From an uncultured Rubrobacteraceae bacterium (GTDB lineage: Bacteria; Actinomycetota; Rubrobacteria; Rubrobacterales; Rubrobacteraceae), in contig CADCVE010000030.1 in NCBI GenBank assembly GCA_902806065.1, positions 1-43,891 of the forward strand: 43,891 bases of DNA, given 5' to 3'. The notes beneath the pieces are model-generated. The model did not search any database. It saw nothing but the letters and a program-made list of their open reading frames with translations, and was not told the origin of the DNA. This document shows positions 1 to 43,891 of the stretch, one piece after another. The translations under genes were made by a program, and so were the position numbers. The stretch's first letter is position 1. The number at the start of each line of letters is the position of its first letter.

Positions 1-10
1 AAAGACCAGC

Positions 11-382
11 ATGAAACTAAACCATCTCAATCTCACGGTTACTGACGTCGGGGCGGCCCGGGAGTTCTTGGAGACATACTTCGGGCTACGGTGCGCGGCC
101 ACGCGCGGCGACTCCTTCGCCGCGCTGTCCGACGATGACGGGCTGTTCCTCACCCTGATGGAAGGCAAAAAGGTCGAATATCCGGGGACCTTCCACGTCG
201 GCTTCGCGCAGGAGAGCGAAGAGAAGGTCGATGAGATCAATCAGCGGCTAAAGGACGATGAATTCGAGGTAAAGTCCCCCGGCAGATTTCATGGCTCTTG
301 GACCTTCTATTTTCAAGCCCCTGGCGGGTTCACCATCGAAGTTCTCGGCTCGGATGATCCCCAATTTCCAGTCGGCGGATGA
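11..382 (+). CDS. VOC (glyoxalase/bleomycin-resistance fold) family protein
   Basis: A 123-residue protein that begins MKLNHLNLTV and contains the paired beta-alpha-beta-beta-beta modules of the vicinal-oxygen-chelate superfamily. The metal-ligand positions are plausible: a His near residue 5 in the first strand, a His near 62 (TFHVGF) and a Glu near 110 (GGFTIEVLG). This is the usual length for single-domain members, so it would act as a dimer. The superfamily includes glyoxalases, dioxygenases and drug-binding proteins, and the sequence does not indicate a substrate. The gene starts only 10 bases into the window, so its promoter and ribosome binding site cannot be judged. It is followed by two hairpins and an IS5-type element. 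A second VOC gene lies at 17765-18121, but the two are not close copies. Confidence 0.85.
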   Translation: MKLNHLNLTVTDVGAAREFLETYFGLRCAATRGDSFAALSDDDGLFLTLMEGKKVEYPGTFHVGFAQESEEKVDEINQRLKDDEFEVKSPGRFHGSWTFYFQAPGGFTIEVLGSDDPQFPVGG

Positions 383-431
383 TGTCCGGTCGACGCAACC
401 AGAGTAGAGAATTCGACTATAGCCGATTGAC

Positions 432-505
432 GGGAGCATCGTAAGGCTCCCATCGCTAGCCAACTAAAGGATGCTCCGTGCAGGTCACCGCCTCGGAGCT
501 TTTTT
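432..505 (+). terminator. Two consecutive hairpins, the second followed by a T run
   Basis: The first hairpin pairs GGGAGC (432-437) with GCTCCC (446-451). The second pairs GCTCCG (473-478) with CGGAGC (494-499) and is followed by six T, so it has the form of a rho-independent terminator for the VOC gene. The four arms are mutually complementary (the first arm can also pair with the third, and the second with the fourth), so alternative folds are possible. The last arm and T run lie at the end of the IS5-type element. Confidence 0.55.
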
Positions 506-1355
506 CGTAAGGGTCAAACTTGCCTCACCAGCCGTCGCAGTATGAGGCGGATCATCACCACCTCGATAAGCGTCTCGCTGGTCTGGACCTTGCGCTCGTA
601 GTCCTTGACGAGGCGACGGCTCATGCCAAGCCAGCCGAACGTGCACTCCACGATCCACCGCTTGGCTATGATCTGAAAGCCGGAAGACTGTCTGTCGCGC
701 CCGACGACCTCTAGATCCCAATCGCCCTCCCGCCGACACCATTCGTAGAGAGGCTCGCCGCCGTAGGCTCCATCCGCCCAGATCTTCTTTAGCCGAGGCG
801 CCAGCGGCTTCAATCCGGAGAGCAAACAACGTGCTCCGACGCGATCCTGCACGTTTGCCGAAGTGACGTAGATCGAGAGCGGCAAGCTCAATGTATCCAC
901 TAGTAGATGCCGCTTGCGGCCCTTCACGTTCTTGTGGGCGTCATAGCCGCTGATCCGGGCCGACTCCTCAACCGTCTTCACGCTCTGAGCATCCAAGATA
1001 GCCGCCGAGGCGTCCGGGGCTCGGCCCATCCTTGCTCGCTCTGCGGCGCGCAAGATTTTAAGATACGATGCTACATCCCACTCAGCCGGAACTGGCGGGA
1101 GTGGTAGAAAACCGTCTGCCAGGGTGGAAAGTCACCCGGTATGAGCCGCCAGGGACAACCGCTTTTCAGGACGTAAAAGATGGCATCGAGTATGTCGCGC
1201 AGGGCATGGACCCGCATCTTCACATCTTTGGGCATCTCTGGTAGATGGCGACACAGATAGGCCCATTCTTTGTCGGAGAGGTCGGTAGCGTAGTTCTTTC
1301 TCATACCCACGGGCGTACACGGGCACCTCAACTTTCAAGTCTGAAAAACAGGCTC
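496..1355 (-). mobile_element. IS5-family insertion sequence, defective
   Basis: About 860 bases holding a two-part transposase on the minus strand. The right end reads inward GAGCCTGTTTTTCAGACTTG, a typical IS5-group terminal sequence. The left end reads GAGCTTTTTTCGTAAGG and matches only imperfectly, so the left boundary is tentative. The base next to the right end begins TTAG, a usual IS5-group target. The same tetranucleotide is not present next to the proposed left end, which suggests decay or a rearranged left flank. Confidence 0.7.
514..1331 (-). pseudogene. IS5-family transposase, split by a frameshift
   Basis: The N-terminal part (1071-1331, 86 residues) carries the IS5-type leader with LSDKEW and CPWRLIPGDFPPWQTVFYH. 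The C-terminal part (514-1053) carries the DDE catalytic domain: DAQSVKT, the KGRKRHLLVD block, WADGAYGG and the final R-W-I-V-E-C-T-F-G-W-L block with the catalytic Glu. The first frame stops at TAG (about 1071), right after RLSGM. The second frame is open across this point and reads W-D-V-A-S-Y-L-K-I-L-R-A-A-E there, so a shift of -1 near 1075-1080 restores one transposase of normal length (about 265 residues). Some IS5-group elements use programmed frameshifting on an A-rich slippery site, but no such heptamer lies before the stop. A mutation is the simpler reading. Confidence 0.8.
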
Positions 1356-1844
1356 TTAGGAGGCGTTATCGTACTGCACGGCGCCCGCGGTCGGAGCGTA
1401 TCCACCGGATGGCACCTCGGCCACGCCATCGCCGTCGAAGTCGCATCCTTCGGCGATATTACACAAGGGCTCTTCCCCGGGGCCGGCCAGGATCACGATG
1501 CTGCCGGCGTCACCCTGTGAGGGATAAGACTCGAGTACGGGTCCTGCGTACGTTATCTCCACTAGCTGCCCGACCTGCAGATCCTCGAATACTGCCGGAG
1601 CCAGCGCGTCACCTCCCACAAGCAGGGAGATTCCAGTCTCTCCGATCACGGTAAAGTAGCCCTTTTCCGACCCCATCCCACCGAAGATGGGATCCTGCGG
1701 GTCCTCCTCGACCAGCACCTGGGTACCCGAGATACTCGTGATAACGCCCAGGTGAGTATCGGGCTCCGTCTGCGCAACGGCGACGGCTGAACCTACCAGC
1801 AGCATCGCCAGAAACGCCCCGAGCAGTACCAAACTCTTCTTCAT
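1356..1844 (-). CDS. Secreted hypothetical protein
   Basis: A 162-residue protein with a clear signal peptide: MKKS, a hydrophobic core of about 17 residues, then A-V-A-V-A-Q as a signal peptidase I site near residue 25. The mature part has a small beta-rich region (about 30-125: strands HLGVITSI, TQVLVEED, FTVIGETG, GQLVEITYAG), followed by an acidic tail with DFDGDGVAEV, an EF-hand-like or dockerin-like calcium loop. AAGG ahead of the ATG serves as ribosome binding site. The stop codon TAA lies in the CTAA tetranucleotide that borders the IS5-type element, so the insertion stopped exactly at the end of the gene and may have supplied or preserved the stop. The original C-terminus could have been longer. 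I do not recognise a named family. Confidence 0.75.
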   Translation of the reverse strand: MKKSLVLLGAFLAMLLVGSAVAVAQTEPDTHLGVITSISGTQVLVEEDPQDPIFGGMGSEKGYFTVIGETGISLLVGGDALAPAVFEDLQVGQLVEITYAGPVLESYPSQGDAGSIVILAGPGEEPLCNIAEGCDFDGDGVAEVPSGGYAPTAGAVQYDNAS

Positions 1845-1934
1845 GTCGGCCTTCTTTCTCTACGAGTCTAGTCAGCGTCTCAACGATCAATCTTTTCATC
1901 GCTGCCCCGTGCCCGCATCCTCTGAAAGGATGAG

Positions 1935-1948
1935 TTCGGGTGCCCGAA
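1935..1948. repeat. Perfect 14-base inverted repeat
   Basis: TTCGGGTGCCCGAA is a near-perfect palindrome about 90 bases upstream of the secreted-protein gene that starts at 1844 on the minus strand. It is flanked by two direct copies of GAAAGGATGA. It could be an operator or a small hairpin in a leader. I see no gene in 1845-2046. Confidence 0.3.
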
Positions 1949-2046
1949 AGGATGATCCTCGCCCCAAGAACGCCTGTTACAGCGGACAGGAGACTCATGC
2001 ACTAGACGAGCGAGCAGCCGGGGCTCCCAACGAGCCAACCCGTTAG

Positions 2047-2202
2047 CTAAGCTACGATCTTCCCTAACGAGTGATACAGAATCCCGAAGAACGCCTCTCT
2101 ATCCAGTCCCCACAACTCAGCGTTCGGCAACTTGCCCCGGACGCTACGGAGGCCGTCTGCGTCCTCGTAGCGGGTCAACTGGCTCCAGCACTCTATCTCC
2201 AC
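2047..2202 (-). pseudogene. Truncated nucleoside hydrolase C-terminus
   Basis: About 51 codons on the minus strand, ending in TAG at 2047-2049, match the C-terminus of the intact nucleoside hydrolase 1.5 kb away (3498-4433). The shared landmarks are VEIEC near the start, LTR, then G-K-x-P-N-A-E, and LDRE-x-FFGILY-x-SLG near the end. The DNA is also visibly similar (for example GAAGAACG followed by CTCTCT in both). Upstream of 2202 the similarity stops and there is no start codon or body of the enzyme. It is therefore a dead fragment left by duplication and deletion, diverged by roughly a third at the protein level. Confidence 0.8.
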
Positions 2203-2266
2203 AGGCTGCGCAGACCGCTTTCCGTGCCTCTCCCTTACTTGGAGCTACCATAATCGCGGTCATGAG

Positions 2267-2300
2267 AAGAGGGCCGAAGCTGCTGCGCTTCGGCCCTCTT
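2267..2300. terminator. Strong 14-bp hairpin
   Basis: AAGAGGGCCGAAGC (2267-2280) and GCTTCGGCCCTCTT (2287-2300) form a perfect 14-bp stem with a 6-base loop. It lies 26 bases past the stop of the lipoprotein gene (2327-2992, minus). Neither side has a long T run, so it may work as a bidirectional or rho-assisted terminator, or protect the 3' end of the message. Confidence 0.65.
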
Positions 2301-2326
2301 GCTTTACCCGAGCCTCGTGTCTCTTG

Positions 2327-2992
2327 CTAGCTGACCTCAAACGACTGGTCGACCTTTCCAGCCTCCGATTCCTGATCGAACTCCTGGGTAATGGGCGCGG
2401 CACCGGCAGGCTCCGGCTGCGGCTCCGGCTGCGGCTCCGGCTGCGGCTCCGGCTGCGGCTCCGGCTGCTCACATCCAACGACCGTGAAATCAACCGATTC
2501 TTCGTCGATCTGCTGGGCGGTGATCAGGTCTTCCATTGGTAGTTGCTCCAGAAGCTCTCCCGCAGTTTGCTGCTCCGCGCTCAGTTGTCCAGCGGGGATC
2601 TGTCCCGAGTCTGGGATAACCGCGGTGTTCGTGAAGGTCCCGCACTCCGTCGGGGTTACGACTATGGTGACCGTAGCCGTGCCAGCTTCTGTACCATTAG
2701 GATTTGATATGACGCACACGACACTATTTTCGACGGGATCGAACTCGCATTCCCCCGCACTGGAAGTGGAAGCCGAGACAAACCGTACGCTGTCCGGTAA
2801 CTCGTCCACGACAATGGCACCCGGCTCCTCCTGCTCGAAGGCAACGTCGATGGTAAAGGTGAGATCCTCGCCCTTGGTAACGGGATCCGGACTGGCCGTT
2901 TTGGCCGTTATCTCGCACCCGGCTAGCACGGCCACCAGCGTCAACAGCGCCAGGGACCTGATAAAGATCGTCTTGATTCGTCTCGGCTTCAC
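2327..2992 (-). CDS. Lipoprotein with a DUF11-like domain and PEPQ repeats
   Basis: A 221-residue protein. GTG at 2990-2992 is chosen because GGAGGAGGAGG lies just before it. The N-terminus is VKPRRIKTIF followed by a hydrophobic stretch and the lipobox LAGC, so the mature protein should be lipid-anchored at the Cys near residue 26. Residues about 30-180 form a beta-sandwich of DUF11/CARDB type: SPDPVTKGEDLTF, a velocity-like LPDSVRFVSAS segment, and TATVTIVVTPTECGTFTNTA. The domain is interrupted by a Gln/Glu-rich insert. Near the C-terminus a Pro-Glu-Pro-Gln repeat of about 20 residues acts as a spacer, followed by an acidic tail. Such proteins usually sit at the cell surface and mediate adhesion or wall contacts. 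The exact function is unknown. Confidence 0.8.
   Translation of the reverse strand: MKPRRIKTIFIRSLALLTLVAVLAGCEITAKTASPDPVTKGEDLTFTIDVAFEQEEPGAIVVDELPDSVRFVSASTSSAGECEFDPVENSVVCVISNPNGTEAGTATVTIVVTPTECGTFTNTAVIPDSGQIPAGQLSAEQQTAGELLEQLPMEDLITAQQIDEESVDFTVVGCEQPEPQPEPQPEPQPEPQPEPAGAAPITQEFDQESEAGKVDQSFEVS
2409..2468. repeat. Five tandem 12-base repeats
   Basis: The unit GGCTCCGGCTGC is repeated exactly five times without a mismatch. On the minus strand it encodes the PEPQ repeat of the lipoprotein. Identical repeats of this kind change copy number easily by slippage, in steps of four residues, without breaking the reading frame. Confidence 0.95.
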
Positions 2993-3174
2993 ACTACCTC
3001 CTCCTCCAGGCAATCCTCAAGGGATTGCACTCCCTAGATCGCTGGTAGACCGGCCGCCTCTTCAAGATGGAGAGGCCCGTGGCTTTGCGTACCCGCCTCA
3101 CGGCGGGGCTGCCCCTGACACAGCTCGAACACGTTAACACTCTTTAATAATCATGAACATTCCACACCGCCTCG

Positions 3175-3441
3175 TCAAGAGCCGGCGGAAGCGTCGGCTG
3201 GAGGGCTTTGGTCCAGAGCCAGGGGACGGGCCGCCCCGGTCCGTCTCCTAAAGATCAGAAGGTCTCCCAGCGAGAGCAGCAAGCTAGTGAGTGTGTAGAG
3301 GGTCACGAGGGAGATCCCATTGAGGCTACCAGCGCCGCCGCTAAAGGCGAGAGCGGTGGGGGATCAACCGCTCCCGGCGCTCCCGGGCTGGACGAGGCAA
3401 CCTCGATATATCGTGGCGCTGGCATGCGGAAGCTGCGCCAT
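3175..3441 (-). other. Possible small membrane protein frame interrupted by one TGA
   Basis: Starting from ATG at 3441, preceded by GGAGG with a 4-base spacing, the frame runs 25 codons, meets TGA at 3364-3366, and then stays open for another 62 codons to TGA at 3175-3177. The second part holds a convincing membrane segment (SLVTLYTLTSLLLSLGDLLI) followed by RRR and a Pro/Ala-rich tail. That is the layout of a stop-transfer or wall-anchor C-terminus. It may be a broken gene, or only the second part may be translated from the GTG before TLYTL. I recognise no family. Apart from this frame, the 3000-3497 stretch holds nothing I can identify. Confidence 0.25.
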
Positions 3442-3497
3442 AGCGCCTCCGCCCCCGCTTACGCGAACGTTACGCCCCGACGTCCTGGGACTGCACA

Positions 3498-4433
3498 TCA
3501 GTCGACCAGTTCTCCCAACGAGCGATATAGAATTCCGAAGAACGTCTCTCTGTCCAACTCCAGCGCCACCTCGGCATTTGGCGTCTTGCCCCACACTCCA
3601 CGCAGGTCGCAGACGGTCTCACCACGAGTCAACTCGCTCTCGCACTCTATCTCCACCCGCATCGGGTGAGTCTCCAGTACCGCCGGCTCCACTACCGCCG
3701 CCACGGCTACCGCGTCGTGGATAGGAGGATCGCCGGACCCGAAGACCTTTCTGTAATCGTCCGAGGAGAAGGTCACTAGGTCAGCCGTCACCTCCCCTAT
3801 CCGGCCCAGAGTACGCAGACGTTCGACCTCTTTCGGTCCTGTGGTTGCCTGGCGTGTGACGTCGAGGCCGACCATCGTGATCCGAAGCCCACTCTCGAAG
3901 ACCACCCGCGCGGCCTCCGGGTCCACGTAGACGTTGAACTCCGCCGCGGGCGTCGTGTTGCCCGGTCCAATGCTACCGCCCATCAAGACGATTCTGTCTA
4001 TGTTCTCTTTGAGGCGCGGATACTCCGCGAGGAACGTGGCGATATTGGTGAGCGGCCCCGTCGGGATGAGCGTGACCGGCTCCGCGGATGCCTCCACAAC
4101 GTCAGCCATAAGCTCTACGGCCCCGCGCCGGTCTATGCTAAAGGTAGGCTCCGCGAGTTTGACGCCGTCTAGCCCGCTCTCGCCGTGGACGTCCTCAGCT
4201 GTGCGCAACGCACGGGCGAGAGGCGCTTCGGCGCCTGCCCCTACCGGTATGTCCTCACGGCCGATCAGGGAGAGAACTTGCAACGCGTTCCTGGTGGTCT
4301 TGTCCAACGGCACGTTCCCCGCGACCGTCGTTACCGCACGCACCGCCAGCTCCGGCGCGCCGCACGCCAGCATCAGAGCTACAGCGTCGTCGTGGCCGGG
4401 GTCTACGTCCAGAAGGACGGGCGTCACGGTCAT
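3498..4433 (-). CDS. Inosine-uridine preferring nucleoside hydrolase
   Basis: A 311-residue member of the IUNH family, which hydrolyses the N-glycosidic bond of ribonucleosides to free base and ribose in purine/pyrimidine salvage. The start ATG at 4431-4433 gives MTVTPVLLDVDPGHDDAVAL, with the DxDxGxDD calcium-binding motif in its normal place at residues 9-16. Other family landmarks are T-V-A-G-N near 42, the I-P-T-G-P-L-T-N-I-A block near 127, LMGG, AEFNVYVDPEAA (Asn and Asp ligands of the ribose pocket), and PPIHDAVAVA, which has the catalytic His and the last Asp. The frame stays open far upstream of the ATG across the divergently transcribed acyl-CoA synthetase gene, but that part is not coding. 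A truncated copy of its C-terminus lies at 2047-2202. Confidence 0.93.
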   Translation of the reverse strand: MTVTPVLLDVDPGHDDAVALMLACGAPELAVRAVTTVAGNVPLDKTTRNALQVLSLIGREDIPVGAGAEAPLARALRTAEDVHGESGLDGVKLAEPTFSIDRRGAVELMADVVEASAEPVTLIPTGPLTNIATFLAEYPRLKENIDRIVLMGGSIGPGNTTPAAEFNVYVDPEAARVVFESGLRITMVGLDVTRQATTGPKEVERLRTLGRIGEVTADLVTFSSDDYRKVFGSGDPPIHDAVAVAAVVEPAVLETHPMRVEIECESELTRGETVCDLRGVWGKTPNAEVALELDRETFFGILYRSLGELVD

Positions 4434-4577
4434 CGCCTGATGGTAGCAAAAAGGATGCCAACCGGCGAAAGCAAACAATCTTACTCTCCCACGCTGCCAC
4501 ACATGGTTGAATATAGGTGCTGATTGAATATACAAAAGGTACGAGAAGGTGCGAGTAAGCGGTCGAAGGAGAGCGTG

Positions 4578-7322
4578 ATGAAGAAGCCACCGGTAGGGGA
4601 TCCAGCGCACGACGTGCTCGGGTACGAGCGGCAGCCTTTGGACTCTATCTTCAGTCCCGAGACTGTGGCGCTCATTGGGGCGACGGACAAGGTTGGGAGC
4701 GTCGGGCGCACGGTGATGCGCAACCTGATCGGCAGCCCCTTCGGTGGAACGGTCTACCCGGTGAACCCGAACAGGTCCAACGTATTGGGGATAAAGGCAT
4801 ATTCCAGTATCTCCGAGATCCCCGAACAAATAGATCTCGCCGTTATCGTCTCGCCCGCGCCGACCGTGCCGGATATTATGCGCGAGTGCGCCGAGGCCGG
4901 TGTGCGGGGGGCCATAGTCATCTCCGCCGGCTTCAAGGAGGCCGGCGAGGAGGGCGAGGAGCTCGAACGGCAGGTCCTGGAGGAGGCGAGGCGCGGGCGG
5001 ATGCGCGTCGTCGGCCCGAACTGCCTTGGGGTAATGAGTCCGGTGAGTGGCCTCAACGCGACCTTCGCGGGGGGCATGGCCTTGCCCGGCAACGTCGCGT
5101 TCCTCAGCCAGAGCGGCGCTCTGTGTACCGCCATCCTGGATTGGAGCATGAGGGAGAACGTGGGGTTCTCCCACTTCGTCTCCGTGGGGTCCATGCTCGA
5201 CGTCGGTTGGGGAGATTTGATCTACTACCTCGGCGACGACCGGAACACCAAGAGCATCATCGTCTACATGGAGTCCATAGGCGACGCTCGCTCCTTCCTC
5301 TCGGCGGCACGCGAGGTGGCGCTCACCAAACCCGTTATCGTCATAAAAGCCGGACGCACGGAGGAAGCCAGCCAGGCCGCCGCATCGCACACCGGCTCCC
5401 TCGCCGGCAGCGACGAGGTCCTGAACGCCGCCTTCAGACGCAGCGGTGTCGTGCGGGTAGACGACATCTCCGACCTCTTCCACATGGCCGAAGTCCTCGC
5501 CAAGCAGCCGCGACCCAAAGGCCCGAAGCTCACCGTAGTCACCAACGCCGGAGGCCCCGGCGTGCTCGCCACCGACTCCCTCGTCACCGGCGGCGGCGAA
5601 CTCGCCAGGCTCTCCCCGGAGACCATAGAGAACCTGAACAACTTTCTGCCGGCCCCCTGGAGCCACGCCAACCCCGTAGACGTGCTTGGAGATGCCGGTC
5701 CCGAGCGGTACGAGAAAGCAGTGGAGGTCGCGGTTCAGGACCCGGAGAGCGACGGTCTGCTGGTCGTCCTTACCCCCCAGGACATGACCGACCCGACCGC
5801 CACCGCCGAGCAACTCACCCGCTACGCGAAGACGCGCGGCAAGCCAGTACTCGCGAGTTGGATGGGCGGTCCCGCCGTCGCGGAGGGCGAGAGTATCCTC
5901 AACCGCGCCGGGATACCGACCTTCGACTACCCGGACACCGCCGCCCGCATCTTCGCTCATATGTGGCGCTACACCTACAACCTGCGCGCCACCTACGAGA
6001 CTCCCGAGTTCGTCGAGGAAGACGGAACAGACCGGGTCCGGGCAGAGCAGGTGATCGCGGCGGCCCGCGACGAGGGCCGCACCCTCCTCACCGAGTTCGA
6101 GGCGAAAGAACTACTCGCCGCCTACGGCATCCCGACCGTCGAGACCCGTATAGCCCGCGGCGTCGAAGAAGCCATCCGGCAAGCCGAGGAGATCGGCTAC
6201 CCCGTCGTCCTCAAGCTCTACTCCGAGACCATCACTCACAAGACCGATGTCGGCGGCGTACGCCTGAACCTGCTCGACGAGGAGGCCGTCCGGGAGGCCT
6301 ACGCAGGCATAGAGACCTCTTTAGCCGAGAAAGTTGGGACCGAGCACTTCGACGGGGTCACGGTGCAGCCTATGATCTCCGCGGAGGGGTACGAGCTTAT
6401 CGTCGGCAGCAGCATAGACCCGCAATTCGGGCCGGTCTTGCTCTTCGGCTCGGGCGGCCAACTCGTCGAAGTTTACAAGGACAGCGCCCTGGCCTTGCCG
6501 CCGCTCACCACGACCCTCGCGCGCAGGATGATGGAGAGGACCCGTATCGTGGAGGCGCTCAAGGGCGTTAGAGGTCGGGCGCCGGTGGACCTTGGAGCCA
6601 TCGAGAGGTTGCTCGTGCGCTTCTCGCGGCTCGTCGTCGAGCAGCCCGTCGTCCAGGAGTTGGATATAAACCCGCTGCTCGCCTCGCCGGAGCGTCTGAT
6701 CGCCCTGGACGCCCGCGTAGTTCTGCACGACCCTGATATCGAGGAAGAAGACCTGCCCAGGACCGCGATCCGCCCCTACCCCAACCAGTACGTGAGCCAG
6801 GCTGGGATGAAGGACGGCACGCTCGCAACCGTGCGGCCTATCCGGCCCGAGGACGAGCCTTCAATGGTCAGGTTCCACGAGTCACTCTCCGACCGCAGCG
6901 TCTACATGCGCTACTTCCACGCGATGAACTTGGGCAGCAGGACCGCCCACGAACGCCTGACGCGCATCTGCTTCACGGACTACGACCGTGAGATAGCCCT
7001 CGTCGCCGAGCGCGAAAACCCCGGGACCGGGGAGCAAGAGATCCTGGGGGTAGCTCGCCTTAGCAGGAACCGCGCCCTCTCCGAGGAAGCCGAGTTCTCC
7101 CTCCTCGTGAACGACAGTTTCCAACGCCAGGGCGTAGGTACCATGCTCCTGGAGAAGCTCCTTGAAGTCGGCCGCGCGGAGGGCCTGCACCGGATAAGCG
7201 CCGAGATCCTCTTCGAGAACCGCGCCATGCAGCATCTCAGTAGAAAGTTCGGTTTCCACCTGCGCCGCGACCTCGAAGGAGGCGTCGTCAAGGCCGACCT
7301 GGACCTCTACCAACTAGCGTAA
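4578..7322 (+). CDS. ADP-forming acyl-CoA synthetase fused to a GNAT acetyltransferase
   Basis: A 914-residue protein. The ATG at 4578 is preceded by GAAGGAGAGCGTG and is preferred over an upstream TTG that lacks a ribosome binding site. Domains in order: CoA-binding Rossmann domain (about 20-150, [22 protein letters not shown]); two succinyl-CoA-ligase-like domains (about 155-460, with [13 protein letters not shown] and SHTGSLAG, whose His is the usual phospho-His); an ATP-grasp domain (about 485-705, [37 protein letters not shown]); and a C-terminal GNAT domain (about 745-914) with the acetyl-CoA loop [14 protein letters not shown]. This order is that of the bacterial protein lysine acetyltransferases PatZ/Pat, where the synthetase-like part is often regulatory. 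Here the His and ATP-grasp motifs look intact, so catalysis (acyl-CoA + ADP + Pi to acid + ATP + CoA) is possible. Mostly cytosolic metabolic control is the likely role. Confidence 0.92.
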
Positions 7323-7338
7323 GAACAGACAGCGGAGA

Positions 7339-7357
7339 AGCAACCAGCGAGGTTGCT
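7339..7357 (+). terminator. Hairpin after the acyl-CoA synthetase gene
   Basis: AGCAACC and GGTTGCT form a perfect 7-bp stem with a 5-base loop, 16 bases past the TAA. No T run follows, so termination strength is uncertain. A second inverted repeat, AACTATC/GATAGTT, lies just downstream (about 7387-7407). The rest of 7358-7612 shows no gene. Confidence 0.4.
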
Positions 7358-7612
7358 ACTGACCCTGTTGGACCGAAGCTCTAGCAACTATCTGCGGAGG
7401 ATAGTTCGTGGTCTCCGTTGGAACCCGCTGGATCTTTTGCTACCATCTCCCCAGGTTCGGGGACCCTTCCGAGGTCGGCGGAGCAAAAATCATACTTTCG
7501 GTAGTTCGGGTTCATCCTTTTGGAGGATACAGACGCGAGGCCGGTATGCGAATATATGTACGTGAAGTAGAGCTTTGAGCTATTATTAGTAAAATTACGA
7601 GAGGAGGTAAGG

Positions 7613-7750
7613 ATGAGTAGATCGCGTCAACTGGCGTTAAGCTTGTTATCGGCAATGGTCGCGGGGTTGCCCATCGCCTCCTCTGTTTATTTGAGTGGCC
7701 TGGACGTCGCCGAGGACCTCGTATACTACGTGTACCAGTACTGGCTCTAA
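7613..7750 (+). CDS. Small membrane-associated protein, 45 residues
   Basis: ATG at 7613 lies 6 bases after the very strong ribosome binding site GAGGAGG. It opens a 45-codon frame ending in TAA: MSRSRQ, then a hydrophobic stretch LALSLLSAMVAGLPIASSVYL, then an acidic and Tyr-rich tail that ends in YQYWL. The basic N-terminus and single hydrophobic helix suggest a one-pass membrane protein or a signal-anchor peptide. The upstream sequence is AT-rich (TATTATTAGTAAAAT), unlike the surrounding coding DNA, which fits a promoter and leader. No family is recognised. It is a candidate because of its ribosome binding site and its position alone in an otherwise empty 725-base gap; 7751-8030 holds nothing else I can identify. 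Confidence 0.55.
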   Translation: MSRSRQLALSLLSAMVAGLPIASSVYLSGLDVAEDLVYYVYQYWL

Positions 7751-8036
7751 CGGCCTGCTCTCGGGGCTTCACACGACGGCCAGAGTAGGCTGCTTGGGTT
7801 GCGCTTTGCGTCAGTAGGCTCTGTAACGTTGGCCCTGGGGTCTTCGACTTCCTCCTAGCACCTACTCTCAACAAGCTTCCGCGCAGCCGAACGGTTCTTC
7901 GGACGCGAATTTTGCACCGCCTTCCGATCATACGATCCCACCGACCAAGAGCATGGCTCCTATTCTGATAGGCTTATAATGGATGAGTATGCTGTGTGAT
8001 ATGCCCTCTTTAAGTGCCCGGTAGGGTAGTCGAGAC

Positions 8037-8042
8037 TACTCT
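8037..8042 (+). promoter_or_regulatory. -10 box of a probable leaderless transcript (histidine kinase)
   Basis: TACTCT ends 5 bases before the ATG at 8048, and no Shine-Dalgarno sequence is present. Transcription would start at or next to the A of the start codon. The -35 region is not obvious. Confidence 0.4.
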
Positions 8043-8047
8043 GCACT

Positions 8048-9673
8048 ATGTATCGGATGCGCTTTCGAAGGGAAGTCGACTTGGTTGGTAGCAAGTTAGA
8101 GCAGACGGTTGTGGGCGAGCAGTTACGCTGGGTGCTTCCTGCTGGTGCGGTGGTCGTGGTGCTTACTTTCCTACTCGTATTTCCTATTGTCTTCCTATAC
8201 TTTCTCTCTGAGGTCGTCGATCGCGACCAGTTCGCGTATCTCGTGGCCTCCTGGATCATGCCCGGAATACATTTTCTGGCCAATGTGGTGGCGGCCTCCT
8301 GGGTGGCACGCAGAGATGATGTGGCGGTGGCGTGGCATGGGGTGCTGGTAGGGCTAGTCTCGACGTTCGGCAACCAGCTCCTGATATTCGTCTTCTTTCC
8401 TCCGGTGAGTCCCGGTGAGCTGGTGAAGTATCTGGTTCTCGGGATCATCGGCGGCCTTCTGGGCGGCTACGAAGGCAGGGAGGCGTTGGCTGGACAGAGG
8501 ACCCTGTACGAGGTGAGCCGGAACATCGGCGCCGCCAGTGACTCAAGGGAGATAGCCATCGCCATAGGCGAACATCTGGGAGACTCCAAGATAAAGAGCG
8601 TAGGCTTGTGGCGATTCGTGCCCCAAACGAGTAACGGTGCCGTCACCGAACCGGAACTCACAGGGTTCTGGGCTCCGCGAGAGACGCCGCCTGACGCGTG
8701 GCTCCCGCGGGTGAATGGAGTGACGGCTCTGTCCGAGTCCCGCAGACGGCCGTCGCTAGTGCTACGTGCCAAGGAGTTGCCCGTCTCCGAGCGGGAGCTA
8801 TGGGAGAAGAGAGGCATCCGCTCGGCGCTCCTCGTGCCGCTGGTCGCGCCCGTCGAGAAGAGGGTCGGTCTGCTTGCGGTGGCTTCGAGAAGGCGTGGAT
8901 TCTCCAGGGTGGCCGTCCGCGCCTACCTTACCGCTGGTAACCAGGCGGCGCTCGCGCTGGAGAACCTGCGGCTGGTGGAGGAGGCCCGGAAGGGCGCGGT
9001 GCTGAGGGAGCGCCAGCGGATGGCCGGAGAGATCCACGACACTCTGGCGCAGGGTTTCACCAGCATCGTGATGCACGTGGAGGCGGCCGGGGGGGCGCTG
9101 GAGAGAAACACGGACAAAGCCCGCCTACATCTGGAGCAGATCGGCCGCACGTCCCGCGAGAGCCTCAACGAGGCACGACGCCTGATCTGGGCGCTCCATC
9201 CGGAACAGCTCGAGAAGGCCTCGCTGCCCGAAGCCCTCCAGAAGCTGATCGAAAGATGGTCCGAAGAGAGCGGGATCGAGGCAAGCGTACAGATAACCGG
9301 AGCCCCGGATGCTCTCGCCCCCGTGGTCGAGGCAACGCTGCTGAGATCCGCGCAGGAGGCTCTGGCGAACGTCCGCAAGCATGCCCGGGCGAGCCGCGTC
9401 GCGTTGACTCTGTCGTACATGGCTGACGTCGTCATGCTAGACGTCCGGGACGACGGAGTGGGCTTCAAACCGGAGACCGTCCGCAAGCCCTACCAGTTCA
9501 GGCAGCGCACGGTAGAGAAGGGCGGCTTCGGCCTCGGAGGCATGCGCGAGCGGGCCGAGCGGGCCGGCGGCAAGTTGCTGGTGGACAGCGCGCCGGGTGA
9601 GGGAACAACCCTAGCGGTCGAACTACCTCTGACAGTAAAACCGCTCAACGAACGCGCCGATCCGAGAAACTGA
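8048..9673 (+). CDS. Membrane sensor histidine kinase, NarL/NreB class (HisKA_3)
   Basis: A 541-residue two-component sensor kinase. Four predicted membrane helices (about 29-53, 64-86, 95-117, 125-141) are followed by a GAF-like domain (about 160-308) with SALLVPLVAP and GLLAVAS strands, then a HisKA_3 dimerisation domain with the motif E-R-Q-R-M-A-G-E-I-H-D-T-L-A-Q (phosphorylated His about 330), and an HATPase domain with N box QEALANVRKHA (436-446), G1 DDGVGF (468-473) and G2 GGFGLGGMRERAE (492-504). Kinases of this class usually pass phosphate to a LuxR/NarL-type regulator encoded next door. Here the next gene downstream is on the other strand and no receiver-HTH gene is visible, so it is an orphan in this window. 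The membrane part has no large external loop, so it probably senses a membrane or internal signal. Confidence 0.93.
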   Translation: MYRMRFRREVDLVGSKLEQTVVGEQLRWVLPAGAVVVVLTFLLVFPIVFLYFLSEVVDRDQFAYLVASWIMPGIHFLANVVAASWVARRDDVAVAWHGVLVGLVSTFGNQLLIFVFFPPVSPGELVKYLVLGIIGGLLGGYEGREALAGQRTLYEVSRNIGAASDSREIAIAIGEHLGDSKIKSVGLWRFVPQTSNGAVTEPELTGFWAPRETPPDAWLPRVNGVTALSESRRRPSLVLRAKELPVSERELWEKRGIRSALLVPLVAPVEKRVGLLAVASRRRGFSRVAVRAYLTAGNQAALALENLRLVEEARKGAVLRERQRMAGEIHDTLAQGFTSIVMHVEAAGGALERNTDKARLHLEQIGRTSRESLNEARRLIWALHPEQLEKASLPEALQKLIERWSEESGIEASVQITGAPDALAPVVEATLLRSAQEALANVRKHARASRVALTLSYMADVVMLDVRDDGVGFKPETVRKPYQFRQRTVEKGGFGLGGMRERAERAGGKLLVDSAPGEGTTLAVELPLTVKPLNERADPRN

Positions 9674-10007
9674 GAGCCCGAGAGTAGCCGAGTAAACAAG
9701 CCTCCGAGGAAGACCGCGGTGTTCGAAGACCGCACTCCAAAGAGTGTCGTACCGTTCTCCTACTCACCGCCTCGGATTCCTGGTGCATGCTCCCCTTGGT
9801 CCCGCTCACACAATGTTACGCAAGACTTGAGATGACCATGGGGAGCTTTCAGGATACGCCAAAGGGCGCCATCGTTTGCATAGTCTGGCGCCCGGACGCC
9901 CCTCTACGACGATCTTGAGGTCGAAGACGTGGAGCGGTTCTCAGGGCTGGTACAGAGGCGTACGAAGACGCTTCGGAGAGACGGCCTCTGGCGGCCCTCT
10001 CTTACCT
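9674..10007. other. Gene-poor gap with possible decayed coding sequence
   Basis: No intact gene is seen. From ATG at 9832 a frame starts M-T-M-G-S-F-Q-D-T-P-K-G. A shift by one base near 9903 would continue it as Y-D-D-L-E-V-E-D-V-E-R-F-S-G-L-V up to about 10000. The codon use after the shift looks like coding DNA, so this may be a dead gene, but I recognise no family. GGCGCC repeated around 9868-9893 could form a hairpin. Confidence 0.2.
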
Positions 10008-10232
10008 TCAGCCGAGGATATCGGTCGCCAGGAACAGGACGACGGGCGCGACACACATGAGCACACCGAGCGCGAGGATGAGGAGTGAGGAACGGCGCCG
10101 CGTACCGGACCTCGACGACGGGGCAAAGGCCGCCCAGACTATGAGGCTGATCCCAAGCGCGAACGGACCGAGGAACCTCAAGGACAATACAAGAGAGATG
10201 CCCAGAATATCCCAGGAAGTAAAGAAGTTCAT
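10008..10232 (-). CDS. Small membrane protein, two helices
   Basis: A 74-residue protein with two predicted membrane helices (about 10-36, ILGISLVLSLRFLGPFALGISLIV, and 48-70, LLILALGVLMCVAPVVLF). A short Ser/Arg-rich loop, SSRSGTRRRSS, links them and should face the cytoplasm. Its ATG follows immediately on the TAA of the preceding gene (10233-10694), so the two are translationally coupled and very likely form one membrane complex or act on the same process. No family is recognised. Confidence 0.65.
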   Translation of the reverse strand: MNFFTSWDILGISLVLSLRFLGPFALGISLIVWAAFAPSSRSGTRRRSSLLILALGVLMCVAPVVLFLATDILG

Positions 10233-10694
10233 TTAAGAGAGCCGTCGGGGAGAATTATCTCCTCCGCGCGAGTAGAACCTCAACTCGACGATGGTGGCCC
10301 CCACGACGGCGGGCACCCCGAGGACCATACCGTAGACCAGTCCGAGCCCCGGCCCTGCGGCGTAGGCATAGAGAGTGCGCGCGGCGGGAGGGGTATCCAA
10401 AAGGATCATCGTGCCCAGCAAGAGCCCGCCCACGAACGCACCAGCGAAGAGCGCTCCACCAACGAAGAGACCCTCACTTCTCCCTCCACCCCGCGAGGAA
10501 CTGGCTCCAGAGAGCAGGGCACGCACCAGAAGACCTCCTATAACCACGTCGGCCGCCACGAGCGCGAACAGCAGCAGGGCCGACAACGCGGCTCCCTCCA
10601 CGCTCGCAAAGCCAAGTAGCCCCGCGAACGCACTACACAACAGCAGCGCCACGCCGAGCGCGGCGCCGACGACGAATATGCTGAACCGGCGCAA
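10233..10694 (-). CDS. Hypothetical four-helix membrane protein
   Basis: A 153-residue very hydrophobic protein, start TTG at 10694 with GGGAGG 7 bases upstream. Predicted helices lie at about 5-28, 34-60, 76-99 and 111-135. A Gly/Ser/Arg loop (SGASSSRGGGRSEG) sits between helices 2 and 3, and the short C-terminal tail is basic. It forms an operon of two with the small membrane protein that follows. I do not recognise the family; the small Gly/Ala-rich helices could pack into an oligomer. Confidence 0.65.
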   Translation of the reverse strand: MRRFSIFVVGAALGVALLLCSAFAGLLGFASVEGAALSALLLFALVAADVVIGGLLVRALLSGASSSRGGGRSEGLFVGGALFAGAFVGGLLLGTMILLDTPPAARTLYAYAAGPGLGLVYGMVLGVPAVVGATIVELRFYSRGGDNSPRRLS

Positions 10695-11125
10695 CCAAGA
10701 GCCTCCCGTACCGTCTGCTACTCCGTCCGCATGGTATCAGTCCCGCGAGAGAGCCGCGCTGCCCGGATACTCCCTCCGGTTGCCTTGCCAACGGCGCCGG
10801 GAAAATGGATGCAGGAACTCTCGCCCCGATCGCCGCTAACGCAAGACTCACCCTGCGTAGATCTGGACGGAGACCTCATCATGTTTACTCGTACTGTTTC
10901 CAGGAGCCAGCCTGCCAGCGCCGCTGCAGCCTTGCCAATAGAGAACCTCATTGAGATCGTCTCTCCTCGATCCACAGTTCTGAACCGTACCGGTAAAGCC
11001 TCTCCCGCTGACCGTCCACCATAGTCGGGCCTGCCCCAGCGTTAAGGTTGCGCAACGCCGGTCTCGTCCTTGGCAATACATAGACACATTCGTTGTCTTT
11101 GCCCCCATCGCGGGTATCCACAGCT
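10695..11125. other. Intergenic stretch, no convincing gene
   Basis: About 430 bases between the two-gene membrane-protein unit and the end of the HTH-ABC gene. A minus-strand frame from ATG at about 10951 (MRFSIGKAAAALAGWLL) has a weak GGAGAG upstream and runs to 10718, but its later part has arginine/serine-rich composition typical of non-coding frames. I see no RNA gene. Confidence 0.4.
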
Positions 11126-12229
11126 TTACGCGCCCGAGATTATCTTGCCGTCTTGCATACGCACTACGCGATCCATCAACGAGCCAACGCCAGGGTCGTG
11201 GGTGACGACGATGAACGTCTGGCCGTTCTCATGGTTCAACTGCAAGAGCAGATCCAGTATCTCCCGCGAGGTGTCGGAGTCAAGGTTACCGGTGGGCTCG
11301 TCGGCCCAGATGATGTCGGGCTCGCTAACCAGAGCCCTCGCTACCGCCACACGTTGCTGCTGGCCGCCGGAGAGCTGATTGGGGCGGTGATGAGCCCTAT
11401 CCGCCAGCCTCACCTGCTCCAGGACCTCCAGAGCCCGCCCGCGGGCAGCCCTGATCCCGGCGCCGCCTACCAGGAGGGGTAGCTCGACGTTCTCGACGGC
11501 AGAGAGTACGGGCATGAGGTTGAAGCCCTGGAAGACGAAGCCCATGTGGCGGGCACGATACCCGGTGCGGCGGGCATCGTTTAATGCGTGCAGCGGCTCT
11601 CCACCGATAAAAACCTCGCCACGGTCCATCTCATCGAGGCCGGATAGGACGTTCAACAACGTGGTCTTTCCACACCCTGAAGGCCCCATCACAGCGACCA
11701 GAGCCCCCCTCTCTATCCTCAAGCTTACATCCTCCAGAGCGTAAACCACATGCTCCTCAGCCCTGTAACTCTTGTATATCCCACGCGCCTCGACGATCAG
11801 TTCAGGAGACGCTTTCCGCGGCGCTTCTTGTTGCTGCGCTTCTTTTTGTGGCACTTCCTGTTGCGACAGTTCCTCCCGCGGCGCGTCTTTTCGGGATGAT
11901 GCCCCTTGAGGCGTTTCCCTCTGGTTCGCTTCAGCCAGGGTCGTCTGTTGCGGTGTTTCTACGGTTGGCTTCTCGGGTTTGCGACGGTGGGAGAGGGCGC
12001 TGCCGTCGAGGCCCAGGTAGTCCGTGTAGTTCCTGAGGAAGACCCGGCTGCGGAAGGCGCCGGAGGGGGTATTTTCCTCTCTCTCCATGCTTTCGAGGGT
12101 GCTGGCGGGTATGCCGGTTCGCCGGGACGCTTCCTCCAGGGATAAGCCCAACTCCTGGCGGGCGCTCTCCAGGAGGCGCCCGGTGGAGGTATTCTTTGGT
12201 GTGTCCTTGTACGAGCCGTTCTCGTTCAC
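11126..12229 (-). CDS. ABC transporter ATPase (LolD/MacB type) with an N-terminal RodZ-like HTH domain
   Basis: A 367-residue fusion. Residues about 17-75 form a helix-turn-helix of the RodZ/Xre kind: [31 protein letters not shown], then [13 protein letters not shown] linker of about 65 residues rich in Gln, Glu, Pro and Lys follows, with a repeated Q-Q-E-x-P pattern. The rest is an ABC ATPase with Walker [11 protein letters not shown]-loop [10 protein letters not shown], signature LSGGQQQR, Walker [13 protein letters not shown] and H-loop VVTHD, all intact. The lengths and motifs match the LolD/FtsE/MacB ATPases, which drive FtsX-type permeases. Its partner permease lies directly upstream (12249-15446) with a 19-base gap. 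The GTG start at 12229 has only a distant AAGGG. An HTH on an ABC ATPase is unusual and may tie the complex to a cytoskeletal or DNA partner. Confidence 0.9.
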
Positions 12230-12248
12230 AGTCGGTCCACGATCCCTT

Positions 12249-15200
12249 CTAGCCTTCGTACCGGAGGGCTTCGACCGCGGGGATCCGGGAGGCCCTCACG
12301 GCCGGGACGATGGTAAAGAGCAGTGACGCCGCCCACACCGAGAGGCCGAGGACGAGCATCTGTACCCAGGGGAAGACAAACCGGGCGTCCGGGTCTTCTA
12401 TCGTGACGCTAAACAGATTGTAGCCACCCAGAGTACCGACGGCTATGCCGAGGACGATCCCGATCAGGGCGATGAAAGAAGTCTCGATGACGAACTGCCA
12501 CCCCACCATGCCCTTCTTGAAACCCAGGGCTCTAAGAGCCCCGATCTCGCGCCGCCGCTCGTGGACGGCCCTGGCGCTTATCACCGCTAGCCCCGCCACC
12601 CCCACGACGAGCCCGAACGCCAGAAACGCCTGCACGATCTTCACGAATGTATCCGTGAACTCCTGCCCCCGTCCCAGAATGTCATCGAGCAAGAAGCTCT
12701 GAGCCCCCGTCGCCGCGAACTCCTTCTTCAACTCCCGCCCGACCGCCACCTCGTCCGCGCTCTCATCCACCCGCAACAAAACCGTCTCCTGCGTCCGCAA
12801 GTTCGGCAACTCTCCCCTGGCGCCCTCGCCAACAATAACGCCGTTTACCACGCCGAGCGGGAAACCACCGGGGTCTCTAACCCTGCCCACGACCTCTTTC
12901 TCGACCTCCTCGCCCGAGACCAGCTCCCGCAGAATGATCGTCTCTCCCGCACCAAGATTTGGACGGCTGAGAAAGCTCCCCTCACCGTTGTACGGGAACG
13001 TGAGGATAGCGAGGTCCGGGTCCTTCCCCAGGGCCTCCCACGCCTCCCGGTCCGTCGCGTACTCCGGCGAGCGCTCCTCCAGCACGTCCGTCGTGGACCT
13101 CAGGAAACCGTCCGGCGCGTACGTAACGTACTCCGACAGGCTCGTCCCGGGCGCCGCCTCGCCCAGGTTCGGCCCGAACGGGGTCGTATCGTAGTCCACC
13201 GCATCGTACTCCGGCAACTCGATCCCGCCGGCAACGAGACTGTCGAAGCCCAAAACCTCCTCGCGCAGCACCTCATTCTCCTCCACTCTCTCCTCGAAAC
13301 TATCCAGGGACGCCACGGGACCGGACTGCACGGCGCCGTCGTAGCCGGAGAGTTGCTCGTCGCGTGTCTGCTCGGTAGCGGCCGATTGAGTGCTGGAGAA
13401 GACAGAGCTTATGGTGACCATGTACAGGATCAGCGCGAACATCGCGAGCGTGAAGCCGGTGCGGCCGGGCCTGGAGGCCGGGTGCGCTATCGCCATCCTC
13501 AACACCGGCGCCGTCGCCGGAGCGAGACGCATCGAGAAGCGCATGACACCGTACACCAGGCCGAGGTTGAACGACGCGAGCAGGACCGCCCCAAGCACCA
13601 TCAACACACCCTCGACAAAGAACATCGCCGGGCTCTCCTCGTTCGCGCGTGCTACCGCCTCGAACTGGTTGGCGAAGTATGCGTAAGCCAAAACCACCGC
13701 CCCGACCACCGACCACACGGCGCGCGCAGGCAAGAGCCTGCGGAGGAGAAAGCCAAGCCCGAACGCCGCGAAGATAGGCCCGAGGAGCATGAGGTAACCA
13801 TTCTCGTTCGCGAACCCGGCGGCGGCGAGACCAAGGCCCAAGACTAACAGGGCGCCTTGCGAGACTAGCCGCAGCCGGGGGTAGCGTACCTCTCTCTGCT
13901 CCGGCAGGTCGCGGATGGCAGCGACGACGCCAAGGGAGCCTATACGCAGGCTCGCGACCAGTACAGCGAGGAAGGTTACGAGGAGCCCGGAGGAGGCAGC
14001 GACGAGCAGGGACGCGGGCTCGACGTAAAACGGTATCGTCAGGTCGTCGTTGAACAGGTCGGCGAATGAACCGGCCGCCCGGTTTATACCCCACACGAGC
14101 ACGGCCGCAACGCCCAGCCCCACGACGGTGCCCAGCAGGGAGGCGAGCAGGCTGTAGGCGTACCCCTCATAGATAAACAGGCGCACCAGCCCGCCCCGCT
14201 TGAGGACGATGGCCCGCAGGATGCCTAGCTCGCCCTTGCGCTCCTCTGCGAGCATCGTGTAGATGTTGACGATCAGGAGTATCCCCGCGAGGATGGCGAA
14301 GGAGCTTATCATCAAGAAGATGTCCCCGATCCGGAACCCGCTCCCCTCGATGGAGTCTCTCTTGACCTGCGAGACCTGAAACTCTTCCCCACCCGAGGAG
14401 CCCTCCGCGTCCGCCAGAACCTCCCGCACCGCCTCCGTAACCCTCTCGGAGTCCTCTACGCCAGCGGTCACCCCACCCTCATTGCTGACAAAGACCGCGT
14501 TGACCTGCCCGGCATCCACCCCGAAGAGGCCGCGCGCGTCCTCCTCGCCCATCAGCGCCGTCCCGACCGAACTCGAGAAGCGCCCCTCGTAGCCGGAGAT
14601 CCCCTCTTCCGGTACCACCGCTTCCACGGTGAACTCCTCCGGTCCCCCTCGCCCCACCAGCCGCAGCCTCGAACCCTCCTGCAGCTCCAGCCCCTCCGCC
14701 AGCCCCTCCGAGGCGTATATTTCCCCGGCCCGTGGCTCGGGGCGTTCGGCCACGGCTGGAAGCTCCTCCCCAAAGATCCCTAGCCCCTCCCAGGAACCGG
14801 GACCGACCACGGTAACGGCGGGTGTGGCGTTCAGGGTCTCTCCCGCGTCGTCCAGGGCCTCAGCGGGGAACTCTCCGGCCAGCACGGCCAGCACGCCGTC
14901 CACGTCGGCAGGCTCCTCTTTCAAGCCCAGGGCCGCGGAGACGATGTCGAGCATACCGCCCTCGGCTTCGTCTGGCTCCCGTTCGAATCGGGTCAGATCG
15001 CGGATATTCTCCGGAGTGATTCCTTCCACCACCGAGGCGTCGAAGAGCGGGACGGGACGCCGGTCGCTCGGGACCCTCTGCCCCGTCTGCTGGACGACCT
15101 CGTCGATCTCGCCCAGGGTCTCGCGCGCGTCGTTTTCCTGAAAGCGCCCCGTGCTGTCGTTGAGGACCAAAGAGCCGGAGATGAGCGCTGTCCCCACCAT

Positions 15201-15446
15201 CGAGCCGACGACCACCAGGACTGTGTTCCACTTGCGGCGCGTCAGGTTTCGCAGGCCCAGCCGTCTCAGAGCCGGCTGGCGCAGCATAGACACGAGCACG
15301 ACCAACGTCACAAAGAGCGCGGCCCCCGAGAAGACCGCCGAATACAAACCCGAAACAACCCTCCATTGACCCGACATACACACCAGCGCGACCCGCCACA
15401 TCCTTATTATTAACCGGCGGCGCAGGTCTGTAGCCAATCTTTTCAC
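12249..15446 (-). CDS. Large FtsX-family ABC transporter permease
   Basis: A 1065-residue permease of the MacB/FtsX/LolC family with two FtsX domains. The first helix is at about 33-56, and [29 protein letters not shown] opens the classic MacB core. A first large extracellular domain (about 95-365) precedes three helices (about 375-480). A hydrophobic middle region (about 510-700) holds further helices. A second extracellular domain (about 715-930) precedes the last three helices, with the cytoplasmic loop [16 protein letters not shown] that couples to the ATPase. The C-terminal [15 protein letters not shown] is a typical family ending. The GTG at 15446 has no good ribosome binding site, and an ATG 15 codons further in is an alternative. 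Such complexes do not move substrates through a pore but transmit mechanical force to extracellular proteins. The downstream partner is the HTH-ABC ATPase. Confidence 0.9.
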
Positions 15447-15530
15447 ATCACACGCGAATAAGGCGGCGCTTCCGGCTTCTCCAACGCTTTCGGCATAACG
15501 CGAAACGCCCGGATCTCCGCGCTCCGAACG

Positions 15531-15865
15531 CTAGTATGCTTCTGGCGTTGGCTCGAGCCAGACGGTGAGGTTGCGCTCGATCTGTCTGAGCTTGTAGCGG
15601 ACTATCACCAGGACCGCCTACTCCTTATCAAGGGCGACGCACGCAAACAGGGACTGGTCGCCCTCTAGAAGCCGGATCAGATGGTACTGTGTAGTGAACG
15701 TTGTCAGGATGTCTTAAATCTGTAGTTCGACGCTACCGCCACGTCGAGGTTTAGCACCGGACCACCACCGGACGTGCCGAGCGTCATCCCGCTCCGCCAA
15801 TCAAACAGCGCCGCCCCAACAACACCGTCGATCTGCGTGATCTTCTGCAGTGACTGACATACCAC
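15531..15865 (-). pseudogene. Decayed roadblock/LC7-type gene
   Basis: Reading from GTG at 15865 (GGGGGAGAGGGA upstream) gives Q-S-L-Q-K-I-T-Q-I-D-G-V-V-G-A-A-L-F-D-W and then SGMTLGTSGGGPVLNLDVAVAS. A frame change near 15715 leads into DILTTFTTQYHLIRLLEGDQ, SLFACVALDKE, a TAG stop (about 15619), and VRYKLRQIERNLTVWLEPTPEAY to the final TAG at 15531. The joined sequence is the full length of a roadblock-like protein (small regulators of GTPases such as MglB partners). It carries a frameshift with about 10-15 residues lost and one nonsense codon, so it is dead. The remaining parts of 15447-16160 show nothing else. Confidence 0.7.
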
Positions 15866-16172
15866 AATCTCCCTCTCCCCCCATCTTTCAGAGCGCCACT
15901 CAATCGGAATATGTATCTTAGCTCACTTAGCATAGGCGCCAAATTTCACCCGCGCGCGCTCGTCCCCAACCTCATCACTTACCAGGGCCGCCTAGCACGA
16001 GACGACTGCAGAGCCCGTGTACCACGTTTAGGAAGCCGCAAATTACGAGAGGCGCCCCCGCAAAGACTCGCTATGAGCTGCCGGTACGGCTTCTCGGCCT
16101 CTTACCGCCTATCACTCCCAACAACCACCAAAACCTCCTCCCTTACGACCCTATCACCAACCACCAGATGGT

Positions 16173-16233
16173 AATGACTCTCATTTATAAGAACGAGAAC
16201 TGTTCTTGATCTTTGTTGAATTAGGCGTAGAAT
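16173..16233 (+). promoter_or_regulatory. Promoter with two palindromes ahead of the iron-transporter-like gene
   Basis: AATGACTCTCATT (16173-16185) is a perfect inverted repeat around a 3-base centre. AAGAACGAGAACTGTTCTT (16189-16207) is a second inverted repeat with 6-base arms. The second overlaps a possible -35 (TTGATC, 16206-16211), which is 16 bases before a -10 TAGAAT (16228-16233). This arrangement would let a dimeric repressor block the promoter. The first palindrome loosely resembles Fur-type half sites. The identity of the regulator is inference. Confidence 0.45.
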
Positions 16234-16269
16234 TCGGTCTTAGCGGTTTGTAGAGACAGGGAGGCGCAA

Positions 16270-16794
16270 GTGTCGGCGTTAATGGAGCGGTTGGGTCTAG
16301 GCGGTCGGGAGATGACGGCTGGGGGACACAGCAAGGACTTCGTGTTGAAGGTAGTTCAGCCGGGTCTGGTTGGGCTGATGGATGGGTCTGTCTCGACGTT
16401 GGCGCCGCTCTTTGCGACGGCTTTTGCGACCGGGGATACGCGGGTGACCTTTCTGGTGGGTCTCGCGGCGGCGGTTGGGGCGGCGATCAGCATGGCCTTC
16501 TCGGAGGGGCTCTCGGATGACGGGACCCTCACCGGGCGTGGGGGGCCGATCTTGCGGGGCTCCATTACCGGTGTGGCAACGTTCGTCGGGGGCATCTTGC
16601 ACACGCTGCCGTTCCTGATGGCTGATGTTGGGGTGGCGTTGTACGTGGCGTTTGGGGTGGTCGGAGTCGAGTTGTTAGCAATCTCCTTTATCCGCTACCG
16701 GTACTTCCAGATGAGCTTCCTCGTCTCCTCGCTGCAGGTGATCCTGGGCGGAGCGTTGGTCTTCGCCGCGGGCATCCTTATCGGTAGCGCATAA
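16270..16794 (+). CDS. VIT1/CCC1-like membrane protein, MbfA transporter domain
   Basis: A 174-residue protein, start GTG with GGGAGG just upstream. It closely follows the C-terminal membrane domain of MbfA (erythrin-VIT1) iron exporters: V-Q-P-G-L-V-G-L-M-D-G-S-V-S-T-L-A-P-L-F, then FATGDTRVTFLVGLAAAVGAAISM, the cytoplasmic F-S-E-G-L-S-D-D-G segment with GRGGP, and three further helices ending in GALVFAAGILIGSA. About five membrane helices are predicted. MbfA proteins have a ferritin-like domain of about 150 residues in front, which is missing here: the N-terminus has only about 30 residues. It may work alone or with a separate ferritin-like partner. The role in iron or manganese export from the cytoplasm is inferred from the family. 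It has its own promoter and a terminator. Confidence 0.8.
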   Translation: MSALMERLGLGGREMTAGGHSKDFVLKVVQPGLVGLMDGSVSTLAPLFATAFATGDTRVTFLVGLAAAVGAAISMAFSEGLSDDGTLTGRGGPILRGSITGVATFVGGILHTLPFLMADVGVALYVAFGVVGVELLAISFIRYRYFQMSFLVSSLQVILGGALVFAAGILIGSA

Positions 16795-16827
16795 AGGGGC
16801 CGGGGCGCGTAAGCCCCGACCCCTTTT
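16795..16827 (+). terminator. Rho-independent terminator
   Basis: GGGGCCGGGGC pairs with GCCCCGACCCC across a 6-base loop and is followed by TTTT. It begins right at the stop codon of the iron-transporter-like gene. Confidence 0.85.
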
Positions 16828-16903
16828 CCCGCGATCGTAAGACCTTGGCCCACCGTACCGCTAGCCTGCAAGGCGGGCCTCTAGTGCCGCTGGAAGCGGA
16901 ACC

Positions 16904-17317
16904 TTATACCCTCCTTACGGTCTCACAGGTCTTCTTGCTCACGTTGTCACCCCTGTCGGCAATCGCGATGCCTCTGTTGCCCTTGCCGCAGTTGATGAAA
17001 TCCTCGCCGTCTCCATCGTCGGTGCGGATGCGGTCGTTACCGCCGCCGCCGAACACCCGGTCCTCGTCGTTGCTGAACTCGGCCGCGTCGACGATGTCAT
17101 CCTGGCCCTCAGCGTAGATAGTGTCGTCGAGATTGTTTCCTTCCCGCTCCGTGATCTGGTCTATATCATCGGTGCCGCGACAGACGACCGCGTCAGGGTC
17201 ACGGTCACTGGACGTGCCACAGATGATTACCTCCGCCGCCGCCGCAACCCCGGCGACCATGGTGACGAGCAACGCATCACCGCTACAAACAATTCCTTGC
17301 TTCTCCAATGCACACAC
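16904..17317 (-). CDS. Short calcium-binding-repeat (RTX-like) protein
   Basis: Up to 137 residues. The body has Asp/Gly-rich repeats of the hemolysin type, most clearly DRVFGGGGNDRIRTDDGDGEDF, with earlier degenerate copies (CGTSSDRDPDAVVCRGTDDID, NLDDTIYAEGQDDI) and one disulfide-capable Cys pair. A hydrophobic segment VTMVAGVAAAAEVIICG near residues 18-34 looks like the second half of a signal peptide. The first residues (MCALEKQGIVCSGDALL) do not fit a signal peptide well, and an ATG-CG-TTG overlap near 17275 suggests a lost base near the true start. The start is therefore uncertain and the gene could be damaged. The mature protein would be secreted and bind calcium through parallel beta-roll turns. 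Confidence 0.6.
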   Translation of the reverse strand: MCALEKQGIVCSGDALLVTMVAGVAAAAEVIICGTSSDRDPDAVVCRGTDDIDQITEREGNNLDDTIYAEGQDDIVDAAEFSNDEDRVFGGGGNDRIRTDDGDGEDFINCGKGNRGIAIADRGDNVSKKTCETVRRV

Positions 17318-17764
17318 GACTCTTCCTGTTGTTGCATCACCCTTTATAAACTAGCTACTCACCCTAAGCACTTCTCTAGCGCGTATTGTAAGAAAAGCAA
17401 GGGTAATCGGGGCGTTCTTGAGAGAAACTCGAAGATCCAGTGAACCTTCTCGCTCCGGCTGCACGTCAGCATTATCCAAAAGTGCGGGCACGGTCCTGCC
17501 GTTAGTAGCAGTGGTCCATGCCAAACTCGAAGCAAAGGAGGACGGGACCTGGACCGTCTGAAAAGCCCCACGAGGTGGCCAACCGCACCGCCGCTATACG
17601 GCCTCATCGCCACGAGGACGAACATAACGCCCCGCGCAGCGCGTTATGCAGTGTCGCAATTCCCGTTCAGGTGCCAGAGCCGAAATTAGTGGTGGAGGCT
17701 CTTCCACAGCGGGAACCCATGGGAGCAGGAGCCAGATATAACACCAAATGTCGGAAGTAGTACC
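17318..17764. other. Gap without genes; one hairpin
   Basis: About 450 bases with no convincing gene. CATAACGC (17623-17630) and GCGTTATG (17641-17648) form a perfect 8-bp stem with a GC-rich 10-base loop. It lies beyond the 3' end of the VOC gene (17765-18121, minus) and could terminate it. Confidence 0.4.
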
Positions 17765-18121
17765 CTAGCTCTTTGGCGGCTCGTACAGTTGGACGTCGTT
17801 GCCCTCGGTGTCTTTGAAGGTGGCGACCCGGCCCCAGTCGTGGTTGGAGATCTCCGCCGGAAACTGGACACCCTTGCTCTTTAGATCCTCGACAGCCGCG
17901 TCGAGTCCTGCCTCCGGTTGAAAGGTTATTACCGCACCGCCGTTGGACTGTGTACCCTCCGGCTCCCTGCCGTTGAGACCGATGTTGAGCCCACTGGCGT
18001 CTACCTCGGCCCATTGTCCATCTCGTCTGATCAGCGAGAAACCCAAGGTGCTTTGGTAGAAATCGAGCGCCCGTTCTATATCCTGCACAGGTACCCATAC
18101 GTTCGCTACGCCTTTGATCAT
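17765..18121 (-). CDS. VOC family protein
   Basis: A 118-residue glyoxalase-fold protein. The ATG at 18121 (MIKGVANVWVPVQD) is chosen because AAGGAG lies 9 bases upstream; an upstream extension has no ribosome binding site. The signature F-Y-Q-S-T-L-G-F of the first module is present, then AEVDASGLNIGL, AAVEDLKSKGVQF and VATFKDTEGNDVQLYEPP, which has the final Glu ligand in the usual place. The first metal-ligand position (usually His) is Asn/Trp here, so it may be a binding protein rather than a metalloenzyme. Substrate unknown. It is separated from lipB by 72 bases. Confidence 0.85.
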   Translation of the reverse strand: MIKGVANVWVPVQDIERALDFYQSTLGFSLIRRDGQWAEVDASGLNIGLNGREPEGTQSNGGAVITFQPEAGLDAAVEDLKSKGVQFPAEISNHDWGRVATFKDTEGNDVQLYEPPKS

Positions 18122-18193
18122 GCTCCGCTGCTCCTTATCTAGTGTTTCATCACTTTCCAACGCCTCTCTTTACCCGGCGAAGAGGCCGACGAA

Positions 18194-18856
18194 TCAGCCG
18201 AACAGTTCCCCGAAACGCCCCACGACCTTCTCTTCGACTTCGAGAAGCGAGACATCGGCGCCCAACTCTCTCTGCAGGCTCGTCACGCCGTGCTCTGTGA
18301 TACCACACGGCGTGATCCTCTCGAACCACGAGAGGTCGGTCTTTACGTTCAGGGCGAAGCCGTGCGAGGTAACGCGCCCGGAAGAAAACTTAACGCCTAT
18401 CGCGGCGATCTTGCTCCCGTTCACCCATACACCCGTGTAACCGGGATGCCGGCCCGCTTCGAGCCCATACTCAGAGAGGACCAGTATGACCAACTCCTCG
18501 AGGTCCCTGAGGTACTTGTGGGTATCGAGCTTCTCAAGGCGCAGTATGGGGTACCCGACGAGTTGTCCGGGCCCGTGAAAGGTTGCGTCTCCACCCCGGT
18601 CGCTCCAGAACACCTCCGCCCCCAGAGACTTGAGATACTCCTCCCCAGCCCCGAGGTTCGAGGCGTCCTTCGCCGCCCGGCCAACGGTGTAGACCGGCGC
18701 GTGCTCTAACAGGACGAGGGTGTCCGGGATGCCATTACTCCTGCGCAACCCGACGAGCTCCCTCTGCAGCTCCCACCCTTCGGCATAGGGTATCAGGCCG
18801 GGCAGCCGACGAACATCGAAGGCCGTACTCCTGAGAGAGCGCTCCTCGGTCTTCAC
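18194..18856 (-). CDS. lipB: Octanoyltransferase LipB
   Basis: A 220-residue protein that moves octanoyl groups from acyl carrier protein to the lipoyl domains of dehydrogenase complexes and GcvH. Family blocks are all present: HAPVYTVGR, SDRGGDATFHGPGQLVGYPIL, TGVWVNGSKIAAIGVKFSSGRVTSHGFALNV and ITPCGI. The catalytic pair is Lys in GSKIAAIG (about 149) and Cys in T-P-C-G-I (about 184). GTG at 18856 is chosen because it lies after the lipA stop and gives the usual length; the ribosome binding site is weak, so coupling to lipA translation is likely. It is the second gene of a lipA-lipB unit, which makes lipoyl cofactor together with its neighbour. Confidence 0.95.
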   Translation of the reverse strand: MKTEERSLRSTAFDVRRLPGLIPYAEGWELQRELVGLRRSNGIPDTLVLLEHAPVYTVGRAAKDASNLGAGEEYLKSLGAEVFWSDRGGDATFHGPGQLVGYPILRLEKLDTHKYLRDLEELVILVLSEYGLEAGRHPGYTGVWVNGSKIAAIGVKFSSGRVTSHGFALNVKTDLSWFERITPCGITEHGVTSLQRELGADVSLLEVEEKVVGRFGELFG

Positions 18857-18875
18857 GACGGTGCTCTGACTAGCC

Positions 18876-19922
18876 CTAGATCGCCCCGGCAGCGCCGCTG
18901 CCGGCGACACTCTTTCGGGCATCGTCGGTCTGCTCGTGGGCGTGATACGAGCTGCGCACCAGCGGCCCGCTCTCGACGTGCTTGAAACCCAACGAGAAGC
19001 CGTACTTGCGAAGGTCCGCGAACTCCTTCGGGGCATAGTAGCGGCTCATCGGCAGATGGTTCTCCGATGGCCTCAGGTACTGGCCGATGGTGAGGATATC
19101 CACCTCATGCTCGCGCAGGTCGCGCATGATCTGGTGTAGCTCCTCCTCCGTCTCCCCGAGCCCTACCATAAAGCCGCTCTTCGTCAGGCCCTCCGGGTTG
19201 ATCTCCTTGACGTAGCGCAGGACCTCCAGAGAGCGTGCGTATTTCGCCTGCGGCCGGACAGCCGGGTAGAGGCGCGGCACGGTCTCGATGTTGTGGTTGA
19301 AGGTGTCGGGCCTGGCGGCGATAAGCGTCTGCAGGGCCTCGCGGTCACCCTTGAAGTCGGGGGTTAGAACCTCGACGGCACAGCCCGGAACCTGTTCCTT
19401 TATCTCCCGGATGGTCTCGGCGAAGATGGAGGCGCCGCCGTCCTTTAGCTCGTCGCGGTTCACGCTCGTTATGACGGCGTGCTTGAGGTCCATTTTCTTC
19501 GCGGCGTCGGCGACGCGATAGGGCTCGTCGCGGTCTACCTCGGCGGGCTTGCCGGTGAGGACGGCGCAGAAGCCGCAGCTACGCGTGCAGACGTTGCCCA
19601 GGATCATGAACGTCGCGGTGCGGTTGTTCCAGCACTCGCCGATGTTCGGACACATCGCCTCTTCGCAGACGGTGTGGAGGCCCAGGCCGCGCATGGTCTC
19701 TTTTATGTCCCTGTAGCCCTCTCCCGCGGGCGCCTTCGCCCTGAGCCAGTCGGGGCGACCGTGAGCGCCTCCTACCCCCTTCTCACGCTGCCGGAAAGGC
19801 AGGTACTCCGTGGGTGCGCCAGCCGGCGGTGGCGCAACGGGCCGGTCCTCCCAGCGGTGGCGCACCTCGAAGGTCCGTCCCCCGTTCTCCAATACTTTCA
19901 GCGAGATCTGTCTGCGAGCCAT
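18876..19922 (-). CDS. lipA: Lipoyl synthase LipA
   Basis: A 348-residue radical SAM enzyme that inserts two sulfurs into octanoyl groups on lipoyl domains. ATG at 19922 is preferred over one 6 codons earlier because AGGAGAAG lies just before it. Both iron-sulfur motifs are intact: the auxiliary cluster C86-x4-C91-x5-C97 ([12 protein letters not shown]) and the radical SAM motif C112-x3-C116-x2-C119 (CTRSCGFC). The C-terminal R-S-S-Y-H-A motif, whose Ser ligates the auxiliary cluster, is present. It has an N-terminal extension of about 65 residues compared with short family members. lipB follows 19 bases downstream, and lipoamide dehydrogenase is encoded 2 kb away. Confidence 0.96.
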
Positions 19923-20080
19923 TCTTCTCCTATCCCTCACGTCTTCGTCCGTATACTACCGCACCAGGAGGAGCCCGCGCCGTGTTATCTGTCGCGCATT
20001 GAGGTAACCTAAATCCGGTGAGAATCCAGGTTTTGTGATTGATCCCTATCGCATGGCGAACAGGAAAGGGGACGGAGTTC

Positions 20081-20458
20081 ATGGACTCGCAACAGTACCA
20101 CGCGGGAGAGAAGGCGGAAGCTACGTTCGATTTCCTGTACGGGGACCGGGCGAAGAGCGTTACGGCAACCTTTGTCCATACCGAAGACCCGACGGCGAAG
20201 TTCTGCCTGTCCGGAATACCCGAAGAACAACGAGCCTCCGGAGAGGCCGGATACAGCTACTGGCGCGTGGTCCTCTCGGGTGAGGTTACGACCGAAAACA
20301 AGCTCGGCGACTACCGGTGCGAGTCCGTAGAGGCTGATTATCCCGGCGGGCGCAAGGTCGCCTTTGGCGGTTTGCCTGAAGTCGGTCTCCAGATAGCCGA
20401 GGAAGAGATTGCGCCGCCCGAGATCGTCGGGGCCTGGGAATGGAGTAGGGGGACGTAA
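20081..20458 (+). CDS. Hypothetical protein
   Basis: A 125-residue protein of unknown family. The ATG at 20081 (MDSQQYHAGE) follows GGGGACGGAG and is preferred over an in-frame ATG 14 codons earlier. The sequence is soluble, mildly acidic and beta-rich (KAEATFDFLY, SVTATFVHT, YSYWRVVLSGEV, RKVAFGGLPE), with one Cys-containing strand FCLSGIP. The alternation suggests a small beta-sandwich. It is convergent with the next gene and their stop codons share a palindrome. Confidence 0.6.
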   Translation: MDSQQYHAGEKAEATFDFLYGDRAKSVTATFVHTEDPTAKFCLSGIPEEQRASGEAGYSYWRVVLSGEVTTENKLGDYRCESVEADYPGGRKVAFGGLPEVGLQIAEEEIAPPEIVGAWEWSRGT

Positions 20459-20466
20459 CGTTACGT
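20453..20466. repeat. 14-base palindrome that carries both convergent stop codons
   Basis: ACGTAACGTTACGT is a perfect palindrome. The plus-strand gene ends ACG-TAA within its left half and the minus-strand gene ends ACG-TAA within its right half. No terminator is visible between the two genes. Confidence 0.9.
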
Positions 20467-20673
20467 CGGGCCACCCTCTTCCAGATCCAGGTCCTCCTCC
20501 AGTTCCGCCGCCTCTAACCGCTCGCGGGCCTGGCGCACCTCGTCGTCGTCGGGGTGCTCGACCAGCCAGTTATCCGCGGCGGTCCTGGCGCTCGCCACCT
20601 CCGGCGGGGTTTGCGCTCCAGCCAACCGCTCCAGAAGTTCCTGGCGATCACGCCGCTGACTATCTTCTTCCAT
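20461..20673 (-). CDS. Small acidic hypothetical protein
   Basis: A 70-residue protein, probably starting MEEDSQRRDR at 20673, with GGTGGAG upstream (a GTG three codons earlier is the alternative). It is highly charged and helical: ELLERLAGAQTPPEVASARTAADNWLVEHPDDDEVRQARERLEAAELEEDLDLEEGG. The pattern of two helices with a WLVEHPDD turn resembles short TPR-like or zinc-free adaptor proteins, but no family is certain. It may be cotranscribed with the upstream gene (20693-21364), 20 bases away. Confidence 0.6.
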   Translation of the reverse strand: MEEDSQRRDRQELLERLAGAQTPPEVASARTAADNWLVEHPDDDEVRQARERLEAAELEEDLDLEEGGPT

Positions 20674-20692
20674 CCACTCCACCTGCTCCCGT

Positions 20693-21364
20693 TTATGTTT
20701 GTTTGCCGGTCCACTCTACCCGGTTCGGCAGGCTTGCATTCCAGCGTTGGTCCAGACAAGCCGAGACGGGCACCAGCGTGACCCCCCACCCCTCGCGCGC
20801 CCGGAACCCGTCGTACACGAACTCCTCACCACCCCACACGAAGTGCAAGAACCTACCCCGGTCCCGCGGATAGTTCGGGTCGTAGACGTAGACCCGCCCC
20901 TCCTCGACCCTGTATGGCACGACGGCATGCGCTCGGGCGAGACAAGCGAAGAAGTTTTGATTCAGCGCAGGCCCGAAGCAGAGGATATGCGGGTCCGGGC
21001 TTGTCCCCACTAGACGGAGCCTTTCAAGAACACTACCCGGCCTCCCGCCCCCGGAGTCTACCCAAGCCCGCACCGCCGCGTACACCATTCGCGGGTGGAA
21101 CTGTCGCAGCTGGTACTCTCGAAGCACGGCGAAGAGACCCGGGGTTAGTGATAACTCCGCAAGCGGCGGTCGGAGCCTCGTCTCATACCCTGCGAAGCTC
21201 GTCAGAGCCGCCGCGGCCATGCCAAAGCACAGACCCTTTCCATAAGCGAAAGCATAGAACCGGCGGAGGAGAGGCCCTCCGCCGGTTCTGTTTGGTGTCC
21301 AGCCAACCGGGTTCCGAAAGCCGAAGCCGTCGCGGGCTGGATCGAATTTGTGGCTGTCAGCCAT
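20693..21364 (-). CDS. Hypothetical protein with a papain-like C/H/D pattern
   Basis: A 223-residue protein. It has a G-K-G-L-C-F-G-M-A motif near residue 46 at the start of a helix, a C-L-A-R-A-H-A-V-V-P-Y-R-V strand near 147 and a VYVYDPNYP strand near 160. A Cys at the N-terminal end of a helix, then a His before a strand, then an Asp/Asn in the next strand is the order of catalytic residues in papain-like (CA clan, C39-like) thiol hydrolases. In C39-like proteins the phrase H-A-V-x-x-x + Y-x-x-D-P-N is common. No signal peptide is seen, so it would act in the cytoplasm. The function is inferred from this pattern only. Its ATG has a weak ribosome binding site. Confidence 0.7.
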   Translation of the reverse strand: MADSHKFDPARDGFGFRNPVGWTPNRTGGGPLLRRFYAFAYGKGLCFGMAAAALTSFAGYETRLRPPLAELSLTPGLFAVLREYQLRQFHPRMVYAAVRAWVDSGGGRPGSVLERLRLVGTSPDPHILCFGPALNQNFFACLARAHAVVPYRVEEGRVYVYDPNYPRDRGRFLHFVWGGEEFVYDGFRAREGWGVTLVPVSACLDQRWNASLPNRVEWTGKQT

Positions 21365-21507
21365 CGGCTTCTTCGTGAGCGGCTACACTTTTTGTTGCTG
21401 TGACTCCTGTTCGACAGAAAAGAATATCTGACCAACACGCGAGAGCGGCATCGCTCGGAAGCAGCTTCGTGGATGACGGCCTCTTGCTGACGGCTGCTGG
21501 CTGACTG

Positions 21508-23010
21508 CTACATATGGATTGCGTGTCCGTCTACCGCCATTCCGGCCTCGCCCATAACTTCCGCGAGGCTCGGGTGGGCGTGAACGGCCATGCCGAGCTC
21601 CTGCGGCGTTCCCTCGACGAGCTTGGCGAAGACGCCCTCGGCTATGAGGTCGGTGACATGCGGGCCGATGGCGTGCATACCCAGGATCAGATCCGTCTCG
21701 GCATCCGCGACTATCTTCACGAAGCCGTTGGGGTCGCCTTCTATGAGGGCTTTGCCGATTGCCCGGAAGGGGAACTTGGCCTCCTTGACCTCGTAACCCT
21801 CGTCCTCGGCCTGCTGGCGATTCATCCCGAACGAGGCGATCTCCGGGCGGCAGAAGGTGACGCGTGGGACCAGATCCTGGTCCATTGGCAGCGGGTCCTC
21901 GCCGGCCATGTGCTCGACGGCGATGATGCCCTCATGCCCGGCCGCGTGAGCCAGCCAGTAACCCCCGATAACGTCACCCGTCGCGTAGACACCATCCTCG
22001 TCCGTCCGGTAGAACTCGTCCACCTGTATCTCGCCGCGGTCGTTCAGCTCGACGGAGGTCGCGTCGAGGTTGAGGTTCTCGGTGACGGTCTTGCGCCCGA
22101 TAGCTACCAGCAGCGCCTCCGCCTCCAGTGTCTCGCCGTCACCGTCGCCGTCGCCGGTGTCTCCGGCGGGATCCGGCTCGTCACCGTAGGTGCCGCCTTC
22201 GGTCTTCTCCTCTTCCTCTTCCTGCTGCCCCTGGTCCGGTGGCGCTACCGTGATCTTTACGCCATTTTCGGTCTTTTCAAGGCTCTCCGGGTCGGCCATG
22301 GTGCCGGTCAGCACCCTTATGCCGCGCTTCTCGAAAGACTTCTGCAGCTCGGTGGAGAGCTCCGGGTCCTCGCTCGGCACGATGCGGTCCACGACCTCGA
22401 CGATGGTGACCTCGGTTCCAAAGTCGTGGTACATGCTGGCGAACTCGACGCCCACCGCACCGGAGCCGAGGATGATGACGGACTTCGGGTAATCGTCTTG
22501 CATGCTTACCACGTCGTCGCTGGAGATGACCTTCTCGTGGTCTATCTCCAGGCCCGGAAGCGTCCGCACGGCCGAGCCGGTGGCGATGAGTACGTTGTCC
22601 GCCTCGAGCTCCTGGGTCTCGCCGTCCTCGGTCTCTACCTGGATCTTCTTCGGCTCCACGAAGCTGCCGACGCCTTTGTAGACCTGGACCTTGTTCTTCT
22701 TCATGAGGCCCTGAACACCCTTGCGAAGCTGGTTTACGACCTGCTCCTTATGCTTCACGGCCTGAGCGTAGTCGAACTCGACGCCGCTCACGTTGATCCC
22801 GAAGTCCGCAGCGCGCTCGAAGTCGTGGAGCATCTCCGCTGTCTTGAGGAGGGCCTTGGTCGGGATGCAGCCCCAGTTGAGGCACGTCCCACCGAGGTTC
22901 TCCTGCTTCTCGATTATCGCCACGCTCATCCCGAGTTGGCTCGCCCGGATCGCGGGTATATACCCCCCATTACCGCTACCGATTATTACCAGATCAAACT
23001 TATCCGCCAC
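21508..23010 (-). CDS. lpd: Dihydrolipoyl dehydrogenase
   Basis: A 500-residue flavoprotein that reoxidises dihydrolipoyl groups of 2-oxoacid dehydrogenase and glycine cleavage complexes with NAD+. FAD-binding GSGNGG (11-16), redox disulfide GGTCLNWGC (C43 and C48), NAD-binding G-S-G-A-V-G-V-E-F (182-190), the second FAD motif YATGDV, and the C-terminal H-A-H-P-S-L-A-E with catalytic His and Glu are all present. GTG start with AGGAG. Between the NAD domain strands there is an unusual insert at about 258-293 of mostly Glu, Asp and Gly. Most family members are about 460-475 residues, so the insert accounts for the extra length. It lies near lipA/lipB, which make its substrate. Confidence 0.95.
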   Translation of the reverse strand: MADKFDLVIIGSGNGGYIPAIRASQLGMSVAIIEKQENLGGTCLNWGCIPTKALLKTAEMLHDFERAADFGINVSGVEFDYAQAVKHKEQVVNQLRKGVQGLMKKNKVQVYKGVGSFVEPKKIQVETEDGETQELEADNVLIATGSAVRTLPGLEIDHEKVISSDDVVSMQDDYPKSVIILGSGAVGVEFASMYHDFGTEVTIVEVVDRIVPSEDPELSTELQKSFEKRGIRVLTGTMADPESLEKTENGVKITVAPPDQGQQEEEEEKTEGGTYGDEPDPAGDTGDGDGDGETLEAEALLVAIGRKTVTENLNLDATSVELNDRGEIQVDEFYRTDEDGVYATGDVIGGYWLAHAAGHEGIIAVEHMAGEDPLPMDQDLVPRVTFCRPEIASFGMNRQQAEDEGYEVKEAKFPFRAIGKALIEGDPNGFVKIVADAETDLILGMHAIGPHVTDLIAEGVFAKLVEGTPQELGMAVHAHPSLAEVMGEAGMAVDGHAIHM

Positions 23011-23032
23011 CGTATTACTCCTCTCTCGCTTC

Positions 23033-23899
23033 CTAACCTAATGTTAACGGTTGTTCCCCTCCGCGCCACTCCTCAAGCTGGCAGGATGGACAGAAGTGAC
23101 TGGAACGACCCCCGATCTTCTCCCGAACGACCACTCCTTCGCAATCCGGACAGGGCTTGCCGTGTTTCTCGAAGATTCGGAGGTAGTCCTGGTGCCTCCC
23201 CGGACGGTCCAGCACGTCCTTGTACAGCCGGACGGTCGTCCCCCGGTGCTCGACCCCGGCAGCGAGGTTCTCGAGGATGGCCGCGTGCAGCCCCTTCCAC
23301 TCCTCGTTCGAGATCGTGTTCGCCTTACGGCGTGGATGCAACCTGGCATCGTAGAGGATCTCGTCCACGTAAATGTTGCCTATACCGGCGACGACCTTTT
23401 GGTCCAACAACAACGACTTTATTTGTGCCCGCCGTGAAGAGAGCCTCTCCCGCAGATACTCCGCGCCGTTCTCCCTGAACTCCTCGCCGAACGGCTCCGG
23501 TCCTATAGCGGAGAGCCGCGCCTCCAACTCCCGCGCGTCAAGCAACCGCGTGCGGGTAAATCCTGTCTCGTCCCGCAAGAAAAGCCTGCGGTCCCCGTCC
23601 AGGTGGAGGATGAGCATGAGCGCCGTGCGCGGCTCCTCCACCGGCGGCACGAGCAGGAGCTGACCCCCGATCTTTAGCTGCAATACCAGGGAAGCCCCGC
23701 TATCCAACTCCACGATGAGATGCTTCGCCCGCCGTCGCGCCCCGGAGATCCTTGCACCCTCAAGCTCTCGCTGAAACTCTTCGCTCGACGGTTGCTCGAC
23801 GAGAGCCTGATCCAGCACCTCGACCCGCACAACGAGCGATCCGGTGACCAGCTCGCGCAGGTCTTCTTTTATCGTCTCGACCTCCGGTAGCTCCGGCAT
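23033..23899 (-). CDS. mutM: Formamidopyrimidine-DNA glycosylase
   Basis: A 288-residue base-excision repair enzyme for 8-oxoguanine and formamidopyrimidines. It starts M-P-E-L-P-E-V-E-T-I with the catalytic Pro2 and Glu3. The helix-two-turn-helix motif (about 150-225, IKSLLLDQKVVAGIGNIYVDEIL) has the conserved lysine and Asn, and the C-terminal zinc finger C-P-D-C ... C-P-S-C is complete. Its ATG follows immediately on the TGA of the gene upstream (23900-24631), so translation is coupled. The partner is a diiron protein, which may link repair to oxidative conditions. Confidence 0.96.
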   Translation of the reverse strand: MPELPEVETIKEDLRELVTGSLVVRVEVLDQALVEQPSSEEFQRELEGARISGARRRAKHLIVELDSGASLVLQLKIGGQLLLVPPVEEPRTALMLILHLDGDRRLFLRDETGFTRTRLLDARELEARLSAIGPEPFGEEFRENGAEYLRERLSSRRAQIKSLLLDQKVVAGIGNIYVDEILYDARLHPRRKANTISNEEWKGLHAAILENLAAGVEHRGTTVRLYKDVLDRPGRHQDYLRIFEKHGKPCPDCEGVVVREKIGGRSSHFCPSCQLEEWRGGEQPLTLG

Positions 23900-24631
23900 T
23901 CAGGCGTTGGTGGCGCGCACAGAACCGCCCGCGAGCGGAGCAGGTTCACCGTAGACGGCCTTGTAGAGCCCGTCGAGCATTACGGAGCGGGCGTTCAGAG
24001 AGCGCACGGCGCCCTCGCGCACCTTGCTCCGGCCCTCTTCGCTCTCCGCGTAAGGAGCGATGGCATCCATCATTATGCGGGCGTGGGTGACGTCCATCGT
24101 GACGTGGCTGGTAAAGATTTCCAGGGCCTCGTCTGGCAGGTCGGTAGCCTTCTTCAAGCCTTCGGCGAGGCGCACGTAGATCGGGGGCACGGGCCACTCG
24201 CTCGCCGGTCCCATAGCACCCAGACCCAACCTGAAGTCCGGGTCGCGCGTCAACTCGCGGTGGGCGCTTATGTAGAGCTGTATCTCCGGGATGGTCGGCG
24301 GGTCCTCCCACTCCTCCTCGGTAAGGCCCAGAGCCAATAGGAAGCGCCTGTACAGAGCAGGATGGGTCTCCTGGGGGTTCAGGTGACCGTATTCGTCAAA
24401 GAGGATCTCCGCAAGCGCGAGTTGGAGCTTCTCGTCGTGGCCGCAGTTGGAGATGAGAGACGCGAGGTACAGCCGGCTTGCCCGGACGTGGCGATAGTAC
24501 TGGACCGCGAACGTCCTGACACCTTCCTCGCTCACGTCTCCGTCCCCGAACCGCTCTAGAAAAGGATGCACCAGCGCCGGGTGCCCGATGACCTCCCGCT
24601 TCAACTTCTCCAGAAACTGCCCGGAATCCAC
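23900..24631 (-). CDS. Haem-oxygenase-like diiron protein (TENA/PqqC superfamily)
   Basis: A 243-residue all-helical protein; GTG start preceded by CAGGAGG. It has the helix pattern and residues of iron-containing redox enzymes of the haem-oxygenase-like diiron (HDO) group: F-A-V-Q-Y-Y-R-H-V, then A-E-I-L-F-D-E-Y-G-H-L-N-P-Q-E-T-H (Glu, Asp, His ligands), and T-S-H-V-T-M-D-V-T-H-A-R-I-M-M-D. Such enzymes oxidise small molecules, amino acids or fatty acids, and the reaction here is unknown. It is the first gene of an operon with mutM. The first 20 residues match related proteins in length. Confidence 0.8.
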   Translation of the reverse strand: MDSGQFLEKLKREVIGHPALVHPFLERFGDGDVSEEGVRTFAVQYYRHVRASRLYLASLISNCGHDEKLQLALAEILFDEYGHLNPQETHPALYRRFLLALGLTEEEWEDPPTIPEIQLYISAHRELTRDPDFRLGLGAMGPASEWPVPPIYVRLAEGLKKATDLPDEALEIFTSHVTMDVTHARIMMDAIAPYAESEEGRSKVREGAVRSLNARSVMLDGLYKAVYGEPAPLAGGSVRATNA

Positions 24632-24846
24632 AAAACCTCCTGCTCTTTGTTCTAGTCTAACGCAAGAACCGCGTAAGGGAGCCGTGCATCACGGCATTGC
24701 TTCCTCTCAATGACGTTGTGCAGCCATACAAGACTTGGATATAACACTTTAGATCCCGTGACACTAGCAGGTGCCGTCTAAAGCTTTGCAGACAAAAATG
24801 GTCGTTTTTGCAGCTAATTCAATGATGGAAACTGTGGCTCGCGGGT

Positions 24847-24852
24847 TATAAT
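24847..24852 (+). promoter_or_regulatory. Consensus -10 box, probable leaderless start
   Basis: TATAAT ends 6 bases before the ATG at 24859. There is no Shine-Dalgarno sequence between it and the start codon, so the transcript should begin at or beside the A of ATG. The -35 element is weak. Confidence 0.65.
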
Positions 24853-24858
24853 TCTTGT

Positions 24859-25422
24859 ATGACAGAGGATAGAAATAAGAGGCAAGATTGGTTGAGTATC
24901 CCGCGGCGGCGGGAGGAGGAGCGGTTGGATCCGCACGTGTACAAGCGTGGGGTGAATGGGTTGACGGTCGAGGAGGCCGTGGGGCGGGCGTATCCACGAG
25001 TGATGGATATATTGAGGCGCAGCGGAGAGGAGTATACGGGGTACGAGGGACAGCTCGTGCGGCAGACGATCCGGGCGTGCCTGATCTCGCAGGTAAGCCG
25101 GGCGAATCTGTACCGCATCGCGGGAATACTGGTCGCGGACAGGCGCGACGAAGGCGCTCACCTCGGACGCTCGCTCGCCCTCGCCTACGTCGCCGCGCTC
25201 CGGGAGGCGTTCCTGCCGGACCTCTCCGTCGGGGAGCGGGTCGGCTCGCCTCTGGGTCACGGAGAGGTGCGCTACCTCTCTGGTGACGGGAGCAACGCCG
25301 TGGTGAGGCTCGACGGCGCCGCGGGTAGTGAGGCCTGGGTGCCAGGCGTCCAGCTCTTCCGGCTCGACCTGAGTAGTAGCCCTTCGGAGACGCGCGAGCG
25401 TCCCGAGCGATGGGCTTCTTGA
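24859..25422 (+). CDS. Hypothetical protein
   Basis: A 187-residue soluble protein. The first half is helical and basic (DWLSIPRRREEERLDPHVYKRGVNGLTVEEAVGRAYPRVMDILRRSGEEY). A middle part, RQTIRACLISQVSRANLYRIAGILVADRR, is amphipathic. The C-terminal part from about 130 (SVGERVGSPLGHGEVRYLSGDGSNAVVRLDG) looks like a small SH3-like or KOW-type beta barrel. I do not recognise the family. The gene starts on a consensus -10 box with no leader, and a yegS-moaD-moaE unit follows. Confidence 0.65.
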   Translation: MTEDRNKRQDWLSIPRRREEERLDPHVYKRGVNGLTVEEAVGRAYPRVMDILRRSGEEYTGYEGQLVRQTIRACLISQVSRANLYRIAGILVADRRDEGAHLGRSLALAYVAALREAFLPDLSVGERVGSPLGHGEVRYLSGDGSNAVVRLDGAAGSEAWVPGVQLFRLDLSSSPSETRERPERWAS

Positions 25423-25496
25423 GCATCCCACGCGTTATGCCCCGGTGGCGTTCGGGGTAGACTCACCCTGGCGTGAAAGCAAAGAAGGGCGGGGTG

Positions 25497-26423
25497 ATGG
25501 AGGCATCGAAGACCAAAGCGCGGGTGATCATCAACCCCTCCTCCGGCGGTGGGACTTATGATCCGGACCAGTTGCGCGAGGTGCTCTCCGGCTTCGAGTT
25601 GGATTGGGTGGAGACCGAAGGCCCCGAGGACGCGAAGGAGGCCGCCGGGGACTTGCACGAGGGACTTCTCATCGTCATCGGGGGCGACGGCACCGTAAAC
25701 GACGTAGTCAATGGGCTCGGCAATGTCGACTTCCCGGAGGGTGTAACACTCGCCCTCTTGCCGGCGGGGACCGGCAACGACCTGGCGGCGACCCTGGCCG
25801 TTCCGGAGAACCCCGACGCGGCGGAGGACGTGATCCGCCAGGACCGGGTGCGCATCCTTGACATAGCGCACGTACGATCAGAGAAAGTTGGCGAGCGCTA
25901 CTTCATCAACGTGGCGACCGGAGGGCTTGGAGCGGAGATCTCCTACGCCAACGACGAGGAGACGAAAAGCAAATGGGGCAAGCTCTCCTACCTCCGGGCC
26001 TCGTTGCAGGTCGCCCGCGGCTTCGACGTGCGTGAGGTAAAGATGTACCTGGACGGCGAGGAGCACCGCGTAAGGGCCGTGAACATGGCTATTGGAAACT
26101 GCCGCTACGCCGGCGGGGGCTGGCTCGCCGCCCCCAAAGCTAACCCCGAGGACGGTCTACTCGATGTCGTAGTGGTCGAGGATGTCGGCCTGAAGGAGAT
26201 CCTCACGCTCGCTCCGACGGCGCTCGCCAAATCCGACTACCTGAACAGAGAAGGTGTGTTCTTCGAGCGGGCAAAAGAGATCCGGATAGAGACCAGTCCG
26301 GGACTGCAGTTCACCGTAGACGGCGAGGTCATCGGGGACGATCCCGCCGAGTTCACCGTCATCCCGCAAGCCCTGAAGGTAATCGTCGGCCCGGAGTACA
26401 CCCCGGACCCCAGGGAGGAGTAG
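25497..26423 (+). CDS. YegS/DgkB-family lipid kinase
   Basis: A 308-residue diacylglycerol/sphingosine kinase-like protein. The ATG at 25497 (MEASKTKARV) follows a G-rich AAGGGCGGGG and is preferred over a GTG 8 codons earlier. Domain landmarks: IINPSSGGG (nucleotide loop), IGGDGTVNDVVNGL (catalytic GGDG), LPAGTGNDLAATLAV, and the beta-sandwich C-terminal half with GGLGAEISY, AIGNCRYAGGGW, and F-T-V-D-G-E-V-x-G-D at the end. The enzyme phosphorylates a lipid alcohol at the membrane. It is followed by moaD after 3 bases, which suggests one transcript, though the functions are unrelated. Confidence 0.92.
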   Translation: MEASKTKARVIINPSSGGGTYDPDQLREVLSGFELDWVETEGPEDAKEAAGDLHEGLLIVIGGDGTVNDVVNGLGNVDFPEGVTLALLPAGTGNDLAATLAVPENPDAAEDVIRQDRVRILDIAHVRSEKVGERYFINVATGGLGAEISYANDEETKSKWGKLSYLRASLQVARGFDVREVKMYLDGEEHRVRAVNMAIGNCRYAGGGWLAAPKANPEDGLLDVVVVEDVGLKEILTLAPTALAKSDYLNREGVFFERAKEIRIETSPGLQFTVDGEVIGDDPAEFTVIPQALKVIVGPEYTPDPREE

Positions 26424-26426
26424 ACA

Positions 26427-26675
26427 ATGTCCGGGGTTAGAATCCTACTCTTCGGCGCCGCGGCTGACCGGGCCGGTACCCGTCAGACCGAGGTGGCCCT
26501 GAACGGTGGCGCCACGCTCGCGGAACTCTGGCCCGTCCTCGTGGATCTGCATCCCGGCCTGGCGCCTATGCGCGACACTCTGGCTTTCGCCGTCAACGGT
26601 GAGTACGCGCGGATGGAGGATGCAGTCTCGCCCGGCGATGAGGTGGCCGTGTTGCCGCCGGTCTCGGGGGGATGA
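26427..26675 (+). CDS. moaD: MoaD, molybdopterin synthase sulfur carrier
   Basis: An 82-residue ubiquitin-like protein: V-R-I-L-L-F-G-A-A, ATLAELWPVL, AFAVNGEYARM, GDEVAVLPPVSGG. The C-terminal Gly-Gly is exact, so it can be adenylated and thiocarboxylated and then give sulfur to molybdopterin. It overlaps moaE by 4 bases (ATGA-type), so the subunits are made in a coupled manner. Confidence 0.92.
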   Translation: MSGVRILLFGAAADRAGTRQTEVALNGGATLAELWPVLVDLHPGLAPMRDTLAFAVNGEYARMEDAVSPGDEVAVLPPVSGG

Positions 26676-27124
26676 GGTTGTTCCTCATCGTAGAGGAGCC
26701 CATAGACGTAGGTGCGATTGTCACCGGCGCCTTCCGCCCGGATTGTGGAGCGGTTGCGACTTTTATCGGGACGACGCGGGTGGACGAGGGCGCGGAGGTG
26801 GAGGGCGCCATTGCTAGCGTGGAGTACCTGGAGTATGAGGCTTATCGGCCGATGGCGGACAGGAAGCTGGAGGAGATTGGGGCGGAGATACGGGAGCGCT
26901 GGGAGGTCGGTCACGTCTCTCTCGTTCATCGCCTCGGTAGAGTAGACCCCGGCGAGCCGAGCGTCGCTATAGTCGTCGCCTCTCCCCGGCGCGGGCCGGC
27001 GTTCGAGGCGAGCCGGTACGCTATAGAGCGGATCAAAGAGATAGTGCCGATCTGGAAACGGGAGGTCTGGTCGGACGGGTACGTATGGGTCGGCAGCCAG
27101 GTCGGCACTCGTTCTGTGGAGTAA
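26672..27124 (+). CDS. moaE: MoaE, molybdopterin synthase catalytic subunit
   Basis: A 150-residue protein that joins with MoaD to turn precursor Z (cPMP) into molybdopterin. Conserved blocks: C-G-A-V-A-T-F-I-G-T-T-R, then VEYLEYEAY, GHVSLVHRLGRVDPGEPSVAIVV, and the catalytic IKEIVPIWKREVW with both lysines. The beginning MRLFLIVEEPIDVGAI is typical. Start codon overlaps the moaD stop. A strong terminator follows. Confidence 0.94.
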   Translation: MRLFLIVEEPIDVGAIVTGAFRPDCGAVATFIGTTRVDEGAEVEGAIASVEYLEYEAYRPMADRKLEEIGAEIRERWEVGHVSLVHRLGRVDPGEPSVAIVVASPRRGPAFEASRYAIERIKEIVPIWKREVWSDGYVWVGSQVGTRSVE

Positions 27125-27155
27125 AACGGGCACTCTTTCGTGTCCGGCAAGAGAG

Positions 27156-27185
27156 GGGGCCGGTGATAGTATCAGCCCCGGCCCC
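27156..27185 (+). terminator. Terminator after moaE
   Basis: GGGGCCGG (27156-27163) pairs with CCGGCCCC (27178-27185), extended inward by GTGAT/ATCA. No long T run. It ends the transcription unit that starts at 25473 or earlier. Confidence 0.65.
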
Positions 27186-27389
27186 TGTTGCCTTCCCTAG
27201 CTCGCCGGTTCGTCTGCTGGAAGACTTCGCCGTTCACCACGTACGGCATTGTATCGGAGACATCAGATCCACCTCTATAGGACTTTTGTACTAAACCTTC
27301 CGGGATGAATGTCCCAGTAGCATTCGGGACATTCGTCCAGAGCGTCGATTCGCGGTAGGCGGGATCACGGAGCCCTCTCAGGCAGGATA

Positions 27390-27395
27390 TATACT
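27390..27395 (+). promoter_or_regulatory. -10 box, probable leaderless start (NUDIX gene)
   Basis: TATACT ends 8 bases before ATG at 27404. No Shine-Dalgarno sequence is visible. Confidence 0.5.
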
Positions 27396-27403
27396 GAATC
27401 CTC

Positions 27404-27901
27404 ATGGTCAAGGATCGCGCATCTTCAAGCATGGACTTCGGCATACGAGTCGGGGCGGTCGTGGAGCGGGACGGGGCGTTGCTCCTGGTGCGCCACGAGA
27501 AGCCGGACCGGGAGCCGTACTGGGTGCTGCCTGGCGGACGCCTGGAGCCGGGCGAGACGATCCCCGAGTGCGCCGAGCGCGAGCTACTGGAGGAGACGGG
27601 CCTGGCGGGACGGTTCGTCGGGGTGATGTACATTAGCGATTTTCTGAGCGAGGATCGGCACACGGTGGACGTGACGGCGCGGGTCGAGGTGGTGCCTGGT
27701 GAGCCCGGGGAGGCGCGACTCGGGAGCGACCCGGAGGTCGAGGAGGGCTCGGGGCCTACGCTCACCGAGGTGCGCTGGGTGGAGTTCGATGATCTCGAAG
27801 AGATACCGCTCCTACCCGCATGGGTAAAGGCGAGGCTCCTGAGTGATGCCGCGCGAGGATGGCCGCCGGGCGAAGTGTATCTAAAGGGTAAAGATGCTTA
27901 A
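27404..27901 (+). CDS. NUDIX hydrolase
   Basis: A 165-residue nucleoside-diphosphate-X hydrolase. The NUDIX box is complete: G-G-R-L-E-P-G-E-T then C-A-E-R-E-L-L-E-E-T-G, with all the metal-binding glutamates. The substrate is not indicated. It may start without a leader, at ATG 27404, or at an internal ATG 9 codons later. It overlaps the CPBP protease gene by 8 bases. One of three NUDIX genes in the window. Confidence 0.9.
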   Translation: MVKDRASSSMDFGIRVGAVVERDGALLLVRHEKPDREPYWVLPGGRLEPGETIPECAERELLEETGLAGRFVGVMYISDFLSEDRHTVDVTARVEVVPGEPGEARLGSDPEVEEGSGPTLTEVRWVEFDDLEEIPLLPAWVKARLLSDAARGWPPGEVYLKGKDA

Positions 27902-28622
27902 CGATCCGTCCTACATACTGCTGGTTACGGTGTTGCAGGACGTAGTGTTGTTCGTGCTCACGGTCGGCTTGTTCTGGGCCGGAGTCTCCGTGGCGCGGGG
28001 GCTTTTCAAGAGGCAGACGAGTTACTCTCTGGCTCCTCTGGGCTTCTCCGTACCCAGAAGCGGGTACTTTGCGGGGGCTAGACTGGGGCTTCTGGCAGGG
28101 TTCGGTGCGGTGATCGCGAGTTTGGTGATCGCTCCGTTGAGCCTGTACATCCTCGACGCGCTCGGCTACTCCACCGAATCGAGCGTGCAGGGACCTTTCA
28201 AGGAGGGGCTATCGGGCTGGGTCGGGGAGAACCCCGGGACGGCGATACCGGCGATCATAGCCGTGGTCGTCCTCTTCGGACCGGCGGTGGAGGAGTTGAT
28301 CTTCCGGGGAGCCATCTTCGGCGGCCTATACCGCTTAAGCCTTCTATCCGCCCGCAGACTCGGCAAAAACGGTCTCCGCAAGGAGACTGGTGAGCGCGTC
28401 TCGTTTGCCCTCGCGGCGCTCCTCTCCTCGGCGCTCTTCGCCCTCATACACCTGGAGCCCGTGGCCCTGCCGGTGCTTTTAGTCCTGGCAGTCGGCCTGT
28501 GCGCGCTGTACCGCCACACGCGTAGCCTGCTACCGTGCCTTATAGCCCACGCGACGTTCAACTCCTTCGCCGCGCTGCTCATAATCCTGGACGGGCTAGG
28601 GGCGCTGCCAGCACCAGTGTAG
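27894..28622 (+). CDS. CPBP family intramembrane metalloprotease
   Basis: A 242-residue membrane protein of the Abi/CPBP (Rce1-like) family, with about eight helices. Motif 1 is V-E-E-L-I-F-R-G (EExxxR) near 131, motif 2 is LFALIHLEP with the His in a helix, and motif 3 is AHATFN. These residues form a metal-dependent protease inside the membrane. Family roles include maturation of peptides and immunity to self-made bacteriocins. The target cannot be told here. It overlaps the NUDIX gene, so the two are translated together. Confidence 0.9.
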   Translation: MLNDPSYILLVTVLQDVVLFVLTVGLFWAGVSVARGLFKRQTSYSLAPLGFSVPRSGYFAGARLGLLAGFGAVIASLVIAPLSLYILDALGYSTESSVQGPFKEGLSGWVGENPGTAIPAIIAVVVLFGPAVEELIFRGAIFGGLYRLSLLSARRLGKNGLRKETGERVSFALAALLSSALFALIHLEPVALPVLLVLAVGLCALYRHTRSLLPCLIAHATFNSFAALLIILDGLGALPAPV

Positions 28623-29320
28623 CCGGTGACGCGCCAGCGTCCGACAGCCCGACAGACCTTGTTTGCTACCTCCGGACCAGACTTCCCCGACCCTTTCGTC
28701 CGTCCACTATTCACTTGCCCTATATCCCTGAATCTAGCTTCGCTCCAAAGTACCATGCCGAACTTCGAGATAGACTGCTGACGGCCCTGACGAGGAGGCG
28801 GAGCGAGAGCTACAAGGTCGTGAGCGCACTACTTGTCGCAGGCTACGGTAGAGCATTCCCGAACTCTACAAAGGGGAGGGGGTATTGCTACAGCGGTTTT
28901 TGGGAGGCTTATCGGGCGAGTGTCGTGAGGCGGTAGGCAAGCAAAGCGCAAAGTAGTTGATGCACGTAGAGTGCCGGAACAACACCTCAGGCTAGCGTCT
29001 GACTCGTTTTGTTGAACGGATGCTTTCTTTCTCCAAAAGTCGGAGGAGATGCATGAGATCTGCTTGAAGCTCTTCGTGGAGCGATACAACGAGGATGTCT
29101 CATCAACAGTGATCAACAACCAACGGCGAGACTATCTGGGGTGAGGAGGTGGCTCACCCCGATGTGCTCGTCGGGGACCTTATCGTCGCAGACCATGTAC
29201 AGACGAGAAAGCTACCAGGTGGGGAGTCTGCCTTGTCGTTTACGACAATGGACCTCCGGTTACTCTCCGCTGGTACCGGTGATCCTTGCAAGGTTTCTCT
29301 CCGAAGATATATGAGTAGCT
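28623..29320. other. Long intergenic stretch with a remnant frame and a hairpin
   Basis: About 700 bases without a complete gene. From ATG 29049 (GGAGGAG directly before it) a 31-codon frame reads MHEICLKLFVERYNEDVSST and on to TGA at 29142. The frame is open back to 29016, so it may be the end of a lost gene. GGGGTGAG (29138-29145) and CTCACCCC (29153-29160) form an 8-bp hairpin exactly over its stop codon. I recognise no family. Confidence 0.3.
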
Positions 29321-29884
29321 TTAAGTGGTTTCGTTCAGGGCATTGAGAGCTAGCAATACCGCCGCAACGCCGCTGGAGCTTACAATACTACCGGTCCGGA
29401 CTTTGTGGAGGATCTCCGCGGCCGGTACTGTTACGACCTCTAACCGTTCGTACTCGTCGGGCTGCTGTGGTCCAGCTTGCTCGACCCCGCGCGCCAGGTA
29501 CAGGTGCGCCCAGTTGTCCTTGAGGCTCGGCGAAGAGGCGACCGCGCCCAGAGACTCCCACTCTCCCCCCGCATAGCCGGTCTCCTCGACGAGCTCGCGC
29601 CGGGCCGCCTTCTCCGGCTCCTCACCCTCCTCGACGAGACCCGCCGGCAACGCGAGCTCCATCATGCCTATCGCGTGCCGGTACTGGCGCACCAGCACGA
29701 CCTCGTTCGATGCGGTCAGCGGAAAGATGATGGCCGCGTCGGGGCGCTCGATGACGTAGTATGGGTCTTTTACGGCCCCGTCCGGCAGCCGCAGCCTATC
29801 CGAACGCAACGCGAAGTACGGGGTTTGCATGAGGCTCTCCGAGGAGAGAAGCTCCCAGCTACCGCTGCTACCGGCCTCAGACAT
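29321..29884 (-). CDS. NUDIX hydrolase, ADP-ribose pyrophosphatase type
   Basis: A 187-residue protein with a NUDIX box G-L-V-E-E-G-E-E-P-E-K-A-A-R-R-E-L-V-E-E and TGY after it. The preceding V-L-V-R-Q-Y-R-H and E-L-P/A-A-G are typical of ADP-ribose pyrophosphatases, as is the PYFALRSDRLRLPDGAVKD start. It should hydrolyse ADP-ribose or a related sugar nucleotide. Its ATG overlaps the end of the pseudo-receiver gene by 8 bases, which places both in one operon. Confidence 0.9.
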   Translation of the reverse strand: MSEAGSSGSWELLSSESLMQTPYFALRSDRLRLPDGAVKDPYYVIERPDAAIIFPLTASNEVVLVRQYRHAIGMMELALPAGLVEEGEEPEKAARRELVEETGYAGGEWESLGAVASSPSLKDNWAHLYLARGVEQAGPQQPDEYERLEVVTVPAAEILHKVRTGSIVSSSGVAAVLLALNALNETT

Positions 29885-30308
29885 CGAGACCGCCGTTGCC
29901 GCCGTCTGAACCGCTGGAGAGTATCTCCGGCAGATCTCTGGTGAAGGCGCTACGGGCCATTATGCGGTCGCAACCATACTCGCGGGCGGCCACGGCGAGG
30001 TCCTTCTGGACGTGGGAGAGAAAGCCGATCACGGGTACGCCACGCAGGGTTTCGTCGGACTTGACGTCCTGGAGGAGCTTCAGGGGCTCAAAGCGAGACG
30101 AGTTGAGGTCGAGGATGAGGAGGTCCGGCGGGGAGCTTTGAACTTCACTGAAGAGCTTCTTCGGGCTGCGCGGAAAGAGGGCTTCGACGCCGAGCGTGTT
30201 GGCGGTCTCGGAGATCTTACTCTTGAACAACAAGTCCTCGACCGCTGCTACAACCCTTCGCGCCAAGCTAGACATCCCTCCGGCTTGTGTTGGTGTTACC
30301 ACCGACAT
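29877..30308 (-). CDS. Response-regulator receiver-like protein without output domain
   Basis: A 143-residue single-domain protein with the fold of a CheY-type receiver: RRVVAAVEDLLFKSKI, SPPDLLILDLNS with an Asp near 67 in the phospho-acceptor place, GVPVIGFLSHV, and AAREYGCDRIMARSAF. The acidic pair is E-D rather than D-D, and the conserved Lys near the end is replaced by Arg. It therefore may not be phosphorylated normally. The ATG at 30308 follows AAGGGG, spacing 5, and is preferred over an internal ATG 11 codons later. It precedes the NUDIX gene. No kinase is next to it. Confidence 0.7.
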   Translation of the reverse strand: MSVVTPTQAGGMSSLARRVVAAVEDLLFKSKISETANTLGVEALFPRSPKKLFSEVQSSPPDLLILDLNSSRFEPLKLLQDVKSDETLRGVPVIGFLSHVQKDLAVAAREYGCDRIMARSAFTRDLPEILSSGSDGGNGGLDV

Positions 30309-30328
30309 TCTACCCCTTCCCAGTAGGG

Positions 30329-30334
30329 TATCCT
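30329..30334 (+). promoter_or_regulatory. -10 box, probable leaderless start (ABC exporter)
   Basis: TATCCT ends 6 bases before the ATG at 30341. No ribosome binding site exists for that ATG. Confidence 0.45.
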
Positions 30335-30340
30335 AATCTT

Positions 30341-32203
30341 ATGGTTGAGCTTGGGTTTAACAATAAATCCAGAAACGGTTTTTCGGAGATGAGGAATGGT
30401 CTGCGGCGCACACGTGCGGCGCTCTCGCACTTCGCCCCGTTCCTAAGGCCGCGCAAAAAGGGTTTGATCCTCGCGCTCGTGTTGTTGCTCCTCGAAACGG
30501 GGACGAGCCTCGCGGGTCCCTGGCCCCTCGCCCTCATCCTCGACTACGTGATAGGCGGAGAGCGGGCGCCGGCCTATCTGCCCGACTCCATCGCCTTCAA
30601 TATTGGCGCCCTGCTTGCGGGCGCGGTCTTTTTGCTCATCTTCATCACCGCCGCCAGCCGCGCCATCGCCGCTTTTCGGCGTTACCTCCTGAGCAAGCTC
30701 GGCCAGCAGACCGTCTTCGACATGCGCGAGGCGCTCTACAAAAAGGTGCATGAGTTGGGCCTCGACTATCACGGCAAGAGGCGCACGGGGGACACTATCA
30801 CGCGCGTAACCGGTGACGTGAAGGAGGTTCGCAGTCTCCTGGTGGACTCCATCGTGGAGGTCGGCTCATCGTTCTTGATCCTCTTCGGGATGCTGGCCGT
30901 GATGCTGTGGATGAGCCCTGGTCTTACAACCCTCGCGCTGTTGACGGTCCCGTTTCTGTTCCTCGCCGTCCGGCGCTATCGGAAGTCCCTGATCGAGAGG
31001 ATGCGCGTGGTGAGGACGCGCGAAGGCGCCATAGCGAGCGTCATCCAGGAGTCCATAACCGGCATCCGGGCCGTCAAGATCTTCGGCCGCGAGCACGACG
31101 AGCTCGAACGCTTCCGCAAGGAGAGCCGCGAGTCACTCAAGGCGAGCGTGGACTCCTCACTCATAGAAGCCAAGTTCAGCATCCTGCTCGGCCTCGTCGG
31201 CGGAGCGGGGACCGCGCTAGTCCTGTACTTCGGCACCCGCCAGGTGCTCTCCGGCGCCCTCTCCGTTGGCGACCTCACCGTCTTCGTCGCCTACCTCGGG
31301 CTCTTTCTCTCCCCCTTGTGGTCCCTCTCCCGGCAGGTCAACCAGATCGGCAAATCCCTCGTCTCCGGCGAGCGCATTATAGAACTCCTCTCTGCCGAAC
31401 CCACCGTAAAAGATGCCCCCGACGCCCACACGGCACCCCCCCTGGAGGGCCGCGTTGCCTTCGAGGACGTCCACTTCGCCTACGACGAGGAGGCGGACGA
31501 GGTCTTGCGCGGGATGGACTTCGAGGTCGAAGCCGGGAGCAGGGTCGCGCTCGTCGGTGTCAGCGGGGCGGGCAAGACGACCGTCACCGGGCTCATCGCC
31601 CGCCTCTACGACCCGCAAGAGGGACGGGTGCTCGTGGATGGCGAGGACATAAAGCAGTACACCATGAAGTCCCTGCGCGACCAGATCACCTTCGTCCCCC
31701 AGGAGCCAATGCTCTTCCGGTCGACGGTGGCCGAAAACATAGCCTACGGCAAGCCCGAAGCCTCCATGCAGGAGATCGAAGAAGCCGCCCGCCTCGCCGG
31801 CGCCCACGAATTCATCCAGGAGATGCCCGAGGGCTACGACACTGTTCTCTCTGAGCGCGGGGAGAGTCTCTCGGGGGGGCAGCGTCAGCGCGTCTCCATA
31901 GCGCGGGCGATGCTCCGGGACACCCCGATCCTCATCCTCGACGAACCTCAGACCGGCCTCGACGCCGAGGCAGCAGACGCCGTAGAAGAGAATTGGAGAA
32001 CGCTCACGGAGGGGCGAACCACCTTCGTAATCGCCCATGAGTTGAGGTTGGTGAGGAACGTAGACAAGATCCTCGTTCTGCAAGAAGGCCGGGTCGCCGA
32101 GTCCGGCGCCCACGACGACCTCGTCTCCTCCAGCGGCCTGTACGCCCGGCTCCACGACCTTCAGGAACAGGGCCGCGACCCCGTCATCGAGTCAGGAGCG
32201 TGA
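30341..32203 (+). CDS. ABC exporter, fused membrane and ATPase domains
   Basis: A 620-residue half-transporter of the MsbA/Sav1866 type, probably a homodimer. Six membrane helices lie in about 30-320, followed by an ATPase domain: A-loop F-A-Y, Walker A GVSGAGKTT, Q-loop VPQEP, signature LSGGQRQR, Walker B ILILDEP, H-loop IAHE. The start ATG is chosen for its -10 box 6 bases upstream; a distal ATG at 30389 is the main alternative, with GGAG too close. The substrate could be a lipid or drug, but cannot be told. The D-loop reads Q-T-G-L-D, slightly off the more usual T-S-A-L-D. Confidence 0.9.
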   Translation: MVELGFNNKSRNGFSEMRNGLRRTRAALSHFAPFLRPRKKGLILALVLLLLETGTSLAGPWPLALILDYVIGGERAPAYLPDSIAFNIGALLAGAVFLLIFITAASRAIAAFRRYLLSKLGQQTVFDMREALYKKVHELGLDYHGKRRTGDTITRVTGDVKEVRSLLVDSIVEVGSSFLILFGMLAVMLWMSPGLTTLALLTVPFLFLAVRRYRKSLIERMRVVRTREGAIASVIQESITGIRAVKIFGREHDELERFRKESRESLKASVDSSLIEAKFSILLGLVGGAGTALVLYFGTRQVLSGALSVGDLTVFVAYLGLFLSPLWSLSRQVNQIGKSLVSGERIIELLSAEPTVKDAPDAHTAPPLEGRVAFEDVHFAYDEEADEVLRGMDFEVEAGSRVALVGVSGAGKTTVTGLIARLYDPQEGRVLVDGEDIKQYTMKSLRDQITFVPQEPMLFRSTVAENIAYGKPEASMQEIEEAARLAGAHEFIQEMPEGYDTVLSERGESLSGGQRQRVSIARAMLRDTPILILDEPQTGLDAEAADAVEENWRTLTEGRTTFVIAHELRLVRNVDKILVLQEGRVAESGAHDDLVSSSGLYARLHDLQEQGRDPVIESGA

Positions 32204-32207
32204 ACCC

Positions 32208-32279
32208 TTGAGAGAGCTAATGATTCTGTGCGTCGTCCTTACCCTCGTGGTAGCGGCGATCTACATCTCGTTCTCGTAA
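32208..32279 (+). CDS. Possible 23-residue membrane peptide
   Basis: From TTG at 32208 (AGGAG 9 bases upstream, inside the end of the ABC gene) a frame of 23 codons gives MREL followed by a hydrophobic stretch MILCVVLTLVVAAIYISFS to TAA. The helix would span the membrane exactly once. It starts 4 bases after the ABC exporter's stop and precedes a hairpin, so it would be cotranscribed with the exporter. It is a good size for a small partner subunit, but unproven. Confidence 0.4.
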   Translation: MRELMILCVVLTLVVAAIYISFS

Positions 32280-32292
32280 CCTCGCGTCTACG

Positions 32293-32322
32293 AGGGGACT
32301 CGCGCAGCCTACCTCGTCCCCT
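32293..32322. terminator. Hairpin between convergent genes
   Basis: AGGGGAC (32293-32299) and GTCCCCT (32316-32322) form a 7-bp stem with a 16-base loop. It lies between the ABC exporter unit and the convergent dehydrogenase gene. No T run. Confidence 0.4.
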
Positions 32323-32352
32323 TGCGCAAACCCGGCATCCGCGACGAACCCG

Positions 32353-33387
32353 CTAATAGAGCAACCTCTTGTCCAACTCGTTCCGGAGCGGCTTCCCGTC
32401 CAGGTAACGCCGCAGGTTGTCGCGGAAGAGCTTCGATTGCAACTCGTTCGTCAGCCCCGGCACATTGTCCGTCGAGTGCGGGCTCACGACGACGTTCTCC
32501 AGATCCCACAAAGAGCTCTCCTCCGGCAGCGGCTCCTCCTCGAACACGTCTAGCGCCGCCCCGGCCAGATGCCCGCTCTGCAAAGCCTCCACCAGCACCC
32601 CTTCGTCCACCACCTTCCCGCGCCCCACGTTCACGAAGTACGCACCGGGTTTCATCGCGGAGATCGCCGCCGCGTCCACGAGCCTATATGTCTCCGGAGT
32701 ATTAGGCAGCGTGACGACCACGTAGTCCGCCCCCCGCAGCGCCGCGTGCAGGTCCCGCGTCGCGTACAGTTCGTCCACGTCTTCCCGGGCCGCGTCGTCC
32801 TCACGCACCGTACGCTTCACGCCCGCCACGCGCATCCCGAAGGGCCGCGCCCGAACCGCCACGGCCCGTCCGATGCTCCCCATCCCCAGTATGCATAAAG
32901 TCTTGCCGCGCAGCGTCTCCGTGTGCGCCTCGCGCCAGCGTTTCTCCGCCTTATCACGGCGGAGGCGGTCCAGGCCCTTGACGTGCTGGAGCAACGCCAT
33001 CATCACGAACTCGGCCAGAGGCCCGGAGTACACGCCACTCGCCGTCGTGACGATCACGCCGGTACTCTGAAGCCCGGCCTTCTCAGCTACCTCCCCGGCC
33101 CCGGCCATACTCGCCTGTACCCACCGCACCTTCGGGGCGACCCGGATGAGGTCCTTTACGTGTCCGCGGGGGAAGTCGTAGAGGACCTCCGCCTCGGCCA
33201 ACATATCCAGGAACTCCTGCTCGCCCTTCTCCGAGCGCCGCCAGTCGGGAGGGCCGGTATGGTCCCCGGACCAGCGCGGCGGCGGGACTAGGTCCTCGCG
33301 GTAGAGCACCCGCAATCTGTCATCGACACCGCGGATGCGCTCTACGTGCTCCTCCTCGAAGTAGCTCGTTATCATCACCGTGACCAA
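32353..33387 (-). CDS. D-2-hydroxyacid dehydrogenase family protein
   Basis: A 344-residue NAD(P)-dependent dehydrogenase. The nucleotide-binding GMGSIG lies near 168, the substrate Arg is in N-V-G-R-G-K-V-V-D, the catalytic Glu in DVFEEEPLPEES, and the catalytic His in SPHSTD. The sequence between positions 36 and 70 is longer than in most members (DLVPPPRWSGDHTGPPDWRR). TTG at 33387 is chosen because AGGGGAG lies 7 bases before it. The substrate may be glyoxylate, hydroxypyruvate or similar. It is divergent from the next NUDIX gene with only 32 bases between. Confidence 0.92.
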   Translation of the reverse strand: MVTVMITSYFEEEHVERIRGVDDRLRVLYREDLVPPPRWSGDHTGPPDWRRSEKGEQEFLDMLAEAEVLYDFPRGHVKDLIRVAPKVRWVQASMAGAGEVAEKAGLQSTGVIVTTASGVYSGPLAEFVMMALLQHVKGLDRLRRDKAEKRWREAHTETLRGKTLCILGMGSIGRAVAVRARPFGMRVAGVKRTVREDDAAREDVDELYATRDLHAALRGADYVVVTLPNTPETYRLVDAAAISAMKPGAYFVNVGRGKVVDEGVLVEALQSGHLAGAALDVFEEEPLPEESSLWDLENVVVSPHSTDNVPGLTNELQSKLFRDNLRRYLDGKPLRNELDKRLLY

Positions 33388-33419
33388 AGTACGTCTCCCC
33401 TGAGTGCTACTCTATCGTC

Positions 33420-34055
33420 GTGGATGAGCGGATAGACATTTTAGACTCTTCCGGGGAGCAGACCGGGCGAGCCGCGTGGAAGAGCGAGGCGCACCGGCTG
33501 GGCTTGTGGCACCGTTGCTTCCACTGCTGGATCGTCTCGCCGCAACTCCCGTCCGGGGGGCCATACCTGTTCGCGCAGCGGCGGGCGGCCGTCAAGGAGA
33601 CCTGGCCGAACAGGCTGGACGTGACCGTCGCCGGGCACCTCGGGGCGGGAGAAGGAACGTTGGAGGGCGGGCTGCGTGAGATCGAGGAGGAGCTAGGTCT
33701 CTCTGTAAATCCCGATGAGCTGATCCCACTCGGAACCCGCATGGTCGAGTCACACATACCAGCCGGGCTCGACCGCGAACTCCACGACGTCTTTTTACTA
33801 GTCAGGCCCCTCTCCCCCGGAGACCTGCACCTCCAAGAGAAAGAGGTCGCCGCCATCGTACGCCTCCAACTCCAGGACGTCGAAGCACTCCGCGAGGGGG
33901 AAGATATTCCCGCTGAGAAGTGGAGAGCCGGAGAGACGTCGCCTACCTTAGTGAGCCTCTGCGAGTTCGTCCCGGGCGGAGACGACTACCTCCCGAGGAT
34001 GGCGCGAGCCGCCCGCGACGTACTGTCCGGCGGACGCCCCGGCAACCTCTTCTAG
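33420..34055 (+). CDS. NUDIX hydrolase, IPP-isomerase/YfcD-like
   Basis: A 211-residue protein that begins with a short strand-rich region (V-D-E-R-I-D-I-L-D) and has the order of YfcD/IPP-isomerase-like NUDIX proteins: HRLGLWHRCFHCWIV, ...LFAQRR..., RLDVTVAGHLGAGEG and the box R-E-I-E-E-E-L-G-L. GTG at 33420 has no ribosome binding site. TACTCT (33408-33413) ends 6 bases before it, so it is probably leaderless. Substrate unknown. The end overlaps the convergent gene at 34052 by 4 bases. Confidence 0.85.
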   Translation: MDERIDILDSSGEQTGRAAWKSEAHRLGLWHRCFHCWIVSPQLPSGGPYLFAQRRAAVKETWPNRLDVTVAGHLGAGEGTLEGGLREIEEELGLSVNPDELIPLGTRMVESHIPAGLDRELHDVFLLVRPLSPGDLHLQEKEVAAIVRLQLQDVEALREGEDIPAEKWRAGETSPTLVSLCEFVPGGDDYLPRMARAARDVLSGGRPGNLF

Positions 34056-34549
34056 CTCTCGCCCTCGAAGAACTCGTCCATCTGCCGGACGGCGAGACGC
34101 GCCCGCCACGCCGCTCCCCGGACGTCTCCAAGAGCGTTGAGTGCGTACTTCCCACTCGATGCGCCGGTACCAGCCGTACCAGCCTCGGCGAGGATGCACA
34201 GGGCCCGGGCAGCTCCGGCGGCCTGGTATGCGGCCGCTGCCGCCTCCGCGGCGCGGGCTTCGGTTAGCTCCGGGACCACGCAGGCCGCGAGGTTCGCCAG
34301 GTCCGCCGCCCGGAGCACGCCTTCCACGGCGCCGGTCTCCGCATCCGCCAGGACCGAGAGCGCCCGTAGCTCCCCGGCGAGGTCTCGCGCCAGCGTTCGC
34401 ACGACCTCCAGTCGCAAGGGGTCGCCCGCCCCCGCCGCGCAGGCTTCCTCCAGCAACCCGGCCGCAATAGCCGCGCCGCGCAAGGGAGCGGCCCACGAGT
34501 TTGGGCGCGGACCTCCGGCATTGTTCTGCTGGTCCTCTCCGGCCATCAC
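34052..34549 (-). CDS. Alanine-rich hypothetical protein
   Basis: A 165-residue helical protein, about one third Ala. It has a Gln/Asn/Gly-rich start (EDQQNNAGGPRPNS) and a run of helices (LRLEVVRTLARDLAGELRALSVLADAETG and EARAAEAAAAAYQAAGAARALCILAEAG) and ends in V-R-Q-M-D-E-F-F-E-G-E-S. No signal peptide or membrane segment. The pattern fits a helical bundle scaffold or immunity-like protein. GTG at 34549 is preceded by TAGAAT (34557-34562) with a 7-base gap, so it is also a leaderless candidate. No family recognised. Confidence 0.6.
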   Translation of the reverse strand: MMAGEDQQNNAGGPRPNSWAAPLRGAAIAAGLLEEACAAGAGDPLRLEVVRTLARDLAGELRALSVLADAETGAVEGVLRAADLANLAACVVPELTEARAAEAAAAAYQAAGAARALCILAEAGTAGTGASSGKYALNALGDVRGAAWRARLAVRQMDEFFEGES

Positions 34550-34617
34550 GCCGCGGATTCTATCTCAGGGCGCCGGACGGCTTCCGGCCTTGGCGCGTGA
34601 GCACGTCTCGCGGAAAG

Positions 34618-34646
34618 CTGACAGCGGATCGCTTAGGGCTTATCAT
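34618..34646 (+). promoter_or_regulatory. Promoter of nadE, leaderless
   Basis: CTGACA (34618-34623) and TATCAT (34641-34646) are 17 bases apart and 6 bases before the ATG at 34653. This is the best -35/-10 pair of the leaderless group in the window. Confidence 0.65.
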
Positions 34647-34652
34647 TGACCC

Positions 34653-36419
34653 ATGAAGGTGGCGTTAGCTCAGATCAACACCGTCGTCGGCGACGTGTGG
34701 GGGAATGTCGAGAAGGCCACCGACGCCCTCCGCCGGGCGATGGACGAGGGGGCCGATCTCGTCGCTTTCCCAGAGCTTACGATGACCGGCTACCCGCCCG
34801 AAGACCTGCTGCTACGGCCGAGCTTCATCCGGGATAACCTGGACGCTCTGGAGGAGTTCGCCGGGAGGGTGCCCGAAGGCATAGCCGCGGCCATCGGGTT
34901 CGTGGACCTCAACGGCGACCTCTACAATTCCTGCGCCGTGGCCTCCGGTGGCAAAGTCTTGCACCGCTATCACAAGCGCTACCTGCCGAACTACGGCGTC
35001 TTCGACGAGAACCGCTACTTCCGCGAGGGTGCCGGCGCCCCGATCCTCAAGCTCGGCGACGCCCTCGTGGGCCTGAGCATCTGCGAAGACATCTGGTACC
35101 CGGGCGGCCCCGCACGCGAGCAAGCCCTGGGCGGGGCGGGCGTCCTCCTAAACGTCTCCGCTTCCCCGTACCATCGCCTCAAGGGCCAGTCGCGCGAGAG
35201 GATGCTCAGCGTGCGCGCCTCCGACTACGGCTGCTACGTCATCTTCTGCAACCTCGCCGGTGGCCAGGACGAGCTAGTCTTCGACGGTCGCTCCGCCGTC
35301 TTCGACCCCGAAGGCCACATCATCGCCCGCGCTAAACAGTTCGAGGAAGATTTACTCCTCGTGGACATCCACCCCGAAGAAGCACTCGTGCATCGCCTGC
35401 ACGACCCCCGACCCCGCAAAGAGAACTCCGACCGCGAGCCGGAGATCATCGAGATACCAGGCGCCGAACCGGAGACCTCGGCGGCCCTGGCCGGCAAGGC
35501 AGGAAATAACAATCGGGACGGTAGAGTTGGCGCCGGGCTTCGTGTCGAGGCCGCGCTCTCCGAGGAGGGCGAGGTATTCGAGGCGCTGGTCTTGGGGCTT
35601 GGAGACTACTTCCGGAAGAACGGTTTCTCGCGGGCCGTGCTCGGGTTATCCGGCGGCATAGACTCCGCGCTCGGCGCCGTCGTCGCGGCGTGGGCCCTGG
35701 GTCCCGAGAACGTGACCGGTGTCTTGATGCCGAGCCAGTACACCTCCGAGGCGAGCAACGCTGACGCGTACGCGCTGGTAGAGAACCTTGGGATGGACTC
35801 CCGGGTGGTGCCTATAGGGCCGGCCTTCGATGCGTACAAGGAGATGCTCTCGGAGGCGTTCGAGGGGTTGCAGGAAGATGAGACCGAGGAGAACATACAG
35901 TCTCGCATCCGGGGCAACATCCTCATGGCGCTCTCCAACAAGTTCGGTTGGATCGTCTTGAGCACTGGAAACAAGAGCGAGGCGAGCGTCGGGTACTCCA
36001 CGCTCTACGGCGATACGGCAGGCGGGTTCTCCGTGATCCGCGACGTCCCCAAAACCCTCGTCTACCGCGTCTGCCGCTACGTGAACGAGACCAAAGGGCG
36101 CGAGGTCATCCCGGACTCCATCCTCACCAAGGAGCCCTCCGCCGAGCTAAGGGAAGACCAGCGCGACACCGACTCGCTGCCGCCCTACGACGTCCTCGAC
36201 CCGATTCTGGAAGCCTACGTCGAGGAGGACAAGGGGATAGGCGAGATCATCGCCGCCGGCTTCGATGAGGAGGACGTGAAGCGCGCCATAAGCCTGGTGG
36301 ACCGCGCCGAGTACAAGCGCCGTCAGGTCCCAACCGGCATAAAGGTCACGGCCCGCTCCTTCGGCCGCGACCGCCGCATGCCCATTACCAACCGCTACCG
36401 CGAACGCCGGGAGGAGTAG
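34653..36419 (+). CDS. nadE: Glutamine-dependent NAD+ synthetase
   Basis: A 588-residue two-domain enzyme that makes NAD+ from deamido-NAD+ with ammonia from glutamine. The N-terminal nitrilase domain has the catalytic triad Glu41 (FPELTMTGY), Lys107 (HKRYLPNYGVFDE) and Cys143 (GLSICEDIW). A linker of about 70 residues includes low-complexity acidic and Ala/Gly segments. The synthetase domain has the pyrophosphate loop GLSGGIDSALG (near 330), STGNKSE and YKRRQVP near the end. ATG at 34653 has a promoter -10 box right before it and no ribosome binding site. Convergent with the DCC-family gene. Confidence 0.96.
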   Translation: MKVALAQINTVVGDVWGNVEKATDALRRAMDEGADLVAFPELTMTGYPPEDLLLRPSFIRDNLDALEEFAGRVPEGIAAAIGFVDLNGDLYNSCAVASGGKVLHRYHKRYLPNYGVFDENRYFREGAGAPILKLGDALVGLSICEDIWYPGGPAREQALGGAGVLLNVSASPYHRLKGQSRERMLSVRASDYGCYVIFCNLAGGQDELVFDGRSAVFDPEGHIIARAKQFEEDLLLVDIHPEEALVHRLHDPRPRKENSDREPEIIEIPGAEPETSAALAGKAGNNNRDGRVGAGLRVEAALSEEGEVFEALVLGLGDYFRKNGFSRAVLGLSGGIDSALGAVVAAWALGPENVTGVLMPSQYTSEASNADAYALVENLGMDSRVVPIGPAFDAYKEMLSEAFEGLQEDETEENIQSRIRGNILMALSNKFGWIVLSTGNKSEASVGYSTLYGDTAGGFSVIRDVPKTLVYRVCRYVNETKGREVIPDSILTKEPSAELREDQRDTDSLPPYDVLDPILEAYVEEDKGIGEIIAAGFDEEDVKRAISLVDRAEYKRRQVPTGIKVTARSFGRDRRMPITNRYRERREE

Positions 36420-36432
36420 GGAAGTCGTACGC

Positions 36433-36828
36433 TTACGGGCACTCTCCGGGATGCTGCTTACAGTAAGGCTTGTCGCCGGGGAGCTTGCCGCGAACGGCGG
36501 CGATAAAGGCGTAGCCGAGGTCCTGTAGCTGCCGGATACCAGGTAGCTCGTACAGGAGCAGCGGCAGCGCCACGCCGGTAGCGACAGCCAGGGAGGCGTT
36601 GATCGCCCCGGCTCCGCGGTAGCGTTTGCCGTCGGGTGATACGGCCCACGCGGCCGCCTCGCATTGCTCGGTGCTCAGTCCGGCCGAGGCGGGTATGCCG
36701 GGCTTCTGGTAGGGCTCCGCCGACACGCGGCGGCCACGGTCGAGCCTCTTGACGAGGCGCGCCGACCACGTTCAAAACCCTCACGCACCGTCGAAGATCA
36801 GGGTCAGTCTCTGTGGCAACGCGGCCAA
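36433..36828 (-). CDS. DCC-family (DUF393) thiol-disulfide oxidoreductase with two in-frame TGA codons: candidate selenoprotein
   Basis: Read from TTG at 36828 (GGGAG 7 bases upstream), the frame gives M-A-A-L-P-Q-R-L-T-L-I-F-D-G-A, TGA (36781-36783), G-F, TGA (36772-36774), T-W-S-A-R-L-V-K-R-L-D, and continues in one frame to TAG or TGA-free coding sequence that ends at 36433. The part after the TGAs is a normal DCC-family body: WAVSPDGKRYRGAGAIN, LPLLLYELPGIRQLQDLGYAF, and a Cys-rich tail YCKQHPGECP. In this family the N-terminus is D-G-x-C-G-F-C, and both cysteines fall exactly on the two TGAs. With TGA read as selenocysteine the protein is 131 residues, the usual family length. If TGA stops translation, only a headless fragment from a GTG at 36726 remains. 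TGA is an ordinary stop elsewhere in this window. Either a Sec-Gly-Phe-Sec protein or, less likely, a double nonsense mutant. Confidence 0.75.
36735..36770 (-). promoter_or_regulatory. Candidate bacterial SECIS hairpin
   Basis: Directly after the second TGA the RNA can fold into a lower stem of about 8 pairs with two G-U pairs (centre GGTCG at 36763-36767 with CGACC at 36738-36742), an internal loop of 5 and 2 bases, an upper stem CCTC/GAGG, and an apical loop GTCAA (36749-36753). The loop begins with G-U, as in the SelB-binding SECIS of E. coli, and lies 19 bases after the second TGA and 28 after the first. That range is what bacterial SECIS elements use. The hairpin lies inside the coding sequence, as in bacteria. 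Confidence 0.6.
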
Positions 36829-36969
36829 GGCTCCGCTCCCTTCTTTCTGGCTCTCTGGAACCCTACCATTACGCGCCCCGGCCCATGCAAGCATTCAATG
36901 TCTGAACCCGGGGCAAGGAGCGAGGTGATCGACCTCGAACTGTCTTGGCAGGCTGGTAATAGTACCGTA

Positions 36970-37323
36970 TCAGCCTGCTGACCACTCAAAGAGCAGCTTG
37001 TTGGGTAGTGGTTGTTGATCGGAGAAGTTCAGAGCGGGAGCAGCGGTCTCTATGAGCTGCTTGAACTGGTTATCGAACTGGTCCTGCGAATCGGCCATCT
37101 CGCGCAGCGCTCGCTGGGGATCGTCCGTCTCCCAATACACCACTATCATCTGCCCTATGGGCGTTTGTTGAAGCCACACTTTCTCCTCGGTAATGCCCAG
37201 GCTCCTACGGGACCCTTCGTAGGCGCTCCGTAGTGGTCCCGAGTCCGAGACCTCTCCCCCGAGGCGCTTTATAACCTCTTCCTGCCCCGGTAAAATAGGC
37301 AACGCGAACGCGATCGCCGGCAT
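36970..37323 (-). CDS. Hypothetical protein, DUF6176-like
   Basis: A 117-residue protein starting MPAIAFALPILPGQ at 37323, with GAGGAGG about 8 bases upstream. An upstream extension in the same frame is ignored because its start lacks a ribosome binding site. The pattern E-E-V-I-K-R-L, LGITEEKVWLQQTPIGQMIVVYWETDDPQRAL, MADSQDQFDNQFKQLIE resembles the small dabb-like/DUF6176 group of ferredoxin-fold dimers. Function unknown. It lies between the DCC-family gene and a GNAT gene. Confidence 0.75.
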   Translation of the reverse strand: MPAIAFALPILPGQEEVIKRLGGEVSDSGPLRSAYEGSRRSLGITEEKVWLQQTPIGQMIVVYWETDDPQRALREMADSQDQFDNQFKQLIETAAPALNFSDQQPLPNKLLFEWSAG

Positions 37324-37393
37324 CTCTATTACCTCCTCTTTGTTTGTGTTTGGCGAGCCACGGGCGCTCTGTCTTTCGCTTCGAACGACGGAG

Positions 37394-37927
37394 CTATTCC
37401 TTTTGCAGCTCGACCTCGATATACCTGGCATTATCCTCTCGATGCTCACGCTCTGGCAAGTCGAGAGCTTGAAGGAGGTTCAGCATACGCCTGTTCTCGC
37501 GCATTACCAACGCGTAAAAGAATCGGACTCCTTTATCACGCGCTTCATCTATCAGTTGATGCGTCAGATGCAGGCCCAACCCACGCCCCTGCCAGCGGTC
37601 CTCGATGAGAGCGGCGTACTCGGCCCGCTCACTACCGGATTCGCGGTCGTAGCGTACGATCGCGGTGATCTCGTCCGGTTCGTCCGGATCCAGGGCAACC
37701 AGCGCGAAGTGATCGACGTGATCTACGTGGGCGAAATACTTGGCCTTCTTATCGGAGAGCTCCTTCATGGAACCGAAGAAGCGCAGGTAGACTGTCTTCT
37801 CGCTAAGACGACTGTGGAACCGCTTTAGCGCCGGAACGTCGTCGGGTTTGATGGTTCGGACAGAGACTTCTATTCCTTCGGGGAGGGTAAGCGTATCGGG
37901 CTCTCGATTGTCTGTTCGCGAAGCCAT
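37394..37927 (-). CDS. GNAT family N-acetyltransferase
   Basis: A 177-residue acetyltransferase. ATG at 37927 (MASRTDNREPDTLTL) is chosen; a long in-frame extension upstream is low in coding character. It matches the acetyltransferase domain at the end of the PatZ-like fusion (4578-7322) in several blocks: V-R-x-I-x-P-D-D, A-L-K-R-F-H-S-R-L-S, VYLRFF, and the acetyl-CoA loop D-R-W-Q-G-R-G-L-G-L-H-L. It therefore belongs to the same Pat-type subgroup but stands alone. The substrate is likely a protein lysine or a small amine. Regulation is not evident. Confidence 0.85.
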   Translation of the reverse strand: MASRTDNREPDTLTLPEGIEVSVRTIKPDDVPALKRFHSRLSEKTVYLRFFGSMKELSDKKAKYFAHVDHVDHFALVALDPDEPDEITAIVRYDRESGSERAEYAALIEDRWQGRGLGLHLTHQLIDEARDKGVRFFYALVMRENRRMLNLLQALDLPEREHREDNARYIEVELQKE

Positions 37928-38217
37928 AGTGAGTCCGTATGGTACCCAAGTAAAGTGGTACGGAACACAAAATTCCCTAAGCTCTACCTTCGGATCCGGG
38001 GAGGTATCCTGGAGCCAACACTCGAAGGCCTGCGGTGAAGAGAGCTGCCGGCACCTCCTCAATCCTCCGCCCCGGACCCGATAACCAGAGATACGAGGCG
38101 AAGCGTAGCTCATGCCCTGTCATCGGTGTTGGTCAGGGGTGTGTTATACGTCTTCCCTGGGCAATAAACCAGCGTGTCGCCCAGTTAGTAGGCGCATCAC
38201 GTTAGGAGGTTCGCGTC

Positions 38218-39297
38218 ATGCCCGTAATGCTCACCCACGACACCAGCATAGACTACGACGTTCTGGGCGATGGTCCACCTCTGCTCCTGATCGGCGGGCT
38301 CGGCTTTGGTCGTTGGTGCTGGTTCAAACAGACCCCCACCCTCTCTCGCCACTTCCGCACTATCACCTTCGACATCCGCGGTGAGCACAACTTCGCCCGC
38401 GGCGTAGTGGATCTGGTCGCTGAAGTGATAGCTCTACTCGACCACCTCGGCGTGGAGAAAACTCACGTCCTGGGCACCTCGCTCGGCGGCTTCGTGGCCC
38501 AGGAGTTGGCGCTGGAGAGACCCGACCTGGTGGACCGGCTGACGCTGGTATGCACGAGCTACGGCGGCGTGGGACCGGAGCCCATATCCTTCCAGGCGCT
38601 TGGAAGGATGCTCGGGTGGGGCTCATTGAGCGCAAAGGATGCGGCGCACAGATCACTCGAAACGGCTACCTCGGAGGCCTACCGCGCGAGTAACCACGAG
38701 GAGTTCGACCTGATCTTGCGTTGGCGACTGGCCGACTCTTCATCGCTGTCTGACTACTACCAGCAGGTGGCGGCCGGCGCCCGGTTCGACGCCTCCCGCA
38801 ATGTAGGGGACATAACCTCCCCGACGCTGGTGATCCACGGCGCCGAGGACCGCTACATACCCGTCGCCAACGCCGCCGCTCTCGCCGAGGCTATCCCGGA
38901 CGCCAGGCTGTGCGTAATAGAGGACGCTGCCCACCTGGTCTTTATCGAGCAGTCCGAAGAGGTGAACAAGGAGATTGTCTCTTTTCTCAAACCCGGCAAG
39001 CTACGCAGGATGTGGAGGCCCCAACTGCCGCCGGTGAAGCAGAGGACGAAGCAACTCGCCGAGCGCGTCGGGGCAGCAAACCAAAAGCTCGTCTCCTTCG
39101 CCAGGATCCGCATCCCTCGAAGTGAACAAGGCTCCCACGAATCGTCGGGGGAACAGCAGGCGAAGCAGCTACAGAGGGACGACGGAGCCCGCGAGATGCG
39201 GGGAGACCGGAAGCCGTTGCAGAAGACGAAGGCGAGCCCCACTTTTGGGAAGTTCAAGGGGTGGGCGAGGAAGCTGCGTGGCTGGCTCTCCCGCTAG
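38218..39297 (+). CDS. Alpha/beta hydrolase with basic C-terminal tail
   Basis: A 359-residue protein. ATG at 38218 follows TTAGGAGG. The hydrolase core (about 1-265) has the oxyanion region L-I-G-G-L-G-F-G, nucleophile elbow G-T-S-L-G-G (Ser about 96), acid IHGAEDRYIP and base E-D-A-A-H-L-V-F, so a full Ser-Asp-His triad. The cap region is typical for esterases or haloperoxidase-like members. A tail of about 95 residues rich in Lys, Arg and Gln has no counterpart in the family and ends W-A-R-K-L-R-G-W-L-S-R, which looks amphipathic and could bind membrane or nucleic acid. Confidence 0.9.
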   Translation: MPVMLTHDTSIDYDVLGDGPPLLLIGGLGFGRWCWFKQTPTLSRHFRTITFDIRGEHNFARGVVDLVAEVIALLDHLGVEKTHVLGTSLGGFVAQELALERPDLVDRLTLVCTSYGGVGPEPISFQALGRMLGWGSLSAKDAAHRSLETATSEAYRASNHEEFDLILRWRLADSSSLSDYYQQVAAGARFDASRNVGDITSPTLVIHGAEDRYIPVANAAALAEAIPDARLCVIEDAAHLVFIEQSEEVNKEIVSFLKPGKLRRMWRPQLPPVKQRTKQLAERVGAANQKLVSFARIRIPRSEQGSHESSGEQQAKQLQRDDGAREMRGDRKPLQKTKASPTFGKFKGWARKLRGWLSR

Positions 39298-39356
39298 CAA
39301 AGCGGCGGCCACTTGAGCGATAATACCTTGAGAGCACAAGAGAGGAGTTAGGCTTA

Positions 39357-39755
39357 GTGGACGATCAGCAGGCGAAGGTGGTGGACGAGGCGGCCCAGAA
39401 GTTCGCCGAGGCCATCGTGCTGATGAACAGGAAGGGATCGGGCCGCCCCGCCGAGGCCCAGGACCGGCTGGCGCGTCTTACCCGGAGCTTCGTCGAGAGG
39501 GTAATCGGCAACCTCGAAGCCCAGGCGGAGAGTGACCGGGCCGCCTCGCGGAGACTGGCCGAGCAGGCTCGCAGGGGTCAAGAGGTCAGCCGCGTTCTTG
39601 CTGATCAGGATCTACCCGAGCAGGACTACAGAAGGCAAGAGGCCGACCGAGTCCTCACCCAGGAGTCCATGGATGCCTACTCACACTTCCTCGAATCTAT
39701 GTTCACCTACCACTCCAATGTAGAGACCGCCGAAGGAAACTCCAAGGACTCCTAG
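39357..39755 (+). CDS. Helical hypothetical protein
   Basis: A 132-residue soluble protein; GTG start preceded by GAGGAG. It is strongly helical and charged, with heptad-like repeats (VVDEAAQKFAEAIVLM, QDRLARLTRSFVERVIGNLEAQAE, RRLAEQARRGQEVSRVLADQ), and likely forms a coiled coil or bundle. No signal peptide. Family unknown. Confidence 0.65.
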   Translation: MDDQQAKVVDEAAQKFAEAIVLMNRKGSGRPAEAQDRLARLTRSFVERVIGNLEAQAESDRAASRRLAEQARRGQEVSRVLADQDLPEQDYRRQEADRVLTQESMDAYSHFLESMFTYHSNVETAEGNSKDS

Positions 39756-39769
39756 AGACGACTGGATGA

Positions 39770-39775
39770 TAGACT
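39770..39775 (+). promoter_or_regulatory. -10 box, probable leaderless start
   Basis: TAGACT ends 6 bases before ATG 39782, with no Shine-Dalgarno sequence. Confidence 0.4.
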
Positions 39776-39781
39776 CGTAGC

Positions 39782-40141
39782 ATGCAATGGTACGAGTTCA
39801 AGGTACGCATGACACCGGCGGCACGTGAGTTGCTTCGTCCCGGCGAGGCACTGGTCCTCGACTGGCACCGGCTCGCACTTTGCTGCGCCGGTGCTGGAGA
39901 GTCTAGCCTGTATGTGATGAAAGAGGACGGTGCGCGCAAGCGCAAAGGTCTCGTGCGTCTGAAGGGCGAGGATCCGGTCTACGCCGCACGCGTCATATTT
40001 CCACACCTGGCCGGTCGCGAGGTCAACCTCGATGCTCGAAAGATACTGGGCCTCCGCCGCTTCACCTCCGACCTTCCGGGCGACTTCGGTCTCCGGGCCG
40101 TTATGGGGCGTCTTTCGCAGCCGGAGAAGAGCGCCCGCTAA
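39782..40141 (+). CDS. Hypothetical protein
   Basis: A 119-residue basic protein. It begins MQWYEFKVRMTPAARELLRPG, has a Cys-Cys strand LALCCAGAGESSLYV, then KRKGLVRLKGEDPVYAARVIFPHLAG. No family is recognised. It sits at the border of the mobile-element scrapyard to its right, and its codon use resembles that of the core genes. Confidence 0.55.
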   Translation: MQWYEFKVRMTPAARELLRPGEALVLDWHRLALCCAGAGESSLYVMKEDGARKRKGLVRLKGEDPVYAARVIFPHLAGREVNLDARKILGLRRFTSDLPGDFGLRAVMGRLSQPEKSAR

Positions 40142-40212
40142 GGACTACCGACGGCAATCGCTAGAGGCGGCTGCCGGAGGCATAGTTCAAGTGCGATCCG
40201 CAACCCCGTTCG

Positions 40213-40293
40213 CCCCGCCATGCTCGCGCAGTGGGCGCAGCAGTAGAAGGAGCCGTTTGCCTCGACGCCGTGGCCTATTAATTTGACACCGCA
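40213..40293 (-). pseudogene. Fragment of a zinc-ribbon gene
   Basis: Twenty-seven codons starting C-G-V-K-L-I-G-H-G-V-E-A-N-G-S-F-Y-C-C-A and continuing to SMAG match the C-terminal part of the intact zinc-ribbon gene at 41826-42065, with only two differences over this segment. At DNA level it is visibly diverged (about a fifth of positions), so it is an old, truncated copy rather than a recent duplication. Confidence 0.75.
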
Positions 40294-40359
40294 GACGGGC
40301 GAGCGTGTGAATCGCTCACTCGAAACTGTCGAACGTCCGCGGCTCCCCACCGGGCACGG

Positions 40360-41243
40360 TCACCTGAAAAGCCTTATCGAGGACGTTTCTGGTTTACAAC
40401 CATCGCCCTCGGCGTCGGATCCCTTCTGGGGGGACTCGTCGGTTCGGTGCGCCTTCTCTCGCGGCCGCATTTCCCGCAACCGCAAGAAATCACCGAGCGG
40501 AGTGCTGCCGGTAGGAGGCGGCGGGGCGTCGTCGAGTAAGCGGTTGGTAGATATGACTTGTGCCCTCGCTGAGCAGTAGTATGCGGCCATAGCTTCGTTC
40601 GGCAGCGCATTGACGTCGAACGTGCCCTCGATCTCCAGCGTGCCGTCCAGGCGAACGCGGACCGTCAGCCCGAGCTTCTTGTAAATCCTGTGCCGCTCGT
40701 CCGGTGGGAAATACCGGAAGTCCGACGCGAGGCCGTCCGCGTAGCGATCGAGTAGGTACCGTCGGTGGCTCTTCAGCTTTTCGATGTGCTCCTTCTTGTT
40801 CTTTGTAGCCTCGAGTTCGCGTGCCGCAGCCTCCTTGTCGCACCTAATTCCCACGAGCCTCTCGCGAAGATCGTCGTGAGAGATGAGACCTTCGATCGCC
40901 AGGTCCTGGCACACGATAGCTTGCGATCGCGTTCCGTGATCCGCTTTGCCCAGGCTTCTGCTCCCCCTTCGGGGTTGCTCTGTGTCACTTGCCGGATGCG
41001 ATCGTCAATGTGAGAGAGAAGCTTGTCTCAATTTCTGAAGAGCGAGGCTACCCCTGCTGCTACCCTCAACTCAAGATCCTCAGCTTGAAGGTGCTTCTTG
41101 TTGGCACATGTCCCCTCGTGCCAGTGACCGAGGCAGCTGTAGTAATAGTCGACCTTGCCGCACTTCTTACGGTTAACCGTGTGCGGAGTCAAAGACCGGC
41201 CGCATCCTTTGCAGCGAGCCAACCCACCGGAGAGCTCCCAAAA
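40360..41243 (-). pseudogene. Serine recombinase, C-terminal remnant
   Basis: The region 41028-41243 encodes a recombinase zinc-ribbon (L-S-G-G-L-A-R-C-K-G-C-G-R-S then YYYSCLGHWHEGTC). The following part has SHIDDRIRQVTQ and the coiled coil of large serine recombinases in the frames at 40360-40914 (LISHDDLRERLVGIRCDKEAAARELE, LLDRYADGLASDFRYFPPDERHRIYKKL). A TGA at 41028-41030 and a frameshift near 40915-40925 break it. The N-terminal catalytic resolvase domain is absent. Dead integrase of a past mobile element. Confidence 0.75.
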
Positions 41244-41285
41244 CCTCGACCCGCCGAAGAGGTCTTCTTGTTGTCCTTTATCCGA

Positions 41286-41429
41286 ATCTCCTCGACGGAC
41301 CAGGATCTTGTGGCCGCAGCGATATGCGGGAAGGGCCTGTGGCCCCGGCTGGATTATCTTGCTCTGATTCCTTCCACACCCAAGATATTCAGCGAGCTCG
41401 CTTATACTCATGAACTCTTTGTTGGCCAA
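41286..41429 (-). pseudogene. Excisionase-like HTH remnant fused to the recombinase fragment
   Basis: MANKEFMSISELAEYLGCGR, then a damaged stretch (QSKIIQPGPQ), then L-P-A-Y-R-C-G-H-K-I-L-V-R-R. This is the winged-helix pattern of excisionase/MerR-type DNA-binding proteins. It reads directly into the zinc-ribbon of the broken serine recombinase, which is not a normal arrangement, so a deletion joined two genes. Confidence 0.55.
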
Positions 41430-41825
41430 CCTTTGCCTCCTAATGTTGAGCTGTCGCGAAATATTCGGCCTAATAATCAGCTAGCCTAGAAGGTGTTAGA
41501 ACGTGTTTTTTGGGCCTTATAGAAATATTTAATCAATCTTAAAATTCCTAAAACTGCTGCAACACCTATGTGACTGGATTCTGTAAAGACTGGTGGACCC
41601 CTATGGGAGGGACCAGCGATCTTTAGGACATGACCCATCTATAGCCGCTCGTAGCCCTCGTTCCGACTTCGAGCCGCAGAGCATGCAGACCCCGGATAGG
41701 GTCGGTGGCACAGAAGGCGGCGCGGCACATCTGCACCGATGCTAGGGTGTTTGTGCGGGTTCTAAGAGGGGGTAATAATTGAAGTGATCACACGGACAGG
41801 GTAACCGGTAGAGAGGACTGGGAAG
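41430..41825. other. Gap of low GC content, one hairpin
   Basis: Part of 41490-41580 is AT-rich compared with the window, unlike the core genes, and has no gene. CTGGT (41590-41594) and ACCAG (41612-41616) with inner CCC/GGG form a hairpin. This could be a former element end. No repeat or attachment core is evident. Confidence 0.35.
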
Positions 41826-42065
41826 ATGCCAAAATGCGAAGTTTGCGGCAACGATTACGACAAGGCCTTCAGGGTAGAGAGGCCGGGTGACCAGCCCCAC
41901 GTTTTCGACAGCTTCGAGTGTGCCATCCACGCACTCGCTCCGACCTGCGAACACTGCGGGGTCAGGGTTATCGGACACGGCGTAGAGGCGAATGGCTCCT
42001 TCTACTGCTGCGCTCACTGCGCCAGTATGGCCGGTGCGACCCAGCAGGTTCAAGACCGAGCCTAA
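41826..42065 (+). CDS. Small zinc-ribbon protein
   Basis: A 79-residue protein with many cysteines. It begins MPKCEVCGNDYDKAF (Cys-x2-Cys), then a Phe-Asp-Ser-Phe-Glu-Cys strand, C-E-H-C-G, and F-Y-C-C-A-H-C-A near the end, with a final His/Cys cluster. It fits small treble-clef or metallothionein-like proteins that bind one or two zinc ions. AGAGGA upstream of the ATG. It survives intact between broken elements, and an old truncated copy lies at 40213-40293. Confidence 0.75.
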   Translation: MPKCEVCGNDYDKAFRVERPGDQPHVFDSFECAIHALAPTCEHCGVRVIGHGVEANGSFYCCAHCASMAGATQQVQDRA

Positions 42066-42104
42066 GTCTAGAAACCGTCAGGCTGTCGAGATCAGACAGG
42101 CAGC

Positions 42105-42285
42105 CAGGGCCGGTACCGGGGATGCTCGACAGCAACGTGACGTTCTTGCCCCAGTTGCGCGGTGCGCTGCGGAAGGCCATATCGCCCCTGCGGGACCACG
42201 CGTAGGGTGAAGCCAGCGAGACGTTAGCGCCCATCTCGTCAACGAATACCAGCCGGCGTCCGTCGAGTTCCCCGGCGGCTCCCTC
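42105..42285 (-). pseudogene. IS630-family transposase fragment
   Basis: E-L-D-G-R-R-L-V-F-V-D-E-M-G followed by ANVSLASPYAWSRRGDMAF and SAPRNWGKNVTLLSS matches the middle of IS630 transposases, including the catalytic Asp in F-V-D-E. Both the start and end are missing, and the frame changes at each side. No inverted repeats can be assigned. Confidence 0.75.
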
Positions 42286-42435
42286 ATTTTGTGAGGATTT
42301 TCAGTTGCTTTCCGCAAAGGTACCCTTCGCTGAACGAAGCCGTCGGCGCAACGTAGCAGCAATAGGGATCGCGACTGGCCTCCGTGTCGATGCATGCGTT
42401 GGCGCACTTCTAGCACGCCTTGTCCTCCGCAGTTG

Positions 42436-42606
42436 CTAAGAGTTGGTGTACTCAACTACCGCCGTCTGTTCAGCCACGGCACGAAGGAAGGTCATCCCGT
42501 CCTCGCTAGACTTTTCTTCCGACAGATAGTAGCCGTACCTGACCTCCGGGCCATGTCCCTGGAGACCGGCGGCTCGACAATCAATATGTCTCACGATGCT
42601 TCGCAT
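42436..42606 (-). CDS. Possible small protein, 56 residues
   Basis: ATG at 42606 opens a frame with M-R-S-I-V-R-H-I-D-C, GHGPEVRYGYYLSEEKSSED and GMTFLRAVAEQTAVVEYTNS to TAG. The composition looks like coding sequence. There is no ribosome binding site, and the start lies in a small inverted repeat CTTCG-cata-CGAAG (42599-42612). It could be a gene or a remnant left by the mobile elements. The rest of 42286-42726 shows no gene. Confidence 0.3.
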   Translation of the reverse strand: MRSIVRHIDCRAAGLQGHGPEVRYGYYLSEEKSSEDGMTFLRAVAEQTAVVEYTNS

Positions 42607-42726
42607 ACGAAGTGACGGATGGGGGCGTAGGTTTGGTTGTCGAGGACTACCTGGCTAGCATCGCGGTTGAGCAGCGGCTGCCATCTCAAAGCGTCGACGG
42701 ACGGTAGCGGCCCGAACGACGAGAAG

Positions 42727-43662
42727 CTAGGCGAGCCGCGCCAGCTTCACCTGAGGGAGCAACGCGTCTACGTCGGCGGGGCGGATCACGCCCGAGATAG
42801 ACGTGAGTGTGTTGGCGGCGGCGCAGGCGGTGGCATAGACGGCGGCGTCGGGGACGGACGAGCCCCGTTGGAAGGCTAGTAGGAGACCAGCTGCCATGAC
42901 GTCTCCGGAGCCGATAGGGTTGACTGCCTCCACCCGCGGTGGCTCAACACTCCACAGCCCGCCGGAGTCGACACCGAGCAAGGACCCGGAAGCCCCTGTT
43001 GAGACGAACGCCCACCGGGCTCCCGCATCGGTGAGCCCGGCGACGGCGTCGCGGACGTCGGGCTCGCCATTGGGCAGATTCAAGGTGTCCGCGACTTCTT
43101 CCAGGTTCGGCTTAACCAGGAAGGGTCTTTCTTCAAGAGCGGCGCGCAACGGCGCTTTCTGGGCGTCTATGAGTACTGGCACACTGGCTTCGCGCGCGGC
43201 CTTTGTGAGCCGGGCGTAGAAGTCGTCGGGAACGCCGGGTGGGAAGGAGCCGATGAGGCAGAGAGCCTGGGCTTCTTTGAGATCTTCGGTCACGATCTCT
43301 TCGAGGGCGGCCACGTCCCTCTCGGAGACGGGGAGTGCCTCTTCTACCAGCTCCGTCACGGGACCATCGTTGGGGATCAAGGTCGCGCAAGTGCGCGTCG
43401 GAGCGTCGTCCTCCGTCCAGACGACCTCGTGCGGCACGCCCCGCGCGTCGAGCTCTCGCGCTACGAAGCGGCCCGGATCCCCACCCAAAAAGGTCGCGAG
43501 CAACGCCCGGCCTCCGAGCACCGTGACCGCGCTGGCGGCGTTGACCACTTTGCCCGAAGCAGTGACGCGCACTTCGTACGCCCGGTTCACGGCGCCGGGT
43601 TCGAGGCTCTCGAAGCGCAGCGTACGTTGCATCGCGGGCGTCCCGCCGACAAACAGGATCAC
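42727..43662 (-). CDS. PfkB-family sugar kinase, 1-phosphofructokinase type
   Basis: A 311-residue kinase of the ribokinase superfamily. The GTG at 43662 follows GAAGGGAGA. The substrate-binding N-terminal half has G-K-V-V-N-A-A-S-A-V-T-V-L-G-G and TCATLIPNDG, as in 1-phosphofructokinase and tagatose-6-phosphate kinase (LacC). LIGSFPPGVPDDFY and VKPNLEEVADTL are typical, and the C-terminal signature is NPIGSGDVMAAGLL with the catalytic Asp. It lies 58 bases after an FGGY kinase, which suggests a sugar pathway with two kinases. Substrate not determined. Confidence 0.9.
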   Translation of the reverse strand: MILFVGGTPAMQRTLRFESLEPGAVNRAYEVRVTASGKVVNAASAVTVLGGRALLATFLGGDPGRFVARELDARGVPHEVVWTEDDAPTRTCATLIPNDGPVTELVEEALPVSERDVAALEEIVTEDLKEAQALCLIGSFPPGVPDDFYARLTKAAREASVPVLIDAQKAPLRAALEERPFLVKPNLEEVADTLNLPNGEPDVRDAVAGLTDAGARWAFVSTGASGSLLGVDSGGLWSVEPPRVEAVNPIGSGDVMAAGLLLAFQRGSSVPDAAVYATACAAANTLTSISGVIRPADVDALLPQVKLARLA

Positions 43663-43720
43663 GACAGGTCTCCCTTCAATCTCTTGGCTGATTGCTGACG
43701 GCTCATCCCGGAGGGAGAAC

Positions 43721-43891
43721 TCATCCCAGGCGCGGCCAGACGGGACCCAGGGCATCCACGAGGCCCAAGTAGGTCTCGTAGGCCCCGACGTACCGTTCGC
43801 TGTTCCTCGTGTCGGGCTCGTGGATGCGGAACTTGCGGACCACGTTAGCGGTGGCGTCATTCAACGAGGCGTAGACGCCGATCCCGACTCC
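43721..43891 (-). CDS. FGGY-family carbohydrate kinase, C-terminus only (runs off the window)
   Basis: The last 56 codons of a gene that continues beyond the window end. They read G-V-G-I-G-V-Y-A-S-L-N-D-A, then VVRKFRIHEPDTRNSERYVGAYETYLGLVD and a final P-R-L-G. This is the usual C-terminal part of xylulokinase/gluconokinase-like FGGY kinases (A-G-V-G-x-G-x-Y-x-S-L-x-E-A, V-x-P-x-x-x-x-x-x-x-Y-x-x-x-Y-x-x-Y). The sugar cannot be told from this part. It is upstream of a PfkB kinase on the same strand. Confidence 0.75.
   Translation of the reverse strand, partial: GVGIGVYASLNDATANVVRKFRIHEPDTRNSERYVGAYETYLGLVDALGPVWPRLG

Follow-up and report, generated by a model that had tools for sequence, protein, structure and literature searches.

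Active sites with two selenocysteine (Sec, U) residues are known from a few bacterial protein families. The Prx-like thiol:disulfide oxidoreductases (PF00578) are bacterial redox selenoproteins with one or two Sec in a UxxC or UxxU arrangement, and UxxU is also found in a metal-binding/putative mercuric reductase family (NF041115) and in the FmdB-family (PMC13188914). A 2026 table of 119 prokaryotic selenoprotein families lists UxxU in these families and has no PF04134 entry (PMC13188914). Five selenoproteins are already known in Rubrobacter xylanophilus (PMC1794560). No PF04134, DUF393 or DCC-family selenoprotein was found in a library of open-licence full text, and none is mentioned in the deep-Sep paper. 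No function of the DCC family was found in the literature searches.

The locus compared here with these systems lies in a window of 43,891 nucleotides, the whole stretch of DNA analysed, from an uncultured Rubrobacteraceae bacterium whose genome assembly is 3.75 Mb and 95% complete. Its features are as follows.

36433..36828, minus strand: DCC1-like (PF04134) selenoprotein gene running from a TTG start to a TAA stop, its product 131 aa long and including two predicted Sec.
36833..36844, minus strand: probable ribosome-binding site GAAGGGAG just 5′ of the TTG start; relatives have purine-rich leaders in the corresponding position.
36781..36783, minus strand: TGA codon 16, first redox position, predicted Sec16, TGA in 12/12 Rubrobacteraceae homologues.
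36772..36774, minus strand: TGA codon 19, second redox position, predicted Sec19, TGA in 10/12 homologues and TGC in two.
36730..36769, minus strand: predicted bacterial SECIS hairpin with the apical loop GUCAA at 36749-36753.
36436..36465, minus strand: C-terminal tail in which two Cys are conserved (PYCxQxPxEC), a possible second redox pair as judged from the alignment.

The two TGA codons share one frame with the TTG start (36828) and the TAA stop (36433-36435) and are the sole in-frame stops before the end of the gene. They fall exactly at the two redox cysteines of the DxxCxxC motif of PF04134, which here reads D-G-A-TGA-G-F-TGA, and their positions agree to the base with those given in the original prediction. 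That prediction had also described a full family body around the motif without frameshift, and this was borne out by the translation in which TGA is taken as C, which matches PF04134 (E 7.9e-14, 53.3 bits; curated cut-off 27.8 bits) over profile positions 1-112 of 113. The other Sec-containing clades described below score 64-72 bits. From the first in-frame start after the TGAs only 97 residues are left, as had been foreseen. The TTG start aligns with the ATG of four relatives (L004, L007, L010 and L077), and the only promoter-like match near the gene is located on the opposite strand.

PF04134 was the only Pfam family matched by the window protein, which resembles the DCC1-like thiol-disulfide oxidoreductases in its full-length profile match, in the position of DxxCxxC and in size. 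The AlphaFold model (pLDDT 88.4) has the order of first strand, motif and helix of thioredoxin-like folds, as in PF04134 proteins; compared with the PDB it gave nothing at E <= 0.001, just weak thioredoxin-like and PieE-type matches. Unlike described DCC1-like proteins, both motif cysteines are predicted Sec and the window clade has the additional conserved C-terminal Cys pair. The predicted UxxU active site is shared with the Prx-like proteins of PF00578, a separate family, and the presence of two Sec in a UxxU motif with NF041115 and the FmdB-family, the domains of which are unrelated. No NCBIfam model matched the window protein, and for five relatives none was over the cut-off, the two weak matches (PrdB and TrbB) being far below it.

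Among 39 genomes of the class Rubrobacteria, 12 hold the gene, namely the source genome of the window and eleven others with 58-75% identity; two close homologues (L019 and L020) are located in Rubrobacter MAGs. The motif is UxxU in ten of the 12 and UxxC in two (G007 and G008; TGA then TGC), and CxxC was found in none of them. The two UxxC members nest inside UxxU members in the tree, which suggests that they have lost the second Sec. The in-frame TGA codons of the window gene aligned with conserved Cys of homologues. Beyond the class, in a sample of 396 Actinomycetota genomes, all other homologues with the motif read are CxxC, except that of G315, in which L105 reads DGGUGLU and the genome has SelB; this adds one more actinobacterial family with UxxU. 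TGA flags raised in the phylum search for G102, G323 and G228 were discarded, as the proteins concerned have a CxxC motif and the TGAs lie close to their C-termini. Homologues were found in 120 of 400 Chloroflexota genomes, of which 22 have a match with an internal TGA, and these 22 Sec loci comprise 13 UxxU, 5 UxxC and 4 CxxU; two further Chloroflexota loci that were read (L155 and L156) are CxxC. The exchange between TGA and the Cys codons TGC or TGT that the original prediction had proposed to look for was found at both positions, in the UxxC and CxxU forms.

In a tree of 70 rows, the resolution of which is limited by 129 alignment columns, Sec forms occur in at least three places among CxxC relatives. 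One is the Rubrobacteraceae and another a large clade of Chloroflexota in which every one of the four motif states occurs; a third, marked by WDG..APSPPMTP, has members in both phyla. Six changes between CxxC and Sec states were obtained, four of them forced by starred branches.

The published rules for bacterial SECIS elements are an apical loop of 3-9 nt with G in its first two positions, a distance of 16-37 nt from the TGA and an MFE <= -7.5 (PMC13188914). The window hairpin lies within all of these bounds, with -21.9 kcal/mol and its loop at a distance of 18 nt from the second TGA and 27 nt from the first one. A strict hairpin of this kind was found in 11 of the 12 class members and in L105. 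In the closest relative (L002) no hairpin with G in the first two loop positions was found, the loop there being AUC. In most class members the loop starts 16-18 nt past the second site, so that both codons are within reach of one hairpin. Compared with synonymous recodings of the same peptide, the Sec forms of the Rubrobacteraceae and L105 are more stable (mean z -2.34) and the Cys homologues are not (z -0.25; Sec versus Cys, Mann-Whitney p 5e-5), the sequences being akin so that shuffles and p values overstate independence. L105 taken alone is no more stable than its own recodings (z -0.58). In the class alignment 82.8% of the positions counted were paired, against 31-45% when the structure was slid. 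For nine Chloroflexota sequences together with the window and L076, 98.2% of the cells pair and three of five pairs are changed on both sides, which is supporting and not independent evidence since the nine rows were picked for sharing the 5-nt-loop register of the window. The lowest-energy strict hairpin in several Chloroflexota members has its loop outside positions 29-33.

In the single-TGA forms the position of the hairpin is much the same, 25-27 nt from a first-site TGA in most and 17 nt from a second-site TGA, which fits one element that would serve whichever codon is present or, in UxxU, the pair. The strongest competitor to this reading is a selenoprotein in which one TGA alone is decoded efficiently, yielding mostly truncated product or sites of unequal importance. 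The single hairpin stands 16-18 nt from the second codon and 25-27 nt from the first, and either site alone can be kept, as the UxxC and CxxU forms demonstrate. On the other hand UxxU outnumbers the other Sec forms in each of the two phyla (10/12 and 13/22), an outcome not easily accounted for by failing double insertion, and we consider efficient decoding of just one codon unlikely.

The genome of the window was also searched for the Sec machinery, as the original prediction had recommended, and selA, selB, selC and selD are all present. The first three form a cluster on contig C94, the tRNA-Sec having the anticodon UCA.

L034, 6288-7700: SelA.
L034, 7693-9537: SelB.
L034, 9567-9656: tRNA-Sec(UCA).

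The SelA and SelB genes overlap by a few bases and the tRNA-Sec follows about 30 nt further on; SelA was identified from its sequence and position, without a family search. An Rfam RF00031 search of this genome gave no match, and neither did its controls. SelD (L072) has a Sec TGA of its own in a GUASK motif. The organism is therefore equipped to make Sec. SelD and the window protein would depend on the same decoding machinery, SelD being a different enzyme with one Sec in a UxxK motif. A short SECIS-like hairpin with the loop GGA lies about 20 nt past the TGA of SelD. Some MAGs carrying the DCC gene had no SelB above the cut-off (G006, G007, G624 and G858), plausibly through incompleteness (G006 77% and G007 75% complete). 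SelB is present in 20 of 22 Chloroflexota genomes with Sec forms and in 21 of 23 with CxxC forms. Its co-occurrence therefore cannot tell the two apart and was dropped as a test, SelB being common across the whole sample.

Alignment alone cannot separate Cys from Sec at a TGA, and in principle a suppressor tRNA or a reassigned code could place Cys or Trp at the two codons. Such decoding is very improbable given a canonical tRNA-Sec with SelA, SelB and SelD, and a hairpin that conforms to the SECIS model. Ordinary genes in the same window end at TGA, at 3498 and 32201 as the original prediction had pointed out, and TGA is therefore not simply reassigned.

That TGA is a normal stop here would suit a dead DCC gene with two nonsense mutations, and one Chloroflexales relative (L021; one TGA, two TAG) does look decayed. 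Chance double nonsense, already thought very unlikely at the outset, is excluded because nine further Rubrobacteraceae genomes, with proteins 58-75% identical, have TGA at both of these codons. The relatives were found to be intact and not scattered pseudogenes, and the codons re-read in independent assemblies, in place of resequencing, were the same TGAs. Apart from the two codons the frame is uninterrupted and purifying selection acts on it, dN being below dS in 10 of 10 pairs both for the whole gene (for example 0.10 versus 0.68 and 0.15 versus 0.75) and for the portion after the TGAs, with the 15 codons before the TGAs too few for separate judgement. With ten class genomes sharing the two TGAs and no other in-frame stop, with UxxC and CxxU forms in existence and with the gene kept although its neighbours vary among most lineages, a pseudogene is scarcely credible. 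The suggestion that there is no gene in this frame, the reading being a GC-rich accident and the true gene lying antisense or in the 97-aa ORF after the TGAs, draws on long overlapping ORFs on both strands and can be dismissed, since the PF04134 match starts before the TGAs and spans them, the residues ahead of and between them are conserved in all relatives in the alignment and conservation is mostly lower in the antisense frames than in the sense frame.

The selenocysteine reading was supported, and of the refuting conditions proposed with it none that could be checked spoke against it. We consider it very probable that the gene encodes a DCC-family selenoprotein in which both cysteines of DxxCxxC are replaced by Sec (U-G-F-U), with both UGAs served by one SECIS and with probable diselenol/diselenide cycling. 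In the proposed mechanism, tRNA-Sec and SelB would read both UGA codons, directed by the one SECIS hairpin just downstream and within the permitted distance of each. The product would then probably cycle between diselenol and diselenide while exchanging electrons with a substrate, and the conserved C-terminal Cys pair may reload the active site. The family name and the motif point to a redox role, and the likeliest one is that of a reducing dithiol/diselenol oxidoreductase. A diselenide is more reducing and more resistant to oxidation than a disulfide, and this would suit a reducing function in aerobes exposed to oxidants. For the wider family, we lean towards Cys-to-Sec replacement at both active-site positions in at least three lineages, giving the series UxxU, UxxC, CxxU and CxxC, with one nearly fixed SECIS serving UGAs 9 nt apart.

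Apparently this is an undescribed bacterial selenoprotein family, found in dozens of Actinomycetota and Chloroflexota genomes and mostly with two predicted Sec. It would add to the bacterial selenoproteome of these phyla a family that standard gene prediction would truncate or overlook, and would offer a handle on DCC-family function. The four motif states together with the one hairpin would make a ready test of a single SECIS directing two Sec 9 nt apart, and the same natural series a test of what the second Sec contributes at a redox site.

The gene neighbours vary among most lineages, being NAD synthase and GNAT in the window and HTTM, UbiA and isocitrate lyase elsewhere, and therefore provide no operon argument for function; the neighbourhood was dropped as a clue. 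In L007 the DCC selenoprotein gene is immediately preceded by an HTTM-domain gene (110-1489), and the partial ORF upstream in L077 is 66% identical.

A few Chloroflexota loci are recorded separately. The decayed-looking copy in the Chloroflexales MAG (L021, 2966-3355) has CGFC intact, one TGA just past the motif and two in-frame TAG, and looks either decayed or badly assembled, though its genome has SelB. The very divergent UxxC form of L173 (YDGGUPFC) sits on a long branch and could represent either one more origin of Sec or a spurious match. The genome G925 has two DCC genes, one CxxC (L156) and one UxxU (L160). The reverse CxxU motif (YDGECxFU) is found in a Chloroflexota clade (L163, L167, L170 and L172) in which the hairpin loop lies 17 nt past the TGA.

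Follow-up and report, generated by a model that had tools for sequence, protein, structure and literature searches.

A DCC1-like protein of Rubrobacteraceae as a predicted Sec-x-x-Sec selenoprotein with a SECIS-type hairpin

Bacterial SECIS elements have been modelled as hairpins with an apical loop 16-37 nt from the UGA, an early G in this loop and a minimum free energy (MFE) of -7.5 or below (PMC13188914, legend of Fig. 2). With a SECIS element at the ribosomal A site, unwinding is expected of the lower part while the upper part remains folded, and recoding at one UGA in vivo amounts to 30-40% (PMC4513850). The table of prokaryotic selenoprotein families in the 2026 review comprises 119 entries, and PF04134 or DCC1-like proteins are absent from it; a UxxU motif appears among the predicted selenoproteins of this table in three other families (PMC13188914, Table 1). 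Our own search of a literature collection with a minority of the subscription papers and no bioRxiv preprints found no work on selenoproteins among DCC1-like, DUF393 or PF04134 proteins. For the genus Rubrobacter, a table in a 2006 paper credits Rubrobacter xylanophilus with five selenoproteins (PMC1794560).

Here we analyzed a window of 43,891 nt, i.e., the whole stretch of DNA under study, from an uncultured Rubrobacteraceae bacterium (GCA_902806065.1, contig CADCVE010000030.1). Read with TGA as Sec (U), the frame of the gene in question is open from its start to its stop and contains exactly two TGAs (Table 1), and its active-site motif becomes U-G-F-U in place of CxxC. Standard-code ORF calling splits the gene at a TGA, and it is therefore easily missed. 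The encoded protein belongs to PF04134 according to Pfam, with a match over residues 10-118 (E 7.9e-14) that scores 53.3 bits against a gathering score of 27.8; NCBIfam assigned no family to it. Its AF2 model reached a pLDDT of 89.9. Foldseek gave no match at E <= 0.001 for this protein, and structure comparison returned entries for GST-like proteins, NrdH and thioredoxin at Z 4-6.3. At the C terminus, a PYC....P..C motif (36436-36500, minus strand) is kept in 12/12 Sec-type proteins and reads PWC....P..C in the Cys homologue L021; this motif could be a source of resolving cysteines. The gene lies next to a GNAT acetyltransferase, an NAD synthetase and an alpha/beta hydrolase in the window and next to a zinc-binding dehydrogenase in Rubrobacter marinus, and between the window and this one other genome the neighbors share no theme. 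Elsewhere in the window, a c-di-GMP-I riboswitch was found at 3041-3123 on the minus strand (46.1 bits, gathering score 35).

Table 1. Features of the predicted selenoprotein gene and its hairpins (positions in the window)
Feature	Positions	Strand	Remarks
DCC1-like (PF04134, DUF393) predicted selenoprotein gene	36433..36828	minus	TTG start, TAA stop, two internal TGAs = U16, U19
TGA1, predicted Sec16 codon, first Cys of CxxC	36781..36783	minus	TGA in 12/12 orthologues from Rubrobacteraceae; the CxxC homologues read have TGC
TGA2, predicted Sec19 codon	36772..36774	minus	TGA in 10/12, TGC in 2/12 orthologues
H1, SECIS-type hairpin	36735..36770	minus	fold selected across orthologues; pair 21-42 covaries
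H1 apical loop GUCAA	36749..36753	minus	27 nt from TGA1, 18 nt from TGA2
H2, second conserved hairpin abutting H1	36716..36734	minus	covariation; overlooked in the original prediction

Among 99 genomes searched, 21 had a match to the gene, 12 of its own family and nine more distant. The 12 own-family genes come from 39 Rubrobacteraceae genomes (own genome included), R. marinus among the carriers, and a profile search in 39 genomes of the class recovered the same 12. Ten of them contain two TGAs and two contain one, each aligned with a conserved Cys position, whereas the nine distant matches are free of stops; distant homologues have Cys in these places. A candidate start codon is found 15 codons upstream of TGA1 in 12/12 orthologues, and the protein sequence remains conserved before and after the UGAs, with 58-75% identity to the sequences from the 11 other genomes. 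The two genes with a single TGA (UxxC; L011 and L013) form one clade (97/91) that lies next to a UxxU gene and inside the UxxU rows. This position in the tree makes a single loss of the second TGA probable, and by appearance a recent one.

Further afield, the motif was read in 13 loci out of 29; two Rubrobacter loci (L104, L107) carry UxxU, and the remaining 11, among them L110 described below, carry CxxC. A sample of 198 genomes from across the phylum yielded 49 PF04134 matches; 47 have no internal stop, and the other two are the window gene and a gene of genome G017, with two TGAs each. A tblastn search of plasmids gave three matches with 31-33% identity. A DCC1-like gene with a CGFC motif in a Chloroflexales metagenome-assembled genome (L110, 2966-3355) shows one TGA together with further in-frame stops; judged by its sequence it is apparently a decayed copy or the product of a poor assembly, and it was excluded for its several stops.

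The genome of origin contains SelA, SelB, SelD and tRNA-Sec, all scoring over their cut-offs; selA, selB and the tRNA-Sec gene (anticodon UCA, 66.5 bits) stand in a row on one contig (C94). Its selD, which we sought in this genome only, has one in-frame TGA of its own, and so does an FdhA-like gene, at a UH motif, that scores below the FdhA family cut-off. In the 12 carriers, tRNA-Sec was found over the cut-off in 10, selB in nine and a selA match in 10. The carriers with misses (G006, G007, G025) are assemblies of 60-77% completeness; in G007, the 75% complete genome of the UxxC gene L011, no selA was seen, and neither selB nor tRNA-Sec exceeded the cut-off. Two genomes hold extra components. 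In G040, a second selB (371.6 bits) adjoins a tRNA-Sec-like gene (50.7 bits) at C16:7670-9672, beside the main set, and in G076, selA and selB each match twice (C55/C109). These extras may represent a further, divergent set for recoding of the Sec type.

Behind the TGAs, a hairpin with the loop GUCAA had been predicted, and it exists over exactly the predicted span (H1, Table 1); as claimed, its loop starts at base 19 after TGA2, which is base 28 after TGA1. The lower stem can likewise be drawn with the eight pairs and the internal loop expected from the original prediction; in the upper stem, we counted five pairs instead of four. The lower stem pairs nt 14-21 with nt 42-49 as numbered from TGA1, including two G-U pairs, and the internal loop sets GCGC opposite one U. 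A 40-nt fold reached -17.4 kcal/mol, with z -1.79 against dinucleotide shuffles, 13/200 of which were as good. For the 61-nt stretch that had been proposed for folding (36730-36790), z was 0.06, and the MFE structure pairs part of the lower stem differently. As shuffles of the single sequence reach its stability in this way, H1 alone would not convince; in the single sequence it is within chance for GC-rich DNA, and it is beyond chance once orthologues are compared. Rfam gave no SECIS family match on the window or on 36650-36850. A mascRNA match in Rfam (E 0.084, below gathering) was discarded as chance.

We applied the bacterial SECIS model with an apical loop of 3-9 nt, a stem of 4-16 bp in which small interruptions were allowed, and an MFE <= -7.5. 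Loop, stem, MFE and distance from UGA1 all fall within these limits in 12/12 genes. Measured from UGA1, the H1 loop is 25-27 nt away, and measured from UGA2, 16-18 nt; as had been proposed, both distances are within the published range. A G is present in the first two loop bases of the window gene and in 11/12 orthologues; the closest orthologue, L010, has the loop AUC and lacks it, so that the MFE fold agrees with the full model in 11/12. However, two of six Cys homologues also pass by MFE fold, and a third does by a suboptimal fold. Because of the former two, the model alone is a weak test.

We therefore turn to selection on the fold itself. In a synonymous null, each orthologue was compared with recodings that preserve its peptide; codon usage was taken from ten ORFs of the window plus the twelve genes, which suits the Cys homologues less well. 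Over the H1 stretch (nt 13-48 from TGA1), the mean z was -2.61, and p ranged from 0.0005 to 0.0445 in 12/12 orthologues, compared with 0.08-0.95 in six Cys homologues that served as controls (L021, L022, L111-L114), a subset of those found. The 36-nt window was picked after the fold had been seen, and with 39 nt, p stays below 0.05 in 9/12 orthologues. Scanned in 42 sliding windows, the gene shows its only peak at codons 3-5 after TGA1 (mean z -2.3 to -2.7); the remaining 39 windows have a mean z of -1.3 or weaker. A second null kept the phylogeny, i.e., codons were relabelled column by column and the identity pattern among sequences was retained. None of 1500 relabellings reached H1, neither in mean stability nor in consensus-fold energy. 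Three control stretches showed no raised consensus fold, although mean MFE was somewhat low in two of them (z -3.0 and -2.1). Codon choice points in the same direction: in codons 4-15, identical codons make up 0.686 of the same-residue pairs versus 0.352 expected, compared with 0.595 versus 0.445 behind this stretch and 0.516 versus 0.456 in front of it.

The fold is also backed by base changes. For orthologues that keep the TGAs, the original prediction had called for a stable fold and compensatory changes, and we find the fold stable in 12/12 and compensatory change present. In H1, pair 21-42 is GC in eight genes, CG in three and unpaired in one; five of the 10 consensus pairs are invariant and hence uninformative, and the register of the upper stem differs among orthologues. 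The UxxC genes keep the H1 fold with UGA1 alone. H2 abuts H1 and has seven pairs in most orthologues and six in the window gene, with the loop CGUGA in most orthologues and CGUGU in the window gene. Of its cells, 98.8% are paired; pair 53-65 is GC in five, GU in four and AU in three genes, and pair 54-64 is CG in 11 and UA in one. These changes partly accompany amino-acid changes (Arg/His, Ala/Val/Thr). Under the phylogeny-keeping null, H2 was reached by 5/1500 relabellings for mean stability and by 2/1500 for consensus-fold energy; under the synonymous null, p is below 0.05 in 9/12 orthologues and in one of the six Cys homologues (L113). Taken as one structure, H1 and H2 pair in 96.6% of cells. 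Three pairs are changed on both sides, which 4/500 shuffles reach, and this involves seven cells, which 0/500 reach. A helix closing both hairpins (nt 7-11 with nt 76-80) shows no covariation and was set aside.

With a probability of roughly 85%, we hence read this gene as encoding a DCC1-like Sec-x-x-Sec protein in which H1 acts as SECIS for both UGAs. The SECIS interpretation of the original prediction is thus supported by the comparison of orthologues, and one hairpin serving both UGAs is the simplest reading. We infer that Sec is inserted at both codons, that SelB binds H1, shared by the two, and that the product functions as a redox enzyme. The protein would be a small DCC1-like thiol-disulfide oxidoreductase with a Sec-x-x-Sec pair as its active-site CxxC. 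SelB loaded with Sec-tRNA(Sec) would bind the H1 loop and bring Sec to the ribosome. Given the partial unwinding expected for a SECIS element at the ribosome (PMC4513850), H1 would act as a whole at UGA1, still outside the mRNA channel with its loop 25-27 nt away, and with its upper part at UGA2, where the lower stem would be melted and the upper stem-loop would stand 16-18 nt away, a spacing like that in the genome's own FdhA-like and SelD genes. Since recoding at a single UGA is put at 30-40% in the same source, two UGAs should lower the yield.

H2 is probably in some manner part of the recoding signal, and a helper role for double recoding would make sense. We may tentatively speculate about a compound signal in which a two-storey H1 works in two registers and H2 reloads SelB or paces the ribosome, a possibility to which we give about one chance in three; if true, two selenocysteines would be inserted three codons apart with the assistance of H2. 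In a different arrangement, H1 and H2 might both load SelB and supply two Sec-tRNA complexes for the UGAs 9 nt apart. H2 abuts H1, is under RNA-level selection with covariation and carries GU in its loop in 12/12, and the single-UGA FdhA-like and SelD genes show no significant hairpin at nt 46-75 from their UGA (p 0.126 and 0.762), all of which would fit such a tandem. However, the H2 loop lies 44 nt from UGA2 and 53 nt from UGA1, outside the range of 16-37 nt, and L011 and L013 keep H2 without TGA2, though the loss of TGA2 looks recent. Moreover, the GU belongs to a Val codon that all 12 genes retain, and the Cys homologues L022, L111, L113 and L114 have a Val codon there as well. We hence consider two loading hairpins unlikely.

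Far less probable still is an altered code in which UGA is read as cysteine or tryptophan. Cys is the outgroup residue at these positions and a Cys reading would fit the protein, but UGA is still a stop codon, because 4/12 orthologues terminate this same gene with TGA; in addition, the genome of origin possesses the tRNA-Sec, selA, selB and selD described above, and a selected hairpin follows the UGAs. It is just as improbable that the hairpins arise as a side effect of GC-rich codons together with peptide conservation. The unimpressive single-sequence shuffles and the two control stretches with somewhat low mean MFE would be in agreement with this, yet the nulls that keep peptide, codon usage and phylogeny rarely or never reach either hairpin, the consensus fold is raised in no control stretch and Cys homologues of similar peptide lack H1. 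Finally, a broken gene or two short genes with translation ending at the UGAs, as might be read from ORF calling, which lists nothing of the gene but its downstream part (36433-36726), besides an ORF in another frame, can be dismissed almost entirely in view of the protein conservation across the UGAs, the placement of TGA at the exact Cys codons and the selected fold behind them.

From these sequence comparisons it is well supported that PF04134 newly joins the predicted selenoprotein families, with a hairpin of SECIS type; the second conserved hairpin was unexpected. The predicted selenoproteins would thus gain a family with a rare Sec-x-x-Sec active site. Ten double-UGA and two single-UGA genes form a natural set for asking how bacteria decode two Sec codons three codons apart, and the same set bears on the purpose of a second conserved hairpin behind a SECIS. 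Like the elements of the bacterial SECIS model, H1 is located within the coding region and follows the UGA immediately, with a small apical loop and an early G (11/12); unlike them, the window gene has two UGAs 9 nt apart before one hairpin, and a second conserved hairpin follows. The genome's FdhA-like and SelD genes likewise carry an in-frame TGA with a hairpin behind it, at loop distances of 18 and 20 nt, respectively, compared with 18 nt from TGA2 here, but each has a single UGA, and nt 46-75 from it hold no significant second hairpin. By sequence, the window protein belongs to the same family as the DCC1-like/DUF393 CxxC proteins (PF04134). The members read outside Rubrobacteraceae are CxxC, and none in the phylum sample outside this family of bacteria has an internal stop, whereas the window gene has predicted Sec at both motif positions. 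With the Prx-like thiol:disulfide oxidoreductase (PF00578), the NF041115 metal-binding protein and the FmdB family of the review (PMC13188914), it shares the Sec-x-x-Sec motif, while the protein families differ.
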